Shown here: one piece after another, positions 1-64,000 of the stretch
How positions within the stretch are numbered: the first letter of the stretch is position 1
How the letters are laid out: every line of letters begins with the position of its first letter
From: Spirosoma lacussanchae
GTDB taxonomy: Bacteria; Bacteroidota; Bacteroidia; Cytophagales; Spirosomataceae
Direction of reading: 5' to 3'
Assembly (NCBI RefSeq): GCF_005870035.1
Contig: NZ_SWJG01000004.1
Location: forward strand, 316,604-380,603
Length of the DNA: 64,000 nt
Notes under the pieces: generated by a model
The model's database searches: none
What the model was told of the DNA's origin: nothing
The model's input: only the letters and a program-made list of their open reading frames with translations
Made by a program: the position numbers and the translations under genes

Positions 1-1
1 C

Positions 2-955
2 GAATTACCTATAGAACAAATATTATTTGGCTATCTACCTGAAGATAAGCGCCCTGGTCAATTTAAAGCTCTTATTGACCCATATGGCTTAATTAGTTTG
101 CCCAGCTATGGATATATCCATACTAGTTATTCAAAAGAAATCATAGAGATTAACAAGTCAGATATTAATAACTTTAGCAATAAACACACTTTATTAGAAG
201 AGTCTATTCAGCTTAACCAACACGTTCCTTTTATATTTTATACAGATAAAGTTATGAAATTAAAAGTTAATGAACCAATATCAAAAACCATATCTACACA
301 TAAGTTACATTTACTAAAAGCATTTGAATTTTTGCAAAAATATTCACGTAAATTTTGGGAGATTATAAAATTAGTAACACGAGAAATTACTTTATTCAAT
401 AGCCCGAATCAGCGTTCTATGGCGGCAATTTCCTATCATGGAACAGCATTTATTAATACAGAAGGGCAGGCACATGACGAGGTTTTCTTTATAGAAGATT
501 TAGCACATCAATGTGGTCATATAATTTTTTATGCTTTAACGTTGAAGGCGAACGACTTTCTCAAAATTCGGAAAGAAACGCCAGTATGTGATATAACCGG
601 TGTTCAACATGACAGCCGAACAGTCTATGGTGTGTTTCATGGTCTTTTTACTTACACTACTATCCTTTATTGCTTAACCGAATGTTTAAAATCAGGCGTT
701 TTTAGCTATTCGCAACAGTTAGAGTCAATAGCTCGTATTGGCTTTTTTATGCAAAAATTTCAGGTGGATTTAATTTATATGAACCATCCTGAAATTTTCA
801 CTCCGAAAGGCTGGCTAATATACTCAAGTGCTAAAGATAGCTTTGAACAGATTCAGCAGATGTTTAAAGCTGACTATGCGCTTTATCGCTATGATAATCA
901 ACCTTACATTTTTAACTATGAATTATTTAGAGAAGCCAATGGTATTCTTACGTAA
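2..955 (+). CDS. HxxxH-type peptide-modification (hydroxylase-like) protein, 5' end cut
   Basis: The reading frame is open from base 2, so the gene starts left of the window; 317 residues are visible. Two motifs stand out: HQCGH (His169 and His173 of the visible part), followed about 35 residues later by a segment with HDSR, then GVFHG. This arrangement resembles the HEXXH-domain proteins found with RiPP clusters, some of which are now described as 2-oxoglutarate-dependent peptide beta-hydroxylases; there the histidines bind metal. The usual Glu of HExxH is Gln here. No signal peptide is visible, so a cytosolic role on a precursor peptide is inferred. The stop overlaps the next gene by 17 bp, and the operon continues into a C39 exporter, which supports a RiPP context. 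The family call comes from motif reading alone. An unrelated metalloprotein remains possible. Confidence 0.55.
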   Translation, partial: ELPIEQILFGYLPEDKRPGQFKALIDPYGLISLPSYGYIHTSYSKEIIEINKSDINNFSNKHTLLEESIQLNQHVPFIFYTDKVMKLKVNEPISKTISTHKLHLLKAFEFLQKYSRKFWEIIKLVTREITLFNSPNQRSMAAISYHGTAFINTEGQAHDEVFFIEDLAHQCGHIIFYALTLKANDFLKIRKETPVCDITGVQHDSRTVYGVFHGLFTYTTILYCLTECLKSGVFSYSQQLESIARIGFFMQKFQVDLIYMNHPEIFTPKGWLIYSSAKDSFEQIQQMFKADYALYRYDNQPYIFNYELFREANGILT

Positions 956-2429
956 ATTTAGTCTGTTATTTTTGTTTGTAAGTACGCCAATCTGGCTGCT
1001 GGCTCAAATAAGTCGGCAGCCAGATTATAGTAATGCCCTAAAAGCTAAGGCGATTCTTGATCAGGCTATTGATTATAGCGGACTAGGATCGGATAGCCTG
1101 AATATGGTTATTTCTGCTAAGGGCGTAATGCATGAGTCCGGGCATTTTTCGGCCCCCGAAGAGCGGATCGACGTACCCGAGACCTATACGCTAAGTATCT
1201 TCAGTAGCATAGAGAATTATTATATTGATGGCCAGATAAATTTTCGGGGTCGGAATCTTACCCGGCAGGTATATGTGAAACAGGATAGTATCTTTTATAG
1301 GGACCATTTTGGCAGGGGCGTTAGCCGGGAGGCCCTGATCCGATCTATCCCTGTCTATAATGAAATTCTGGCATTGCATCCGGCTTTGATTTTGAACGAG
1401 GCTCGTCGGTCTTTGCTTTCATTGCGGTACCTAGGAAAAGTGGGAGCTGTCGCCTTGCTCTCATTCTCTACCAACCAAACTTCCTTTACGCTTCATATTT
1501 TGCCGAATGGACAAGTTAAACAAGTTTCGTATTTGGCAAGTCACAATTATTATGGCGATAATGTTCACAGATATGATTACCTGGACTATAAGCCTATAGC
1601 AGGCTACAATCTGCCAACTCGCTTTAACGAATATGAGTTTGGTGGCTTACGGAAGGACCTGACGTTTACTTACGACTTTGCACCTACCTTAACCTTGCCT
1701 GTCAATCAGGTTTGTCCAGGATGCTCTCTTGTGCCGAAGAGAAAAAATGCCAATATAACCGTGAAAAATTTGGGTGGTGATTTGTATAGCGTTGATTTAA
1801 ATGCTTACAACAATCGCTCGTTGTTTCTGGTCGCAAAAAATGGAGTTACGGTCTTCGAGGCTCCTGTAAGTTATAAGGCGGGTCGGGATGTTATTGAAGC
1901 CGTAAACCAAACAACAGGAGGTAAACCTATTACTCAACTGATGGTAACGCACCACCACCCCGACCATGCAGGTGGCCTGCGCGCCTTTGCCGAACAAGGG
2001 GCTACGATTATCACGACAAAAGGAAATGTCAAATTTTTCAGCCAACTGGTCAATTATCCACACCAATTAGAAGGTCGAACCTCGGATAAACAGTTAAAAC
2101 CGTCGTTCATTACAGTCGATTCGGCACAAACCTTTACGACAAATACTGAGGAACCTTTTACGTTGTACTTTATTGGTGATACACAGCATACAAATGAGTA
2201 TCTAGTGGCCTATTTCCCAAAACAAAAAATCCTGTTTCAGGGCGATTTATGCTTTTTTCAGTTGAATGGTGAATCGGCGGCATCGGCTCGTGAGCAAGCC
2301 ATAGGGCGGCTAATCGAGCGTAAAAAGCTGGCAGTCGAAAGAATTTATAGCTCTTGGCCCTTAAGAGGGTTCAAAGAATTTGGAACCGCCGAAGATTTGA
2401 AGCGCAAACTGGAACTAGCCACAAAATAA
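939..2429 (+). CDS. Exported MBL-fold metallo-hydrolase
   Basis: About 496 residues. The ATG at 939 is chosen because it gives a clean signal peptide (KFSLLFLFVSTPIWLLAQ), and it overlaps the previous gene by 17 bp. The frame is open further upstream, but that stretch only mirrors the preceding gene. The first ~270 residues form a domain I do not recognise. The second half is a metallo-beta-lactamase fold with the metal motif HHHPDHAGG and, later, FIGDTQHTNEY and FQGDL, the further His and Asp ligand regions. A short CPGC motif lies near the domain boundary. Such folds hydrolyse esters, amides or thioesters; the substrate is unknown. Its place between a peptide-modification gene and a peptide exporter suggests a periplasmic step or a protective role, which is inference. 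Confidence 0.75.
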   Translation: MVFLRKFSLLFLFVSTPIWLLAQISRQPDYSNALKAKAILDQAIDYSGLGSDSLNMVISAKGVMHESGHFSAPEERIDVPETYTLSIFSSIENYYIDGQINFRGRNLTRQVYVKQDSIFYRDHFGRGVSREALIRSIPVYNEILALHPALILNEARRSLLSLRYLGKVGAVALLSFSTNQTSFTLHILPNGQVKQVSYLASHNYYGDNVHRYDYLDYKPIAGYNLPTRFNEYEFGGLRKDLTFTYDFAPTLTLPVNQVCPGCSLVPKRKNANITVKNLGGDLYSVDLNAYNNRSLFLVAKNGVTVFEAPVSYKAGRDVIEAVNQTTGGKPITQLMVTHHHPDHAGGLRAFAEQGATIITTKGNVKFFSQLVNYPHQLEGRTSDKQLKPSFITVDSAQTFTTNTEEPFTLYFIGDTQHTNEYLVAYFPKQKILFQGDLCFFQLNGESAASAREQAIGRLIERKKLAVERIYSSWPLRGFKEFGTAEDLKRKLELATK

Positions 2430-2448
2430 TATTCATTAGTGTGATCTT

Positions 2449-4653
2449 ATGCCCCTCAAGTTTCCTTTCTACAAACAGTTAGACCAACGTGATTGTGGGC
2501 CTACCTGTTTACGAATGGTAGCCCAGCATCATGGACGTATGCTCTCACAGGAGTATTTGCGTGAAAAATCATCGTTGAATCAGGAGGGTGTATCACTTGG
2601 TGGATTAGCCGAAGCAGCCGAAGCGATCGGTCTGCAATCACTGGCTGTTAGTGTACCGCTCGAAACACTACAACAAGACGTTCCTTTACCTTGTATTGCC
2701 TATTGGCGGCAACGGCACTTTGTTGTTGTGTATGCCGTTAAACAAGGACGCATTTATGTCGCCGATCCAGGCTATGGCTTACTCGATTACTCGCCTGGAG
2801 AGTTTTGTAAGGGCTGGCTCAACAGTAAACATCCACAACCTGGCGATGAGGGCATTGTGCTGGTGCTGGAACCATCGCCGGCGTTTTATGAAGAGGGAGA
2901 TAGCGGCAGCGAAGCCAAACAAATCAATCTCTCGTTCTGGTTCCGGTATTTTCGACCATACCGGGCTTTATTGATACAACTAATGCTCGGCCTTGGTCTG
3001 GGAAGTCTTTTGCAGGTCGTCTTTCCGTTTCTGACACAAGCGCTCATTGATTACGGCATTAATTTCAATAATCGCAGCTTCATTTATATTATTCTGCTGG
3101 CCCAGTTAGTCTTGTTTGCTGCCCAGACGCTGGTGCAAATTTTTCGGGACTGGCTGCTGATTCACATGACCAGTCGGATTAATATTCGGATGCAGGCCGA
3201 TTATTTGATTAAATTGATGCGGCTGTCAGTAGGATTTTTTGACTCTAAAAATATTGGAGATTTACTCCAACGCATTCAGCGTGACCATGCCCGTATTCAA
3301 AATTTTATGTCGGCGGTCACGCTTCGGGCCCTATTTTCGATACTCGAAATTCTAGTCTTCGGCACCATCCTTGCACTTTATAATCTGACTGTATTTGGGA
3401 TATTCCTGACGGGTGCAGTTTTATATATTGGCTGGACTTTTTTGTTCCTGAAACGTCGTAGACTTATCGATTACCGATATTTTGATGAGGGCTCTGGGCA
3501 GCAGAGCAGTTTAGTGCAACTCATTAATGGGATGCAGGAAATTAAACTAAATGGCTCTGTACGACGCCGACGGTGGGAGTGGGAAGCTATTCAGATTCGT
3601 TTGTTTCGTATTAATCTAAAAGCACTGGCCCTGAACCAAAGCCAAACGTTGGGTGGGTCTGTTCTAAATCAGTTAACGAATATACTGGTAACATTCATTG
3701 CTGCTAAATCAGTTCTTGACGGACAAATAACGTTGGGCATGATGTTGTCGATTCAGTTTATGCTGGGTCAGTTGAATGTTCCGCTCAACGATCTTATTTC
3801 ATTTATTCAGAACGGTCAGGATGCACTATTAAGTCTTGAGCGTATTTCGGAAGTGTATAACAAGCCTGATGAAGATAGCCCTGAGCAATTGAGAGAACTG
3901 CCCAGCGATAAATCGATTCGGATCGATGGAGTATCGTTTCGCTATGGTAGCGGCACATCTCCGCTTGTGCTGGATAACGTTTCGGTAGCCATTCCAGCCG
4001 GGAAAGTTACGGCTATTGTAGGAAGTAGTGGTAGTGGCAAAACAACTCTCTTAAAGCTTTTACTGAAGTTTTATGAACCTACAACGGGAACTGTTCAGAT
4101 TGGGAATCGAAATCTGAAAGATATAAATAGTGCCTATTGGCGGTCCTGTTGTGGTTGCGTTATGCAGGATGGTTATTTATTTGCCGATAGCATTGCCCGT
4201 AATGTAACGGAATCAGCCACTGATGGATTGATTGATAAAGGTAAGTTACTGGATGCTGTTAGTTTAGCTAAACTGGACACATTTGTCGATGAATTGCCGA
4301 CAGGATTTAATACACGGGTAGGTAGCAGCGGCATGAGAGTAAGTGGTGGGCAAAAGCAACGGTTGTTGATTGCCAGAGCTATTTATAAAGACCCTGACTA
4401 TCTATTTTTTGACGAAGCAACCAGTGCCCTTGATGCAAACAACGAGCGAGCTATCCAGGAAAACCTGAATCGGTTTTTTAAGGGGCGTACAGTGCTTATT
4501 GTTGCTCACCGGCTGAGTACAGTGCGATATGCTGATAATATTATTGTGCTGGAAAAAGGATGTGTAGTTGAACAGGGGACCCACGAGGAGCTTGTACGCA
4601 GGCAGGGCGCGTATTTTACGCTGGTAAAAAATCAGTTAGAATTGAGCGAATAA
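2449..4653 (+). CDS. Peptidase-containing (C39) bacteriocin/RiPP ABC exporter
   Basis: 734 residues, the normal size for a PCAT exporter. Residues ~5-130 are a C39 cysteine peptidase: Gln10, Cys16 (in QRDCGPTC), His90 (RQRHFVVVYAV) and Asp106 (ADPGYG) form the active site that cuts leader peptides after a double glycine. A six-helix ABC membrane domain follows (~165-440), then the ATPase, with Walker A GSSGSGKTT (~525), signature VSGGQKQR, Walker B LFFDEATSALD and the H-loop VAHRLS. It works in the inner membrane as a dimer, cleaving and exporting a peptide together with HlyD and an outer-membrane channel. No precursor with a GG leader is visible in the window. The stop codon overlaps the HlyD start (TAATG), implying coupled translation. 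Confidence 0.93.
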   Translation: MPLKFPFYKQLDQRDCGPTCLRMVAQHHGRMLSQEYLREKSSLNQEGVSLGGLAEAAEAIGLQSLAVSVPLETLQQDVPLPCIAYWRQRHFVVVYAVKQGRIYVADPGYGLLDYSPGEFCKGWLNSKHPQPGDEGIVLVLEPSPAFYEEGDSGSEAKQINLSFWFRYFRPYRALLIQLMLGLGLGSLLQVVFPFLTQALIDYGINFNNRSFIYIILLAQLVLFAAQTLVQIFRDWLLIHMTSRINIRMQADYLIKLMRLSVGFFDSKNIGDLLQRIQRDHARIQNFMSAVTLRALFSILEILVFGTILALYNLTVFGIFLTGAVLYIGWTFLFLKRRRLIDYRYFDEGSGQQSSLVQLINGMQEIKLNGSVRRRRWEWEAIQIRLFRINLKALALNQSQTLGGSVLNQLTNILVTFIAAKSVLDGQITLGMMLSIQFMLGQLNVPLNDLISFIQNGQDALLSLERISEVYNKPDEDSPEQLRELPSDKSIRIDGVSFRYGSGTSPLVLDNVSVAIPAGKVTAIVGSSGSGKTTLLKLLLKFYEPTTGTVQIGNRNLKDINSAYWRSCCGCVMQDGYLFADSIARNVTESATDGLIDKGKLLDAVSLAKLDTFVDELPTGFNTRVGSSGMRVSGGQKQRLLIARAIYKDPDYLFFDEATSALDANNERAIQENLNRFFKGRTVLIVAHRLSTVRYADNIIVLEKGCVVEQGTHEELVRRQGAYFTLVKNQLELSE

Positions 4654-5951
4654 TGGCATTGCAGGAACGGGCTGAGGAATTGACCGACTACAGCGAGCAG
4701 GTACGGGAAGTACTGACCAGACCACCTTCAGGCTTAATCAGGTGGGGTATTGGTATAGTGGTTCTGGGTGTTGGTTTATTGGGCGGGATAGCTTCATCGA
4801 TTCGTTATCCGGATACGCTTACCGGGCCAGTAGTGCTCACTACCGAACCTCAACCTTTACCAGTGGTTACCAGAGTCAATGGTAGGCTAGGGCGTCTCTT
4901 AGTAAGAAATGGTCAATTTGTTCAGAAAGGTCAGCCTTTAATTGAAATTGAGAATACCACTCGTTTAGTAAACATACCACGGCTTCATCGGTTGACGATG
5001 GATGTACGTCAATTTCTTAAGAATCCGGCAACTCCACTGGTATTGCCCGAAGAAATTACGTTTGGCGATATTCAGGGAGAAGTAAATACACTTTATACAG
5101 CCTGTAAGAGTTACCATCGGTTGCAATCTGATGGGTATCTGGCAACCCAATTAAGTTTGTTGAGTCGAGAGATTAAACAGTATCGTCAGTTAGTAATTGT
5201 TAACGAACTACAATCGGCTATCAATACCAGTGAAGTGAACAATGCCGAGAAAAAATATCGAATCGATAAACGGTTGTTTTTGGAGAAAGTGTATTCACAG
5301 GCCGAGTTTTTGGCCCTAGAAAATGAATACCTGCGTCGAAAACGAGAAAAGGAAGAGTATCAGAAAACAGTACTACAAAATAACCTTCTCTTAGTCAGTA
5401 AGGAAAAAGAGAGACTCAATTTACAGCAACAACAGACACAACAGATAAGGACAACCTCAGATAATATTCAACAGGCACTAAACAATATTGAAAATCTGTT
5501 GCAAGTTTGGCAGCAAAATTACTTACTTACTTCCCCTCTTTCAGGACGGCTATATTTTTTGGAAACACTGGCAGAATTGCAATCGCTTCGATCTGGAGAT
5601 AGCTTATTTGCAATTGTTCCGCTAAATACGCCTTTGATCGGATTAGCAAGTTTATCCGCCCAAAAACGTGGAAAGCTACGTATTGGACAGTCTGTTATTA
5701 TTCGCCTGGCTGATTATCCGTTCGAGGAGTATGGTGTTATACGTGGCAAGGTAAAGGCGATTTTTCAATCATCGGACAATGCGCGTGGCCGGGTTAGTAT
5801 TGTATTGCCCGATCAACTTACCACATCTTATCAACGAAAGTTAGTTTATAGGTATGAAATGCCCGGCACTGTTGAGGTTATAACGGACGATCTTTCGCTT
5901 CTACAACGTGCTTTATTTGGATTGAGAAAACTACTGATACAAAGGCAATGA
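4653..5951 (+). CDS. HlyD-family membrane fusion protein (exporter adaptor)
   Basis: 432 residues. One transmembrane helix near the N-terminus (~residues 27-50, WGIGIVVLGVGLLGG) is followed by a lipoyl-like half domain (GRLLVRNGQFVQKGQPLIEIEN), a long glutamine-rich coiled coil (~170-275) and a second lipoyl/beta-barrel half (LLTSPLSGRLYFLE onward). This is the periplasmic adaptor that links a type I ABC exporter to a TolC-like outer-membrane channel; no TolC gene is in the window. It starts inside the stop codon of the C39 exporter gene, so the two are translationally coupled. An IS1-type element begins 17 bp after its stop, so any further operon genes may have been lost or separated. Confidence 0.9.
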   Translation: MALQERAEELTDYSEQVREVLTRPPSGLIRWGIGIVVLGVGLLGGIASSIRYPDTLTGPVVLTTEPQPLPVVTRVNGRLGRLLVRNGQFVQKGQPLIEIENTTRLVNIPRLHRLTMDVRQFLKNPATPLVLPEEITFGDIQGEVNTLYTACKSYHRLQSDGYLATQLSLLSREIKQYRQLVIVNELQSAINTSEVNNAEKKYRIDKRLFLEKVYSQAEFLALENEYLRRKREKEEYQKTVLQNNLLLVSKEKERLNLQQQQTQQIRTTSDNIQQALNNIENLLQVWQQNYLLTSPLSGRLYFLETLAELQSLRSGDSLFAIVPLNTPLIGLASLSAQKRGKLRIGQSVIIRLADYPFEEYGVIRGKVKAIFQSSDNARGRVSIVLPDQLTTSYQRKLVYRYEMPGTVEVITDDLSLLQRALFGLRKLLIQRQ

Positions 5952-5968
5952 CCTCTAGTTCTATATTT

Positions 5969-5990
5969 GGTAGTGGCTTAACAGCGTTGA
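5969..5990. repeat. IS1-type terminal inverted repeat, left copy
   Basis: Reads GGTAGTGGC followed by TTAACAGCGTTGA. It matches the reverse complement of 6721-6742 at 16 of 22 positions. The transposase stop codon (5978-5980) lies inside it. Confidence 0.8.
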
Positions 5991-6404
5991 TGAATAAAGA
6001 AATAGTGGTTAATAAACAAACCAATTAACGTATCATGAATGACGACCGATTTGGAAAAACATATCGTGCGACGAGTGAGCTGTTTCAAGCGGGTGCGTAG
6101 GGTCAAGTGCTTGCGCTCCAAACTTTGTAACAAGGCTTTAGACTCTACTCGCCGTGCTTGGTCCAGACAATCGAAATAGGCCCGCGACGGCGGCCCGGCA
6201 CCAGGCATCGGTGATCCAGCCGCTGACCTGAATCTGGGCCGCTTGCAACAAAGCTAACAGCCGGCTGAAAGTAGCATGTGTCCGGCGACCAAAGACAAAG
6301 GCCACCACTTCACCAGTGCTCGCATCTTCCACCCACCACAGCCAACGAGGCCGCTGTTTGCTGCCCAAGAACGACCACATCTCATCCACTTTTAATATGA
6401 TTCC
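5978..6404 (-). pseudogene. IS1 InsB-type transposase catalytic region, frameshifted
   Basis: The minus-strand frame opens at 6404 with the InsB-like start LKVDEMWSFLG, continues through RPRWLWWVEDASTGEV and the second acidic motif ITDAW, then breaks near 6190. The C-terminal part, SLERKHLTLRTRL and RRTICFSKS (the motif with the catalytic Glu and the IS1 tail), continues in another frame to a stop at 5978. Removing 13 bp (6179-6191, flanked by GGCCC direct repeats) restores one continuous protein, reading DAWCRAYFDCLDQ across the join. This is therefore an IS1-family DDE transposase disrupted by a small insertion. The family call is firm. The exact ancestral sequence at the break is inferred and could differ by a codon. 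Confidence 0.82.
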
Positions 6405-6703
6405 TTATAAGCATAGTTAGGATTGACCTGGATGATCTGACCGTTTTTTTTAAGCTGGCTACTGACTGTGTTTCGGCTGATCTTGAGCACACGAGCCGTG
6501 TCGCGTACCCCCGCTCCGTTGATGGCCATTTGAGTGAGCTGAACTTGGACGGCCGGATCACAGGCTTTGTGGGTGTAAAAGGCCACAAACGTGCGATTGC
6601 AATCCCCACAGCGATAGCGCTGTGTACCGCTACGGGTTTTTCCGAACCGCTGCACTTGTTGAGTCAGCCCACAATGTTTGCAAACAACCGCTTCTAAAAC
6701 CAT
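6392..6703 (-). CDS. insA: IS1 InsA-like protein (zinc finger plus helix-turn-helix)
   Basis: 103 residues from the ATG at 6703; a TTG two codons upstream is less likely. The N-terminus has a CKHCG ... YRCGDC zinc-ribbon. The C-terminal half contains a helix-turn-helix-like stretch (GVRDTARVLKISRNTVSSQL), typical of IS1 InsA, which binds the inverted repeats and represses transposition unless translation shifts -1 into InsB. The end of the frame carries the sequence tattaaaag, where a -1 slip would join the reading to LKVDEMW of the catalytic frame. The gene itself looks intact. Confidence 0.8.
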   Translation of the reverse strand: MVLEAVVCKHCGLTQQVQRFGKTRSGTQRYRCGDCNRTFVAFYTHKACDPAVQVQLTQMAINGAGVRDTARVLKISRNTVSSQLKKNGQIIQVNPNYAYKESY

Positions 6704-6720
6704 CCACAAAGATACCTAAT

Positions 6721-6742
6721 TCAACATCATTGGGCCACTACC
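6721..6742. repeat. IS1-type terminal inverted repeat, right copy
   Basis: Its reverse complement reads GGTAGTGGC then CCAATGATGTTGA. It pairs with 5969-5990 and marks the upstream end of the element. Confidence 0.8.
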
Positions 6743-7134
6743 GGGAGTCTTTTTCATTATCCTAAACAGCCTCTTAGTATAATAACCTATTCTAAAATAA
6801 GCAAGGGTAGTTTTTTGTCGGCTTCTTTATGAATCGGGCATGATTTTATCAACAATTTTTCATTGTCAGGTAACAGCTAAGAAGTGTCGGTTGGCTTTCT
6901 ACATTCGATAGCCTCACTCCTCATAATCAACAGGTCAACAAGTTTTCCAGCTATCCGTATCATTCATCGTGTTTGGGTCAATCCCCAGTTTTCTGGTCCT
7001 AAAACTGGGTAGTCAACACTGCGCTCAGCCACCACCCATTTTATCAACGGTGTTATCGTTTGTAATAAGGTATTTTGCCTGATTTGAACTACGCTTTGTT
7101 GATAGGCAGAGCATGGCTTTCCAGCCGGGCTGCG
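6743..7134. other. Gene-free spacer between IS relic and gldC
   Basis: About 390 bp of intermediate to low GC. I see no coding frame of interest and no RNA gene. It marks the change from the AT-richer accessory operon to GC-richer chromosomal genes. The only supported signal is the gldC promoter box at its right edge. Confidence 0.5.
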
Positions 7135-7142
7135 TAACTTTG
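7135..7142 (+). promoter_or_regulatory. Bacteroidota -7 box (TAACTTTG) for gldC
   Basis: Matches the Bacteroidota TAnnTTTG consensus. It ends only 5 bp before the gldC ATG, so transcription would start at or next to the start codon. No convincing TTTG -33 element is seen at the usual distance. Confidence 0.5.
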
Positions 7143-7147
7143 CGCCC

Positions 7148-7498
7148 ATGAAAAAGTCTGATATTCATTTCTCAGTTGAGTTAGATGGGCAGAACGTTCC
7201 CGAAAAGATTTTCTGGGACGCTACCGACAACCCAAATGAAGGCCTGAGCGACACCCGGGCCATTGCCATTGCGCTTTGGGATCATTACCATAACAGCACC
7301 CTCAAAATCGACCTCTGGACCAAGGACATGGAGGTAGTCGACATGAAGCGGTTCCTGATCGAAATCATGAGCGGTATTGCCGACACAGCCATAAGTGCCA
7401 CGGGCGACAAGAAAATGGCCACCGACATAGAGAATACCTGCCGGGTTCTGAGCAAACGGCTCGAAGAAGAAATCAAAGAGCAACAGAAGCAACAGTAG
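7148..7498 (+). CDS. gldC: Gliding motility protein GldC
   Basis: 116 residues, the usual GldC length. Starts MKKSDIHFSVELD and contains the family features KIFWDATDNP and KMATDIENTCRVL, with a charged Glu/Lys/Gln-rich tail. GldC is a small soluble protein needed in gliding Bacteroidota as part of the gliding/type IX secretion machinery; its exact biochemical role is not settled. No other gld gene is in the window, so it stands alone here. The ATG follows a promoter box by 5 bp, suggesting a leaderless transcript. Confidence 0.9.
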   Translation: MKKSDIHFSVELDGQNVPEKIFWDATDNPNEGLSDTRAIAIALWDHYHNSTLKIDLWTKDMEVVDMKRFLIEIMSGIADTAISATGDKKMATDIENTCRVLSKRLEEEIKEQQKQQ

Positions 7499-7570
7499 AA
7501 GGTACCGATCCAGATAATCTGGTCGTTAATTTGCTAGAGACTGTCTGTAACAGACGTGATTTCATTCTTC

Positions 7571-8728
7571 ATGAAAAAGATTTTAGTCGTTCTTCTGGCG
7601 GCTCAGGCCCTGCTGGTTTCTGTCGCTACGGCTCAAAAGGCAGGAATTCAGTTCCGAACTTCGCCGATTGCCGCTGTCTTTCAGGAAGCCCGTCGTACGG
7701 GAAAGCCGGTGTTCGTCGAGATTTTTTCGCCGACCTGCCATGTCTGCGAAAGTTTCATACCCACGCTGGCCGACGCCCGGGTAGGTAAGTTCTACAACGG
7801 CAAGTTTATCAGTACCAAGCTGGACATCGGTTTGCCCTCAACGCGGGCCTTCCTGGATAGCCGCCGACTCTTTGTACCGTCGCTGCCGTTGTTCCTGTAT
7901 TTCGATCCGCAGCAGAACCTGATGCATTTCGCGCTCAGCAATAACTCGACCGACGAGGTAATCCGTCATGGTACCAACGCACTGAATCCGCAGGTACGCA
8001 GCCAGACCATGAAGTCGAGGTATCAGCAGGGCGAGCAATCGCCCAATTTCCTGATCGACTACGCCATGCTTAGCCGGATAACCAAAGATACGGTGGCCAA
8101 CATGGCTGCTATGAACGACTACGCCCGCCAGCAATCGCCGTCCACCTTTGCGAACCAGACGAACTGGCTGGCGCTACAGAAGCTGGTTCTCGACTATGAG
8201 AATCCTATGTTTCAGTATATGCTGAGTCACCTCGACCAGTATCGGAAGGCTTACGGCGCTGAGCCAACCCGACAGGTAGCCGAAAATATTCTGATGTCGT
8301 CGCTTTACAGCGGACGCGGAACCCAGTTCTCAATTGCTAAAATTCTGGATGTTCGCCAGGGGCTGGTTAAGATAGGCATCGACCCGAAGGTAGCCGCTAA
8401 CCGTACTTTGCTGCCGGAAGTTAACGCCTATTTCCGGGCTAAGCAGACCGCAAAAGCCGTAGATCGCATGGACGACCAGGTAAACGCCAACCAGTTGTCG
8501 GTACCCGAGTATCTGTACATCTCGCGTCTTTTCAACCGGTCGAGCCCCGACGCAGCCGATGCGCCAACGGTTGTTAAGTGGATCAACAAAGCGCTGGCGC
8601 TGAAGCCCAGCGCCAAAGAGCAGGCCGATCTGTATACCGAACTGGCCACTGCTTACCGCCGAAGCGGCAAAACCGACGACGCCCAGAAAGCGGCCCAGAA
8701 AGCCAAAGGACTCGGCGTATCCCGCTAA
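7571..8728 (+). CDS. Exported thioredoxin-fold protein with C-terminal TPR-like region
   Basis: 385 residues from the ATG at 7571, which begins a clear signal peptide (KKILVVLLAAQALLVSVATAQ); the frame is open slightly upstream. Residues ~30-140 form a thioredoxin-like domain with the CxxC motif SPTCHVCESF, as in DUF255/thioredoxin_7-like proteins. The central part is helical and unrecognised. The end (ALKPSAKEQADLYTELATAYRRSGKTDDAQKAAQKA) looks like one or two TPR units. A periplasmic disulfide or redox role is likely; the partner is unknown. A strong hairpin lies just after the gene, so it is probably a single-gene transcript. Confidence 0.75.
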   Translation: MKKILVVLLAAQALLVSVATAQKAGIQFRTSPIAAVFQEARRTGKPVFVEIFSPTCHVCESFIPTLADARVGKFYNGKFISTKLDIGLPSTRAFLDSRRLFVPSLPLFLYFDPQQNLMHFALSNNSTDEVIRHGTNALNPQVRSQTMKSRYQQGEQSPNFLIDYAMLSRITKDTVANMAAMNDYARQQSPSTFANQTNWLALQKLVLDYENPMFQYMLSHLDQYRKAYGAEPTRQVAENILMSSLYSGRGTQFSIAKILDVRQGLVKIGIDPKVAANRTLLPEVNAYFRAKQTAKAVDRMDDQVNANQLSVPEYLYISRLFNRSSPDAADAPTVVKWINKALALKPSAKEQADLYTELATAYRRSGKTDDAQKAAQKAKGLGVSR

Positions 8729-8750
8729 GTAGACAGTCTGACATAATAAG

Positions 8751-8796
8751 GCCCAACGCCCAACGCCACCCGATCGTGTGGGGCGTTGGGCTTTAT
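8751..8796 (+). terminator. Rho-independent terminator after the thioredoxin-fold gene
   Basis: GCCCAACGCC (8751-8760) pairs with GGCGTTGGGC (8782-8791), followed by TTTATTAT. Confidence 0.7.
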
Positions 8797-9143
8797 TATG
8801 CTTTCCTGAAACCGGTTGGCCCTCCATATTGGCAACAAAGGCAAAAGAAGTGACCGGCCTGGGTATATATGATTTATGGGCTACTTATAATAAGGCATCT
8901 CGCAATAGCCGCAGTACGAAACGTTATCATTTGAGAGGCAAGGTATGACTAGTAAGCCTGCAGGCTGGTTCTTACGGGTGTTGGGGGTATGGCCTGGCAC
9001 AAAAGAACCTATTTATGCAGAATAATTTTAAATCAGGCGTCGATTACAGGAGCGGCATCTCCTATTCCGCAGACGGAGCGGGATGTAAATCCCGCGCTGG
9101 ATCAGAATCCGGGTTATTGATTAATCAGTATAGATTCGTTCGT
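8797..9143. other. Gene-free spacer with a REP-like stem-loop
   Basis: About 350 bp without a supportable gene. Near its right end, GCGGGAT (9078-9084), loop gtaa, ATCCCGC (9089-9095) forms a compact perfect hairpin, next to a partly palindromic stretch (GGAGcggcatCTCC, ~9051-9064). It resembles a short dispersed repeat or a regulatory hairpin ahead of the oxidoreductase gene. Nothing else is seen. Confidence 0.4.
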
Positions 9144-10805
9144 ATGACTACCCTAAACACCTTTTTCACTGCCTTTCTCGGGCTGGTTTTACTAACCAGC
9201 AACACCTCGCCTGCCCATCGGCCAAACGCCGTCCGGCGCGCTGACGTTATTATTTATGGCGGTACGTCGGCAGCGGTTATAGCCGCCGTACAGGTCAAAA
9301 AAATGGGAAAATCCGTTCTGGTCGTTTCACCCGATAAACACCTGGGCGGGCTTTCGTCGGGCGGGCTTGGCTTTACCGATACCGGCGATAAGTCAGTCAT
9401 TGGTGGTCTGGCCCGCAACTTCTACCAGCGGCTGTATGACCACTACCAGGACGACAAATCCTGGAACTGGCAGAAGCGGAGCGAATACGGCAACAAAGGA
9501 CAGGGAACACCCGCTATCGATGGAGCCGCCCGAACGATGTGGATTTTTGAACCGCACGCAGCCGAACAGGTCTTCGAGGATTATGTCCGCGAAAATAAAC
9601 TCACCATCTACCGCAACGAATGGCTTGACCGCACGGCCAGCGGCATCCAGAAAAAAGGCAGCTCCATTCAGTCGTTCAGAACGCTGAGCGGTACGATTTA
9701 CGAAGGCAGGATGTTTATCGACGCCACCTACGAAGGCGATCTGATGGCGCTGGCCGGGGTCAAATACCATGTAGGACGTGAGGCCAACAGCGTTTATGGC
9801 GAAACCTGGAATGGCGTACAGCCTGAAGTTTTCCAGCATGGCCATCACTTCAAAACCAACGTAAGCCCCTACGTGGTACCCGGCGATCCTAAAAGCGGCC
9901 TCCTGCCCGAAGTCTCGGCAGAACCCATAGCGGCCAAAGGCTCGGGCGATACCAAGATTCAGGCCTACTGCTTCCGGATGTGTCTGAGTAACCATCCCGA
10001 CAACCGGGTGCCTTTTCCCAAACCCGCTGGCTACGATCCCAAACGCTACGAACTGCTGGCGCGGGTGTACGCGAACGGCTGGACAGAAACCTTTAATAAA
10101 TACGACCCCATTCCCAACCGGAAAACCGACACCAACAACCACGGTCCGTTCAGCACCGATTATATTGGCAAAAACTACGATTACCCGGAAGCCAGCTACG
10201 AACGCAGGCAGGCCATTATCAAGGATCACGAACTGTACCAGAAAGGACTCATGTACTTCCTGCAAAACGATCCCCGGGTGCCGGCCGATGTACATGAGAA
10301 GATGCAGCAGTGGGGCCTGCCCAAAGATGAGTTTACCGACAACGGTGGCTGGCCGCATCAGCTGTATATCCGCGAGGCCCGCCGGATGATTGGCGAGTTT
10401 GTGATGAAAGAGGCCGATGCCCTTGGCAAAACCAATGTCCCCAACTCGGTAGGCATGGGTTCGTATTCGCTCGATGCCCACAATGCCCAGCGTTACGTGA
10501 AGGCAGACGGTTTTGTGCAGGACGAGGGCGATATTGGTGTTCATCCAGACAAGCCCTATTCCATTGCGTACGGATCCATTATGCCCAAAGAAGCGGAGTG
10601 CAACAATCTGCTGGTGCCGGTATGCATGTCGGCCTCACACATTGCCTATGGGTCTATTCGGATGGAGCCTGTATTTATGATTCTGGGACAGTCGGCCGCC
10701 ACAGCCGCGGTGCTGGCAATCAACAACAAAGTATCTCCACAGCGGCTCCCATACGCTACGCTTCGCCCGGTGCTGGAGAAAGACGGACAGAAACTCACTC
10801 TGTAA
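9144..10805 (+). CDS. Exported FAD-dependent oxidoreductase (FAD_oxidored family)
   Basis: 553 residues from the ATG at 9144; the frame is open 129 bp further up, but this ATG gives a signal peptide (TTLNTFFTAFLGLVLLTS). The Rossmann FAD motif is VIIYGGTSAAVIAAVQVKKMGKSVLVV, followed by LGGLSSGGLGFTDTG and FIDATYEGDLMALAGV, hallmarks of the PF12831-type family. The C-terminal part has RIREARRMIGEF-like and SYSLDAHNAQRY segments typical of the same group. These enzymes are often annotated as xanthan-lyase-associated or carbohydrate-linked oxidoreductases; the true substrate is unknown. It stands alone between a hairpin-rich spacer and a convergent TPR gene. Confidence 0.8.
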   Translation: MTTLNTFFTAFLGLVLLTSNTSPAHRPNAVRRADVIIYGGTSAAVIAAVQVKKMGKSVLVVSPDKHLGGLSSGGLGFTDTGDKSVIGGLARNFYQRLYDHYQDDKSWNWQKRSEYGNKGQGTPAIDGAARTMWIFEPHAAEQVFEDYVRENKLTIYRNEWLDRTASGIQKKGSSIQSFRTLSGTIYEGRMFIDATYEGDLMALAGVKYHVGREANSVYGETWNGVQPEVFQHGHHFKTNVSPYVVPGDPKSGLLPEVSAEPIAAKGSGDTKIQAYCFRMCLSNHPDNRVPFPKPAGYDPKRYELLARVYANGWTETFNKYDPIPNRKTDTNNHGPFSTDYIGKNYDYPEASYERRQAIIKDHELYQKGLMYFLQNDPRVPADVHEKMQQWGLPKDEFTDNGGWPHQLYIREARRMIGEFVMKEADALGKTNVPNSVGMGSYSLDAHNAQRYVKADGFVQDEGDIGVHPDKPYSIAYGSIMPKEAECNNLLVPVCMSASHIAYGSIRMEPVFMILGQSAATAAVLAINNKVSPQRLPYATLRPVLEKDGQKLTL

Positions 10806-10816
10806 TCTAGTACAGC

Positions 10817-11371
10817 TTATTTATCCTGGTAGACCGGCCGCGTAAAGGGTGGCTGGCGCAGGAGATGGAACGAATTTTCATCGCCCATAGAGACAGCCCG
10901 GCGCAAGTCGCTTTCCGCCTGGGGTAACTGACGAACCTGTATTCGGGCCAGAGCCCGCCAGCGATAGGCATCGGCTTTCTCGTCGCGAAAATGCCAGACA
11001 GCTTTATCAAACTCCCGGAAAGCGTCGGTATACTGCTCAATCTGATAGAAGGCAATACCCCGGTCGAGGTAACAGTCGGCCAGGGTATTGTCGCGATTTA
11101 CGGCCTGAGTCAAATCGTAAATCGCCGAATAGTAGTTCTGCTGGGCCAGCTGGCATTTGCCCCGGCAGGCGTAGGCCAGCGCCGATTTGGGATACTGTCG
11201 AACGGCGTCGTCGAAATACCGGTGTGCTTCTTCAATCTCTCGCTTCAGGATCAGATCAATGCCTTTTTGAAACCGCTTGCGATCTTTATCGGTAGGCGTG
11301 TCGTGGTCTACCAGATAATACCGGATGGTCAGATACAGCACGAACAAAACACTAACCAGTGCAACTTCCAT
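10817..11371 (-). CDS. Membrane-anchored tetratricopeptide repeat protein
   Basis: 184 residues. A single N-terminal transmembrane segment (residues ~3-20, VALVSVLFVLYLTIRYYLV) is followed by four or so TPR units: EEAHRYFDDAVRQYPKSALAYACRGKC, QQNYYSAIYDLTQAVN, LADCYLDRGIAFYQIEQY and a further helical pair. The TPRs probably face the cytosol or periplasm as a protein-binding scaffold; no partner is indicated. It is the last of four leftward genes (ispG, DUF6728, YjbR, TPR) and converges on the FAD oxidoreductase with only 11 bp between the stops. Confidence 0.75.
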   Translation of the reverse strand: MEVALVSVLFVLYLTIRYYLVDHDTPTDKDRKRFQKGIDLILKREIEEAHRYFDDAVRQYPKSALAYACRGKCQLAQQNYYSAIYDLTQAVNRDNTLADCYLDRGIAFYQIEQYTDAFREFDKAVWHFRDEKADAYRWRALARIQVRQLPQAESDLRRAVSMGDENSFHLLRQPPFTRPVYQDK

Positions 11372-11436
11372 AACACAGTCCGATTTTTACACCCTGCGAA
11401 TTTAAAAAGTTAGGCCCGTACGGGCAAGCGGCCTGC

Positions 11437-11787
11437 TCACATTAACTGCTCCCGAACGGACTTCGGCAGGCTTTTTCTGACCAGCTCGTACGAATGATCG
11501 ATCCACTCCTGAATGTCACTGCTCCGAACCCGTCCGTCTACCGTTATCGTACTCCAGTGCACTTTATTCATATGATAGCCGGGCTGTACTGACTCATAGG
11601 TTTCGCGGAGCTGAACGGCTCGCTCCGGGTCGCATTTGAGGTTCAGCGTGGTGGGGCGGCTTTCGGTATCGAGCAGGGCAAATATTTTGTTGCCTACCTT
11701 AAAAACGAGCGTTGCCTCATCAAATGGAAATGACTCCGTAGTACCGGGTTTGGCCAGACAGTAGTCGCGCAGTGTTTCAGTATTCAT
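11437..11787 (-). CDS. MmcQ/YjbR family protein
   Basis: 116 residues, the normal size. Family features include the start (LRDYCLAKPGTTESFPFDEATLVFKV), the loss-tolerant core NKIFALL, TLNLKCDPERA and the end PGYHMNKVHWSTITVDG. The family has a CyaY-like double-wing fold and is often annotated as DNA-binding, although a function is not established. It sits in the leftward group with ispG and DUF6728; spacings suggest co-transcription, but a shared job is not evident. Confidence 0.88.
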   Translation of the reverse strand: MNTETLRDYCLAKPGTTESFPFDEATLVFKVGNKIFALLDTESRPTTLNLKCDPERAVQLRETYESVQPGYHMNKVHWSTITVDGRVRSSDIQEWIDHSYELVRKSLPKSVREQLM

Positions 11788-11805
11788 AACCCAGTGAGAA
11801 GCAGG

Positions 11806-11994
11806 TTACCGGGTGCAGGCCCTAAAAATCATAACGCCTACGCAGAACAGAAACATGATGATGGAAATCCGGTTGATGCCATGCATCATGCGCAGATTGA
11901 CGTTGGTTGGATGACTGGGATCTGGTTTCCGGAATACCCGAAGGAAATAGGCGAAAACAGGACCAATTTTGAGGTAATCTAAGATACGGTTCAT
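11806..11994 (-). CDS. DUF6728 family small membrane protein
   Basis: 62 residues from the ATG at 11994; upstream in-frame starts add a tail that does not look native. The pattern IGPVFAYFLRVFRKPDPSHP then NVNLRMMHGINRISIIMFLFC is that of DUF6728, a small Bacteroidota family. One C-terminal transmembrane helix (ISIIMFLFCVGVMIF) is visible. Function unknown. It lies 78 bp downstream of ispG in the same direction. Confidence 0.7.
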   Translation of the reverse strand: MNRILDYLKIGPVFAYFLRVFRKPDPSHPTNVNLRMMHGINRISIIMFLFCVGVMIFRACTR

Positions 11995-12072
11995 AGGTTG
12001 TCGCAGTCGGGTCCCGGCACGCATCGGTCACGAACCCGCCCTATAGAAGAACAAACTTTACGGTCTGTTCGA

Positions 12073-14106
12073 TCAAAATGTTTCAACTTTTTCGGGCTCT
12101 ATCCACCGATTATCTTCCCGGATCAGCTCGATCAGTTCATCTACGGCGCGGTCGGCCGGAACCGATTTCTTGATAACCTGCTGCCCCCTGTAGAGTGCAA
12201 TCTTATCGCGCCCGATACCAACGTAGCCGTAGTCGGCGTCGGCCATCTCGCCGGGGCCGTTTACGATACAACCCATAATCCCGATCTTCACCCCCTTGAG
12301 GTGATCGGTTCGCTGCCGGATCATAGCCGTTGTCTCCTGCAGATCGAACAGCGTTCGGCCACAGGATGGGCATGAGATGTATTCTGTTTTGGTAATGCGC
12401 GTCCGGGCGGCCTGTAAAATACCAAAGGCCAGTCCATTCAGTCGTTTCAGGGTGTCGGCATCGGGCTGAGCAGCTACCGACAGCATTACCCCATCGCCCA
12501 GTCCGTCAATCAGCAGCCCGCCTACGTCTGTAGCCGCATACAGGGGTATATTCTCCTCGGTTACATCTGCATAACCGCGCTCAATGACAACCGGTACCGT
12601 TATGCCCTGGTTCATCAGCTCGACGAACAGCCGGCGCAGCTCAGGCATAGCCTGGGTATTGTCTGTATGAATGAGCAGAACCACCGTTTTATCGTCGCGC
12701 AGCTGGGCCAGCAGCGACGGCGACAGCTCGGCCAGGGTCAGCCGCACGAAGTTGAGCCGGTTGTGTAAAGGGCCTGACCCCTGCCGGGCGGCCTGGTACT
12801 GCGCAACGGTCAGCAGTGGTACTATGTTAAGCGGGTCGCCTGCCGACTGCCAGACGGTATAATCCTGAATTTCTTTCAGGCCATTGGGCAGCATAAATCC
12901 GGCGGGTTGCGAACCGGTGTAGACGTAATCGGCACCCAGATCGTTCATGCGCCACTTATCCGGAACGGGCAGGTAAAAATGACCGATGGGATGCAGCACG
13001 TCATGTTCCTGAACCGGCGTATGGCTGAAGTCCGCAATAACCCGAGGCACGTGCTGACCACCGAAGTTGGCTACATCGTGGGTAATTCGGCGGGCGTATT
13101 GAAACGGGTTGATCGGATAGGTCGTTACCGGCGGAATAGGCCGGACACCCGTCGACAGGTCCTGCGATACCCGGCTGGTATACCGGTCAATTAGAGCTTT
13201 GGCCACGGGGGCTTCGCGCTCGGGCTCTTCGGTCAGTGACACCCGTACTGTATCGCCGATGCCATCTTCGAGCAGGGTTCCGATGCCGAGGGCCGACTTG
13301 ATCCGTCCGTCTTCGGCTTCGCCGGCTTCGGTTACGCCCAGGTGGAGCGGGTACGGGTTCAGCCCTTCTTCGTCCAGCCGCTGCACCAGCAGCCGATACG
13401 CCTGTACCATCACCTGCGGGTTGCTGGACTTCATCGACAGTACGATGTTATAATAGTTCTCGTCTTCGCAGATCCGCAGGAATTCGAGCGCCGACTCAAC
13501 CATCCCAACGGGCGTATCGCCGTAGCGGCTCAGAATCCGGTCCGATAGCGAACCGTGGTTTGTTCCGATGCGCATGGCTGTGCCGTACTCCTTGCAGATA
13601 CGCACCAGCGGTAGAAACTTCTCCCGAATACGATCCAGCTCGGCCGCGTACGCAGCATCCGTATACTCAATGAATTCGAAGCGCTTTCGGTCGGCATAAT
13701 TGCCAGGGTTGATACGCACTTTCTCCACGATCCGGGCGGCCAGCTCGGCTGCGTTCGGCGTGAAGTGAATATCGGCAATCAGCGGGGTAGTATAGCCGCG
13801 AGCCCGCAGCTCTTTGCGAATATTCTCCAGGTTCTGCGCTTCTTTGACCGATGGGGCCGTAATACGTACGTACTCGCAGCCAGCCTCGATCATGCGAATC
13901 GTCTGCTCAACTGATCCGGCAGTATCCATCGTATCAATGGTAGTCATCGACTGCACCCGTATGGGATAGTCGGACCCCATAGGCACGTTGCCAATGGTAA
14001 CCGGAATGGTTTTACGACGGGTGTACTGAGTCAGCGAAGGGGTGTAAAGCACCGGCGCATCGGGCGTGGCCGTGGCAATGGAGGGAGTAAGCAGCGAATC
14101 GAGCAT
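12073..14106 (-). CDS. ispG: 4-hydroxy-3-methylbut-2-enyl diphosphate synthase (flavodoxin) IspG
   Basis: 677 residues from the ATG at 14106. That start is chosen because a TACCTTTG promoter box lies 30 bp upstream; the frame is open 171 bp further, but through the promoter. IspG reduces MEcPP to HMBPP in the MEP isoprenoid pathway with a [4Fe-4S] cluster. The N-terminal TIM barrel carries VPMGSDYPIRVQSMTT and IADIHFTPNAA. The C-terminal cluster domain carries SCPSCGRTLFDLQ and GCIVNGPGEMADADYGYVG, giving the three cysteines. The extra length (about 670 versus 370 residues in E. coli) is the central insertion typical of Bacteroidota and plant enzymes. It leads a leftward group with DUF6728. 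Confidence 0.95.
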   Translation of the reverse strand: MLDSLLTPSIATATPDAPVLYTPSLTQYTRRKTIPVTIGNVPMGSDYPIRVQSMTTIDTMDTAGSVEQTIRMIEAGCEYVRITAPSVKEAQNLENIRKELRARGYTTPLIADIHFTPNAAELAARIVEKVRINPGNYADRKRFEFIEYTDAAYAAELDRIREKFLPLVRICKEYGTAMRIGTNHGSLSDRILSRYGDTPVGMVESALEFLRICEDENYYNIVLSMKSSNPQVMVQAYRLLVQRLDEEGLNPYPLHLGVTEAGEAEDGRIKSALGIGTLLEDGIGDTVRVSLTEEPEREAPVAKALIDRYTSRVSQDLSTGVRPIPPVTTYPINPFQYARRITHDVANFGGQHVPRVIADFSHTPVQEHDVLHPIGHFYLPVPDKWRMNDLGADYVYTGSQPAGFMLPNGLKEIQDYTVWQSAGDPLNIVPLLTVAQYQAARQGSGPLHNRLNFVRLTLAELSPSLLAQLRDDKTVVLLIHTDNTQAMPELRRLFVELMNQGITVPVVIERGYADVTEENIPLYAATDVGGLLIDGLGDGVMLSVAAQPDADTLKRLNGLAFGILQAARTRITKTEYISCPSCGRTLFDLQETTAMIRQRTDHLKGVKIGIMGCIVNGPGEMADADYGYVGIGRDKIALYRGQQVIKKSVPADRAVDELIELIREDNRWIEPEKVETF

Positions 14107-14135
14107 ACGAGTGTCGGCAGGGCCGTTTGTCAGGG

Positions 14136-14143
14136 CAAAGGTA
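14136..14143 (-). promoter_or_regulatory. -7 box (TACCTTTG) for ispG
   Basis: Reverse complement of caaaggta, 29 bp upstream of the chosen ispG start. It forms one arm of a perfect 14-bp inverted repeat with the box on the other strand (14160-14173). Confidence 0.6.
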
Positions 14144-14162
14144 CGGAAAAGGGTGGTTCCCG

Positions 14163-14170
14163 TACCTTTG
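14163..14170 (+). promoter_or_regulatory. -7 box (TACCTTTG), rightward
   Basis: Mirror image of the ispG box, pointing at the small secreted protein at 14380. The leader would be about 200 nt. Confidence 0.45.
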
Positions 14171-14379
14171 CCCATCTGCCAGAACAACAGTAAGCTTTTC
14201 TGAAATGTTCGGTTCCAGCAATACGGACAAACCCGGGTATACGCCTGTCGATTAAGCCGTTGCAGGAGTTTGGACAAACAATTGCCAAACGCCGTCGGTT
14301 AAAACGTAAACAGGATGTCCTGACTATGATTCGTATTTCTAGCTGGGAACGCTACCAAAGTCAATCAACTCAACACATT

Positions 14380-14712
14380 ATGAAAACCAACGTATTTTCA
14401 GCACTGGTTCTGGTGCTTCTGATGTCGGCAGGCGCCTACGCCCAGGACAGCACTGGTATGACCCGTCGTGAACTCCGCAAACAGGAACGTATGGAGCGTA
14501 AAGCCCGGGTAAAAAGCTCCATGAAAGAAACCGGCCGTAATTTGGGCGATGCCGCTACCGAGGTGGGCCGTGGTGCCAAGGAAACCGCTAAAGATGCTGG
14601 CGACGCTATCAACCGGGGTGTCGATAAAGCCGGTAACGCCATCGAAAACGAGGCCGACAAAGTAAAAGCCCGTCGCGAAGCCAAACGGGCCGCCAAACGA
14701 GATACTTTATAA
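14380..14712 (+). CDS. Small secreted, highly charged amphipathic helical protein
   Basis: 110 residues from the ATG at 14380, which begins a signal peptide (KTNVFSALVLVLLMSAGAYAQ); the frame is open upstream but without a better start. The mature part is about 88 residues of alternating Lys/Arg and Glu/Asp with repeated Ala/Gly/Asp motifs (GRNLGDAATEVGRGAKETAKDAGDAINRG), similar to YtxH- or LEA-like stress proteins. It may be an envelope or membrane-associated stress protein. It converges on aroQ with a 26-bp gap. Confidence 0.7.
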   Translation: MKTNVFSALVLVLLMSAGAYAQDSTGMTRRELRKQERMERKARVKSSMKETGRNLGDAATEVGRGAKETAKDAGDAINRGVDKAGNAIENEADKVKARREAKRAAKRDTL

Positions 14713-14738
14713 GTCCACTGTGCCTGCTGACGCTGTGC

Positions 14739-15161
14739 CTACAGCGTCAGCAGATACCGGATGGCCAGTTCGTAGCCAGTGAGGCCTAATCCGGCAATTA
14801 CCCCTTTACATTTGGCCGACAGGTAGCTGTGATGCCGAAACGACTCCCGGGCGTGTACATTGGATATATGCACCTCTACCGCCGGCGCAGTCACCGCCGA
14901 TAGTGCGTCGGCCAGCGCAATCGACGTGTGCGTATACGCCCCCGCATTGATCACAATGCCATCGATATCGAAGCCCAGCTCGTGAATTTTGTCGAGCAGC
15001 TCCCCCTCGTGGTTCGATTGAAAGTAGCGCAGCTGCGCATCAGGAAACAGTGGCTCAATACTTTTCAGGTAATCGACAAACGAACGATTGCCGTAGATAT
15101 CCGGCTCCCGTTTGCCTAAGAGGTTCAGGTTGGGGCCATTAATGATCAAGATCGATTTCAT
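14739..15161 (-). CDS. aroQ: Type II 3-dehydroquinate dehydratase
   Basis: 140 residues, the normal length. Motifs: IINGPNLNLLGKREPDIYG at the start, with the catalytic Tyr of the flexible loop; FQSNHEGELLDKIHE; VINAGAYTHTSIALADAL; and EVHISNVHARESFRHHS with the catalytic His. It converts 3-dehydroquinate to 3-dehydroshikimate in the shikimate pathway, acting as a cytosolic dodecamer. It is divergent from xerD; its promoter box overlaps the first codons of xerD. Confidence 0.95.
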   Translation of the reverse strand: MKSILIINGPNLNLLGKREPDIYGNRSFVDYLKSIEPLFPDAQLRYFQSNHEGELLDKIHELGFDIDGIVINAGAYTHTSIALADALSAVTAPAVEVHISNVHARESFRHHSYLSAKCKGVIAGLGLTGYELAIRYLLTL

Positions 15162-15258
15162 GCTGATTTTACGGGTCTGGACGTTTGGTTGGCGGTTTCG
15201 CCGAATACTGCGTACTTCGTGACGGAGTCGCCGGTGCGGCTGTTAACCGACATTTCCT

Positions 15259-16164
15259 GTGTGGCAAAGTTATATAAACGCTTTTAAGAACTACCTCAAG
15301 CTTGAACGGTCTCTGGCCGAAAACTCAATAGAAGCGTATCTGCACGACGCCGAAAAACTACATGAGTACATTTTGCTAACCGACCCCGCATTGTCGCCCA
15401 TGCAGGTGTCGGAGAAACAGCTGATGAATTTCCTGAAGTACCTGGGCGAGCTGGGTCTGTCGGCACACAGCCAGGCACGGATGCTGTCGGGGCTCAAATC
15501 GTTTTTCAAATACCTGCTGCTCGAAAACCTCATCCAGCACGATCCGACGCAGCTACTGCAGGCGCCCAAGCTTGGCCGCAAACTGCCCGACACGCTTAGC
15601 TTCCCCGAAATCGAGTCCATTCTGGAGGCAATCGATTTGTCGACACCCGGCGGCACCCGCGACCGGGCCATGCTCGAAGTGCTTTACAGTTCGGGATTGC
15701 GCGTCTCGGAGCTTCTGAATCTGCGGCTCACGAACTGCTACTTTACCGAAGGATTCATCCGGGTGCTGGGCAAGGGCGACAAGGTCAGGCTCGTTCCCAT
15801 CGGTCAGGATGCGATGCACTACACCCGTATCTACGTTGATCACGTTCGTTCGCAGCTACCCATTCAGAAAGGTGATGAAGACACAATTTTTCTGAACCTA
15901 CGGGGCCGGCAGCTTTCGCGCATTACGGTGTTTACAACGATCAAGAAACTCACCGCCGACGTGGGCATTCAGAAAACGATTGGCCCCCATACCTTCCGGC
16001 ATTCGTTTGCCACTCACCTCATCGAAGGTGGTGCCGATCTGCGAGCCGTACAGCAGATGCTTGGCCACGAATCCATCACGACCACCGAAATCTACACCCA
16101 CCTCGACCGCGATTATCTCCAGCAGACGCTGCGCGAATACCACCCCCGGAGCCGCCGACATTGA
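15259..16164 (+). CDS. xerD: Tyrosine site-specific recombinase XerD
   Basis: 301 residues. The N-terminal core-binding domain (~1-90) is followed by the catalytic domain with Arg148 (SSGLRVSEL), Lys172, His244 and Arg247 (HTFRHSFATHL), His270 (LGHESITTTEIYTH) and the nucleophile Tyr279. It resolves chromosome dimers at dif together with a partner recombinase. The GTG at 15259 is used because MWQSYINAFKNYL is the expected beginning and no ATG is available before residue ~50. There is no nearby phage or integron, so a housekeeping role is favoured. A paralogous integrase remains possible but less likely. Confidence 0.88.
   Translation: MWQSYINAFKNYLKLERSLAENSIEAYLHDAEKLHEYILLTDPALSPMQVSEKQLMNFLKYLGELGLSAHSQARMLSGLKSFFKYLLLENLIQHDPTQLLQAPKLGRKLPDTLSFPEIESILEAIDLSTPGGTRDRAMLEVLYSSGLRVSELLNLRLTNCYFTEGFIRVLGKGDKVRLVPIGQDAMHYTRIYVDHVRSQLPIQKGDEDTIFLNLRGRQLSRITVFTTIKKLTADVGIQKTIGPHTFRHSFATHLIEGGADLRAVQQMLGHESITTTEIYTHLDRDYLQQTLREYHPRSRRH
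15265..15272 (-). promoter_or_regulatory. -7 box (TAACTTTG) for aroQ, overlapping xerD start
   Basis: Reverse complement of caaagtta. It lies about 100 bp upstream of the aroQ ATG and inside codons 3-5 of xerD if xerD starts at its GTG. Confidence 0.45.
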
Positions 16165-16233
16165 CAAGCCCGGCAGGCAATCCAGCTCTACCAGCTACCA
16201 TTTGTAAACCTTTCCCCAGTATTTTAGCTACAC

Positions 16234-16800
16234 ATGGAGTACTTCAGCCAGCTTTTCGACCAGCCCGACCAGTTGCCCGACCATTGGTACGATCAGGAAT
16301 TTGAGCAGTGTACGTTTAGGAAACTGGATCTGTCGCAGCAGGTGCTGGCCCGGTCAAATTTCACCAATTGCCAGTTCGACACCTGCAATCTGGCGGGTTG
16401 CAATGTAAAGAACACCAAATTTGACGATGTTCATTTTGCCCACTGCCGGTTGAGCCAGGTCGATTTCAGCTTCTGTAACACCTTTGCTTTTCACGTCGAT
16501 TTTGAGGAGTGTCAGCTCGACTACACGGTTTTTCTGGGCCGTAACCTGAAGAAGACGCGCTTCGTAGACTGCTCGCTGAAAGAAGCTCATTTTCTCAAGT
16601 GTGACCTGACGGGCGCGGTTTTTAAACACTGCAATCTGGAACTGGCTAAGTTTGGCGAAAACAACCTAACCCAGGCCGATTTTTCAACCTCCTATCACCT
16701 GCGCATGAACCTTGATGACAATAAAGTAAAGAAGGCCAAATTTTCGCTACACAACCTACCGGGCCTCCTCACGCGATACGACCTCACCATCATCGAATAA
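16234..16800 (+). CDS. Pentapeptide repeat protein
   Basis: 188 residues. From about residue 28 to 165 there are repeated A(D/N)LXX-type units: LARSNFTNCQFDTCNLAGCNV, HFAHCRLSQVDFSFC, HFLKCDLTGAVFKHCNLELAKF. They are unusually rich in Cys (about ten). The repeats should fold as a right-handed quadrilateral beta-helix. Some family members protect gyrase, as Qnr proteins do, but most have no known role, and nothing here points to drug resistance. It lies 70 bp after xerD in the same direction. Confidence 0.88.
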   Translation: MEYFSQLFDQPDQLPDHWYDQEFEQCTFRKLDLSQQVLARSNFTNCQFDTCNLAGCNVKNTKFDDVHFAHCRLSQVDFSFCNTFAFHVDFEECQLDYTVFLGRNLKKTRFVDCSLKEAHFLKCDLTGAVFKHCNLELAKFGENNLTQADFSTSYHLRMNLDDNKVKKAKFSLHNLPGLLTRYDLTIIE

Positions 16801-16803
16801 AAA

Positions 16804-16845
<42 letters not shown>

Positions 16846-16881
16846 AAAAAAAAGTCCCTGCCATCGAACCGACAGCAGGGA
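16846..16881 (-). terminator. Rho-independent terminator, leftward
   Basis: On the minus strand TCCCTGC pairs with GCAGGGA (16875-16881 and 16855-16861), followed by a run of eight T (16853-16846). It ends the gene at 16918. Confidence 0.75.
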
Positions 16882-16917
16882 TCTCCCAACCTAACTAACC
16901 CAAAACTACATGAAATA

Positions 16918-17469
16918 CTAGGCCTCAGCCGTGGCTTTATCGCCTACGAATTGCTGATGCTGATGTTTGAAAAGCAGATTGAACGAGGTCAGACTGCCGT
17001 ATATTTTGGTGATATATTGTTGAATGTTAATCTTCTGTTCGTCGTCCAGTTCGCTGGTATTAACACGCTGTTCAAGCACCCGCAACCGATCCCGGATCAG
17101 CACGATCTTATGAAAAAAACCGTCTATTGGCATCTCTTTTGATGCCAGGTCTGCTCGTCCCGGCTTCAGAATGAGTTTGCCGCCTTTCCATTTGTCTCCT
17201 AACGGTACGGTTTCCATCGACTCGGCTCCGGTTTGCGCCGACCAGCGCATCAGCACCCGCATCATAGCCTGCTCAACATCCAACAAACTCACCAAATCAC
17301 TGTCGGGCTCGATAGCCTCCACAACGGTCAGTGGCGTATCGAATTTGAGTACCTTCACGCCGTCTTTTTGAAACGTGATAACGTAGGCCGTCGGTTTAAC
17401 ATTAATTACGACACCATCGCCAAACTCATCATGGCAAACACGTGACCCAATACCCAATATTGTTAACAT
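16918..17469 (-). CDS. Hypothetical protein with Tudor/SH3-like N-terminus
   Basis: 183 residues from the ATG at 17469. Residues ~5-50 (IGSRVCHDEFGDGVVINVKPTAYVITF) match the GxxVxHxxFGxGxV pattern of small SH3/Tudor-like modules seen at the C-terminus of UvrD/PcrA helicases and in CarD-like proteins. The remainder is helical, ending with a Gln/His-rich stretch, and I do not recognise it. A nucleic-acid or RNA-polymerase contact is a guess from the first module only. It is a single gene with its own terminator. Confidence 0.6.
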   Translation of the reverse strand: MLTILGIGSRVCHDEFGDGVVINVKPTAYVITFQKDGVKVLKFDTPLTVVEAIEPDSDLVSLLDVEQAMMRVLMRWSAQTGAESMETVPLGDKWKGGKLILKPGRADLASKEMPIDGFFHKIVLIRDRLRVLEQRVNTSELDDEQKINIQQYITKIYGSLTSFNLLFKHQHQQFVGDKATAEA

Positions 17470-17575
17470 ACAAGTTACAGTATTTTTCAACTGCAAAACT
17501 TAAAACAAACCTCGTGCCAGAATTACTCTAATCAGTGACTCCCCCTCAAAATATTCCTGACTATTTTTTTTCTTT

Positions 17576-18781
17576 ATGCCTGATACACTTGCGCTTACCT
17601 GTCAGAAACACCTATTCCGACTACCTGACACCATTCATTATCTCAACTGCGCCACTCGTTCGCCGTTCAGCCTGCGGGTCGAACAGGCTGGCCACGATGC
17701 CCTGGTCCAACAGGCAAATCCGTTCGGCCTGCATCCCGACGATTTTTTCAGCGGGGCTGTTCGGGTTCGGGCGTTGTTTTCGACCCTGATCAACAATCCG
17801 GATCCGGATCGAATTGCGGTTATCCCGTCGGTGTCGTACGGGATGGGAGTAGTTGCCAGGAATCTATCCCGTAAACCAGGCCTGCAGGCCGGCCAGCGGA
17901 TCGTTCTCATTGGCGACGAGTTTCCGAGCGATGTGTACGCCTGGGACCGGGTGTCGGCAGAGCTGAACCTCTCCATTGACGTTATCGGGATGCCCAGCCA
18001 ATCGGAAGGTAGTTCCCGGCCAGTGGGCGAACGCTGGAACGAACGGCTGCTGAACGCCATCGGTCCCGATACGGCGCTGGTTGTGGCGCCCCCTGTTCAC
18101 TGGATGTACGGCATTCGGTTCGATCTGGAAGCCATTGGGCAGCGAGCCCGTTCGGTGGGGGCCTGGCTGGCCGTTGACGGAACCCAGTCGGTGGGTGCGC
18201 TGCCATTCGATCTGCAGGCTGTACAGCCCGATGCGCTGATCTGCGTGGGATACAAATGGCTGATGGGCCCCTACTCGCTGGGACTGGCCTATTACGGTCC
18301 CGCCTTCGATGACGGCATCCCGCTCGAAGAAGGCTGGGCAAACCGACTCGACAGCAACCAGTTTCATCGGCTCACCGAGTATCAACCCGCCTACCGCCCC
18401 AAGGCGTACCGGTACAACGTGGGCGAATCGACCCATTTTATACAGATGCCCATGCTCGAAGCCGCCTTAACGCAACTCATCGACTGGAAGCCCGAGCGAA
18501 TTCAGGCCTATACAGCTATGCTACTGGCCGACGCCTGGCCTATTCTGGAAACGCTGGGCTGCCGGGTCGAGCCCGTCAATGGCGCCCGCGGCCGGAGTCA
18601 CCACCTGGTAGGTGTATGGCTGCCCGAACAGGCCGATCCGATGGCGGTATCCCAGGCGCTCCAGGCCAGAAATGTGTCGGTATCGGCCCGCGCCCGCGTG
18701 TTGCGCATTGCCCCCCACCTGTACAATACGCCGGCCGACGTAACTGTGCTGACGGATGTTTTGCAGGATGTGCTTCGGTAA
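17576..18781 (+). CDS. Class V aminotransferase (PLP-dependent)
   Basis: 401 residues. Fold-type I features: HYLNCATRSPFS near the start, the PLP-binding Asp in AVDGTQSVGALPFDL, and the Schiff-base Lys in CVGYKWLMGPYSLG. The family includes cysteine desulfurases, kynureninases and isopenicillin-N-epimerase-like enzymes. The lack of a catalytic-loop Cys argues against a desulfurase. The substrate is unknown. There is no operon partner: hslU follows after 169 bp. Confidence 0.85.
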   Translation: MPDTLALTCQKHLFRLPDTIHYLNCATRSPFSLRVEQAGHDALVQQANPFGLHPDDFFSGAVRVRALFSTLINNPDPDRIAVIPSVSYGMGVVARNLSRKPGLQAGQRIVLIGDEFPSDVYAWDRVSAELNLSIDVIGMPSQSEGSSRPVGERWNERLLNAIGPDTALVVAPPVHWMYGIRFDLEAIGQRARSVGAWLAVDGTQSVGALPFDLQAVQPDALICVGYKWLMGPYSLGLAYYGPAFDDGIPLEEGWANRLDSNQFHRLTEYQPAYRPKAYRYNVGESTHFIQMPMLEAALTQLIDWKPERIQAYTAMLLADAWPILETLGCRVEPVNGARGRSHHLVGVWLPEQADPMAVSQALQARNVSVSARARVLRIAPHLYNTPADVTVLTDVLQDVLR

Positions 18782-18950
18782 ATCTACCCATTGTCTGGTC
18801 CAGCGTCCTGCCCCGGTTAATCGGCAGCACTGGGCGAACTAACCAGTCAGAGGCTCATGGCTTTACAAAATTCCCGGCATTAAGTCGCACATTTTACCCG
18901 CTACAGTGTTTCTTCTTCAGGGAGAGGGCCAACTTTGCCCTCATTTTTCA

Positions 18951-20342
18951 ATGACAACTTCAATTAAAGACCTTACCCCCCGGCAGATCGTTGCCGAGCT
19001 GGATCAATATATTATCGGGCAGCACGACGCCAAACGAAACGTAGCGATTGCCCTCCGCAATCGGTGGCGCCGGATGAACAGCGCAGCGGACATGCAACGT
19101 GAAATCACGCCTAATAACATCCTGATGATTGGCGCTACAGGTGTCGGGAAAACCGAGATTGCCCGGCGGCTGGCCAAAATTGCCGACGCGCCGTTCATTA
19201 AAGTCGAAGCGTCTAAATTTACCGAAGTAGGCTACGTAGGCCGTGACGTAGAGAGTATGGTGCGCGACCTGGTCGAACAGTCGGTCAATATGGTGCGGGC
19301 GGCCAAGAAAGAGGCCGTACAGGTCCGGGCTCAGCAGGCCGTTGAAGACGCCATTCTCGACATTCTGATTCCGCCCGTCAAGCCCGTCAATGGCCAGCCT
19401 CACCTTGGCTTCGAGAACGAGAAGTCGGACCCGGACGCCGAACTGAACGAACGGACCCGCGAGCGCTTCCGCGACAAGATCCGCTCCGGCGAGATGGATG
19501 ACCGGAAAATCGACATCGACGTACAGCAGGCCCAGATGCCCAACATCGGGGTTATGGGCGGAGCCGTTGACGACCTGTCGATGATGAATATTCAGGAAAT
19601 GCTGAGCGGCATGATGCCCAAACGAGGCAAAAAGCGTAAGGTGACCATTGCCGAAGCCCGCACCATTCTGCTGGAAGAAGAAGCGGCCAAGCTCATCGAC
19701 ATGGATGAGGTCAAGGAAGAAGCCATCCGCAAAGCCGAAGATGCCGGTATTATTTTCATCGATGAGATCGATAAGGTAGCCTCGGCCCGGTCAGGCAATG
19801 GCGGTGGAGGCCCTGACGTGAGTCGCGAAGGCGTACAGCGCGACCTGTTACCCATTGTGGAAGGCAGTGCGGTAAATACCAAGTACGGCGTTATTCATAC
19901 CGATCACATTCTGTTCATTGCTGCGGGCGCTTTTCACGTCGCCAAGCCGAGTGATCTGATTCCGGAGTTGCAGGGGCGTTTTCCGATCCGGGTCGAACTA
20001 CAAAGCCTGTCGGAGGACGATTTTTACCAGATTCTGAAAGAGCCCAAGAACGCGCTGACCAAACAGTACGAAGCCATGCTACAGGCCGAAAACGTGAGCC
20101 TGAACTTTCAGGATGACGCTCTGCGCGAACTGGCTCGTATTGCGTTTGAGGTTAATCAGGAGGTTGAGAATATTGGCGCCCGCCGGTTGCAGACCGTACT
20201 CAGCCATCTGATGAACGACTTTATGTTCGACATTCCTGACGTGATTGGTGCCAACGCGCAGGTAGTAGTTACCAAAGAACTGGTCGGCGAGAAGCTGAAC
20301 GGATTGGTCAAGAACCGGGATCTGAGCCAGTTTATTCTGTAA
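18951..20342 (+). CDS. hslU: ATP-dependent protease ATPase subunit HslU
   Basis: 463 residues from the ATG at 18951; the frame is open 45 bp further upstream. AAA+ features: Walker A GATGVGKT (61-68), the GYVGRDVESMVRDL pore motif, Walker B IIFIDEIDKVA, sensor LIPELQGRFPIRVEL, and the conserved C-terminal RDLSQFIL that inserts into HslV. HslU unfolds proteins for degradation by the HslV peptidase. No hslV is adjacent, although the two are normally neighbours, so HslV would have to be elsewhere in the genome. A CAACTTTG sequence 20 bp upstream is a weak promoter candidate. Confidence 0.95.
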   Translation: MTTSIKDLTPRQIVAELDQYIIGQHDAKRNVAIALRNRWRRMNSAADMQREITPNNILMIGATGVGKTEIARRLAKIADAPFIKVEASKFTEVGYVGRDVESMVRDLVEQSVNMVRAAKKEAVQVRAQQAVEDAILDILIPPVKPVNGQPHLGFENEKSDPDAELNERTRERFRDKIRSGEMDDRKIDIDVQQAQMPNIGVMGGAVDDLSMMNIQEMLSGMMPKRGKKRKVTIAEARTILLEEEAAKLIDMDEVKEEAIRKAEDAGIIFIDEIDKVASARSGNGGGGPDVSREGVQRDLLPIVEGSAVNTKYGVIHTDHILFIAAGAFHVAKPSDLIPELQGRFPIRVELQSLSEDDFYQILKEPKNALTKQYEAMLQAENVSLNFQDDALRELARIAFEVNQEVENIGARRLQTVLSHLMNDFMFDIPDVIGANAQVVVTKELVGEKLNGLVKNRDLSQFIL

Positions 20343-20430
20343 GTGACCGTCAGCCGGGTGGTGGCTGACGCCATCCGGCTGACGGCTCGACAGCTGACAG
20401 AGGCAGCTAGCATCTGGAGGGAAAACGGAC

Positions 20431-20808
20431 TTAGATCAATAACTCAATCTGGAGTGTACTCATCAGGGCAGTCACCATCGAGTGGGTTAATGGCTTGGTA
20501 TGATAGGCCAGCACATTCGAAAATTCATCGCAGCGCATCCGGTCCCGATCGCTGGTTGAGGAGGAAAGAATGATGACCCGGTTAGTCAGTCCTGCTTCCT
20601 TCATCTTCTCCAGAAATCCCCAGCCGTCCAGTTCCGGCATATTCAGATCAAGAAAGATGAGGCCTGGATTGAGCTGGGGCAGTTGCGCGAAAGCCACAAC
20701 AGGATCTGTGAAATCCTGAATCTCGATTGCAATGGGTAAACGGCTCAGTACCTTCTTCATGAGAAGATTGCAGATACTGCTATCATCGACCAGCATAATT
20801 GTAACCAT
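20431..20808 (-). CDS. Single-domain response regulator (CheY-like receiver)
   Basis: 125 residues from the ATG at 20808; an upstream ATG at 20853 would overlap the previous gene by 29 bp. Receiver-domain residues: acidic pair Asp8-Asp9 (MLVDDSS), phospho-acceptor Asp54 (FLDLNMPELDGWG), switch Ser82 region (ILSSSTSD) and Lys105 (HTKPL). No output domain. It is the last gene of a three-gene leftward unit after the kinase-like protein, whose lack of an ATPase domain leaves the source of phosphate open. Confidence 0.9.
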   Translation of the reverse strand: MVTIMLVDDSSICNLLMKKVLSRLPIAIEIQDFTDPVVAFAQLPQLNPGLIFLDLNMPELDGWGFLEKMKEAGLTNRVIILSSSTSDRDRMRCDEFSNVLAYHTKPLTHSMVTALMSTLQIELLI

Positions 20809-20824
20809 AATCTGTTGCGGGTAT

Positions 20825-21682
20825 TCAGCCGGGATAGCCAAGCTCTGAGTCAATGCTTTTTATAACCTGCTGCAAGGCCGTATCCAGGTCGGTTGATGTT
20901 GTGACGAGCAACGGAAGTATTTCCGTAACCACCTCGTCAGCGGGTAATATTTCGACCATGTAGGTCAGGCTCAGGATACGCGTGAGGGGCTCACGAATGA
21001 TATGAGCATGCTGCCGGGATAACTGGAGCAGCTTCGTATTTTTCTCCTCGAGTTCCTGCGTACGACTACGGATAATCTCATCCTGTGTAGCTACCAACCG
21101 GGCAATGACCGCGTTTTTTTCCTGTACTCCCAGCAGCGCCTGTTCAATCTCTTTTTTACTCTTACCCAGTTCATCGATTAGTTGAATCGATAGGAGCTTG
21201 GCGTATAAGTTCTCCAGGGTAATTTTAAGAACCGGCACGTCGGTAGCCTGAAACTGGCGGTCAAGCCCCGAATAGACGGACACGATAATGCCGGAGTCGG
21301 CCGAGAAAACGTTGTTCCAGCCCCACAGCTCCGATGGCGTACAAGGCAGTTGCAGAGACAGCTGACGTATGTTTTCCGATATCAGGGCCTGATCTTCGGT
21401 GATGACCGGCACATAATCCATGAGAAGCTGCTGTTCGTACGCCCACATTAAATCAAGTCCGCCAGACTGTATCTGACTACCGACCGGGGTAAGCGAGCAG
21501 ACGATAACATACTCCTGCTGGTAAAAGCAGAACCGGATCAACTGGTAGTCGAACAGATACTTCACCTGACGCTGCAAACAAGATCGCACCTCCTCCAGCG
21601 TCATTGAGCGGCTTAGCGTGCTCGAAAATCGCGATAAGGATTCGTAGATAATCCGGTATTTAAACTCCAGGCTGGTAGACAA
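20825..21682 (-). CDS. GAF-like sensor with DHp-type helix, no ATPase domain
   Basis: 285 residues. Residues ~10-165 look like a GAF sensor (LEEVRSCLQRQVKYLFDYQLIRFC). A coiled coil spans ~165-222. After it, the motif HAHIIREPLTRILSL (His225/His227) resembles the phosphorylated helix of PAS-type histidine kinases (compare xSHxIRxPLxRIL). The protein ends about 55 residues later, so the HATPase_c domain is absent. It may be a phosphotransfer or dimerisation partner, or a degenerate kinase. It overlaps neither neighbour: 9 bp after the upstream gene, and 17 bp before the response regulator. Confidence 0.65.
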   Translation of the reverse strand: MSTSLEFKYRIIYESLSRFSSTLSRSMTLEEVRSCLQRQVKYLFDYQLIRFCFYQQEYVIVCSLTPVGSQIQSGGLDLMWAYEQQLLMDYVPVITEDQALISENIRQLSLQLPCTPSELWGWNNVFSADSGIIVSVYSGLDRQFQATDVPVLKITLENLYAKLLSIQLIDELGKSKKEIEQALLGVQEKNAVIARLVATQDEIIRSRTQELEEKNTKLLQLSRQHAHIIREPLTRILSLTYMVEILPADEVVTEILPLLVTTSTDLDTALQQVIKSIDSELGYPG

Positions 21683-21691
21683 AGCGCAGTG

Positions 21692-22258
21692 TTAAGCGTC
21701 TATTTCCAATAGTTCGTTGTCGATTCGGATGCCGGAGATATTGGCAATTGTATTGAGCATATTGACCAGATCCGCCTGGGCCATCAGCTCCTGAATCTCC
21801 TGCTCATCAAATCCAGCGTCGAAAAGCTGCTGAAAATCGTTGGCCGTTACCGAGGCCGAATTAAGGGCAGCGTTCGTTACGACTTTAACCGCTATGCGAT
21901 AACTGAGCGGAATCAGATCGCTGTCCAGGTTCTCCGTGATAACAAAATCGCTACCGAATGATTTGCCCATGGAGTTGGCAAAAATTGAGTGCGCTTTTGC
22001 GCAGTACTGACACCCCCGCTGGGCCGATACATTGTAGATAATCAGCTGCTTGAGTACATTGGGTACCGAACCCTGAACGAGCGTAGCGCGTAGTTTGGCC
22101 CAGTTCCCCCGGAGCAGTACCGGGTTACTTCCCTGACACTTAAACCAGTTCAACACAAAAGGCAAGCCCAGCTCCCGCTTCGTTTCGTCGTATATCTGCT
22201 GTACTTCGGGGGAGGCTTCGTCGTAGTGTATAGTTTTGAAAAGAGAAAGTTGGTTCAT
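21692..22258 (-). CDS. Carboxymuconolactone decarboxylase/AhpD-like protein
   Basis: 188 residues from the ATG at 22258; upstream in-frame codons seem untranslated. The CMD/AhpD active-site motif is present as SAQRGCQYCAKAHS, with the CxxC and the following His typical of AhpD-like peroxidase partners. The fold is all-helical. A role in peroxide or redox stress is likely. It heads a leftward unit with the GAF/DHp protein and a response regulator, hinting that the sensor pair may monitor or follow redox state; that link is inference. Confidence 0.85.
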   Translation of the reverse strand: MNQLSLFKTIHYDEASPEVQQIYDETKRELGLPFVLNWFKCQGSNPVLLRGNWAKLRATLVQGSVPNVLKQLIIYNVSAQRGCQYCAKAHSIFANSMGKSFGSDFVITENLDSDLIPLSYRIAVKVVTNAALNSASVTANDFQQLFDAGFDEQEIQELMAQADLVNMLNTIANISGIRIDNELLEIDA

Positions 22259-22385
22259 GAATTGTGAGCGAACAGGAATGAGTTGGCGTAAAGAGTAATA
22301 AAGAGATCTACTGTTTGAATAGATCGATGTTTTCGCTTCAGGCAGTAAAGACCTTGCCTGCAGCTCATTGGCCACCGATAACTTA

Positions 22386-22393
22386 CAAATATA
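22386..22393 (-). promoter_or_regulatory. Candidate -7 box (TATATTTG) for the CMD-kinase-regulator unit
   Basis: Reverse complement of caaatata in an AT-rich spacer, about 128 bp upstream of the first ATG. It matches TAnnTTTG, but AT-rich DNA makes chance matches likely. Confidence 0.35.
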
Positions 22394-22523
22394 TATTTAT
22401 GGTTAACAAAATAGCATACTTCGAGGTATATTTTACAAATTGTGGTGAAATAAGCCCATTTTGGCAGCTAGCCAATTAATAACTTATCGACATTTACTAA
22501 TAAATCAATCATTTTTCGGCTGC

Positions 22524-22928
22524 TTAGCTTTTCAGGTGATCGAGAATAGCCACGATCTGTTTTATTGCCCGATCGGTGTCGGCCCGTTTATGGTCTGGCG
22601 GATCGAATCGGTTGAACGGCCGTAGCTGAAGAACAAACGTCTCCTCTACCTCCACCTCATCGAGGGGGGTGTATAGCTTGAAGCCGGTCACTGTCGTAGG
22701 AATCAGGCCATGGCGCTGTTTGAAGTAGATGAGTACGGAAGCCAGCAGGCTCTCGACCTGCGGCTGCTGAATACCGGATGCCGGTATAAACCGAACCTCG
22801 GCCTGGTTCCGGTCTACCAGGGTTTGCTCCTCCGGTGAAAAATGCCCTTCGCAGCTGCTGAACGTCTGCACCAGCCCGGTAGCATTCAGGGCGTCGACCA
22901 GTGGCCGGATTCGGGCTTCAATTTCCAT
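22524..22928 (-). CDS. Conserved hypothetical protein with SCEGHF motif
   Basis: 134 residues; I do not recognise a named family. The first 35 residues contain LVDALNATGLVQTFSSCEGHFSP; the motif SCEGHF is probably a functional Cys/His site. A second part reads LRPFNRFDPPDHKRADTDRAI. No signal peptide or membrane segment. It starts at the base where the MFS gene ends (both touch 22928), so they are translationally coupled, with MFS first. Confidence 0.6.
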   Translation of the reverse strand: MEIEARIRPLVDALNATGLVQTFSSCEGHFSPEEQTLVDRNQAEVRFIPASGIQQPQVESLLASVLIYFKQRHGLIPTTVTGFKLYTPLDEVEVEETFVLQLRPFNRFDPPDHKRADTDRAIKQIVAILDHLKS

Positions 22929-24145
22929 CAGGCAGTTCGCTGACGTTGGTACCAGGCCAGATAAGCGACAGCACCCAGCGCCAGCACCCCCGAAAAACCG
23001 AATGATGCGTCGATACCCGCCACTCCGGGAACGTGGTTCAGCATCCAGCCCGCGGCAACCGCCCCGAGGCCGATACCTGCCTCCAGCGCGATGTACATGG
23101 TCGCCATAGCCCGCCCGCGCGTGTGCTCATCGGCGAGGTCGGCCGTCCAGGCCTGCACGGTCGGCGAGTTCATTCCCGAGGCCAGACCAAACCCAACGGC
23201 AGCCGTCCAGAAATACACCCTGGCGTTTGCGTTGGCAGGATCAACCAGCATCAGCAGCCCCATTGACAGAGCCAGCGCCGTTGTTGACACCAGGAGTACC
23301 GGTACCCGCCCATACCGGTCGGAAGTGCGACTGAATACCATCCGCACCACCAGCGAAGCCACCGTATAGACCGTAAAAAATAAGCCTTTATTGGCTATAC
23401 CCAGCAGCCCGCTCAGGGTCGATACCACCGTTAGCACCGTGCCGTAAGAGACGGACTGCAGGAGCAAGACCACAAACGGAGGCCAGGCCTGCCAATCGAA
23501 GAGTTCATCTTTACGGAGCTTCAGCAAGCCAAACCGGAACGGTTCGGGATTAACCAGCGTCTCGGGCATTCGGAGCAGAATACCGATCGATAACAGCGCA
23601 AACGCCGACGAGGTCCAGAACATGACGTTCATCGAAAAATCATCGGCCAGCCAGCTCCCGATAGCCGGGCCCAGTGACATGCCCATGGCCGTGAACAGCC
23701 CCAGCATTCCCATGGCTTCACCCCGACGCGTGGCCGGCACCACATCGGCCACGTAGGCTGCCGTAGCGGTCGGTTTTGTGCCGGTCGAGAAGCCGTGAAT
23801 CAGCCGCAGCGTCAGAAAGCCCCATACCGTCAGCAGATACGGATACAGGAATCCGCACACGAAGCAAACCAGCGACCCAAAGGCCATGACCGGCACCCGC
23901 CCAACCGTATCCGTAATTTTACCGCTAAAAGGTCTCGACACCCCGGCCGTGAGGGTAAACAGGGCGATGATCAGACCGACATATTCCCGGCCGCCCAGCC
24001 TGGTCAGGTAGTCGGGCAGCTCCGGAATCATCATGGAGAAACTCGCCGAGAATAGAAAGTTGCTGATACAGAGCAACCAGAACGAGAACGTGTAGAGGGC
24101 TGTACCGTCGGCCTGACGAGGAAATGAAAATGGGCGAACGACCAA
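22928..24145 (-). CDS. Major facilitator superfamily transporter
   Basis: About 405 residues with twelve predicted transmembrane helices. Features: FSFWLLCISNFLFSASFSMMIPELPDYL (helix 1), the loop motif GKITDTVGRVPVM between helices 2 and 3, and the second copy SRTSDRYGRVPVLL. It looks like a drug-efflux or set-type exporter; the substrate is unknown. The start is uncertain: a TTG at 24169 lies inside a promoter box, so the TTG at 24145 is preferred, and no ATG fits before residue ~45. It is coupled to the SCEGHF protein downstream. Confidence 0.85.
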   Translation of the reverse strand: MVVRPFSFPRQADGTALYTFSFWLLCISNFLFSASFSMMIPELPDYLTRLGGREYVGLIIALFTLTAGVSRPFSGKITDTVGRVPVMAFGSLVCFVCGFLYPYLLTVWGFLTLRLIHGFSTGTKPTATAAYVADVVPATRRGEAMGMLGLFTAMGMSLGPAIGSWLADDFSMNVMFWTSSAFALLSIGILLRMPETLVNPEPFRFGLLKLRKDELFDWQAWPPFVVLLLQSVSYGTVLTVVSTLSGLLGIANKGLFFTVYTVASLVVRMVFSRTSDRYGRVPVLLVSTTALALSMGLLMLVDPANANARVYFWTAAVGFGLASGMNSPTVQAWTADLADEHTRGRAMATMYIALEAGIGLGAVAAGWMLNHVPGVAGIDASFGFSGVLALGAVAYLAWYQRQRTA

Positions 24146-24166
24146 AACGAGTTGATTTAGTTCGCC

Positions 24167-24174
24167 CAAATTTA
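24167..24174 (-). promoter_or_regulatory. -7 box (TAAATTTG) for the MFS gene
   Basis: Reverse complement of caaattta, just upstream of the MFS reading frame. It contains the most upstream possible TTG start, which makes that codon unlikely to be used. Confidence 0.5.
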
Positions 24175-24255
24175 GGCTTTTTTCAGGACAAGGCTCAATC
24201 GGTTCGGCGGGATTTATTGTAGGCTCCCATCGGGCTGGCCACCAGAAGGGGCGGT

Positions 24256-24756
24256 TTATTCGGCTGACGTGGTGGTGTTACCGCCATCGAGCACAAACCG
24301 CCACTGACCGTTGCGCTGTCGTTTCCAGACGGTCATATATACCCCTTCTGCCCGTTTGCTGATTCCCGATTCGCCCTTGCTGGTCAGGAGCCACTGCCCA
24401 AAGGTATAGCCCAGTTCGCCCGACTGAGCCGCATCGGCTTTAAGCACCTGCCAGGTCAGGGTGGTCCCGGTTCGGGGCAGCCGGGCCATCTGGGCCCGCA
24501 GCGAATCGAACCCAATCGTAGGCGGAGCGCCCTCGTTGAGTTTGATCGCGTCGTCAGCAGCGTAGGTAGTAAACGCTTTAGCCATACCCTGCTTTTCGGA
24601 CAGCATACTAAAGTTCAGATCGGCTTCCCGAATTTCATCGATAGCGCGCTGACGGGTAGCAGCTGCCGGGTTCATAGCACGTGGACTCTCCACCCGCGAA
24701 CGGCATGAATCGGTAAGCAGACCAGTCAGTACAAGAAGAAGTAAGGTGTTCTTCAC
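24256..24756 (-). CDS. DUF4440/SnoaL-like lipoprotein
   Basis: 166 residues from the GTG at 24756, chosen because it begins a lipoprotein signal (KNTLLLLVLTGLLTDSC) with a lipobox ending in Cys. The mature part (RQRAIDEIREADLNFSMLSEKQGMAKAF then FVLDGGNTT) matches the DUF4440 members of the NTF2/SnoaL fold, small cone-shaped domains that bind diverse ligands. The function is not known. It is divergent from mltG and shares the intergenic region holding the mltG promoter box. Confidence 0.72.
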   Translation of the reverse strand: MKNTLLLLVLTGLLTDSCRSRVESPRAMNPAAATRQRAIDEIREADLNFSMLSEKQGMAKAFTTYAADDAIKLNEGAPPTIGFDSLRAQMARLPRTGTTLTWQVLKADAAQSGELGYTFGQWLLTSKGESGISKRAEGVYMTVWKRQRNGQWRFVLDGGNTTTSAE

Positions 24757-24786
24757 AAGTGGTAGGTGTTTGGTACAGTTTTGGCG

Positions 24787-24794
24787 TAAATTTG
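24787..24794 (+). promoter_or_regulatory. -7 box (TAAATTTG) for mltG
   Basis: Perfect TAnnTTTG match 23 bp upstream of the mltG ATG. Confidence 0.6.
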
Positions 24795-24817
24795 CGGAAT
24801 AATACCGTCCCCTCGTT

Positions 24818-25855
24818 ATGTCGCGTAACCTTAAAATTGGCATATTCCTCACCGTCTCTATCCTGCTAACGACGTTCACGTTTTATTTCTGGCAGATATT
24901 TAAAAGCCCTAATCTTCAGGTCCGTGAGAACGATCAGACCTTTGCCCTGCTAATTCCGAAAGGCGCTACGTTCGAGTCGGTGATGGATACCCTCCAGAAG
25001 CATAAGGTCATCAATGATGAGATGTCGTTTCGGTTTTTGGCCAAGCTTATGAAGTACCCCGAGCGGGTAAAAGAAGGGCGGTACGAGATCGAGCCCCGCA
25101 CGAGCAACCGGGCTGCGCTGGTCAAACTGCGGAGCGGTAGCCAGGACCCCATGACGGTGACCTTTAACAGCATGCGTCAGAAAAGCGATCTGATCCAGCG
25201 GCTGGGCAGCAAGTTTGCCTTTGGCCCGGAAGCGCTGGCCGAACGGCTTAACGATCCGGCCATCTGCCAGAAGTATGGTTTCGACACCACGACCATCGTT
25301 TGTCTGTTTCTGCCCAATACCTACGAATTTTTCTGGACGATCAAACCCGATGCCTTCCTGGAGCGCATGGGTTCCGAATATAAAAAGTTCTGGACCCCCG
25401 AGCGGAAGGCCAAGGCGCAGGCACTGGGCCTGACCCAAACCCAGACGCAGGTACTGGCGTCGATCGTTGCGGCCGAAACCAACAAGCGTGACGAGCAGCC
25501 GCGTGTGGCGGGCGTTTATTTGAACCGGCTCAAACGGGGCATCCGGCTGGAGGCCGACCCCACGGTAATTTTTGCCCTGCGCGACTTCAGCATCCGGCGG
25601 CTACTGAACCGGCAGCTCTCGGTCGATTCGCCGTATAACACCTATCGATACGCTGGCCTGCCGCCGGGGCCCATAAACCTTCCCGCCCCGGCCACGATCG
25701 ACGCTGTGCTGAATGCAGAACAGCACGACTACCTTTATTTCGTCGTCGACGCGCGATTCAACGGCTACCACACCTTCTCCAAAACCCTCTCAGAACACCT
25801 GGCCAACGCCCGGCTCTATCAGCAGGCGCTGACCCGGATGAAAATCATGAAGTAA
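24818..25855 (+). CDS. mltG: Endolytic murein transglycosylase MltG
   Basis: 345 residues. One N-terminal transmembrane helix (KIGIFLTVSILLTTFTFYFW), then a LysM-like part (LIPKGATFESVMDTLQKHKVI), and the YceG catalytic domain with the active Glu in VAAETNKRDEQPRVAGVYLNRLKRG, followed by LEADPTVIFAL and YNTYRYAGLPPGPI. It cuts nascent peptidoglycan strands in the periplasm and sets glycan length. A thioesterase gene follows after 67 bp. Confidence 0.95.
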   Translation: MSRNLKIGIFLTVSILLTTFTFYFWQIFKSPNLQVRENDQTFALLIPKGATFESVMDTLQKHKVINDEMSFRFLAKLMKYPERVKEGRYEIEPRTSNRAALVKLRSGSQDPMTVTFNSMRQKSDLIQRLGSKFAFGPEALAERLNDPAICQKYGFDTTTIVCLFLPNTYEFFWTIKPDAFLERMGSEYKKFWTPERKAKAQALGLTQTQTQVLASIVAAETNKRDEQPRVAGVYLNRLKRGIRLEADPTVIFALRDFSIRRLLNRQLSVDSPYNTYRYAGLPPGPINLPAPATIDAVLNAEQHDYLYFVVDARFNGYHTFSKTLSEHLANARLYQQALTRMKIMK

Positions 25856-25922
25856 GAGAGAATCCGTATGAGGCAACGGTACTCCAGCAGAGAAACAGGC
25901 CGTTGTATGTCCATAAGTCTCC

Positions 25923-26336
25923 ATGTTTGTTTACGACGTTACTGACATTCGCGTACGCTATTACGACACCGATCAGATGGGGGTCGTCTATTACGGCAAT
26001 TACGCCCGGTTTTACGAGATAGGCCGGGTAGAAGCCCTGCGTCAGCTGGGGCTGAACTACAAAGAGCTCGAAGAACGGGGTATTTCGATGCCGGTGTACG
26101 ACTTCAGCTCCCGTTTCATTCGGCCGGCCCGATACGATGATATGCTGACGGTTCGGGTAACGGTGCCCCAGCTTCCCAAAACCCGCTTTCTCTTCACGTA
26201 CGAGATCTTCAACCAGCATGGTGTACTGCTTAACACCGGCCAGACAACCCTCGTCTTTATCCGGTCCGATACCGGGCGTCCCTGTCTGGCCCCTGACGAT
26301 TTGATCGAGCTTGCCAAACCTTTTTTTCAGGAGTAG
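25923..26336 (+). CDS. Acyl-CoA thioesterase, YbgC/FadM-like hotdog fold
   Basis: 137 residues. The catalytic signature is RYYDTDQMGVVYYGNYARFYEIGRVE, where the Asp of DTDxMGVVYYxNY is the active site of 4-hydroxybenzoyl-CoA-type thioesterases. It hydrolyses short or medium acyl-CoA in the cytosol; the natural substrate is unknown. It may be co-transcribed with mltG upstream and with the BrkB-family gene 97 bp downstream. Confidence 0.92.
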   Translation: MFVYDVTDIRVRYYDTDQMGVVYYGNYARFYEIGRVEALRQLGLNYKELEERGISMPVYDFSSRFIRPARYDDMLTVRVTVPQLPKTRFLFTYEIFNQHGVLLNTGQTTLVFIRSDTGRPCLAPDDLIELAKPFFQE

Positions 26337-26433
26337 GTTAAAAATGTGGCTGGGTGTCAAGTAAAGAGGTTGTTACCTGGGTCGGTTGACAACATCTAAA
26401 GAACCTGACCAGCCATTACCAACTTCTGACGTT

Positions 26434-27387
26434 ATGTTCGACAAATTAATGAGCTTTGACGCGCTGTCAGGTGCCCGCATCTGGCTGCACGATCATCGTC
26501 CGTTCGATTCAAAAACCTCCTGGTACGAGTTTTTGAATAAGATGACGAACAAAGTAATTGAAAACGACACCAGCGAGCGGGCGGCTTCCGTTGCGTACAG
26601 CCTGATACTGGCCGTATTTCCTACAATTATCTTCCTGTTTACGCTCATCCCCTACATTCCAATTCCTAATCTGGAGGAGCAGATTATGGCGTTCTTCCAG
26701 CGGGTACTACCAGGAGACACGTTCAGTTCGGTGGCTACCACCATCCGCGACATCATCAGTCGGCCAAGAAGCGGTGTGCTGTCGTTCGGTTTCCTGCTGG
26801 CGCTCTATTCGGCCACAAGTGGTTTGGTAGCGCTTATGAATGCGTTTAACTCGTCGCACGAGTCAGAAGACAGCCGTGGCTTCTTCAAAGTTCGGGGCGT
26901 AGCCGTGGGGCTGACCTTCACGCTGGCTATAGCCCTGATTCTGGCCATTGTTGTGCTGATTATTGGTGGGGTTGTCAGTGAGTATCTGCTCCGCTTCGGT
27001 ATTTTGAATAATGTGGTGTTCGTCAACTTGCTGGCCGTAGCCCGTTACCTGCTGGTCTTTGCTGTCTTTGTGGGAGCGGTTTCGGTGATTTACCGGTTCG
27101 GACCTGACGTTGATATGAAATGGGCCTTTGTCACCCCGGGGTCTATCATCGCATCGGTCCTGATCGTTCTGACAACCCTCGGCTTCTCCTACTACGTATC
27201 TAACTTCGGGTCATACAACAAGGTATACGGATCGATAGGCACGCTCATTGCACTCATGATCTGGATCAACCTGATTTCACTCTTACTTATTCTGGGTTTT
27301 GAGATGAACGTGGCGCTGTACAATCTCGAGGGGGACAAAAACCCTAGTGTAGCCGAGAAAACAACAAACGCCACCTCCAATAGCTGA
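26434..27387 (+). CDS. YihY/BrkB-family inner-membrane protein
   Basis: 317 residues from the ATG at 26434; an in-frame TTG at 26386 would add 16 residues. About six transmembrane helices: ASVAYSLILAVFPTIIFLFTLIPY, GVLSFGFLLALYSATSGLVALMNAF, FTLAIALILAIVVLIIGG and three more, with the family loop GFEMNVALYNLEGD near the end. The family was once misnamed ribonuclease BN; its role is unclear, possibly envelope-related transport. A perfect hairpin overlaps its stop codon. Confidence 0.9.
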   Translation: MFDKLMSFDALSGARIWLHDHRPFDSKTSWYEFLNKMTNKVIENDTSERAASVAYSLILAVFPTIIFLFTLIPYIPIPNLEEQIMAFFQRVLPGDTFSSVATTIRDIISRPRSGVLSFGFLLALYSATSGLVALMNAFNSSHESEDSRGFFKVRGVAVGLTFTLAIALILAIVVLIIGGVVSEYLLRFGILNNVVFVNLLAVARYLLVFAVFVGAVSVIYRFGPDVDMKWAFVTPGSIIASVLIVLTTLGFSYYVSNFGSYNKVYGSIGTLIALMIWINLISLLLILGFEMNVALYNLEGDKNPSVAEKTTNATSNS

Positions 27388-27402
27388 GGTGGCGTTTGTG
27401 AA
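27364..27402 (+). terminator. Terminator hairpin overlapping the BrkB-family stop codon
   Basis: ACAAACGCCACCTC (27364-27377) pairs perfectly with GAGGTGGCGTTTGT (27386-27399). The stop codon TGA (27385-27387) sits at the start of the second arm. Confidence 0.65.
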
Positions 27403-27642
27403 CCCTAACCCATAAATGTAAAAGCACCCTTCTGCGTGTGCCACTTCTGGCACGACAACAAAACAGGTTCATACAGACATTGGTAAAAACCGTGCCAACT
27501 TTCCCGGATGCGAAGGGTATTAAAAAACCTTTTTCCGTTTACTAAAATTATGGGCAACCGGGTTACAACAGGTGTGTAATTTTAGGTTAACAACTCAACT
27601 CCGCCGGTTATACCGAACGGTGTTTGTAAACTTTTTTTGTAG

Positions 27643-28668
27643 ATGACTTCTGTTACTGGTCAGTTTACTCCCTTACCAATGGGTCCGTATCTGAATCGGA
27701 TCAAACCCTGGGTGACGGTTATCTGTACGGCTTATAATCACCAGCGTTACGTAGAAGAGGCCCTTCAATCTGTTGTAGAACAGGATTATCCGAACGTCGA
27801 GCTGATCGTTATCGACAATGCCAGTACAGACGCGACGTCCGGGTGTATCAGTCGGTTTGCCCGGCAACACCCCAATCTGCAGTTTCTTCAAAACACAACA
27901 AACATAGGCCTGAACCGCGCTTTCAACCAGGGTCTGTCATTGGCGCGGGGCCGGTACGTTATTGACCTGTCCGCCGACGATGTGCTTCTGCCCGGCCGCA
28001 TCTCCAAGCAGGTTGAGCTGTTCGAACGGCTATCGGGGCCCTACGCCGTCGTCTTTTCCAATGCGGACTATATCGACGAACAGGGCCGACGGCTTTCGTC
28101 TCACTACCCGACAGACCCACACGGGCGGTCCAGTACGGTAGTACCCTCCGGTAACGTCTTCCGTAATGTGCTGGAATCTTACTTCATCTGCACCCCGACG
28201 ATGATGATTCGGCGCGACGTGCTGAACGAACTGGGCGGCTATGACGAATCACTCGCCTACGAAGATTTTGATTTCTGGGTTCGGTCAGCACGGCTGTATC
28301 ATTATGCTTACCTGGATGAGGTGCTGACGCTGAAACGGCAGCTACCGGACTCACTCGCAGCTCAGGTTGTCAAACCCGATAATGCCTTACTCCATTCGTC
28401 GCTGATCGTTTGTCAGAAAGCCCTGGAGCGGTGCCACACGGCGGATGAGTACCAGGCCCTGGCCGGCCGAATCCGGAAATTTATCCGCAAAGCCTATTAC
28501 GCTGAACAGTACGGACTCGTTCGGCAGTTTGGCCGGCTTCTGAACCGGATCGAACAGCCGGGACTGCTTACCAAATTTGTTCTGGCGCTCAGCCGATTAC
28601 AGGTGCCGGTTAACAGCTTGTACCGGCACTATGCCCGGCAGGCCTTTGCGTTGCCCAGCCGATCGTAA
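27643..28668 (+). CDS. Family 2 glycosyltransferase
   Basis: 341 residues. GT-A features: [40 protein letters not shown] at the start, then [21 protein letters not shown] with the DxD-like SADD, and acceptor motif [18 protein letters not shown]. The C-terminal ~90 residues are helical. It transfers a sugar from a nucleotide donor to an unknown acceptor, probably for cell-surface glycan. It is a stand-alone gene; the next gene is unrelated. Confidence 0.9.
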
Positions 28669-28787
28669 ATACGTTCCTGACGGGTCAGGATCTAGTCTTG
28701 CTCCCACGTGGTTGGTATGGGCAGAAACACAAGGGTGTTATCTGTCGTTACCACAACACCACCTGCTGCTCGCTATCCCGAACGAAT

Positions 28788-29408
28788 ATGGCTGCTGAAT
28801 TTTTAAAGTTATATCCTAAAAACCCTGACCTGCGCCGGATCGAGCAGGTTGTCAAAGCCCTGCGCAACGGAGCCGTCGTCATATACCCGACCGATACCGT
28901 TTACGGCATGGGATGCGATATTCACAACGCGCGTGCCGTTGAGCGGGTAGCCCGCATCAAAGGAATTAAGCCAGCCAAAAACGACTTCTCATTCATCTGT
29001 TACGACCTGAGCCACATCGCCGATTACGCCCGGGTAAGCAATCAGGCCTTCAAAGTGATGAAACGGCTGTTGCCCGGTCCGTTCACGTTTCTGCTGGAGG
29101 CCACCAACAATGTACCGAAGCTGCTCAACACCAACAAGAAAACCGTAGGCATACGGGTACCCGATCACGATATACCCAGACAGATTGTTCACCAGCTCGA
29201 AAACCCCATCATTACCACTTCCATCCGCGATGAAGATGAAGTCATCGAATACTCGACCGACCCGGAACTGATCTACGAAAAATTCAGGAATCAGGTCGAT
29301 ATCGTGATTGATGGCGGCTACGGTGGTAATGTGGCCTCGACCATAATTGATGCCACCGACGACGAATTTTCTATCATCCGTCAGGGCCTTGGTGAATTTA
29401 TTCTTTGA
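28788..29408 (+). CDS. Threonylcarbamoyl-AMP synthase (Sua5/YrdC/YwlC)
   Basis: 206 residues from the ATG at 28788 ([10 protein letters not shown]); the frame is open earlier, but those residues look non-coding. Motifs: [51 protein letters not shown] and [12 protein letters not shown], and the end [13 protein letters not shown]. It makes threonylcarbamoyl-AMP from Thr, bicarbonate and ATP for t6A37 tRNA modification. It is the short YrdC/YciO type without the Sua5 C-terminal domain, so a YciO paralogue is possible. Confidence 0.88.
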
Positions 29409-29513
29409 AAAGTTACCGCAAGATTCTATACTTGCATGATAGGGTTAACGCACTCTTAACTGGCGATTAACCCTTTTTTTGTGTCTACAGGCAATCAACT
29501 TTCTTTCTATAGC

Positions 29514-30533
29514 ATGCGTTTTTTACTGGCCGCTAGTACTATACTGGCCCTCAGTCACCTGACTGGCTGTTCTTCCGAATCAAAACAGGCAACGTCCGGG
29601 CAGTTGACCGCCGAAGCCTCGGCCAAACCAACTGCCTCTTCCGACTCATCGGGCACGCCAGCCCCTAAGCCAGCAACGGCATCACGGCCCGCCAATGCCG
29701 TTTCGACCGGCGACTCTACCCTAGATTCGTTGACCTACGCGCCGACCGGTGCTCTTTTGCCCAACAAACGCATCTTTGCCTATTATGGTAACCCTCATTC
29801 CAAAAAAATGGGGATTCTGGGTAAGTACCCCAAAGAGGAAATGTTGCGCCGGCTGGACGAAGAGATCAAGAACTGGCAGAAAGCCGACCCAGCTACGCCC
29901 ATCCAGCCAGCCTTGCACCTGGTAGCCACCTCGGCCCAGGGCGCCCCGGGCAAAGACGGCGGCTACCGCATGCGCATGTCGGACAAAACCATCAAGAAAG
30001 TGCTGAAGTGGGGGAACGAGCACAAAGCCATTGTCTTTCTGGATATTCAGCGGGGCCATGCGCCACTGGGTCCCGAGATGGCCTATATGGAAAAATACCT
30101 GAAACTCCCCTTCGTTCATCTGGGCATCGACCCTGAGTTTTCGATGGTAACCGGTGCAAAGCCCGGCACTAAAATCGGAAGCTACGATGCTGCAGATATC
30201 AACCAGGCGGTCCAGTTTCTGAGCCGTATCGTGAAAGAAAACAACCTTCCACCCAAGGTACTGGTCGTTCACCGCTTTACGCAGGGCATGGTCAAGAACT
30301 ACAAAAACATCAAGCTAGACCCAAACGTGCAGATCGTTATGGATATGGATGGCTGGGGCCCGCCGGTGCTGAAGAAAGATTCGTATCATGACTACATTCA
30401 GAAAGAACCGGTTCAGTACACCGGCTTCAAACTGTTCTACGAAAACGACTTCCGCAAGCCCGGTTCGCGCATCATGACCCCCGCCGAAGTGCTGGCGCTA
30501 ACGCCCAAGCCAATGTATATCCAGTATCAATAG
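29514..30533 (+). CDS. Lipoprotein of unknown function
   Basis: 339 residues from the ATG at 29514, which starts a lipoprotein signal (RFLLAASTILALSHLTGC); an in-frame GTG upstream (29481) is less likely. A Ser/Thr/Ala/Pro-rich linker of about 60 residues links the lipid anchor to a folded domain (residues ~95-339: KRIFAYYGNPHSKKMGILG, PALHLVATSAQG, KAIVFLDIQRGHAPLG, VLVVHRFTQGMV, QIVMDMDGWG). The alternating strands and helices resemble a TIM-barrel, and DIQRG or DMDGW could hold acidic catalytic residues. I do not recognise the family. A perfect bidirectional hairpin follows. Confidence 0.7.
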   Translation: MRFLLAASTILALSHLTGCSSESKQATSGQLTAEASAKPTASSDSSGTPAPKPATASRPANAVSTGDSTLDSLTYAPTGALLPNKRIFAYYGNPHSKKMGILGKYPKEEMLRRLDEEIKNWQKADPATPIQPALHLVATSAQGAPGKDGGYRMRMSDKTIKKVLKWGNEHKAIVFLDIQRGHAPLGPEMAYMEKYLKLPFVHLGIDPEFSMVTGAKPGTKIGSYDAADINQAVQFLSRIVKENNLPPKVLVVHRFTQGMVKNYKNIKLDPNVQIVMDMDGWGPPVLKKDSYHDYIQKEPVQYTGFKLFYENDFRKPGSRIMTPAEVLALTPKPMYIQYQ

Positions 30534-30547
30534 ACCCGGCAGTAGCT

Positions 30548-30590
30548 GAACAGAAAAGGCCCGTCAGCAATTGACGGGCCTTTTCTGTTC
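30548..30590. terminator. Bidirectional terminator between lipoprotein and trigger factor
   Basis: 19-bp perfect inverted repeat (30548-30566 and 30572-30590) with a 5-nt loop. The arm contains GAAAAGG/CCTTTTC, giving T-rich ends on both strands. It serves two convergent genes. Confidence 0.8.
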
Positions 30591-30621
30591 TATGTATGGC
30601 AATCAGTAGTTAGCTGTAGAC

Positions 30622-31983
30622 CTACCGATTTTCGACCAGTGCTTTGAACTCATCGACCGTTACTTCCTGCGACACAATGGTCAGCTGGGTTTTGGCGTAC
30701 TCGATTACCTTATCGTCATAAACACGGTTAAATGTGCTGGTGTAGTTCTGGCCGTTGTTCTTCTCATCCATGAGGTAGTTACGGGCAATCCGATCAATGG
30801 TTTTATCCATTTCTTCGTTTTCGCTGCCCATAAAGCCGAACTGCTCCCGTACCATCTGACGGGTTGCGTCCAGTACCTCGTCAAACTCAACTTTTATATC
30901 TGCGTTTTCAGCGATCTTGTTTTTGATCAACTGCAGCTTTACCGATTTGGTGAAGTCGTCGTACTGCTCGTCGATCTGCTCGGGGGTAAACTTCCCTTCG
31001 TTCACTTCGAGCAACCAGTTTTTCAGGAACTCGTCGGGAAGCAAAATCGGCGTATTATCGATCAGGTTTTTTTCGATGTCGAGCCGCAGGAGCTGATCGG
31101 CTTCGCGGGCGTAATTGCCCCGAATGACTTCGGCTACTTTCGTACGGAACTGCGCTTCGTCCTCAACCGCACCGGCACCCAGCACCTTGTCGAAGAACTC
31201 CTGGTTCAGTTCGGCTGGCTCATGCCGGGTAATGTCATCAATCGTGAAGCTGAACTCACCCGTCAGGGCAGCGGCTTCTTCTTTTTTCACGCCGGTAGCG
31301 TTGGCCCGAGCCTTCTCGTCGGGGAACGCCTGCTCCAGTACGAAGCTGATAACGTCACCTTTTTTCTTGCCCACGAACTGACCCTTGGCCTCTTCAGCCA
31401 TTTTGTCCATTGGGAAAGCGGTTTTGGCCGAGAACAACTCCCCTGATTCGGGCGCGCTGGTCTGAACCAGTTCGCCATAAATCGTATCGGTTTCACCTAC
31501 TTCTTCGCCGTGAGCGTGACCATGGAAACGCTGCTGCAGGTCAGCAATGGTGTTGTTTACTTCCGTTTCGCCAGCCTGAATCTCGTAGCGGGTTACGCTG
31601 GGCAGCTCGGCAAAATCGATATTGAACTCCGATGCCAGCCCCAGTGTGTAACTAAAGGCAAAATCGGTCTGGTTATCCCAGTCGATGGCATCTGCCTGTT
31701 CGCGGTTTGGAACGGGGTCGCCAACAACCTGAAGTTTATTTTCGCGGATGTACTGGCTCACGGTCCGGCTCAGCATCGAGTTGATCTCGTCGACCAGAAT
31801 GCTTTTACCGTACATTTTCTGAACCAGCGACGCAGGCACGTGACCAGGACGGAATCCTTTCAACTGTACCTTACGGCCATAATCTTTCAGTTTCTTATCG
31901 ACTTCGGGCTTATAATCGGCCGGGGTAAGCGTAATCTTCAGCGAAGCGTTGGTGTCGCTGGCTTTTTCGAGCGTAATGTCCAT
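30622..31983 (-). CDS. tig: Trigger factor
   Basis: 453 residues. The N-terminal ribosome-binding domain has the signature KGFRPGHVPASLVQKMYG. The middle is a peptidyl-prolyl isomerase-like domain (HGHAHGEEVGETDTIYGEL) and the C-terminal arms are helical (ENLIDNTPILLPDEFLKNWL). It binds ribosomes at the exit tunnel and helps fold new proteins. It is weakly similar to proteobacterial trigger factors but has the usual Bacteroidota length. Upstream lie a repeat-rich spacer and tRNA-Leu. Confidence 0.93.
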   Translation of the reverse strand: MDITLEKASDTNASLKITLTPADYKPEVDKKLKDYGRKVQLKGFRPGHVPASLVQKMYGKSILVDEINSMLSRTVSQYIRENKLQVVGDPVPNREQADAIDWDNQTDFAFSYTLGLASEFNIDFAELPSVTRYEIQAGETEVNNTIADLQQRFHGHAHGEEVGETDTIYGELVQTSAPESGELFSAKTAFPMDKMAEEAKGQFVGKKKGDVISFVLEQAFPDEKARANATGVKKEEAAALTGEFSFTIDDITRHEPAELNQEFFDKVLGAGAVEDEAQFRTKVAEVIRGNYAREADQLLRLDIEKNLIDNTPILLPDEFLKNWLLEVNEGKFTPEQIDEQYDDFTKSVKLQLIKNKIAENADIKVEFDEVLDATRQMVREQFGFMGSENEEMDKTIDRIARNYLMDEKNNGQNYTSTFNRVYDDKVIEYAKTQLTIVSQEVTVDEFKALVENR

Positions 31984-31997
31984 GATGATTGCTATTT

Positions 31998-32078
31998 AGT
32001 GATTGAGCGATTGAGCGATTGGGTGAGAGTGGCTTCCGGTAGAAATCGCTCAATCACTCAATTACTCAATCGCTCAAT
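31998..32078. repeat. Inverted clusters of GATTGAGC / GCTCAATC microrepeats
   Basis: GATTGAGC units run in tandem at 32001-32022, and the complement (CGCTCAAT, ACTCAATT, CGCTCAAT) recurs at 32046-32078, so the two clusters can form an imperfect hairpin. It lies between the trigger factor start and the tRNA-Leu gene. Confidence 0.7.
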
Positions 32079-32086
32079 GTACTTTG

Positions 32087-32168
32087 TACGGGCGGAGGGA
32101 CTCGAACCCCCATGCCTTGCGGCACCAGATCCTAAGTCTGGCACGTCTACCAATTTCGCCACGCCCGC
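32087..32168 (-). tRNA. tRNA-Leu (anticodon UAG)
   Basis: 82-nt cloverleaf on the minus strand: acceptor GCGGGCG pairing with CGCCCGT, D arm TGGCGAAATTGGTAGAC, anticodon stem CCAGA/TCTGG with loop CTTAGGA (UAG), a long variable arm (TGCCGCAAGGCA) and T arm GGGGGTTCGAGTCCCTC. The long variable arm is the class II hallmark. No CCA is encoded; the discriminator base is A. Confidence 0.95.
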
Positions 32169-32389
32169 AGGTGGAGAACAGTTGACCAGTCTGGTTATTC
32201 GCTTTTTTAAGCCAAATCAACCGCGCTGTTTAACTGTTTCGGCCCGCAAAAGTACGAAGAATCTGCAAATCGCCAAGCTCCTGCCTCCATGTTTTATTTT
32301 TATAAGACAGCCCGTCGATTTTAGATTATTAATTTGTTATCTTGGTAGTACGAGTACAACCAAAGGCCATTCCTGAATAGACGCCAACT

Positions 32390-34660
32390 ATGATCAATGC
32401 AATTGAGTCCCGGCCCAGTGTCGAACCCGTTATCGACCTGGAGCAGGAACGACAGGAAATTTTAAAACGGTACCGACGACTGCTGCGCTCAGCCAAACCG
32501 ATGTTGAAAGACAACGACGCCAAGCTGATCAAAAAAGCGTTTAACACCTCTGCCGAAGCCCATAAAAACATGCGTCGGCGGTCGGGCGAACCTTACATCT
32601 ACCACCCGCTGGCCGTTGCTCAGATTGCCGTTGATGAGATTGGCCTGGGTACTACCAGTATTGTAGCCGCTCTGCTTCACGATGTCGTTGAAGACACGGA
32701 TACAACCATCGACGATATAGACCGGGCATTTGGGCCCAAAGTAGCCCGCATTATCGACGGTCTGACCAAGATTTCGGGTATCTTCGAGTATGGCACGTCG
32801 CAGCAGGCCGAGAATTTCCGGAAAATGCTGCTTACCCTTTCGGACGATGTTCGGGTCATTCTGATCAAGCTCGCCGACCGGCTGCATAATATGCGGACAC
32901 TCGACTCGATGCCCCGCGACAAGCAGTTGAAAATTGCGGCTGAGACGATCTATATCTATGCCCCCCTCGCCCACCGACTGGGCTTGTACGCCATTAAATC
33001 GGAACTCGAAGATCTATACCTCAAACACGTAGAGCCGGAAGCCTATAAAGACATTGCCCGCAAGCTGCGCGAGACCAAGATTGCCCGCGACCGGTTTATT
33101 GGCCGATTCATCGAACCAATCGAAACTGACCTGACCGATACCAACATCAAATTCGTAATCAAGGGTCGGCCGAAATCCATCTACTCGATCTGGACAAAAC
33201 TTAACAAGTCGAAGAAGCCGTTCGAAGAGATTTACGACCTGTTTGCCGTTCGGATCATCCTGAACGTACCCCCCGAAGAGGAGAAAGCGGCCTGCTGGCG
33301 GGCGTATTCGATTGTTACCGACCATTATAAACCTAACCCAGACCGGTTGAAAGACTGGATCAGCACCCCCCGCACCAACGGCTATGAGTCATTACATACC
33401 ACAGTCATGAGCAAGTCGGGGCAGTGGGTAGAAGTGCAGATCCGTACCGAACGGATGAACGAGATTGCCGAGAAAGGCTACGCAGCTCACTGGAAATATA
33501 AAGGAAATGATACCCAGACCGGGGCTGGGATCGAAGCCTGGATCAGCCAGGTGCGCGACATGATCGAGTCGGCCAGCAACGGGGACAAAAAAGCTGCCAT
33601 TGAGTTTGTCGATGACTTCAGAAGCAATCTCTACAGCGAAGAGGTTTTTGTTTTTACCCCTAAGGGAGACCTGAAGGTCCTGCAGCGCGGTTCGACGGCC
33701 CTGGATTTCGCGTTCGACATCCACACGCAGATTGGAGCCCGCTGTATGGCTGCAAAGGTGAACAACACACTGGTACCGCTGAGCCATGTACTTCAGAACG
33801 GTGATCAGGTTGAAGTCATTACTTCTAACCGGCAGAAGCCTTCGGAAGACTGGCTGCGGTTCGTAGTGACGTCCAAAGCCAAGACGAAGATCAAAGACCT
33901 CATTAAAGAGGAGAACAAACGCTACGTGACCGATGGGCGCGAGCTGGTCAATAAAAAGCTGCGGGTGCTGCGGGTAGAGATGTCTAACGAGGTCATCAAC
34001 CAGCTGCGGGCTTACTTCGGCTCTAAAACCACCGACGATTTCTTTTACCGGGTTGGCAAGGGGCATATCGATGTCAGCGAGCTGAAGAAGTTTAAGGCCG
34101 ACAAGGAAGCCCGGGAAAACCGCGCCAACAAGCTCAACACCGATGCGCTGCCCGATGCCAAAGCCTTCGTAAAAGAACTAAAGAAAATTCATGGCGAACG
34201 GGCCGACGCCGACATGCTGCTGATCGGTGAGGATATGGACCGCATCGATTATACGCTCTCTAAATGCTGTAACCCCATTTCGGGCGACGACGTGTTTGGG
34301 TTCGTAACCATCAACGATGGCATCAAAATTCACCGCGTTACCTGTCCGAACGCAGTCGAGTTAATGTCGAATCATGGCAATCGGATTATCAAGGCTAAAT
34401 GGACCAGCCAGAAAGAGCTGGCCTTCTTATCTGGTCTGCGTATTACCGGTACCGACCGGGTAGGCCTGGTCAACGATGTGACCCGAATCATCAGTAATGA
34501 GCTGCACATTAATATGCGCTCTGTCACCATCGATTCTAAAGACGGAATCTTCGAAGGAAATATCCGGCTCTACGTTCACGATACCGCTCACCTCGAAACG
34601 CTCATGCGTAAGCTGGAGCGGGTACAGGGCGTTTTTGAAGTTGTCCGTTTTGACTCCTGA
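32390..34660 (+). CDS. Bifunctional (p)ppGpp synthetase/hydrolase, RelA/SpoT
   Basis: 756 residues with all domains: HD hydrolase (YIYHPLAVAQI and the HD pair in LLHDVVEDTD, residues 97-98), synthetase (GRPKSIYSIWTKLNKS and EEIYDLFAVRII), TGS (~415-475, VFVFTPKGDLKVL), zinc-finger-like region with CCNP and a C-terminal ACT domain (~680-756). It makes and breaks down (p)ppGpp in the stringent response. It seems to be the single long RSH enzyme usual in this phylum. A Fur-family gene follows in the same direction. Confidence 0.95.
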   Translation: MINAIESRPSVEPVIDLEQERQEILKRYRRLLRSAKPMLKDNDAKLIKKAFNTSAEAHKNMRRRSGEPYIYHPLAVAQIAVDEIGLGTTSIVAALLHDVVEDTDTTIDDIDRAFGPKVARIIDGLTKISGIFEYGTSQQAENFRKMLLTLSDDVRVILIKLADRLHNMRTLDSMPRDKQLKIAAETIYIYAPLAHRLGLYAIKSELEDLYLKHVEPEAYKDIARKLRETKIARDRFIGRFIEPIETDLTDTNIKFVIKGRPKSIYSIWTKLNKSKKPFEEIYDLFAVRIILNVPPEEEKAACWRAYSIVTDHYKPNPDRLKDWISTPRTNGYESLHTTVMSKSGQWVEVQIRTERMNEIAEKGYAAHWKYKGNDTQTGAGIEAWISQVRDMIESASNGDKKAAIEFVDDFRSNLYSEEVFVFTPKGDLKVLQRGSTALDFAFDIHTQIGARCMAAKVNNTLVPLSHVLQNGDQVEVITSNRQKPSEDWLRFVVTSKAKTKIKDLIKEENKRYVTDGRELVNKKLRVLRVEMSNEVINQLRAYFGSKTTDDFFYRVGKGHIDVSELKKFKADKEARENRANKLNTDALPDAKAFVKELKKIHGERADADMLLIGEDMDRIDYTLSKCCNPISGDDVFGFVTINDGIKIHRVTCPNAVELMSNHGNRIIKAKWTSQKELAFLSGLRITGTDRVGLVNDVTRIISNELHINMRSVTIDSKDGIFEGNIRLYVHDTAHLETLMRKLERVQGVFEVVRFDS

Positions 34661-34749
34661 TCAGCTTTACTTACGGGATTTGGGGTACGGCAGTCAAGCA
34701 GATCATATCCTGCAACAACTTCCGTAAACCGAATCCCGTAAACCTTACT

Positions 34750-34757
34750 TACCTTTG
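34750..34757 (+). promoter_or_regulatory. -7 box (TACCTTTG) for the Fur-family gene
   Basis: Exact TAnnTTTG match 24 bp upstream of the ATG at 34782, so the Fur gene probably has its own promoter despite following the RSH gene. Confidence 0.6.
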
Positions 34758-34781
34758 CACTTTCAACCAACCGGAACAGAC

Positions 34782-35327
34782 ATGACTGCGCCGACTCAAT
34801 CTAACTTAGAATCCGCCCGGATGATTTTTACGGCCTACCTCGAACGGAAAGGCCTCCGTAAAACCCCGGAACGGTTTGCTATACTCGAAGAGATCTATAA
34901 CCGTCAGGACCACTTCGATGTCGACGAGCTATATATCTCGATGAAGAACAAAAAATACCAGGTCAGCCGGGCAACCGTGTACAACACCCTGGATGTTCTG
35001 GTCGACTGCGACCTGGTTACCAAACACCAGTTTGGTCGAAACCTGGCTCAGTACGAAAAGTCGTATGGCTACCGCCAGCACGACCACCTTATCTGCACCG
35101 ACTGCCACAAAGTGATGGAGTTCTGCGACCCCCGTGTGCAGAATATTCAGAATATGGTCGGCGACATGCTGAAGTTCAATGTCATGCACCACTCGCTGAT
35201 TTTTTACGGTTCATGCCAGCGCGATCCCTGCGAAAACCGGCGTGAGTCCAATAAAGATGCGGCCGGTATCGAAGCGGCCGGTATGGAACGTGCTGATGAA
35301 GAGGTATCGATCAGTAGCGGGCAGTAA
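34782..35327 (+). CDS. Fur-family transcriptional regulator
   Basis: 181 residues from the ATG at 34782; an upstream TTG falls in the promoter box. The winged-helix half has [15 protein letters not shown] and [17 protein letters not shown], and the metal-binding half has [23 protein letters not shown] with HxHxxCxxC-type ligands. A C-terminal extension carries [10 protein letters not shown] then a Glu/Ala-rich tail. It may sense iron, zinc or peroxide (Fur, Zur or PerR); the sequence alone does not say which. It has its own promoter box. Confidence 0.9.
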
Positions 35328-35377
35328 GATACAAGCCGCAATCGTTTAATTAAGGAAGCCATATTCGTGTAAGCCAA

Positions 35378-35860
35378 ATGCATCTCGCTCAGTTGAATAT
35401 ATCCCGTATGCTGGCGCCAACGATCGACCATCCGATTATGGCCGATTTTGTGGCGCAACTGGCAACCGTTAACGCCCTGGCTGAGCAGAGTGAGGGATTT
35501 ATCTGGCGACTGACTGGGGACGGGAACGATGCCACCAGCCTGCGCCCGTTTGACGACGATCGTATTATTGTCAATATGTCGGTATGGCAATCACTGGAGC
35601 ACCTGCAGGCTTTTGTTTTCCGGACTATGCATGCAGCTGTCATGAAAAACCGCGGCAAATGGTTCGAGAAGCCTAAAGAGTCGATGACGGTGCTCTGGTG
35701 GGTACCGACTGGCCACCAGCCTACGGTCGACGAAGCAAGAGCCCGACTGGAACACCTTAATGCTTTTGGCCCCAGCCCCCGGGCGTTCACATTCCGGAAT
35801 ACATGGCCAGCAACCGATCTGGTCCCGTTAGATGAGTCATCAGGTCGTACTTTCCCTTAA
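35378..35860 (+). CDS. DUF3291 domain-containing protein
   Basis: 160 residues. The start LAQLNISRMLAPTIDHPIMADF and the core GFIWRLTGDGNDATSLRPFDDDRIIVNMSVW, then WFEKPKESMTVLWWVPTGH, match DUF3291, a ferredoxin-like dimeric alpha-beta fold seen in ABM-type monooxygenases. The function is unknown. It sits alone between the Fur-family gene and purA. Confidence 0.8.
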   Translation: MHLAQLNISRMLAPTIDHPIMADFVAQLATVNALAEQSEGFIWRLTGDGNDATSLRPFDDDRIIVNMSVWQSLEHLQAFVFRTMHAAVMKNRGKWFEKPKESMTVLWWVPTGHQPTVDEARARLEHLNAFGPSPRAFTFRNTWPATDLVPLDESSGRTFP

Positions 35861-35935
35861 CCGTCGCTCCACTACGCAGCGCGGTTTTACAGCGATAACG
35901 AACGACATAAACGCGTTAATTTTATTTCAGGTGTA

Positions 35936-37225
35936 ATGGTAGATGTTTTATTAGGCCTCCAGTGGGGCGACGAAGGAAAAGGTAAAATTGTGGACGTACT
36001 GGCTCCACAGTATCAGGTTGTAGCCCGGTTTCAGGGTGGTCCCAATGCCGGACATACGTTAGAGTTCGACGGTTTCAAGCACGTATTGCACCAGATTCCT
36101 TCCGGAATTTTCCGTAACGACATTCTGAACATCATCGGCAATGGCGTTGTACTGGACCCAATCGTTTTCAAACGCGAAATTGATGGGCTGGCCAAATTCA
36201 ACCTGCCCCTCACCCAAAACCTGCAGATATCGAAGAAGGCATCGATCATTCTACCTACCCACCGCCTGCTCGATGCAGCTTATGAACAGGCAAAGGGAGA
36301 ATCGAAAATAGGGTCGACCCTGCGCGGCATCGGACCTACCTATCAGGATAAAGTGGCCCGTCAGGGGCTGCGGGTTGGCGACATCCTGTCTCCTAATTTC
36401 GCCGATAAGTACAGCCGTCTGGTTGCTATTCATAAAGTAATTCTGGAGCAGAACAACTTTGACTTTGCTTCCGTATTACCCCAGTCCGAAGAAGAATTCT
36501 TTGCCGCTGTTGACTTTATGAAGCAGTTTCAGCTCACCGACAGCGAATACGCCGTAAACGAAGCCCTGCAATCTGGACGCAAGGTGCTGGCCGAAGGCGC
36601 TCAGGGCTCCCTGCTCGACATCGATTTTGGTTCCTACCCGTTCGTTACCTCCTCCAACACCATGACGGCAGGCGCCTGTACGGGTCTGGGGGTGGCACCC
36701 GGGCGCATTGGGGAGGTCTATGGCATTTTTAAAGCCTACTGCACCCGGGTCGGAAGCGGCCCCTTTCCTACCGAACTGTCGGACGCCACCGGCGAGCAGA
36801 TTCGTCAGGAAGGTCGTGAGTTCGGCGCCACAACCGGTCGGCCACGTCGGTGTGGCTGGCTCGACCTGCCGGCGCTCAAGTATGCTATCATGATCAACGG
36901 TGTAACGCAACTGGTGATGATGAAAGTTGACGTGTTGAATATCTTCAGCGAAATTTTGGTGTGTACGCACTACCAGATGCCGGACGGTACCGTCACCGAT
37001 CACCTGCCTTACGATATGACCGATGTTGAGCTGAAGCCCATCTATAAATCGTTCAAAGGCTGGCAGACCGACCTGACAAACATCCACGCCTTTGATGACA
37101 TGCCAGAAGCCCTGGCCAACTATGTCCACTATCTGGAAGAGTCGCTGGGCCTGCCGATCAGCTTTATTTCCACCAGCCCCGACCGCGAAGCCATCATTCA
37201 TCGGCAAACGGCGGGTGTCCTGTAA
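35936..37225 (+). CDS. purA: Adenylosuccinate synthase
   Basis: 429 residues. Features: the P-loop-like QWGDEGKGKIVD at the start, GGPNAGHT, GRKVLAEGAQGSLLDIDFGSYPFVTSSN, TTGRPRRCGWLDL and a late GTP-binding stretch. It joins IMP and aspartate with GTP to form adenylosuccinate in purine synthesis. A strong hairpin follows, so it is a single-gene unit. Confidence 0.97.
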   Translation: MVDVLLGLQWGDEGKGKIVDVLAPQYQVVARFQGGPNAGHTLEFDGFKHVLHQIPSGIFRNDILNIIGNGVVLDPIVFKREIDGLAKFNLPLTQNLQISKKASIILPTHRLLDAAYEQAKGESKIGSTLRGIGPTYQDKVARQGLRVGDILSPNFADKYSRLVAIHKVILEQNNFDFASVLPQSEEEFFAAVDFMKQFQLTDSEYAVNEALQSGRKVLAEGAQGSLLDIDFGSYPFVTSSNTMTAGACTGLGVAPGRIGEVYGIFKAYCTRVGSGPFPTELSDATGEQIRQEGREFGATTGRPRRCGWLDLPALKYAIMINGVTQLVMMKVDVLNIFSEILVCTHYQMPDGTVTDHLPYDMTDVELKPIYKSFKGWQTDLTNIHAFDDMPEALANYVHYLEESLGLPISFISTSPDREAIIHRQTAGVL

Positions 37226-37276
37226 GTCGATGCATCAACAGGGGCCTGATCGGTTCCGCGATACTACGTTTCTCTA

Positions 37277-37328
37277 AAGGTGCCCGGTTGCAGTCGGCAA
37301 AGCCAGCTGTAACCGGGCACCTTGGTTT
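37277..37328 (+). terminator. Terminator after purA
   Basis: AAGGTGCCCGGTT (37277-37289) pairs with AACCGGGCACCTT (37311-37323), followed by GGTTTT. Confidence 0.65.
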
Positions 37329-37524
37329 TCTGATCTGCCAGTCCGGTGCAGTCTATCGTTTTCTGAATTTCTATTCCATTTATCTACCCCGTGTCAGGCG
37401 TCTGATTGACACCCAGAATGCCCGCCCTGCCTTGAAAAGGCAATAGCTGTTGACGTCGGCGCCCGGGGCTCGCTCGGCTTTTTTGCGTACTTTTGGTAGT
37501 AAGCAGGTCCCGTTTTGTTTCCTT

Positions 37525-38250
37525 ATGTCAGCGAAAGCCCTTTACCAGACCCTCTATCAATCCGATCAGCTCTTCCGAATACCGAACGAACGCTGGAGTC
37601 CCGGGCCGCTAGCCAGTGTTCTGGCAGACATTCCGGTTCATGAACCCGCCCCTGCCCTTACCCCAACGATTGATCTGATCAGCGCCCTGGATGAGCTGGC
37701 GGCCCAGGCACCCGCCCCGGAGCCCGAAGCCATCCTGGTCGATTCGGCCGACCTGATCGTGTCGCCCCTGCCGGTCGATGCTCCGTCGGTGCCGTTGCTG
37801 ATAACCCCCGAGCCGCTACCTCCTCAGGCACCCCGCCCTACCGTTCCGTCTGTTCAGCCCCCCGCTCAGAACCAGGCTCGCCTGTCGCCGATCAATCATA
37901 AAGTTCTTCTGCTGGCCGACGAAGAGCTGGACCCCAGCAACCTCCTGTTTCTGGAAAAAATCCTGAAGGCGGTTAACCTAAACATCGATGGGGTTGACCT
38001 GCTCAACCTACACGGGGTACGAGATGTCGACTTCGCGGAGCTGGTTCACGGCAAAAAGATCCATCACTTTATAACGTTTGGCGTACCCTTCAACCGGATT
38101 CACCTCGATATTGCCATGGACCGCTACCAGCCTGTTCGTTTCTTCGGCATCACGTTTTTGATGGCTGATTCGTTACCAACCATCGAAGCCGATCAACAAC
38201 TAAAAAAGCGGCTGTGGGCGGCTCTACAACACATTTTCATACAACGGTAA
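37525..38250 (+). CDS. Unassigned protein; C-terminal part resembles DNA polymerase III psi subunit
   Basis: 241 residues from the ATG at 37525. Residues ~40-120 are a Pro/Ala-rich low-complexity linker. The C-terminal domain (~124-240) reads HKVLLLADEELDPSNLLFLE, ILKAVNLNIDGVDLL, then ADSLPTIEADQQLKKRLWAAL. Its order (strand with ADE, helix, LxxVNLxxDxVxLL, and a terminal ADSLPxI...LWxxLQxIF) recalls HolD psi of the clamp loader, but only from visual comparison with the E. coli sequence. An alternative is an unrelated UDG-fold protein. The ethanolamine-type permease gene starts 4 bp downstream, although they share no obvious task. Confidence 0.5.
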   Translation: MSAKALYQTLYQSDQLFRIPNERWSPGPLASVLADIPVHEPAPALTPTIDLISALDELAAQAPAPEPEAILVDSADLIVSPLPVDAPSVPLLITPEPLPPQAPRPTVPSVQPPAQNQARLSPINHKVLLLADEELDPSNLLFLEKILKAVNLNIDGVDLLNLHGVRDVDFAELVHGKKIHHFITFGVPFNRIHLDIAMDRYQPVRFFGITFLMADSLPTIEADQQLKKRLWAALQHIFIQR

Positions 38251-38254
38251 CGCT

Positions 38255-39586
38255 ATGCCTGAACCCGCTGCGCCACCTGCCTCCCTTCGCCGAGTCCTAT
38301 CGACCACCCAGCTCTGGGCGATTGCCGTTGGCATGGTGATCTCGGGCGAGTATTTTGGCTGGAACTACGGTTGGGCCGTGGCAGGCACGGTAGGATTCCT
38401 GATTGCTACGCTGATCGTAACCGTGCTGTATCTGACATTTATATTCAGCTATACCGAACTGACAGCGGCTATTCCGGATGCAGGCGGTCCCTTCGCTTAC
38501 GCTTTCCGGGCGTTTGGCCCGACGGGAGGCTTTGTAGCGGGCTTTGCCACCCTCGTCGATTTTCTGATGGCGCCCCCCGCCATTGCGGCTGCCCTGGGCG
38601 CCTATGCCCATTTTCTCAATCCGGCCTTACCCGTTCTGGGGGTGGCCGTGGCTTCCTATATCGTCTTTATTGGTGTGAATATCCTGGGCGTGCGGGAGTC
38701 AGCCAACTTTTCCGTTATCGTGACAGTGCTGTCAGTGGTCGAGTTGCTGGTCTTTATGGCACTGGTAGCCCCCGCTTACAAAACAGAGAACCTGCTGGCT
38801 CACAACGACGGCTTTGGCATTGGCGGGGTATTTGCGGCCCTACCTTTTGCTATCTGGTTCTATCTCGCCATCGAGGGAGTGGCTATGGTTGCCGAAGAAG
38901 TAAAGGACCCTGTCCGTACCATTCCGCGCGGTTATCTGCTCAGTATCGGCACCCTGGTCCTGCTCGCGCTCGGGACCATGATTCTGTGCGCTGGCGTTGG
39001 CGACTGGCGGCTGCTCAGCCAGATCGATTATCCCTTACCCGAAACCCTGGCCATGGTGCTGGGCCGACAGAATTCCTGGGCCAAGGTCTTTGCCGGACTG
39101 GGTCTGTTTGGGTTAATCGCTTCGTTCCACGCCAATACGCTGGGTTACTCGCGGCAACTATTTGCCCTGGCGCGGGCTGGCTACCTGCCCCGATTTCTGG
39201 CAACGGTCAATGGACGTTTCCGAACCCCGCACTGGTCGTTGATTGGTGGTGGCCTGGTTGGACTGGCCGCTTTATTTTCAGGCACAACCGGCGAAATCAT
39301 CACCCTGTCGGTAATCGGTGCGCTGGTTATGTACCTGGTCAGCCTGCTCAGTTTGTTCAGGTTGAGACGTTCGGAGCCGGGTCTGGCACGTCCGTTTCGT
39401 ACACCTTTTTACCCCGCAGTTCCCTTAACAGCGCTCATGCTGTCGGTGGTTTGCCTGCTGGCTATCTTATGGTATAATCCCGGATTGAGCCTGCTGTTTG
39501 TAGGGCTGCTGCTGATAGGGTACGGCTTGTTCCGCTGGCTCTACGTCCGGAAAAATCCCCCGGTTTCGACACCTATTTCCGACTAA
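38255..39586 (+). CDS. APC-family permease, ethanolamine-permease-like
   Basis: 443 residues with about twelve transmembrane helices. Near the start, LWAIAVGMVISGEYFGWNYGW matches the ethanolamine permease (Eat) group; then TAAIPDAGGPFAYAFRAFGP and SFHANTLGYSRQLFALARAGYLP are APC-family hallmarks. Imports a small amine or amino acid; no eutBC ethanolamine ammonia-lyase genes are in the window, so the substrate stays open. It may be co-transcribed with the psi-like gene (4-bp gap). Confidence 0.82.
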   Translation: MPEPAAPPASLRRVLSTTQLWAIAVGMVISGEYFGWNYGWAVAGTVGFLIATLIVTVLYLTFIFSYTELTAAIPDAGGPFAYAFRAFGPTGGFVAGFATLVDFLMAPPAIAAALGAYAHFLNPALPVLGVAVASYIVFIGVNILGVRESANFSVIVTVLSVVELLVFMALVAPAYKTENLLAHNDGFGIGGVFAALPFAIWFYLAIEGVAMVAEEVKDPVRTIPRGYLLSIGTLVLLALGTMILCAGVGDWRLLSQIDYPLPETLAMVLGRQNSWAKVFAGLGLFGLIASFHANTLGYSRQLFALARAGYLPRFLATVNGRFRTPHWSLIGGGLVGLAALFSGTTGEIITLSVIGALVMYLVSLLSLFRLRRSEPGLARPFRTPFYPAVPLTALMLSVVCLLAILWYNPGLSLLFVGLLLIGYGLFRWLYVRKNPPVSTPISD

Positions 39587-39654
39587 CATTTGCTTGAATG
39601 GGGCACTATTCACGTATTTGAGGGCGTTTTCTATAAACGCACCCTTAACCGGCA

Positions 39655-41046
39655 ATGAATAACCGGACAGAAAATGTGAACCCAGAACGCATGGAACCAA
39701 CCAATCATCCTGACTTTCAGCATGGCTATGCCAGCGGTCTAGAGGGGGTCGAACGAACGAATTACGAAGGCTACCTATCTAGTCAGGTAAATACCAATTG
39801 GCTGACGGACCGAATAAACGAGAAACGAAACGAACTTGTCAACCTGGATCGACATATCGCCCAGACTACCGAAGATAACCGCGCTGCCTATGCCGAGTTG
39901 CAGAACCATACCGTACAGGTCGAGCGCCTATCCAGACAGGTCAGACAACATGAATCTAATCGGGAGGCTATAGAAGCTGAGCGCGATGCCTTACGCGAAC
40001 GACGGGTCAAAAATACGCCCGATTACTCACTGCTGGCCGGGCTGCTGTTTCTGGTAGCCGGCATTTCATTCCTGGCGGGCGACCTGATCATCTCGCACGA
40101 AATTGTTGCCTACGCGCTCAACATCAGAAACCCCAACGAAGCCTGGGCGTTTGCTATTGGTCTGGCCATGGTGTCGATTCTGCTCAAACCTGCTTACGAT
40201 CGACTGATTGAGAAGCCTTATCAGGAGAACCCGGAACAGAATCAGGGGAAATATGAACGGTTCAAGATTGCGCTGGCTTTGTTTGCCGTGCTGACTCTGG
40301 CCGTATTGGGCTGGTTCAGGTACGAAGCCTACCGGACTGATCAGCTCAAGTCGGCCATTAATAAATCGATTCGCCAGCTTCAGCTAAGCAGCGATCCAAC
40401 GGCCGCTACACAGACCCTCGATGCGGCCACACTGGCTAAAATAGAAAAACAACTGTCTGAATCGAGTGAGTTAAACCTGGCTCTTGTCAATAGTCCCTGG
40501 GCCTTACTATCGTTCGTACTCAGCGGAATTTTGTTTGCGCTGGCTGGCGCGGTTTGTCTGGGTATCGCTCTCCCGGTATTGTCGGCCTTCTGGTTCCGCT
40601 GGTTGCAGGCTGATATCAAACTGGGCAAACTTCGGCGTCGACTGAAACGGGTCGAGAAAGAACTCAGCCCGCTGGAAGCCCAACTGGCCGAGCAGAACAG
40701 TCGGCAAAACGTACTGCAGCACAATCTTGACCTGCTCGCCGATCTGAACGAGCTGCGCGATCAACGACGCACGCTTACCACCGAACTTAGTGAACTGCTC
40801 GCTGAGCTCAAATTAGCCCAGACGGATAGCCGCATCAGTAACTTCAACGACGGTTACGGCCAGGGCGAAGCTGTTAGAACCGTACTTAACGACGATGAAC
40901 AACGTCAGCTCCGTAAAGACCGGCTGGTTGTGCACAATCGGGTAAACGGAAACCATCAGGCCGAACACGCGAACGGCACGAACGGAAAAGCATCGCTTCC
41001 TAAATCGTACCAGCCAGCCGAAACACTTCCCTCTGAAGGTCTGTAG
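39655..41046 (+). CDS. Membrane protein with flanking coiled coils, unrecognised
   Basis: 463 residues. Layout: N-terminal charged segment, coiled coil (~50-115), four transmembrane helices (~123-150, 162-182, 203-221, 282-310), a second coiled coil (~320-385), and a polar tail rich in Asn, His and Gln. The N-terminal HGYASGLEG and the late FNDGYGQGEAVR look faintly alike. No catalytic motif is seen. It could be a membrane-tethering or scaffold protein. It lies 68 bp after the permease and ends in a terminator. Confidence 0.6.
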   Translation: MNNRTENVNPERMEPTNHPDFQHGYASGLEGVERTNYEGYLSSQVNTNWLTDRINEKRNELVNLDRHIAQTTEDNRAAYAELQNHTVQVERLSRQVRQHESNREAIEAERDALRERRVKNTPDYSLLAGLLFLVAGISFLAGDLIISHEIVAYALNIRNPNEAWAFAIGLAMVSILLKPAYDRLIEKPYQENPEQNQGKYERFKIALALFAVLTLAVLGWFRYEAYRTDQLKSAINKSIRQLQLSSDPTAATQTLDAATLAKIEKQLSESSELNLALVNSPWALLSFVLSGILFALAGAVCLGIALPVLSAFWFRWLQADIKLGKLRRRLKRVEKELSPLEAQLAEQNSRQNVLQHNLDLLADLNELRDQRRTLTTELSELLAELKLAQTDSRISNFNDGYGQGEAVRTVLNDDEQRQLRKDRLVVHNRVNGNHQAEHANGTNGKASLPKSYQPAETLPSEGL

Positions 41047-41078
41047 CCCAGCTATTCGGACGGTTAGCCAGCCATACC

Positions 41079-41128
41079 GCCTTAGTCAGTCCAGGTACAT
41101 AGCGTGCCAGGCCGACTAAGGCTTTTTT
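41079..41128 (+). terminator. Terminator after the coiled-coil membrane protein gene
   Basis: GCCTTAGTC (41079-41087) pairs with GACTAAGGC (41114-41122), followed by six T. Confidence 0.75.
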
Positions 41129-41779
41129 ATGTAGTAGCGTCGAAGTCAGCCCGACAGTTTGACCAAAACGCACATGGAGAATTCTAAAATAGAATCCCAA
41201 AAAAACGCGCATTAGATTCATTATTATAACATAATGTTTAACTACAAACCAACAATTATATCAGAGAATATATTACCTACCAGAAAGTCTTTTCTGAAAT
41301 ATTAATTTATAAAACACAATAATTTATAACTAATAAAGTCACTATAAATTTCTTTGAAATAGAATAGTAAAATTTACAATAACACACATTCATTACACAA
41401 GTAATGCAACCCATTTTGAGATATTTATGTATGCGTTCTTTAGAATAGTACAGTCAAAATAAAGAACAAATATTTAGTCAAATTTAATCACTCTTTCTCG
41501 AGATTAGAATAGCATATACATAGACATTAATACATCTGTATTTCAAATATAGTTTTTTATTTTATCAACTGGCAATACGGTTTATTACGCTACAATTTAT
41601 ATCTATAAATCAGCTTATTATCAACCCAATACTATTCATTATCCATCTACTAGTGTGACTTTTTCCGGCATGAAACGTATAGGAATCACTACCGTCATTT
41701 CTTCAGGTTTTTTGTATAATAATAAGCTATCATACGGAACCTGTAGGCTACTCCTGACGCATGTCCATATCCTTTTTTT
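41129..41779. other. AT-rich gene-free region with repeated TAGAATAG motifs
   Basis: About 650 bp, visibly much lower in GC than the rest of the window. I see no convincing gene. The octamer TAGAATAG occurs at 41360, 41441 and 41515, roughly 75-80 bp apart. It could be an A+T-rich control region for the large secreted protein gene or the scar of transferred DNA. A 47-codon open frame starting at 41670 was judged unconvincing. Confidence 0.45.
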
Positions 41780-44700
41780 ATGCGTACTATTCATACCGCT
41801 TCTTATACCCGCCTGACCACGATAGCTATATACTTATTGGTCCTTTTTTCCTGTACTGGCTATACATTACTTGCCCAATTACCTGCCGGATTTTCTAAAA
41901 GCGTTATTCAGGACAACTATACGGGGTCGGTTGGTATTTTGTTTTCTAACGACGGTAACCGCTTTTACGTTTGGGAGAAAAGCGGCCGGGTTTGGGTCTC
42001 AACCTGGAATGGATCGTCTTATGTACGGCAGAACACGCCTGTTTTAGACATCAGCGAAGAGGTTGGCGAATGGAACGACTTTGGTCTGCATAGCCTTTGT
42101 TTTGATCCTGACTTTGAGACCAACGGCCTGGTCTACCTGTTCTACACCGTTGATCTTCATCACGTACTATATTACGGTACTCCACAGTACAATAGCTCCA
42201 GCAATCAATACCACAACGCCACAATCAGCCGGGTAACCCGCTATCAACTACAGAACACAGCGGGCCTCTTAACTACCAACTATGCCAGCCGGACCGTACT
42301 TCTCGGCGAATCGAAAAACACCGGCATTCCGGTTACGTACGAGTCGCACGCGGGCGGTACGATTCTGTTTGGGAAAGACGGCACTTTGTTGGTATCAACC
42401 GGTGATGGTGCTCATCATGAAGGGGTTGACGTTGGTAGTCGATCAGAGACATACTTTCAGGCTTCGCTTAATTATGGGATGATGAGAGCCAACGAAAATG
42501 TCGGTGCGCTCCGATCTCAACTGGTCAATTCGCTATGTGGTAAAGTACTTCGGCTAGATCCTGCCACGGGCAATGGGGTACCGAGTAATCCATTTTATGA
42601 TGCCGCGAATCCACGTTCCCCCCAATCACGCGTCTGGACTCTGGGGCTACGAAACCCGTACCGAATGAGCCTCAAACCAAATACTGGGAGCATTGACCCC
42701 GCCGATGGGAACCCCGGCACCCTGCTGATTGGCGATGTCTGCTGGTACAAAATCGAAGATTTCCACGTTGTCGACAAAGCTGGCCTGAACTGCGGCTGGC
42801 CCCTCTACGAAGGCCTTGACCGCACTATATCCTATTATGGAACCAATGTTGCCAATCTGGACGAACCGGGGCAACCAACCTTCGAAAGCCTTTGCGTGCC
42901 GCCTACCTCCTTTATCGACAACCCCAATCCAACGCTGCGCCGTTTTACCCATTCAAGACCGGCGCTCGACTATAGCCACAGCACGGCTCAGACGCGGGTA
43001 CCCGCCTTTAGCGGAAGCACTCCGATAACCCGTGTTATTGGTACTACGGGTGCTCCGGCAGGAACATCGTTTTACGGCAATTGTATCATCGGCGGCCTTT
43101 ATTATACCGGAACCCAGTTTCCCGAAATTTACCGCAATACGTACTTCTTTGCCGATCATGGGCAGAACTGGATCAAAAGCCTCGACCTCCACGATGAGGG
43201 CGACCATGTCGTACATGAAGTAAGAAACTTTGCCGCCAGCAATTTTGACATTGGCATAGTCGATTTGAAGATGAACCCCCGCGACGGGTCTCTTTTTTAC
43301 GTTCGGGTGCAAGGAGTAATTTCAAGGATTAGCTATGGCGGTAACCAGCCACCAGTTGCCAATGCTTCCTCTACCACGCCTTATGGCACCTCGCCGTTGA
43401 GCGTTTCGTTTACCGGATCGAACTCGATTGACCCCGAGGGCTTACCACTTACTTATTCATGGGATTTTGGCGATGGTACGACCTCAACGGCTGCCAACCC
43501 GGTACATGTATTCGCCGACCCCAACGTGCGGGCCTATACCGTTACGCTGACCGTAAAAGATAATCTGAATCAGGTATCTATTCCTAAGCAGATTACGGTC
43601 TCGGTCAATAATACACCCCCAACGGTCGAGATCACCAATCCGGTAGCCGGCACTCTATATCCAATGAGTCAGGAAACCCCCTACCAGCTGCAGGCCAGTG
43701 TGACCGACACAGACCTAAGTAACGTGTCGTACGAATGGCGCGTATCGCTTGAACACAACAATCACACCCACCCAGAACCCGTACTAACCAGTGCTAACCC
43801 GACGATCTATATCTCGCCGGTTGGCTGCAGTCCTAACGAAACCTACTATTACTTAATCTCGGTGACGGTTACCGATAATGGTGGCCTCAAAGCGACTCAC
43901 TCGGTTACACTCTACCCAGATTGTAATTCGGCCAGTTCGCTGGTCACCAATGTCTCCGCTGTGCCCGAGCTGAATGCGGTGCGGGTTAACTGGGTTAACC
44001 CAACCGCCACATTCGATGAAGTGCTTGTAGCAGCCCGGGCCGAGATTGGATTCACGGATAGACCCACCGGCACTGCCTATGCTGCCAACACTAGTTTTAC
44101 AGGAAACGGCACCCCGATCGAAGGCGGTAAGGTTGTTTACAGAGGTATCGGTACGAACGTAACCATCACGAATTTAAACCCGTTGATTCAATACTATTTC
44201 AGAGTCTACACGCGGGTAGGAAATACCTGGAACGGGGGCGTAGAGGTCAGTTCAATACCTAACCTGCCGCCAGTTGCCTCTACCATTCAACCGCCTGCAG
44301 CAGCTACCGGTCAGGTGTATTCGTATGCCATACCAGCATTTACTGACCCTGAAAGCCAAACCCTGGCCTATACAGCCAGTGGTTTACCTGCCTGGCTGAG
44401 TTTCAACAGCACAAGCCGTATTTTGACGGGAACACCTACCCAGTCTGCCAGTTACACGATTACAGTCAGTGCGACTGATCCGGGAAGTTTGACCACTTCG
44501 GTACCGGTAGTTATCGTTGCCGGTCCGAATCAGGCGCCCGTAGCCCCTGCTTCTACTACCCAACTTGCGGAGACAACCCAGTTCTTCAGCTATACCGTAC
44601 CCGCCTTCACCGATCCCGAGGGAAAGTTATTGACCTATAGCGCTTCCGGATTACCTGGATGGCTCAATTTTAACACCTCGACTCGCCAGCTCTACGGTAC

Positions 44701-45268
44701 GCCTACCCAGGCAGGCTTCCACAGCGTCTCCATCCGGGCTACCGATCCATTGAGTTTGTTCTCTACGGTTATAGTGGGCGTTAGAGCCTTTGTTAATCAG
44801 CCACCGGTACCACCGACAATAAATGCTCAGACAGCAGAACTAGGCTACCTGTTTAGCTTTACCGTACCCGCCTTTACAGACCCGGATGGGCAACTTCTTT
44901 CCTACAGCGCCAGTGACGTACCAAACTGGCTGACGTTTACAAACACAAGCCGGGTATTAACCGGAACGCCCACCCAGGCGGGCAGCTACTCCGTTACTGT
45001 AAAAGCTACGGATCCCCGCAGTCTGTCAGCCTCGGTTCGGGTGGTGATTAACGCAGGCGTTTGTAGTATGGTTACCGTAAAAAACGGTAGCTGGAATGAC
45101 CCCTCGGTATGGTCCTGCAATCGGGTTCCTAACAGTGCCGATGCCGTACGGATTGAGCACCCGGTCAACGTACCCGATAACTACGCAGCTTCAGCGCTGA
45201 AAATAACGTTCGCAAGCGGTATAACCCTTCAAATGGGGCAAAACGCCCTAGTTTATTTTAGCCAGTAA
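41780..45268 (+). CDS. Secreted PQQ-type sugar dehydrogenase-like protein with PKD, Fn3 and Ig-like repeats
   Basis: 1162 residues. Signal peptide (LTTIAIYLLVLFSCTGYTLLAQ). Residues ~40-500 look like the glucose/sorbosone dehydrogenase beta-propeller (WTLGLRNPYRMSLKPNTG, HAGGTILFGKDGTLLVSTGD, CGWPLYEGL). A PKD domain follows (~522-610, TYSWDFGDGTT), a middle region and Fn3-like part (~610-828), then three Ig-like cadherin/He_PIG repeats (~830-1093; each has LPxWLxFxxxSRxLxGTPTQxxxY). The last ~67 residues form a small domain also present in the DUF1501 protein at 56732. It is probably cell-surface or secreted, perhaps oxidising a sugar; PQQ dependence is inferred from the fold only. Confidence 0.85.
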   Translation: MRTIHTASYTRLTTIAIYLLVLFSCTGYTLLAQLPAGFSKSVIQDNYTGSVGILFSNDGNRFYVWEKSGRVWVSTWNGSSYVRQNTPVLDISEEVGEWNDFGLHSLCFDPDFETNGLVYLFYTVDLHHVLYYGTPQYNSSSNQYHNATISRVTRYQLQNTAGLLTTNYASRTVLLGESKNTGIPVTYESHAGGTILFGKDGTLLVSTGDGAHHEGVDVGSRSETYFQASLNYGMMRANENVGALRSQLVNSLCGKVLRLDPATGNGVPSNPFYDAANPRSPQSRVWTLGLRNPYRMSLKPNTGSIDPADGNPGTLLIGDVCWYKIEDFHVVDKAGLNCGWPLYEGLDRTISYYGTNVANLDEPGQPTFESLCVPPTSFIDNPNPTLRRFTHSRPALDYSHSTAQTRVPAFSGSTPITRVIGTTGAPAGTSFYGNCIIGGLYYTGTQFPEIYRNTYFFADHGQNWIKSLDLHDEGDHVVHEVRNFAASNFDIGIVDLKMNPRDGSLFYVRVQGVISRISYGGNQPPVANASSTTPYGTSPLSVSFTGSNSIDPEGLPLTYSWDFGDGTTSTAANPVHVFADPNVRAYTVTLTVKDNLNQVSIPKQITVSVNNTPPTVEITNPVAGTLYPMSQETPYQLQASVTDTDLSNVSYEWRVSLEHNNHTHPEPVLTSANPTIYISPVGCSPNETYYYLISVTVTDNGGLKATHSVTLYPDCNSASSLVTNVSAVPELNAVRVNWVNPTATFDEVLVAARAEIGFTDRPTGTAYAANTSFTGNGTPIEGGKVVYRGIGTNVTITNLNPLIQYYFRVYTRVGNTWNGGVEVSSIPNLPPVASTIQPPAAATGQVYSYAIPAFTDPESQTLAYTASGLPAWLSFNSTSRILTGTPTQSASYTITVSATDPGSLTTSVPVVIVAGPNQAPVAPASTTQLAETTQFFSYTVPAFTDPEGKLLTYSASGLPGWLNFNTSTRQLYGTPTQAGFHSVSIRATDPLSLFSTVIVGVRAFVNQPPVPPTINAQTAELGYLFSFTVPAFTDPDGQLLSYSASDVPNWLTFTNTSRVLTGTPTQAGSYSVTVKATDPRSLSASVRVVINAGVCSMVTVKNGSWNDPSVWSCNRVPNSADAVRIEHPVNVPDNYAASALKITFASGITLQMGQNALVYFSQ

Positions 45269-45283
45269 CGGGAGTTTATCTCG

Positions 45284-46486
45284 TCAGAGTATCAGCCCCG
45301 CCACCAGCCCAATCCCAATGAGCGCGAAGGGAGGCAGCCGGGTGTAAAGCAGCACGATCAGCGTTCCTATCACAATGACGACCGAAGGCCAGTGAGGAGC
45401 CATCGGCTCAAACAGAGCAATGGCAGCAGCCGCCGTTAACCCCGTACTGGCCGCGTTGATCCCATCCAGCGAAGCCCTCACTACCCGGTAGCGCTTCAGC
45501 TGGTCCCAGAACCGATAGACGAAAAAGATCAGAAACATACCCGGGAGGAATATCCCGGCTGTTGCGACAAAACTACCCCAGAACTGGGCGTTCGGCCCAT
45601 CGGCTCGCATCGATAACGCCCCTATATACGAAGCGAACGCAAAGACGGGTCCGGGTATAGCCTGCGCCAGCCCTAATCCCGACAAAAACTCTTCTCTGGA
45701 CAGGTAGTGCTTGAATGCAACAAACTCGTTATACAACATCGGAGTCAGCACCTGTCCACCTCCAAACACCAGGCTGCCGTTCCGGTAAAAATTCTCGAAC
45801 AACCGAACAGGTAGTGATTGTGTGATAGCGCCTAGCCCCGCAGCAGCCAGAAATACACCTAGCCACAAGAAGAAATTAGCCCACTCTATGCGAAGCGGCT
45901 GCTTTTCCATGCGTTCCTGTTTTTCGTATGTTAACGCCGTTGTCAGGCCCCCTATGGCTATTACAATGGGCGTCATAATGGGTGAACGAAATACATAAGC
46001 CACCAGAGCCGCCGTGAGCGCCAGCGCCAGACTAACCTGGTTTTTTATGACCTTCTGCCCAATTCGATAGCCGGCTACGATCAGGAATCCCACCGCCATG
46101 GGTTGAACGAACCGCGCAAAATGCATCGACAGATTATGTTGTTCGAGGTAGTAAACGCCCATACCGGCCGCTGTCATGATACAAACGCCGGGCAAAACCC
46201 AAATCAGAAGGGTCAGATAAGCCAGATTGGGCCCACCGATTTTAAAGCCCAGCGCCGTTATGGTCTGGGTAGAAGTAGGTCCTGGAAGTATTTGACAGAG
46301 GGCATTCAACTCCATCAACTCATCTTCTGTCAGATACCGGCGCAGCTTCACGAAACGATCGTAGAACATAGCCAGGTGCACCTGTGGACCGCCAAAGGTT
46401 GTTAAAGCCAGAAAAGCCACATCTTTCAGAAAAATGATGTAGCGAATCTTACGAACAGGCTTTAGTTGGGGAAGGTAGCCAGTCAT
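45284..46486 (-). CDS. chrA: Chromate transporter, CHR family
   Basis: 400 residues, the two-domain long form. Each half has the family motif: FGGPQVHLAMF with ELMELNALCQILPGPTSTQT in the first, and FGGGQVLTPMLYNEF with FLSGLGLAQAIPGPVFAFASY in the second. About ten transmembrane helices. It exports chromate, driven by ion gradients, or transports a related oxyanion. No chrB or chrR regulator is nearby. It converges on the large secreted protein gene with 15 bp between stops. Confidence 0.9.
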   Translation of the reverse strand: MTGYLPQLKPVRKIRYIIFLKDVAFLALTTFGGPQVHLAMFYDRFVKLRRYLTEDELMELNALCQILPGPTSTQTITALGFKIGGPNLAYLTLLIWVLPGVCIMTAAGMGVYYLEQHNLSMHFARFVQPMAVGFLIVAGYRIGQKVIKNQVSLALALTAALVAYVFRSPIMTPIVIAIGGLTTALTYEKQERMEKQPLRIEWANFFLWLGVFLAAAGLGAITQSLPVRLFENFYRNGSLVFGGGQVLTPMLYNEFVAFKHYLSREEFLSGLGLAQAIPGPVFAFASYIGALSMRADGPNAQFWGSFVATAGIFLPGMFLIFFVYRFWDQLKRYRVVRASLDGINAASTGLTAAAAIALFEPMAPHWPSVVIVIGTLIVLLYTRLPPFALIGIGLVAGLIL

Positions 46487-46528
46487 GAGGGGTAGACAGT
46501 GGCGATCAGCAGGCAGTGCTTGTTACGT

Positions 46529-46574
46529 TCGATCAGCCCGGGCTCAGCACCCGTCAGACGCCCGGGCTGATCGA
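46529..46574. repeat. Long GC-rich inverted repeat between two leftward genes
   Basis: 15-bp arms (TCGATCAGCCCGGGC and its complement, 46529-46543 and 46560-46574) with a 16-nt loop. It lies just after the 2OG oxygenase gene stop (46581 is the last base) and ahead of the chromate transporter. It could end the oxygenase transcript, but there is no T run. Confidence 0.65.
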
Positions 46575-46580
46575 CATTTC

Positions 46581-47537
46581 TTATTTCTTCAACCCCAGTT
46601 CACGAAGCCGCTCATCCAGAAACTCGCCGGCGGTCATGTCAACATACAGCTTGGGATGCTCAGCATCAATACAGCTTTCGAGGCTGGTCAGATCCATCTC
46701 GGCACGCGGATGCATGAAGAACGGTATCGAGTAGCGGGATTGATTCATTTTTTCCCGCGGGGGGTTAACCACCTGGTGAATGGTCGACTTAAGCTTGTGA
46801 TTGGTCAGTCGATCCAGCATATCACCCACGTTGACAATAACCTGGTCGGGAAGGGCTGTAATCCCAATCCATTTACCATCGCGCCGAAGCACTTCCAGAC
46901 CATCGGCCGAAGCCCCCATCAACAGCGTAATCAGGTTGATGTCACCATGCGCAGCCGCCCGAACGGCGCCGTCGGGGGTCGTATCCGGATCGAGCGGAAA
47001 ATAATGGAGGGCCCGCAGGATGCTATCCCCGTTTCTGACTTTGTCGTCAAAATAGGTTTCGGGCAATTTCAGATACAGCGCAATAGCCCGCAATAACTGT
47101 TTACCAGCGTTCTCCAGGGTTCGATACGCCATTAGGGTAGCCTCGCCAAAGGCCGGAAATTCAGCAGGCAGCACATTGGCAGGCATGCCGTCTTCGGGTT
47201 CGGGCTGACCAATATGGTAAAACTCCTTAAGGTCAGCTACCTTGAAGCCTTTCGCGGTTTCTTTTCCCTTACCGATGTACCCGCGCTGCCCATGCAGTTC
47301 GGGATGTTCGTATTTCTGTTTGAGTTCGTCAGGCGCCGAGAAAAAAGCCTGAGCCGAGTCGTATAACGCACGAGTCAGGTCGTCGGTAAGGCCGTGATTC
47401 TTAATGGCAACGAATCCTATCTGATTGAAAGCCCGGCCCAGATCCTGCACAAACTGCTCTTTCTGTACGGGGTCTCCCGTCGTGAAATCAGCTAAATCCA
47501 GCGAGGGGATTTCGTCATAAAGTTCTTGAGATGACAT
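46581..47537 (-). CDS. 2OG-Fe(II) oxygenase, isopenicillin N synthase-like family
   Basis: 318 residues. The N-terminal DIOX_N segment (IPSLDLADFTTGDPVQKEQF; AFNQIGFVAIKNHGL) is followed by the jelly-roll with the iron ligands in AAHGDINLITLLMGA (His, Asp) and HQVVNPPREKMNQSRYSIPFF (His and the 2OG-binding Arg/Ser). It hydroxylates or desaturates a small molecule using 2-oxoglutarate, iron and oxygen; the substrate is unknown. It is a single gene with its own promoter box. Confidence 0.9.
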   Translation of the reverse strand: MSSQELYDEIPSLDLADFTTGDPVQKEQFVQDLGRAFNQIGFVAIKNHGLTDDLTRALYDSAQAFFSAPDELKQKYEHPELHGQRGYIGKGKETAKGFKVADLKEFYHIGQPEPEDGMPANVLPAEFPAFGEATLMAYRTLENAGKQLLRAIALYLKLPETYFDDKVRNGDSILRALHYFPLDPDTTPDGAVRAAAHGDINLITLLMGASADGLEVLRRDGKWIGITALPDQVIVNVGDMLDRLTNHKLKSTIHQVVNPPREKMNQSRYSIPFFMHPRAEMDLTSLESCIDAEHPKLYVDMTAGEFLDERLRELGLKK

Positions 47538-47553
47538 AAATGTACTGTTTCCA

Positions 47554-47561
47554 CAAAATTA
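47554..47561 (-). promoter_or_regulatory. -7 box (TAATTTTG) for the 2OG oxygenase gene
   Basis: Reverse complement of caaaatta, 16 bp upstream of the ATG. Fits TAnnTTTG. Confidence 0.5.
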
Positions 47562-47716
47562 AGAAACTTTGGCATACCGCAGGGCTTACAGTCACCCCTG
47601 TATGAATCTATGGAATTAGCCAATTACACTCAAACCTTTTAAACAAGTCAAGTCATGGCCTTGTTGACTATAGATTGAGGGGAATCTGTTGTTCGCCTGT
47701 GTAAGTTTTCAGCGTT

Positions 47717-49291
47717 ATGAGCATACAAGATACCGGCTCGACCGATGTGCCGGTTTCGCTCTGGCAGGCTGCCTTAAATCAGTCAGCCAGTGGAATTACC
47801 GTCTACACGGCCGTTCGGGACACAAATGGTCGTATTCAGACATTTCGGGTAAAACTCGCTAACCGGCGGGCCGAACAGTTTTTCGGGGTTAGCAGTCAGG
47901 CCGTGCTTGAAAAAACGCTTGATCAGTTATTTCCCTTTCCTAACCAGCTCAAAACGTTCACGACTGATATTGCCACCGTGGTAGAGCAGGGACAGGCCCT
48001 GCACCGTGAGCTGTTTTTCAGCCCCAACCCTACTCACTCCGGTGCCTGGTTCGATCTGGGTATTGAGCCTCTCGGTGATGGACAGTCTGCCGTTGTATCC
48101 TCTACCGACATCACCGCGCTCAAAAATGCCCAGCAGGCCCTACTGGGCGAATCGATTCTGTTCAAAACGATATCGTCCAAGGTGCCCGACATGAGCGTTG
48201 TAGTCGTTAATTATTTTCAGAAAATTCTGTTTGCCAACGGCGAACTGCCAGGCCTGTACGTTAGCCGAAGCGCCGACGAGGTACTGGGAAAACGTATCTA
48301 CGATACGATATTACCTGAGTATCAACTAGACTGGAAACAATACATCGGTTCGGCTCTCGACGGAGAGCAGCATACATTCAACGACCACTGGGGCGGTTGG
48401 CGGTGCGAATGTTACGTGGGTCCGGTTCGGAATGAACAGGGCGATGTGGTCATGGTCATTTGTGTGTACCGGGATATAAGCGAGGCTTTTCGGCAGCAAC
48501 AGACCTTGCAACGCATGAATAACGATCTCCAGCAATCGAACCGTAGTCTGGAGCAATTTGCCTACGTGGCCAGTCATGACCTGCAGGAGCCTCTCCGAAA
48601 GATCAAGTCGTTTGGCGATTTGTTGAGTCATCAGTACGCGGGTCACCTCGACGAGGCTGGCCAGGATATTGTTCATCGTATGCAGTCGGCGGCTGACCGG
48701 ATGAACGCGCTCATACGAAATCTGCTTACGTACGCCCGAATCACAACCCCGGCCGGTCTTGCCCATCAGCAAAAACAGGATCTGGTCAGTACCCAGGATA
48801 TTCTCAATGATATTCTGGCCGATCTGGATGTGATCATTCACGAACGGAATGCCCGGATAAGAAGTAATATGACGCTTCCGATGGTTCCGGGCGATGCGAC
48901 GCAACTACGGCAGCTGTTCCAGAATCTGCTGACCAATGCTATCAAATTTACCCGGCCTGATCAACGCCCCAACGTTGAGATAAACGGGCAGCTGGTGCGG
49001 GGTAAAGAGGTACCTGAGTTTATCGGCATCGACCGGGCTAATGAATATGCCCAGATCAGTGTTCAGGATAACGGCATCGGCATAGCGCCCGAGAACTTTG
49101 ATAAGATCTTTGGTTTGTTCAACCGTCTGCACGGGCGGCAGCAGTATGCGGGGTCCGGAATCGGGCTGGCCACCTGCAAGCGCGTTGTCGAAAATCACGG
49201 CGGAACAATTGTGGTCGATAGCCAGCCTGATCAGGGAACCACGTTTCAGGTCTATCTGCCCATGCACGTACCCGAACAGATTATTCCCTGA
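47717..49291 (+). CDS. PAS-domain sensor histidine kinase
   Basis: 524 residues. Two PAS-like domains: residues ~12-130 (LWQAALNQSASGITVY) and ~150-260, with PAS-C-like end VMVICVYRDISEAFRQQQTL. A HisKA helix carries the phospho-His in FAYVASHDLQEPLRKI, and the HATPase_c has FQNLLTNAIKFTRPDQ (N box) and QDNGIGIAPENFDKIFGLF with YAGSGIGLATCKRVVENHGG. No transmembrane segment is seen, so it is probably cytosolic. There is no cognate response regulator next to it, so the partner lies elsewhere. Confidence 0.93.
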   Translation: MSIQDTGSTDVPVSLWQAALNQSASGITVYTAVRDTNGRIQTFRVKLANRRAEQFFGVSSQAVLEKTLDQLFPFPNQLKTFTTDIATVVEQGQALHRELFFSPNPTHSGAWFDLGIEPLGDGQSAVVSSTDITALKNAQQALLGESILFKTISSKVPDMSVVVVNYFQKILFANGELPGLYVSRSADEVLGKRIYDTILPEYQLDWKQYIGSALDGEQHTFNDHWGGWRCECYVGPVRNEQGDVVMVICVYRDISEAFRQQQTLQRMNNDLQQSNRSLEQFAYVASHDLQEPLRKIKSFGDLLSHQYAGHLDEAGQDIVHRMQSAADRMNALIRNLLTYARITTPAGLAHQQKQDLVSTQDILNDILADLDVIIHERNARIRSNMTLPMVPGDATQLRQLFQNLLTNAIKFTRPDQRPNVEINGQLVRGKEVPEFIGIDRANEYAQISVQDNGIGIAPENFDKIFGLFNRLHGRQQYAGSGIGLATCKRVVENHGGTIVVDSQPDQGTTFQVYLPMHVPEQIIP

Positions 49292-49354
49292 AAATGAAAT
49301 CCCTGGTAACGCGATTCTCAGCTTACCAGGGATTGATCTCTTTTTTTCGGCCTG

Positions 49355-50056
49355 TTAGCCAAAGTTCTTTCCGATCTTGTTCCAGTCGAACACGTTCCAG
49401 GCGGCCGTGACGTATTCGGGTCGGCGGTTTTGATACTTGAGGTAGTAGGCATGTTCCCAGACGTCAAGTCCCATAAGCGGGGTGCCTTTTTTCTCAGCCA
49501 GGGCCATTAACGGATTGTCCTGATTCGGTGTTGTGGTGATGTCAATCCCGTCGCCGGTTTTGATAAGCCATACCCATCCCGAACCGAAACGGGCAGTAGC
49601 CGCTTTACCCCACTCCGTTTTGAAATTATCGAACGAGCCGAACTTCTTGTTGATGGCAGCTGCGAGCGCTCCTTTTGGCGCACCTCCTGCGTTAGGGCCG
49701 ATGGTGTTCCAGAAAAATGTATGATTCCAATGGCCACCCGCATTGTTCCGAACCGCAGCTGGCGTCTTGCTATCGATGCTTTTCACCAGGTCGTCGATGC
49801 TCATTTTGGCCATGCTGGCGTTTTCGGGCATCGCAACAGCTTTGTTAAGATTATCGACATAAGCTTTATGGTGTTTGCCGTGGTGAATCTCCATTGTTGT
49901 TTTGTCAATATGGGGTTCGAGCGCACCGGCGTCAAAAGGTAAAGGAGCCAGTTTAAACGGACCTTCGGCCTGCGAGGGTAAAAAACCAAAGGAACGGGTA
50001 GCCACGAGGCCTGCCGACGCCCCCAAAGCCAGCTTCAGAAACTCAGAACGGTTCAT
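49355..50056 (-). CDS. Superoxide dismutase (Fe/Mn), exported
   Basis: 233 residues from the ATG at 50056; the upstream frame adds a tail without features. The first ~30 residues (NRSEFLKLALGASAGLVATRSFGF) look like an export signal of the kind seen on Tat-exported proteins, although without a twin-arginine pair. Metal ligands are recognisable: His58 (EIHHGKHH), His112 (AGGHWNHTFFW), Asp198 and His202 (LDVWEHAYYL). It dismutates superoxide, probably in the periplasm. GGHWNH is more usual for Mn or cambialistic enzymes. Recombination gene recR follows downstream in another unit. Confidence 0.93.
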   Translation of the reverse strand: MNRSEFLKLALGASAGLVATRSFGFLPSQAEGPFKLAPLPFDAGALEPHIDKTTMEIHHGKHHKAYVDNLNKAVAMPENASMAKMSIDDLVKSIDSKTPAAVRNNAGGHWNHTFFWNTIGPNAGGAPKGALAAAINKKFGSFDNFKTEWGKAATARFGSGWVWLIKTGDGIDITTTPNQDNPLMALAEKKGTPLMGLDVWEHAYYLKYQNRRPEYVTAAWNVFDWNKIGKNFG

Positions 50057-50194
50057 GCGAGTGTTGGTTTGTAGAAAAATAATGCGCTTACTGAACGAAC
50101 GGGCCAGCGGGCCAGATGTTTCAATAAGCGCAAAGAAAGGCAGTTTTACCAATAAAGCGAGTAACCGCCCACCACGGCAGGCCCCAGGGTACCG

Positions 50195-50806
50195 TTAGTC
50201 GTAGGCGATTCGGCTGAGGATACTGCGACCCAGTGTAACTTCATCCGCATATTCCAGATCGCCCCCGATGGGAATACCGCGGGCAATGGTCGAAATTTTC
50301 AGGTTGAAGGGCTTCAGTTTCTTCTGCAGATAGAAGGCGGTGGTATCGCCCTCCATGGTTGGGCTGATGGCCAGGATAATTTCCCGCACTTGCTCCCCTT
50401 CGTCGCCCCGCAGCCGGTTCACGAGCGAGTCGATCTGCAGATCGCTGGGACCGATACCTTCTACCGGCGAGATAATGCCACCAAGTACATGATAAAGTCC
50501 TTTGTACTGCGCGGTATTCTCGATAGCCAGCACATCGCGCGTATCTTCAACCACGCAGATCAGAGTCTGGTCACGCTTAGTACTGGCGCAGATGCCACAG
50601 AGGTCGTGATCGGAGAGGTTATGGCACTTCTGGCAGTATTTTACCTGGGTGCGCATGGCCGTCAGGCTTTGGGCCAGCGATTCAGTTTGTTCTTCGTCAC
50701 GTTTGAGCAGATGCAGTACTAACCGGAGTGCGGTTTTCTTCCCGATACCCGGCAGTTTCGACACCTCGTTCACCGCGTCTTCTATCAGTTTAGACGGATA
50801 CTCCAA
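50195..50806 (-). CDS. recR: Recombination protein RecR
   Basis: 203 residues. HhH motif at the start (VSKLPGIGKKTALRLVLHLL), C4 zinc finger CQKCHNLSDHDLCGIC, and Toprim domain with ICVVEDTRDVLAIENTAQYKGLYHVLGG. It loads RecA on gaps with RecO/RecF. The gene is a single unit between clpS and the superoxide dismutase gene. Confidence 0.96.
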   Translation of the reverse strand: MEYPSKLIEDAVNEVSKLPGIGKKTALRLVLHLLKRDEEQTESLAQSLTAMRTQVKYCQKCHNLSDHDLCGICASTKRDQTLICVVEDTRDVLAIENTAQYKGLYHVLGGIISPVEGIGPSDLQIDSLVNRLRGDEGEQVREIILAISPTMEGDTTAFYLQKKLKPFNLKISTIARGIPIGGDLEYADEVTLGRSILSRIAYD

Positions 50807-50898
50807 GGGTATTTTGAATTATGAATGTGAACTATGACCGGGTGGCCGGTACAACGATGAACTCATGAACGTCGGCATTCACAATTCATCCCATCTCA

Positions 50899-51177
50899 CT
50901 ACTTCAGTACCTCTGCTGAAATTCCGCGTCGGCAAATTTCATTGCGCATGGGCACCAACTCCTCCCAGGAGCCATTTTTGACGCTGCACTTCCCTTTGTA
51001 ATGAATCAGCAGCGTACACTGCTCGGCCTGCTCGGGCGTATGCTTGCAAACGTCGATCAGGGTTTCGATCACGTGATCAAAGGTATTTACGTCATCATTG
51101 AAGACAACAAGGTTGTGCACGTCGGTATCGACCACCTCGTCGAGCACGTCGGTGTATGTTTCTTCAAAAGGTTGCAT
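50899..51177 (-). CDS. clpS: ATP-dependent Clp protease adaptor ClpS
   Basis: 92 residues from the ATG at 51177 (MQPFEETYTD); a TTG two codons earlier is unlikely. Family signature: NLVVFNDDVNTFDHVIETLIDVC and HTPEQAEQCTLLIHYKGKCSVKNG, which include the Asn/Asp pocket that binds N-degron residues and the ClpA contact. It hands N-end-rule substrates to ClpAP; clpA is not nearby. It has its own promoter box. Confidence 0.95.
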   Translation of the reverse strand: MQPFEETYTDVLDEVVDTDVHNLVVFNDDVNTFDHVIETLIDVCKHTPEQAEQCTLLIHYKGKCSVKNGSWEELVPMRNEICRRGISAEVLK

Positions 51178-51202
51178 GGGCAATGAAATGCTGATTATTT
51201 AG

Positions 51203-51210
51203 CAAATTTA
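51203..51210 (-). promoter_or_regulatory. -7 box (TAAATTTG) for clpS
   Basis: Reverse complement of caaattta, 25 bp upstream of the ATG. Exact TAnnTTTG match. Confidence 0.6.
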
Positions 51211-51347
51211 CGGCAGATTTGGCACTTTTGAAAGCCGAAGGCCACCGTATAAACAACCTCGTTTCAGGCTAAAAAGTTGCTCTTTCTGCTGTTTATCAAT
51301 AGCCTGAACGCTCGTTTTCTTCACTGCGTCCTGCGTAATAACCGCCT

Positions 51348-52811
51348 ATGAATACCACCATTGCTCTTGTCATTCTGGTTGCTTATTTCGGCATGCTGAT
51401 TGCCGTTTCGTTCTATACCGCCCGGGGTGCTGACACCACTACTTTTTTTACCGCAAACCGGCAGTCGCCCTGGTGGCTGGTGGCGTTCGGCATGATCGGC
51501 ACGTCCCTGTCCGGCGTAACCTTTATCTCGGTTCCCGGCGCTGTAGGCAAAATTGGTTTCTCCTACTTCCAGGTCGTTCTCGGCTATATCATCGGCTATC
51601 TGGTTATCGGAACGGTTCTGATGCCGCTCTATTACCGGCTCAATCTGATTTCTATCTATGGCTATCTCGAAAAACGATTCGGATTCTGGTCCTACAAGAC
51701 CGGAGCCGGTTTCTTTCTGCTGGCCCGTACGGTGGGGTCTGCCGTTCGGCTGTACGTTGCGGCCGGGGTGCTGCAGATCGCGCTGTTCGACGGACTGGGC
51801 ATCCCGTTCGGGGTTTCGGTGCTGATCACAATCGGTCTGATCTGGGTTTATACCTTTAAAGGGGGCGTAAAAACCATTATCCTGACCGATTCATTGCAGA
51901 CCATCTTCCTAGTCACCGCCGTTATTCTGACCATTTATCTGATCTCGCAGGAACTGGGACTATCGTTTGGCGGACTGGTACAAACCGTTCAGGATAGCAG
52001 CATGTCGCAGGTTTTTTACTGGGATGCCAATGATCCGAAGAACTTCTTCAAGCAGTTTATTTCGGGTATTTTCATTGCCATCGTCATGACGGGTCTGGAT
52101 CAGGACCTGATGCAGAAAAACCTGACCTGCAAAAACATTGGTGAAGCGCAGAAAAACATGTTCTGGTTCACCTTTACGATGGTAATCGTCAACTTCCTGT
52201 TCCTGTCGCTGGGAGTGCTTCTGTACCAGTATGCCCAACGCGAAGGAATTGCCATACCGACCCGTACCGATGACCTCTACCCGCAACTGGCTCTAAACCA
52301 CCTCGGGCTGGTAGTAGGTATTACGTTTCTGCTCGGCATTACAGCAGCTACCTACGCCAGCGCCGATTCGGCCCTGACCGCACTGACTACCTCGTTCTGC
52401 GTCGACTTCATGAACGTAGAAGCGCGACCCGAAGCCGAGCGGTCTCGCATCAAGCACATTGTACACATTGGTTTTTCGTTGTTGTTCTACGTGGTGATCA
52501 TTGTTTTCCGGCAGCTCAACAGTAAAGAAGTGATTACGGCCGTTTTTGATATTGCGGGATACACGTATGGACCGCTGCTGGGGCTGTACGCATTCGGTAT
52601 CTTCAGCAAACGGCCCGTACTGGATTGGGTGGTGCCGTTTATCTGTCTGGCCTCGCCCGTACTGACCTACATTGTTAACGAAAACTCGGCGGCCTGGTTT
52701 AACGGCTACCAGTTTGGTTTCGAGCGGCTGCTGTTAAACGGCCTGTTCACGTTTGTCGGTCTCTGGGCCGTGTCGCGTCCCGTTAAAGAAGCAGAGCCGG
52801 TAACCGCCTAA
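51348..52811 (+). CDS. Sodium:solute symporter family protein
   Basis: 487 residues with about thirteen transmembrane helices. SSS-family patterns: FFTANRQSPWWLVAFGMIGTSLSGVTFIS at the start, GYLEKRFGFWSYKTGAGFFLL, TGLDQDLMQKNLTCK, and ATYASADSALTALTTSFCVDF, the segment after the sodium site. Imports an unknown solute with sodium. The thioredoxin-like gene follows after 49 bp in the same direction; a link between them is not evident. Confidence 0.9.
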   Translation: MNTTIALVILVAYFGMLIAVSFYTARGADTTTFFTANRQSPWWLVAFGMIGTSLSGVTFISVPGAVGKIGFSYFQVVLGYIIGYLVIGTVLMPLYYRLNLISIYGYLEKRFGFWSYKTGAGFFLLARTVGSAVRLYVAAGVLQIALFDGLGIPFGVSVLITIGLIWVYTFKGGVKTIILTDSLQTIFLVTAVILTIYLISQELGLSFGGLVQTVQDSSMSQVFYWDANDPKNFFKQFISGIFIAIVMTGLDQDLMQKNLTCKNIGEAQKNMFWFTFTMVIVNFLFLSLGVLLYQYAQREGIAIPTRTDDLYPQLALNHLGLVVGITFLLGITAATYASADSALTALTTSFCVDFMNVEARPEAERSRIKHIVHIGFSLLFYVVIIVFRQLNSKEVITAVFDIAGYTYGPLLGLYAFGIFSKRPVLDWVVPFICLASPVLTYIVNENSAAWFNGYQFGFERLLLNGLFTFVGLWAVSRPVKEAEPVTA

Positions 52812-52860
52812 GTAGACGGCGCTGGCTTTTCAATTCATTCGTTTCTACTCTCACATCGTT

Positions 52861-54759
52861 ATGAACGCTTTACGCAGCCTTGTCATACTGGTATTGCTCT
52901 CGTTTGCGGCAACGGCTCAGGTTCGGTTCCTGCCGACTAATCCGCAAGTCGACCAGGTTGTTTCCCTCACCTATTCGCCAGAGGGAACGGGCCTGGCGGC
53001 CGACAGTCTGATCGAGGGCCGCTACGTTCGGTACGGAGCCCCGGCCGTTATGCAGCTGAGCCGTCCTACGCCCCTAGTGCTTACGCGACGGGGCAACGTC
53101 TTCGTAGGCGAATTCCGGTTACCTAAAAAAGAGGTGGCGGGGGTAATGCTTTTGTTCCGAAACAGTCGGCAGCCTCAGCGGGCCGATCTGAACAACGGTC
53201 AGCTGTACGTCATACCCGTCTGCGACAGCACCGGGCAACCGCTTCCGCACGCCATCGGGGGTCAGGCCTCTGTGTTCACACGAACCCACTTTGTATACGA
53301 GACAGCGCCGGCCAGCAAACCCGATCTCAACCGCATCATCGCGCTTTATGAACAGGAGCTGGCCCGGCATCCGGATGTTTACCCACAATACTGGTCCGAT
53401 TACCTGGCCGCCCTGGTCAAGCAGAAAAAACCGGGCTACGGCCCCAAAGTCAAGACGGCGATCGGAGCTTATCTGAAGTCTGTATCAGCGCCGTCTACGG
53501 CTGATCTGACGGCTGCGGCTTTACTCTATGAAAGTCTGGGCGACTTTAAAAGCGCCAACCTGCAACGGGAGCGCATGAAAACAGTCGACCCAGCGGGGTC
53601 GCTGGCGCAGAAAGACCGGGCAGCTGCCATCCGGAATGAGCCGAACTGGACTCGCCGACGGGCGCTGTATCAGGCCTACATACGGGAGTTCCCCAACTCG
53701 CCCTACGCCCCCGGTCTGACGGTTTTGATTACCGATGGCTACTTCAAAAACAACGATCTTCCCGGCTTGCTGGCCTTCGTGGAGACGCAGCCGCCCGCTC
53801 ATACCGATGTACTGATGCTGAATACCATGGCTTTCCAGCTCGCCGACGAGCGCCGGTCGCTCCCCGAAGCAGAAAAGCTAGTCAGGAAAGCAATTGCCCT
53901 GCTGGACACCCAGGGCAAACCCGCCACCTTCCGGGGCGACTGGAACCAGGAGCGGCAGAATCGGCAACGGGCTCTCCATAACACCCTGGCCCGCGGGCTC
54001 GAGCAACAGGGTAAAGATGCCGAGGCTTATGCAGCCTATCAGCAGGTTATCGATCCGGAAGCGGCCGAAACCAGCGATCCGCGTACCAACGAGCGTTACT
54101 ATCTGTGCGCCCTGCGGACGAACCACGCTACCGAAGCCCGTCCCCTGGCCGAAGCGGCTGTCAGCGTAGGAAAAGCAACGCCCCGGCTCAAAGCAGCCCT
54201 GCACGACTGGTACGCTAAACAACCCGGTCAGAACGCAGCCAAAGCCGATGCCTACCTAACTGAACTGGAAGCCGACCTGCGCGCCGACCAGCGGGACGAA
54301 CTGCGCGAACGGCTGATCAACGAACCGGCTCCGGCTTTTTCACTGACCGACCTGCAGGGCCGAACGATTTCATCGGCAGCCCTGCGAGGCAAAGTGGTCG
54401 TGCTCGATTTCTGGGCTACCTGGTGCGCGCCCTGTATTGCGTCGTTCCCGGCCATGCAGCAGGCGCAGGCCCGTTTCCAGAACGACCCGGCCGTTCGGTT
54501 CCTGTTCGTAAATACCCGCGAAGGTGGCCGGGTGCAGCGGGTTCGGGAGTATATGAGCAAGAACCCCTACCCGTTCGTTGTACCGCTCGATCTTCAGCAG
54601 AAAGTTTCGACGGCCTACGGCGTCCTGGGCATACCGACCAAAGTGGTGATCGGACCCGATGGCCGAATCCGCTACCGGGCAATAGGCTATACCGGTACGC
54701 CCGAAGCTACCGTGAATGAAGTGACTCTCGTTGTCGAGCTGCTTAAAGAAGGCAAATAA
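52861..54759 (+). CDS. Exported TlpA-like thioredoxin with TPR-rich N-terminal region
   Basis: 632 residues. Signal peptide (ALRSLVILVLLSFAATAQ). An N-terminal beta-rich domain (~20-150) resembles DUF4369-like or Ig-like modules; a helical TPR-like middle (~150-470) follows, with FTYEQELARHPDVY, LYESLGDFKSANLQRERMKTV and AEAYAAYQQVI. The C-terminal TlpA/ResA thioredoxin domain (~490-632) has VVLDFWATWCAPCIASFPAM and the cis-Pro-like loop YGVLGIPTKVVIG. It is a periplasmic thiol-disulfide oxidoreductase; substrate unknown. It is convergent with the dienoyl-CoA reductase gene across a long hairpin (54780-54838). Confidence 0.82.
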   Translation: MNALRSLVILVLLSFAATAQVRFLPTNPQVDQVVSLTYSPEGTGLAADSLIEGRYVRYGAPAVMQLSRPTPLVLTRRGNVFVGEFRLPKKEVAGVMLLFRNSRQPQRADLNNGQLYVIPVCDSTGQPLPHAIGGQASVFTRTHFVYETAPASKPDLNRIIALYEQELARHPDVYPQYWSDYLAALVKQKKPGYGPKVKTAIGAYLKSVSAPSTADLTAAALLYESLGDFKSANLQRERMKTVDPAGSLAQKDRAAAIRNEPNWTRRRALYQAYIREFPNSPYAPGLTVLITDGYFKNNDLPGLLAFVETQPPAHTDVLMLNTMAFQLADERRSLPEAEKLVRKAIALLDTQGKPATFRGDWNQERQNRQRALHNTLARGLEQQGKDAEAYAAYQQVIDPEAAETSDPRTNERYYLCALRTNHATEARPLAEAAVSVGKATPRLKAALHDWYAKQPGQNAAKADAYLTELEADLRADQRDELRERLINEPAPAFSLTDLQGRTISSAALRGKVVVLDFWATWCAPCIASFPAMQQAQARFQNDPAVRFLFVNTREGGRVQRVREYMSKNPYPFVVPLDLQQKVSTAYGVLGIPTKVVIGPDGRIRYRAIGYTGTPEATVNEVTLVVELLKEGK

Positions 54760-54779
54760 TTGGCCACCGATTAGTTTTT

Positions 54780-54838
54780 CTACGTGTCCTGCTCACTGGC
54801 GATTGATTCTAGCAGTAAACCAGTGGCAGGACACGTAG
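54780..54838. repeat. Long inverted repeat between convergent genes
   Basis: CTACGTGTCCTGC-TCACTGG (54780-54799) pairs with CCAGTGGCAGGACACGTAG (54820-54838), with one bulged base and a ~20-nt loop. It may end both convergent transcripts, although neither side has a T run. Confidence 0.55.
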
Positions 54839-54868
54839 CCCATGGGCTTGTTGAGACTCAGGGGCAAT

Positions 54869-55768
54869 TTAGGACTGGCCTTTGCTGGCTTTGTTGGCCT
54901 GCTTGATGGTCTGTTCGATCATATCCCACTGATCACTGGTCACTTTTTCGAGATGGCTAAACTCACCGGCGGCTAACACTTCGCCCCCGTCGATGGTGAT
55001 GCTCTCGCCCGTGATATACCCCGAATAGTCCGATAGCAGGAAAGCGGCCAGATTGGCCAGCTCGCCGTGTTCCCCAACGCGTTTTAACGGAATACGGCTG
55101 GTTGGGTCCATCATGCTGGCCAGCGGTTCGGGAAACAGCCGATCCCAGGCGCCCTTGGTCGGAAACGGTCCTGGAGCAATGGCGTTGAGACGAATGCCGT
55201 ACTTTCCCCACTCAGCGGCCAGCGACCTGGTCATGATGAGGGCACCGCCTTTGGCAACTGCGCTCGGCACCACATAACCAGAACCAGTCGTGGCATAGGT
55301 CGTTGATATGTTCAGTACAGTGCCTTTGATATTGTTATCGATCCAGTATTTGCCGACGGCCAGCGTGAAGTAATACGTACCGCGCAAAACGATGTCGACA
55401 ATAGTATCAAACGCTTTGTAGGAAAGTCGCTCGGTTGGGCTGATAAAGTTACCGGCCGAGTTATTGAGCAACCCATCGATCTGACCGAATCGGGCAATGG
55501 TTTCGGCCATTACGTGCTCGATCTGTTCGGGGTTTCTGACGTCGCAGGCCACCGCCAGCACCTGCCCCGCCCCGGTCAACTGGCTCGCTTCGTCGGTAAG
55601 CTCCCGGGCTGTTTCATCGATCACAGCCTGCCGCCGGCTACAGATGGTGACGTTGGCACCCAACTGAATCAGGTACCGGCTAATCGATTTACCGAGGCCG
55701 GTTCCCCCGCCTGTTACAATGATGGTTTTTCCGTTCAGCGCTCCATCGCGCAGCATTCCTGTGGTCAT
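54869..55768 (-). CDS. SDR oxidoreductase, 2,4-dienoyl-CoA reductase type
   Basis: 299 residues. Rossmann motif VTGGGTGLGKSISRYLIQLGANV, NNSAGNFISP, and the catalytic region GSGYVVPSAVAKGGALIMTRSLAAEWGKYGIRLNAIAPGPFPTKGA. The usual YxxxK of SDRs is altered in the way seen in 2,4-dienoyl-CoA reductases, where VPSAxAKxG and TKGA are typical. It reduces dienoyl-CoA with NADPH during breakdown of unsaturated fatty acids. The crotonase gene lies upstream in the same direction (69 bp), which fits such a pathway. Confidence 0.85.
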   Translation of the reverse strand: MTTGMLRDGALNGKTIIVTGGGTGLGKSISRYLIQLGANVTICSRRQAVIDETARELTDEASQLTGAGQVLAVACDVRNPEQIEHVMAETIARFGQIDGLLNNSAGNFISPTERLSYKAFDTIVDIVLRGTYYFTLAVGKYWIDNNIKGTVLNISTTYATTGSGYVVPSAVAKGGALIMTRSLAAEWGKYGIRLNAIAPGPFPTKGAWDRLFPEPLASMMDPTSRIPLKRVGEHGELANLAAFLLSDYSGYITGESITIDGGEVLAAGEFSHLEKVTSDQWDMIEQTIKQANKASKGQS

Positions 55769-55837
55769 GGTTTAACAGTCTAGGCGTAAAGAAAAAGTGA
55801 GTGGTTGTCGTGGAGCCCCCCCGGGCAAACGCACCCG

Positions 55838-56677
55838 TTAATACCCTCGGTTTACTTTTTTGTTGAACTCGGCCTTGCGCCGGTCCAGGGTGGCCTGCAT
55901 GGCTTCGCCAAAATCAGCCGACTGCATCTGGCTCGAGTTCCAGACGGCTACGTACTGCATACCGTCTTCCAGATCTTTTCCGATGCCGTAGTTCAGCACC
56001 TCTTTGGCACCCTGTACGGCCGGAGCGGGATTGTCCGCAATTTGACGGGCAAGCACCTGGGCTGCGTCGAACAGGGCCTCGGGCGTATCGTACACGTGAT
56101 TGACCAAACCGGTTCGCTCGGCAAAAGCGGCATCGTAGTCGCCCCCGGTGAAGGCCATTTCGCGGGTGAAGCCCTGCCCGATCAGATGCGGCAGAAACTG
56201 AAGACCACCAATATCCGGGGTAATGGCTAATTTGGCTTCACGCAGGCTGAAGCGCGCATCCCGTGAGCAAAGCCGAATGTCGGCCGCGGCAATCATATTC
56301 AGCCCACCTCCGATACACCAGCCATGCACAGCGGCAATGACCGGCTTCGGAGATTCGTGCATCTTTATGAACCCCGACTGCATGAATCGAATCTGCGCCA
56401 TCAGCTTCCGGCGTTCGTCGGCCATGGGGTTACCGGTGGCCATGCTGGCAATCCGGGGCAGCATTCGGGCTACGTCGAGCCCATAACTAAAATGATCTCC
56501 GCTACCCCTGAACAGGACGCAGCGCACGCTGGGCAGCTGGTTTATCTCATCCATAGCCCGGGGTAATTCTTCCCAGAATTCGGGTCCCATGGCGTTGCCT
56601 TTGCCAGGGCCAAGCAGCACAACGGTCATGACGCCGTCGGCTTCGGTTAGTTGGAGCGATTGATAGGTCTGTTCCAT
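55838..56677 (-). CDS. Crotonase-family enoyl-CoA hydratase/isomerase
   Basis: 279 residues. Crotonase fold signatures: FRGSGDHFSYGLDVARML (first oxyanion-hole segment), VIAAVHGWCIGGGLNMIAAADIRLCSRDARFSLREAKLAITPDIGGLQFLP (second, with the acidic residues of the active site). The pattern with Asp/Glu in DIGG recalls delta3,5-delta2,4-dienoyl-CoA isomerases, which matches the dienoyl-CoA reductase-like gene downstream. The two probably act together in unsaturated fatty-acid oxidation. The exact reaction cannot be told from the sequence alone. Confidence 0.87.
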   Translation of the reverse strand: MEQTYQSLQLTEADGVMTVVLLGPGKGNAMGPEFWEELPRAMDEINQLPSVRCVLFRGSGDHFSYGLDVARMLPRIASMATGNPMADERRKLMAQIRFMQSGFIKMHESPKPVIAAVHGWCIGGGLNMIAAADIRLCSRDARFSLREAKLAITPDIGGLQFLPHLIGQGFTREMAFTGGDYDAAFAERTGLVNHVYDTPEALFDAAQVLARQIADNPAPAVQGAKEVLNYGIGKDLEDGMQYVAVWNSSQMQSADFGEAMQATLDRRKAEFNKKVNRGY

Positions 56678-56731
56678 GTCGCGAATAGTATGCGTGCATA
56701 CGGTTAGGCGTAAAGGTAGCAGATTTAGGCA

Positions 56732-58237
56732 TTAGCCGGTCATGCGTATCGAATACGGACCCGTAAACTTCAGCTGGCCAGCCACCTGCATACGTCGAAC
56801 GGTAATGTTACGATCCACGATCAGGGTATGGCCAGCGTTGATTTTTACGTATTCACTGGCAAACGGTACCCGTCCTACCGTCCAGCGGCCCGGTTCCTGC
56901 CAGCTTCCCGACGACAGGGTTTCTACCACGTTTGAAAAAAGAGATACGGTCGGGAAGCTGCGGGCGAGTATCGTGTTGGTGGTAGCCGGAGCCGTACCAA
57001 ACCAGTCGTTCAGAATATCCGAATAAACCCGGCGGAAATCGATCTGCATGGTCACTTCTTTGTTGCCAAACTGTCCGCTCAGGTTGGCCAGGTCAGGATT
57101 TTGGCCAATGGTCTGGTGTTTAACCCCCGAGCCGAAAACGAACATGGGCGCGGCCACGCCATGATCTGTCCCCTTCGAATTGTTGGAATTAGCCCGCCGG
57201 CCAAATTCAGAGAAGGTCATCCCGATAACCCGGTCTTCGGTACCCTGGAGGGCCAGGTCGCGCTGAAAGGTAGCGATGGCTTTGGCAACTTTTCCCAGCA
57301 ACATGGCGTGTTCTCCCTGGGTCACGTCGGTACTGTCGACCTGCCCCGAATGGGTATCGAACCCGTTCAGCGACACAAAGTAAATTTTTGACTTCATGCC
57401 CCCGTGAATAAGCCGGGCCACGATTTTGAGCTGATCGGCCAGGTAGTTTTTTTCGTACGACTCCGGATAAACAGCCAGGTTCCGGCCAGCCTCAGCCGCC
57501 CGCCTAATCTTGTCGGCGTAGCCAACGGCCAGGGTCTGCTGTTTGCGGATAAACGTAATCAGCTCGCCCGCATCGCCGGGTTGCTGTTCGCCCGGCGCCG
57601 GCGGATCTGTGCCAACGAGAGCGTAAAAATTGTCGGGATCGTTCAGTGCGATGGCCATCGATTGCTGGCTGCCCAGCAGGGCCGTTGAGGTTACGTAGCC
57701 GATCTGAATAGCCAGCGGGTCGTCCATCTGGGGATTCGGGTAGCTGGCCGGATAATCTGGGAACCGATTATCCAGATAGCGGCCCGCCCAGCCCGACGTT
57801 ACCAGTTGTTCCGAATCGGCGGCTGTCATCCAGATATCGGTCGATCGCGCGTGCGACTGGTCCGGGTTGGGGTAAGCCACCGAGTGAATTACCGTCAGTT
57901 TTCCGTCGTTATACAAATCCCGCATACCGGTCATGGCCGGATGAAATCCCGTTGTCGGATTACCGTCGAGGGTAAGCACCCGATTCTGCGGAATGGCAAT
58001 ATTGCTCCGGAGGGAATTATAGAGCGATAGCTGATCGAGCGGAATGACCGTGTTCAGGCCATCGTTGCCACCGTTCAGGTAGATAATGACCAGCACCCGA
58101 TCCGTATTGACGGCCGATGTCTGGAGCAGCGACTGCACCAGGGCCGACTGCCGGTTCATGGCTTTTAGCCCAAACCCGTCGAGCATGACCGGTGCCATAC
58201 TGGCCGATACGGCAGAAAGAAAGTTCCTACGGTTCAT
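56732..58237 (-). CDS. DUF1501 protein with C-terminal surface-type domain
   Basis: 501 residues. The N-terminus (NRRNFLSAVSASMAPVMLDGFGLKAM) is a Tat-type signal with RR. DUF1501 features follow: VLVIIYLNGGNDGLNTVIPLDQLSLYN, VRSTDIWMTAADSEQ, GFDTHSGQVDSTDVTQGEH and GMTFSEFGRRANSNNSKGTDHGVAAPMFVFG, a sulfatase/alkaline-phosphatase-like fold. The final ~65 residues (GSWQEPGRWTVGRVPFASEYVKI) form a separate domain also present at the end of the 1162-residue secreted protein. It is paired with the DUF1800 gene 16 bp upstream, as commonly seen in this phylum. The function of the pair is unknown. Confidence 0.88.
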   Translation of the reverse strand: MNRRNFLSAVSASMAPVMLDGFGLKAMNRQSALVQSLLQTSAVNTDRVLVIIYLNGGNDGLNTVIPLDQLSLYNSLRSNIAIPQNRVLTLDGNPTTGFHPAMTGMRDLYNDGKLTVIHSVAYPNPDQSHARSTDIWMTAADSEQLVTSGWAGRYLDNRFPDYPASYPNPQMDDPLAIQIGYVTSTALLGSQQSMAIALNDPDNFYALVGTDPPAPGEQQPGDAGELITFIRKQQTLAVGYADKIRRAAEAGRNLAVYPESYEKNYLADQLKIVARLIHGGMKSKIYFVSLNGFDTHSGQVDSTDVTQGEHAMLLGKVAKAIATFQRDLALQGTEDRVIGMTFSEFGRRANSNNSKGTDHGVAAPMFVFGSGVKHQTIGQNPDLANLSGQFGNKEVTMQIDFRRVYSDILNDWFGTAPATTNTILARSFPTVSLFSNVVETLSSGSWQEPGRWTVGRVPFASEYVKINAGHTLIVDRNITVRRMQVAGQLKFTGPYSIRMTG

Positions 58238-58253
58238 AGCAGATAGTCATAGC

Positions 58254-59900
58254 TCAGCAGACATGGTACTCCGCCATACGGAGTAGAAACTTCATCAGGT
58301 TCTGTAGCCGCCATAAAACGCCGTAACGACTTCCGGGATCGGCGGGATTACGTCGGTAATTGTTCCACTCGAATGTCCAGGACAGGCGCGGTATGCCCTG
58401 CATCATAATCGTATCGATAACAAAATCCTGCTGAGCCGTCGATAAGCCGGTCGCATAGAGATGCCGGGTAAATTCAGCCAGAATATCAACGCAGGTAATG
58501 GATGGCGTACCGCTCACGTCGGTGAAGTTGGGCTGTAGCCGCGTTACCCAGCCGAGCAGGTCGATACCTATTGTATTGCCAGGTTTCAGCTCCAGCCACC
58601 GCCAGATAAAGGCATCGGTCAGGTTACCCCGCAGCCCGATCGTAGTTGTATTGATCCAGAGTTTAGAAAAGCCCGTCTGGTAATAAGGATCGTAGCCAAA
58701 CACGGTGGGCTGTTCGAGCACGCCCATCTGCATACTATCCATCTGGTAATAGATGAAGTCGAAATATTTTCGGTAGGCGACGTAGTCGGTGGGCAGTGTC
58801 GGTACGGCCTGTTCGAAAAAACGCATGGCACCAATAACCAGGTCGGCGGGCGACTTGACCATAGCTCCCACGTTAGCGGTATCATAAAAGGCCTGGCTGG
58901 TCAGCAGCTTTTCAATCACCGGCCGTATGGCGAAGTTATTGGCCGGACTAGCAAAGAAGTCTGCCAGTGGACCGATGATAGTCGTCTCAACGGTTGGGGT
59001 AACGTTCGGATTCACATACCAGCGGTACAGCTTGCGGCAGATGAACCGGGGGCACTGGGGATGCCGCAACAGCATATCGACCAGGTCGGTCAGTTCAGCA
59101 TCGCCCGCCGATTGGGTACCCGGCTGCGATACGGCACGCCCCCTGATAACCGTATTGGCGTAATGAGCCGAAAATACTTTGTCCGTAGCATCGTGTAAAC
59201 TGTCTGTAAATGTTGTCGAGATGGTGGTGGAACCCGGTTCGTTGTAGTTGGTATGGCTCCAGCCCGTCAGCACCTTTGCCGCTGCCTTGACATCGTCTTC
59301 GGTATAATTCCGGTTCCCGGCAAAATCGGTTACACCAACCGTGAAGATCTCCTGTAGTTCGCGGGCGTAGTTTTCGTTCGGATGGCCGACCTGATTCTCG
59401 TCTCCGTTCAGAAATCGCAGCATGGCCGGTTCTTTGGTCATGTTGATGACGAACGTGCGGAAATTACCGAGGGCGCTGTTCCGGATTAACTTAATGTACT
59501 GGAACATGAACCGGTAATCGCCCACCACGTTGCGCGTCGCTACGAAATGGTTCTGCCAGAACAGCGCCAACTTATCCAGCAGACTGGGCGGAGCCGCCTG
59601 CGTAGTCATCACCTCGATCCATCGGTACCGGGCATAATGACCCAGGATAAAGTTACGATCGGCGTTAAAGGGCAGGCTCAGGTAGGGCTGAGCCGTTGTG
59701 GGCAGGTTTTCGTCCAGGTCGAGGGGTTCGGGCAGGTCATAATTCGCGTTGTTGATCAGTTGAAATACCGCCTGCTGCGCTGTTAATCCCGTAAAAGCTG
59801 TTATTTCGGCCTTTGTAGGACCAAAGGTGGCCCGTCGCAGCAGATGCGCGGCTGTCTGGGCGGTGAGCGGCTGAGTGTACGGGTCCAGAGGAGAGGGCAT
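58254..59900 (-). CDS. DUF1800 domain-containing protein
   Basis: 548 residues. Family features: start PLTAQTAAHLLRRATFGPTKAEITAF, LDKLALFWQNHFVAT, MLRFLNGDENQVGHPNENYARELQEIFTVG, VKAAAKVLTGWSH and FICRKLYRWYVNP, FGYDPYYQTGFSKLWINT. No signal peptide is visible at the chosen start, although DUF1800 proteins often act outside the cytosol. It is the first of a two-gene leftward unit with the DUF1501 gene (16 bp apart). The function is not known. Confidence 0.9.
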   Translation of the reverse strand: MPSPLDPYTQPLTAQTAAHLLRRATFGPTKAEITAFTGLTAQQAVFQLINNANYDLPEPLDLDENLPTTAQPYLSLPFNADRNFILGHYARYRWIEVMTTQAAPPSLLDKLALFWQNHFVATRNVVGDYRFMFQYIKLIRNSALGNFRTFVINMTKEPAMLRFLNGDENQVGHPNENYARELQEIFTVGVTDFAGNRNYTEDDVKAAAKVLTGWSHTNYNEPGSTTISTTFTDSLHDATDKVFSAHYANTVIRGRAVSQPGTQSAGDAELTDLVDMLLRHPQCPRFICRKLYRWYVNPNVTPTVETTIIGPLADFFASPANNFAIRPVIEKLLTSQAFYDTANVGAMVKSPADLVIGAMRFFEQAVPTLPTDYVAYRKYFDFIYYQMDSMQMGVLEQPTVFGYDPYYQTGFSKLWINTTTIGLRGNLTDAFIWRWLELKPGNTIGIDLLGWVTRLQPNFTDVSGTPSITCVDILAEFTRHLYATGLSTAQQDFVIDTIMMQGIPRLSWTFEWNNYRRNPADPGSRYGVLWRLQNLMKFLLRMAEYHVC

Positions 59901-60055
59901 TTCAGAAGCCGGATTCGAGGGCGCGAAGCCACCAAATTTAGAAAATTAACTACGTTGAGTTTTATAAACTGACCATTTTCTCATCAAGTAGGTACTGCTA
60001 TTTGATCATCCATTAACCCGATCCTGGATTCAGGATTGACTTCCCAGCTACGTTT

Positions 60056-61183
60056 ATGCAATTCGATACAATGGCCATACTGGCTACTCACCAGCCTGAC
60101 CCGATTACCGGGGCCGTGGTCCAGCCTATTCATCTGGCAACGACTTTTGCCCGCAATGCAGCCAACGAGCTTCCGGGCTCGTACGGTTACGCGCGGGTCA
60201 ACAACCCCACGCGTGAAGCGCTCGAAAAAGCTCTTACCACGCTGGAGGGTGGAGCGACCAGCCTGGCGTTTGGCTCGGGGCAGGCGGCTACCATGGCGCT
60301 CTTCCAGGCGCTGCGCCCCGGCGATCATGTGCTGGTTGGTACGGATGCCTATTACGGTACCCCGGCGCTGCTCGAAGAGGTATTTCACCCCTGGGGCCTG
60401 ACCTACACCCGCGTGGATATGAGCAACTTCGATGCCGTACAGGCCTCCCTCCACGAAAATACGCGGGTGGTCTGGTGCGAAACGCCGTCGAATCCCATGC
60501 TTAGTATCACCGATCTGCTAACGATCAGCCGCCTGGCCCACGAAGCCGGGGCGCTGGTTGTATGCGACAATACCTGGGCTACCCCCGTCCTGCAGCGGCC
60601 CCTCGATCTAAACTGCGACATTGTCATGCACTCGACCACCAAGTACCTCAGTGGCCATTCCGATGTGCTGGGGGGTGCCTTGATTTTTAAACGAGACGAT
60701 GAGTTCACCAAACGCGTTCGTCAGATTCAGGGGTTGTCGGGCGCGGTACCGTCGCCCTTCGATTGCTGGCTGGTGAGCCGGGGGTTAAAGACCCTGGGGG
60801 TGCGCGTGCGTGCGCAGATGGCTACCGCACAGGCCGTAGCTAATTTTCTGGATGGACACCCGGCAATTCAACGTGTCCATTACCCCGGCCTAACCAATCA
60901 TCCCGATCGCGCCCTCATCCACCAGCAGATGAACGGCCCCGGCGCCATGTTGTCCGTACAGGTGCACGGGGGCGCCGACGACGCTATTCGGTTTATCGGG
61001 CAGCTGAAACTCATTACCCGTGCCACCAGCCTGGGTGGTGTAGAAAGTCTGATTGAGCACCGGGCCAGCGTTGAAGGGCCGGCCACGAAGACCCCGCAGA
61101 ACCTGGTTCGCCTGTCGGTTGGGCTTGAACATGCCGAAGACCTCATTGCCGACCTCGCCCAGGCGCTGGATCGACTGCACTGA
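60056..61183 (+). CDS. Trans-sulfuration PLP enzyme (cystathionine gamma-synthase/lyase-like)
   Basis: 375 residues. Cys/Met-metabolism PLP family: YGYARVNNPTREALEKALTTLEGGATSLAFGSGQAA, VWCETPSNPMLSITDL, VCDNTWATPVLQRPLDLNCDIVMHSTTKYLSGHSDVLGG with the PLP Lys, and SLGGVESLIEHRASVEG. It could be cystathionine gamma-synthase, a beta/gamma-lyase or methionine gamma-lyase; residues that choose between them were not resolved. It is divergent from the DUF1800 gene and convergent with a small possible ORF. Confidence 0.9.
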   Translation: MQFDTMAILATHQPDPITGAVVQPIHLATTFARNAANELPGSYGYARVNNPTREALEKALTTLEGGATSLAFGSGQAATMALFQALRPGDHVLVGTDAYYGTPALLEEVFHPWGLTYTRVDMSNFDAVQASLHENTRVVWCETPSNPMLSITDLLTISRLAHEAGALVVCDNTWATPVLQRPLDLNCDIVMHSTTKYLSGHSDVLGGALIFKRDDEFTKRVRQIQGLSGAVPSPFDCWLVSRGLKTLGVRVRAQMATAQAVANFLDGHPAIQRVHYPGLTNHPDRALIHQQMNGPGAMLSVQVHGGADDAIRFIGQLKLITRATSLGGVESLIEHRASVEGPATKTPQNLVRLSVGLEHAEDLIADLAQALDRLH

Positions 61184-61184
61184 T

Positions 61185-61340
61185 TCAGGGCTTAGGGAGC
61201 AGTTGTAATCTGGGCTTGTTGCCCGCCCCCTTTTTCTGTATCAAATAGGTTACCGACGTATCGGGTTGCCTGGCGGGCATGTTATCCAGCGTGGCTCTCA
61301 TAACCCGTTTCGGGTCATGCGGGTCCCGGATGCTGTTCAT
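61185..61340 (-). CDS. Possible small protein, 51 residues
   Basis: A short frame on the minus strand, starting ATG at 61340 and ending with TGA just after the stop of the trans-sulfuration gene. The translation (NSIRDPHDPKRVMRATLDNM, then a basic tail ending KPRLQLLPKP) has no signal peptide or hydrophobic segment. The codons look similar to neighbouring genes and it fills much of a 300-bp gap. No promoter box is seen, and I do not recognise it. It may be a chance frame. Confidence 0.3.
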   Translation of the reverse strand: MNSIRDPHDPKRVMRATLDNMPARQPDTSVTYLIQKKGAGNKPRLQLLPKP

Positions 61341-61483
61341 GATAGCTGCTGATTGTAGTTTTCCAACTCTGGATGATGTAAAGAGAGATATTAATCCATA
61401 AGCGTTGCCTCGCAGCCTCCTTTTTTCGGGAAACTAAAGCCTTATACCCACCGTTACACCCCTGTATTTGCACAACCGACTCT

Positions 61484-62086
61484 ATGAATATCGCCCTGAT
61501 TTCTACTTCATCGCGTAAGAATGGCAATTCACTACGCTTCATAAATTTTGTACGTAATGTACTGAACGAAACGGGCCAGCACGATGTCTCAGTGGTTACG
61601 TTTGAACACTATGACATTCCTTACGTAGGCCAGGGCTCCGTAAAGCAGGAGACCCTAACACCGTTTCAGCAGGAGCTTATCAGCAGCTGGGCAGCCGCTG
61701 ACCTGGTCATCTTTGCCATGCCTGAATACAACTGGACCGCGCCCCCCCAGGCCACCAATACCATTCACCAGTTAGGAGGCCCCGCCTTCAAGCACCTGTT
61801 CGAAAATAAGGTCTTTGCCATGGTCGGCATTTCGAATGGTCGCGGTGGCCGGCAGCCCGCGCTGGACATGACTACGGTCATGAACAAGATCATCAGCTTC
61901 ACCAACAGCTATTCGATCATTTCTCCCAAACTCTACGAATCGCACGAGACGGACAAGAACCTCGACGAAGCGGGGCACTTCATCGGCCACGAAGTATACG
62001 ACCGTACCGCCCGCGCCTTTATCGACTACACCCTTAATGTAGCGCATCGGTGGATTGGCAGCGAGCAACTGGCCGAAACCAAATAA
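61484..62086 (+). CDS. NADPH-dependent FMN reductase
   Basis: 200 residues. Flavodoxin-like start NIALISTSSRKNGNSLRFINF with the phosphate-binding loop, and VIFAMPEYNWTAPPQATNTIH with the conserved PEYNxxxP segment, then VGISNGRGGRQPALDM. It reduces FMN or a quinone with NAD(P)H. It stands alone; a strong bidirectional hairpin follows and separates it from the convergent cysteine desulfurase gene. Confidence 0.9.
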   Translation: MNIALISTSSRKNGNSLRFINFVRNVLNETGQHDVSVVTFEHYDIPYVGQGSVKQETLTPFQQELISSWAAADLVIFAMPEYNWTAPPQATNTIHQLGGPAFKHLFENKVFAMVGISNGRGGRQPALDMTTVMNKIISFTNSYSIISPKLYESHETDKNLDEAGHFIGHEVYDRTARAFIDYTLNVAHRWIGSEQLAETK

Positions 62087-62106
62087 GCCAGCCCCCCAAG
62101 ATCTCA

Positions 62107-62150
62107 TAAACAGCAGAGCCCGGAGTTTGCGCTCCGGGCTCTGCTGTTTA
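62107..62150. terminator. Bidirectional terminator between FMN reductase and cysteine desulfurase
   Basis: 19-bp perfect inverted repeat (62107-62125 and 62132-62150) with a 6-nt loop. The outer part TAAACAG/CTGTTTA is AT-rich on both sides. Confidence 0.8.
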
Positions 62151-62168
62151 TATTCTTTACCCTCACGT

Positions 62169-63335
62169 CTAAACGAGCCGGGCTTCTTTCTGATACAGCC
62201 CGACCAGGGTATCGACCGTATAGTCGATCTCGGCTGCGGTATTGTACTTGCCGAATGAGAACCTGACATAGCCCCGTTCCGAGTCAAGACCTGGCAGTGC
62301 CGCCAGCACGTGCGACCCGATAGCTGATCCACTCGAACAGGCCGAGCCACCCGACGCCGATATTTTGGCAATATCCAGGTTGAATAGCAGCATATCACTC
62401 ATGTCCGAAGCGGGCAGACTCACATTCAACACCGTATACAGACTCCCGTCTACATTAGCCGAGTCGCCATTAAAGCGTACGTCAGGCATTTTTTCGATCA
62501 GTTGCTCGATCATCCGTTGTTTCAGAGCCGTAATATGCTGCCGGTGCGCATCCATATCGCGGTACGCTATTTCCAGAGCTTTGGCCAGCCCCACGATTCC
62601 GTATACGTTTTCTGTACCGCCCCTCATGTTTCGCTCCTGGGCTCCGCCATAGATGAACGGGTGAATTTTTGCGCGCTCGGCGTTTACATACAGAAATCCA
62701 ACCCCTTTGGGCCCGTGAAATTTATGCCCTGCGCCTACAATGAAATCGACGGGCAGGGTTTGCAGATCATGTCGAAAATGCCCCATGGTCTGCACCGTGT
62801 CCGAGTGAAAAATGGCATCGTACTGTCGACATAACCGGCCCACCTGATCCAGATCGAGTAGGTTTCCGATTTCATTATTACCGTGCATGAGCGACACAAA
62901 CGAGCGGGGAAAACTGCGGAGCAGCTTTTCGAGATGTTCCAGATCAATATGTCCCCGATCGTCGACGTTGACCAGACTCAGCCGAACCTGTCCCTGCTTC
63001 TGCAGATGCTCGAGGGTGTGCAGTACGGCATGATGCTCAACCGGCGAGGTGATGGCATGGGTGATGCCAAACGTTTCCAGACTGCTGCGGATGGCGGTAT
63101 TGTCGGCCTCCGTACCACCCGAGGTAAAGAAAATCTCGGCTGGAGAGGTATTCAGCAGTGATGCCACCGATTTTCGGGCTTTCTCGATTGCCGTGCGAAC
63201 CTGGCGGCCGTGGTTATGAATAGATGATGGATTGCCAAACTGCTCCGTCATCAGCGGCAGCATGGCGTCCAGTACTTCAGGATCGAGCCGGGTGGTAGCG
63301 GCATTATCGAGATAAACGGGGGCAACAGTTGTCAT
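62169..63335 (-). CDS. Cysteine desulfurase (NifS/IscS family)
   Basis: 388 residues. Features: VYLDNAATTRLDPEVLDAM at the start, FTSGGTEADNTAIRS, the PLP Lys in GAGHKFHGPKGVGFLYV, GGAQERNMRGGTENV and the catalytic Cys in ASGGSACSSGS. It takes sulfur from cysteine for iron-sulfur clusters and thiolated tRNA. Length and motif order fit the IscS/NifS group; no iscU or sufBCD is nearby, so the exact pathway is open. A promoter box is present. Confidence 0.94.
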   Translation of the reverse strand: MTTVAPVYLDNAATTRLDPEVLDAMLPLMTEQFGNPSSIHNHGRQVRTAIEKARKSVASLLNTSPAEIFFTSGGTEADNTAIRSSLETFGITHAITSPVEHHAVLHTLEHLQKQGQVRLSLVNVDDRGHIDLEHLEKLLRSFPRSFVSLMHGNNEIGNLLDLDQVGRLCRQYDAIFHSDTVQTMGHFRHDLQTLPVDFIVGAGHKFHGPKGVGFLYVNAERAKIHPFIYGGAQERNMRGGTENVYGIVGLAKALEIAYRDMDAHRQHITALKQRMIEQLIEKMPDVRFNGDSANVDGSLYTVLNVSLPASDMSDMLLFNLDIAKISASGGSACSSGSAIGSHVLAALPGLDSERGYVRFSFGKYNTAAEIDYTVDTLVGLYQKEARLV

Positions 63336-63369
63336 TGTCAGTCAGATCGGATGGTAGTACTTACCGTGG

Positions 63370-63377
63370 CAAAGGTA
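63370..63377 (-). promoter_or_regulatory. -7 box (TACCTTTG) for the cysteine desulfurase gene
   Basis: Reverse complement of caaaggta, 34 bp upstream of the ATG. Confidence 0.6.
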
Positions 63378-63449
63378 CGGCGTACAGGCCTATCAATGAA
63401 ACACTATACAAGTGACGGACGTTCTGCTAAGACCACCAATCCCGTTTCT

Positions 63450-64000
63450 ATGGATTTTTCGCAGACCTATGACCTCCTCTATACCGATCTGGCCAACTGG
63501 ACCCGGGCGGCTATCCGATTCATTCCCAAAGTAGGCGTTGCTATTCTGCTGCTACTGGCATTTACCTTTCTGTCGCGCTGGATCAGCCGGTGGGTATCCA
63601 GAGGAGTTGACCGATTCAGCAACAACCAGTCGTTAATTAACCTGACAGGAGCGGTAGCGCGCGTAGCCGTCATGGCCATTGGGTTATTCGTTGCCCTGGG
63701 GGTGCTGGGCCTCGACAAAGCGCTGACGTCTCTGCTGGCCGGGGCCGGCGTTATTGCACTGGCCGTGGGGTTTGCCTTCCAGGACCTGACGACCAACTTT
63801 ATTTCGGGCACTATGATTGCGCTGGCCCGGCCCATTCAGGTAGGCGATGTTGTGGAAACCAATGGGTTCACCGGCGAAGTGCTGGATGTAAAACTCCGCT
63901 CCATTGTGCTCAACAATGGCCAGGGACAAACCGTAGAGATTCCGAGTAAAGACGTGTTTCAGAAGCCAATTACCAACTTTTCGCGGATTGGTCTTCGCCG
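63450..64000 (+). CDS. Mechanosensitive ion channel (MscS family), 3' end cut
   Basis: The frame runs from the ATG at 63450 out of the window; 183 residues are visible. Transmembrane helices at ~25-43 (VGVAILLLLAFTFLSRWI), ~65-85 (AVARVAVMAIGLFVALGVLG) and the pore helix with the MscS signature LLAGAGVIALAVGFAFQDLTTNFISG, followed by the beta domain start IQVGDVVETNGFTGEVLDVKLRSI. It relieves osmotic pressure by opening under membrane tension. It is divergent from the cysteine desulfurase gene, sharing a 114-bp spacer. The C-terminal cytosolic part is missing from view. Confidence 0.9.
   Translation, partial: MDFSQTYDLLYTDLANWTRAAIRFIPKVGVAILLLLAFTFLSRWISRWVSRGVDRFSNNQSLINLTGAVARVAVMAIGLFVALGVLGLDKALTSLLAGAGVIALAVGFAFQDLTTNFISGTMIALARPIQVGDVVETNGFTGEVLDVKLRSIVLNNGQGQTVEIPSKDVFQKPITNFSRIGLR

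Follow-up and report, generated by a model that had tools for sequence, protein, structure and literature searches.

A domain of about 65 residues that closes two proteins of Spirosoma lacussanchae is mostly found at the end of proteins with export signals, takes the place of the type A T9SS tail on homologous cargo and was not seen together with that tail on any protein with a terminal copy (0 of 122), as shown here by sequence comparison. The fold predicted for the domain is a small beta-helix, unlike the fold of type A. In our judgement, there is an even chance that it is a lineage-specific T9SS sorting or anchoring tail, putatively of a new fold, that replaces the type A signal.

Two proteins of the window share their C-terminal end

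The window, a stretch of 64,000 nucleotides on contig NZ_SWJG01000004.1, contains two genes of interest. Protein A (41,780 to 45,268, plus strand) is a 1162-aa ORF with the following Pfam domains: GSDH at residues 52-342, PKD_4 at residues 522-600 and He_PIG in three stretches. It finishes with the terminal domain, copy A (45,062 to 45,265, plus strand), which extends to the end of the protein. An earlier description of protein A as a PKD/Ig protein is incomplete, since a glucose/sorbosone dehydrogenase (GSDH) domain comes first, followed by PKD and He_PIG. Protein B (56,732 to 58,237, minus strand) is a 501-aa ORF that matches Pfam DUF1501 (E 3.9e-19). Its start, MNRRNFL, is of the twin-arginine type as judged by eye, and its terminal domain, copy B (56,735 to 56,941, minus strand), lacks the WxC cysteine found in most other copies.

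Adjoining protein B is a DUF1800 protein (58,254 to 59,900, minus strand; Pfam DUF1800, E 2.1e-84) that has no such tail. A similar DUF1800 gene, as judged by eye, adjoins four other tail-bearing DUF1501 genes (L093, L129, L142 and L143). The DUF1800 protein of the window shows no obvious signal peptide by eye, and it might hitch-hike through Tat with its DUF1501 neighbour, which has a Tat-type start.

When proteins A and B are compared over their whole lengths using BLASTP, the best match is the shared end (E 7e-5, 30% over 46 aa). A profile of 64 copies, from which both window copies had been taken out beforehand, scores 82.8 bits for A and 54.4 bits for B in a search of the window. The only other match listed is a -3.3-bit stretch within A, and the same profile gave nothing above 0 bits after the translated window was shuffled 20 times. 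The initial annotation, made from the letters alone, had proposed an end of about 65 residues common to A and B, and this is borne out by the independent profile at both places.

The initial annotation had also suggested searching the whole genome (6.33 Mb in 23 contigs) using such a profile. The search yields six clear copies, the next match having an E of 0.5, and all six are at the end of their proteins. The carriers are A, B, a further GSDH protein, two metallopeptidases with GEVED (one of the reprolysin type, the other M43/reprolysin-like and with fn3 as well), and a 196-aa frame without a Pfam match that lies where a contig stops. As to whether all carriers are exported, the other point to be checked, an export signal is seen by eye in five of the six; the start region of the sixth is not visible. 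The closest named relative of copy A is found in Spirosoma sordidisoli TY50 (L177; 93% identity). For comparison, 49 matches to TIGR04183, the type A model, are listed in this genome, 36 of them above the cut-off, and none of the 49 places coincides with any of the six domain copies.

Terminal position is the rule in Spirosomataceae

The domain is present in 41 of 61 Spirosomataceae genomes, with 1 to 32 copies each, and is absent from the other 20. The named loci are mostly from Spirosoma and Rudanella, and also, among others, from Arsenicibacter, Persicitalea, Fibrella and Arcicella. Within Spirosoma the copy number is patchy, with none in genome G004 and six in the genome of the window (G000). 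At least six loci with Spirosoma-like copies (L154, L155, L162, L178, L193 and L194) come from a record labelled 'Flavobacterium sp. SUN052'; this record may be misnamed, or the copies may have been acquired.

As in T9SS sorting domains, the extreme C-terminal position is the rule, with exceptions. In the named loci, 62 of 67 copies are terminal and 5 are internal, these copies having been selected through a motif that lies in the domain's first half, which makes the sample less biased rather than unbiased; 65 of 69 such motif stretches passed a tblastn comparison with a terminal copy. Sixty fetched loci together with four own loci gave 64 terminal matches out of 70, in a sample that favours terminal copies, the fetched loci being high-scoring matches of a profile made from terminal copies. 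Among 133 distinct copies, 122 are terminal (at most 20 aa from the stop, and at most 2 aa in 100 of them) and 11 are internal. Ten of the internal copies are in Spirosomataceae-type loci, while the eleventh (L212) belongs to a Fulvivirgaceae protein. The sequence that follows the ten family-type copies appears by eye to be LamG-like, RHS-like or other, and none of these ten proteins was seen to have a type A end, more sequence having been added for the four that extend beyond their loci and L134 being seen only in part. One layout recurs in L110, L106, L197 and L209, namely an internal copy followed by a LamG-like domain (by eye) that reaches the C-terminus. In L147/L396, the internal copy lies within a protein that looks RHS-like by eye and whose frame is 2309 aa long.

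Export signals, cysteines and gene neighbourhood

Using a crude signal-peptide test, 85 of 105 complete terminal proteins pass compared to 129 of 345 neighbours, frames shorter than 250 aa and 11 proteins open at the 5' end having been left out. By eye, many of the 20 misses have either a hydrophobic start that ends in AQ or a twin-arginine start. The cargo (44 proteins) includes GEVED, fn3, reprolysin-type, M43 and M36 peptidases, SASA esterase, GH9 and SBBP.

The WxC cysteine is found in 114 of the 122 terminal copies. Of these, 78 have only an upstream Cys, 16 have only a CxC partner, 2 have both and 18 have neither. Fisher's test on these counts gives p 2e-8 (relatedness not corrected), and the simplest reading of the pattern is that the upstream Cys and the CxC partner are alternative partners of one disulphide, as would suit a domain that is exported and oxidised.

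The neighbouring genes were clustered in order to find recurrent partners, with neighbours of at least 250 aa taken from loci that are mostly about 7-12 kb long. No candidate for a dedicated shuttle gene is found among these clusters, the largest of which comprise four loci each and, by eye, resemble a sensor kinase, a DUF1800 protein and a response regulator. Likewise, no PorP/SprF-like gene was recognised by eye in the recurrent clusters of neighbours of this size. That no neighbouring gene recurs would be consistent with a general shuttle, PorV for instance, or with a partner encoded elsewhere in the genome.

Exchange with the type A tail on homologous proteins

Like type A (TIGR04183/PF18962), the new domain forms the last 70 or so residues of diverse exported proteins in T9SS-positive Bacteroidota and, in DUF1501 and other families, stands at the corresponding position of homologous proteins. 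Among 70 Spirosomataceae DUF1501 proteins, selected by score and frame length from 107 matching places, 17 end in the new domain, 45 in type A, 8 in neither and none in both. It should be noted that two of the eight 'neither' proteins are cut short where the contig or locus stops and that L309 looks like type A by eye, while the match in one of the 45 type A proteins (L299) stops 41 aa before the end. The genome of the window has three DUF1501 proteins: one with the new tail, one with type A and one with neither.

In a tree of the DUF1501 bodies, the 17 new-tailed rows fall on one side of a branch with an SH-aLRT of 100, one cut row included. The tree contains a single change between the new tail and type A; it lies between paralogue clades and is not repeated. 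Since the root is a midpoint root, the direction of the change is not proven. Genome G004 has no copy of the domain, and its best DUF1501 match (L262) has a type A end. This protein clusters with the type A paralogues, which means that the new-tailed paralogue is missing from G004 among the proteins examined, and that L262 does not represent a fresh swap.

For GSDH, 30 relatives were examined among 73 matching places: 9 end in the new domain, 4 in type A and 17 in neither. Neither tail is thus present on many GSDH proteins and on some of the DUF1501 relatives, so these families can do without a terminal module. Five of the GSDH 'neither' relatives (L354, L355, L356, L358 and L359) have another tail of about 70 aa with the pattern L.PGF....G.VF.A.IG.C, which is perhaps a third terminal module.

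A metallophosphatase with the new end and a type A protein share a 41% match over 509 aa that reaches both tails. In a screen for such junction swaps, 3 of 30 clusters of terminal-copy proteins match type A bodies up to both tails, a lower bound since 119 type A bodies were used. The three are DUF1501, the metallophosphatase and a third (L149 vs. L044) that possibly matches via shared repeats; the largest cluster in the screen, with 44 proteins, may itself be joined by shared repeats. In SASA-type esterases, the match to a type A protein covers the body and does not extend to the junction.

A type A tail hidden within the new domain was considered and ruled out. None of the 122 terminal-copy proteins matches a type A profile, home-made from 30 tails of the S. 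lacussanchae genome, and the domain does not match TIGR04183. The NCBIfam matches of 77 members include no T9SS model, which also sets the domain apart from type B and type C, described in PMC10202324 as alternative C-terminal T9SS signals beside type A. Furthermore, in contrast to type A, none of 62 terminal copies has a terminal lysine among its last residues.

The predicted fold is a small beta-helix

Copies A and B are both modelled by AlphaFold2 as the same small beta-helix, with pLDDT of 93.2 and 92.4, respectively. This differs from the type A tail, an Ig-like seven-strand sandwich according to PMC10202324. Ig-like folds are absent from the fold-match lists of both models, a listing that gives no proof of absence. 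The conservation pattern is as expected of a beta-helix core with about two rungs: large hydrophobic residues occupy positions 33/35, 39/41, 52/54, 60/62 and 68/70 (copy A numbering) in 90-100% of 74-77 sequences, and the residues between them are mostly polar.

Foldseek returns no significant match for either model (best E 1.6 and 0.9), the top match of both being amnionless (PDB 6gje). Using VIA, copy A superimposes on beta-helix 1 of 6gje over 60 residues (Z 5.4, 2.3 Å, 22% identity) and copy B over 58 residues (Z 6.1, 1.8 Å, 17% identity). The aligned stretch of the 6gje chain runs from residue 26 or 28 to residue 89, and the C-terminus of the models lies at the end of this stretch. Taken alone, a Z below 8 could reflect a common arrangement of strands, but the likeness is strengthened by weak matches to Pfam Amnionless in 20 of 66 members. 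The best of ten sequences reaches 21.2 bits against a cut-off of 30.4 for this family (PF14828), and neither A nor B matches it at E ≤ 1. Amnionless differs in being an animal membrane protein whose beta-helix is N-terminal.

Amnionless docks end to end on cubilin through the hydrophobic base of its beta-helix 1, formed by Met69, Leu71, Leu77, Leu79 and Phe85 (PMC6283879). By linear offset, these residues would fall near residues 52, 54, 60, 62 and 68 of our models. The hydrophobic residues of the last rung also pack on the rung above, thus their conservation is no proof of docking.

The initial annotation had wondered whether the domain is G8-like, and this is partly the case. Copy B matches positions 2-49 of the 124 positions of G8 (PF10162) with 15.1 bits, below the cut-off of 22.9, while copy A has no match, so that neither belongs to G8. 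In several members the first 52 positions match, which is under half of the G8 domain. Among eight terminal copies tested, one is above the cut-off (L119, 27.4 bits), as is the internal relative L217 (30.3 bits). Among solved folds, the closest one found is that of amnionless beta-helix 1. A sequence search of the PDB gave no strong relative; the stretch 899-960 of Flavobacterium RemA (PDB 8gl6) is a weak profile match (E 0.1) that is not significant alone, and it is internal to a large protein. Among the open-access papers listed on T9SS tails, on G8 and Bacteroidetes, and on DUF1501 and the T9SS, no title or abstract opening describes the domain.

Association with the T9SS in the wider phylum

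SprA is found in all 61 Spirosomataceae genomes, and so are type A tails. Given the presence of SprA throughout, the family offers no T9SS contrast, and a comparison of genomes with and without the T9SS is impossible within it. In a Bacteroidota sample, 128 of 395 genomes have a match to the domain. SprA is present in 127 of these 128 genomes vs. 176 of the 267 without the domain, a comparison that is not corrected for relatedness and in which most copies are internal. In the one domain-bearing genome that lacks SprA (G365), the domain match is near the threshold.

Only 2 of 27 loci outside Spirosomataceae have terminal copies (L218 and L241), the others being internal or cut. By eye, the internal copies are usually followed by more beta-rich sequence, and several of the frames have a type A-like end, L212 having been assessed with the type A profile. 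A further set of outside genomes from the same class has terminal copies in G151, G124 and G218; internal ones are seen in the first two of these and in the other genomes that were sampled. As terminal copies occur outside Spirosomataceae too, terminal use is not unique to this family but is its rule. The initial annotation had asked whether the domain is always last, which is the case for 6 of 6 copies in the S. lacussanchae genome and for 62 of 67 in the named loci, whereas copies in the wider phylum are mostly internal. The finding that it considered adverse, a domain mostly inside proteins, is therefore true of the wider sample and false in Spirosomataceae.

Possible functions of the domain

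Of the functions initially suggested, sorting or anchoring is favoured by the mostly terminal position of the domain, the export signals of its carriers and its occupation of the type A place, while carbohydrate binding is not. After Sec or Tat export, the module would be recognised at the outer membrane and would carry the protein through the T9SS translocon. More speculatively, the hydrophobic last rung, which is the C-terminus of the protein, might dock end to end on the beta-structure of a partner and so keep the protein at the surface, in the manner of amnionless beta-helix 1 on cubilin. Since the predicted fold differs from that of Ig-like type A, it should not be taken for granted that PorV recognises the domain. 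In F. johnsoniae, both the exit of proteins and their final place are directed by their tails (PMC12618676), and in this light it would make sense for another type of tail to exist alongside type A. The absence of the domain from 20 of the 61 family genomes, all of which have SprA, counts against T9SS sorting, as do the occurrence of only one DUF1501 switch, the internal copies and the tail-less relatives. A more specific proposal is tentative and somewhat doubtful, namely that the domain represents a fourth class of T9SS signal, a beta-helix exapted in one family from the first rungs of an internal beta-helix and recognised through end-to-end docking of its open, hydrophobic C-terminal base, as known for anchoring in amnionless and cubilin.

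The domain could instead serve only in docking or retention at the surface, the outer membrane being crossed by means of another signal or route. Such a role would accommodate the internal copies in Spirosomataceae and the resemblance of the predicted fold to a known docking domain, but a separate type A tail was found on none of the 122 terminal proteins and the exchange with type A places the domain where a secretion signal should be. We consider this unlikely. A carbohydrate-binding role has been suggested for G8 domains, and the partial G8 similarity, together with the part of the cargo that acts on carbohydrates, might point to a module that keeps enzymes on polysaccharide. This is improbable: the cargo also includes peptidases, DUF1501 proteins and phosphatases, and modules of this kind would not be expected to be strictly terminal. 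We give as little weight to a structural stub, i.e. a beta-helix remnant or cap without a targeting function that was spread by recombination at gene ends. In favour of a stub, the similarity to G8 covers only about two fifths of that domain, from its start, and elsewhere in the phylum the match is to the beginning of longer internal stretches; nevertheless, a stub would hardly be expected to reach 32 copies per genome on varied proteins, to keep a strongly conserved core and to alternate with a secretion signal.

If the domain is indeed a T9SS sorting or anchoring tail, then the T9SS, or a branch of it, accepts a signal whose fold is quite different; PMC10202324 names the recognition of different signals by the T9SS as an open question. 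The S. lacussanchae genome itself offers a pair of DUF1501 proteins, one with each tail type, that is suited to testing this. It would also follow that secretome predictions based on the known tails miss many proteins of Spirosoma, Rudanella and their relatives, in which a single genome may have up to 32 copies.
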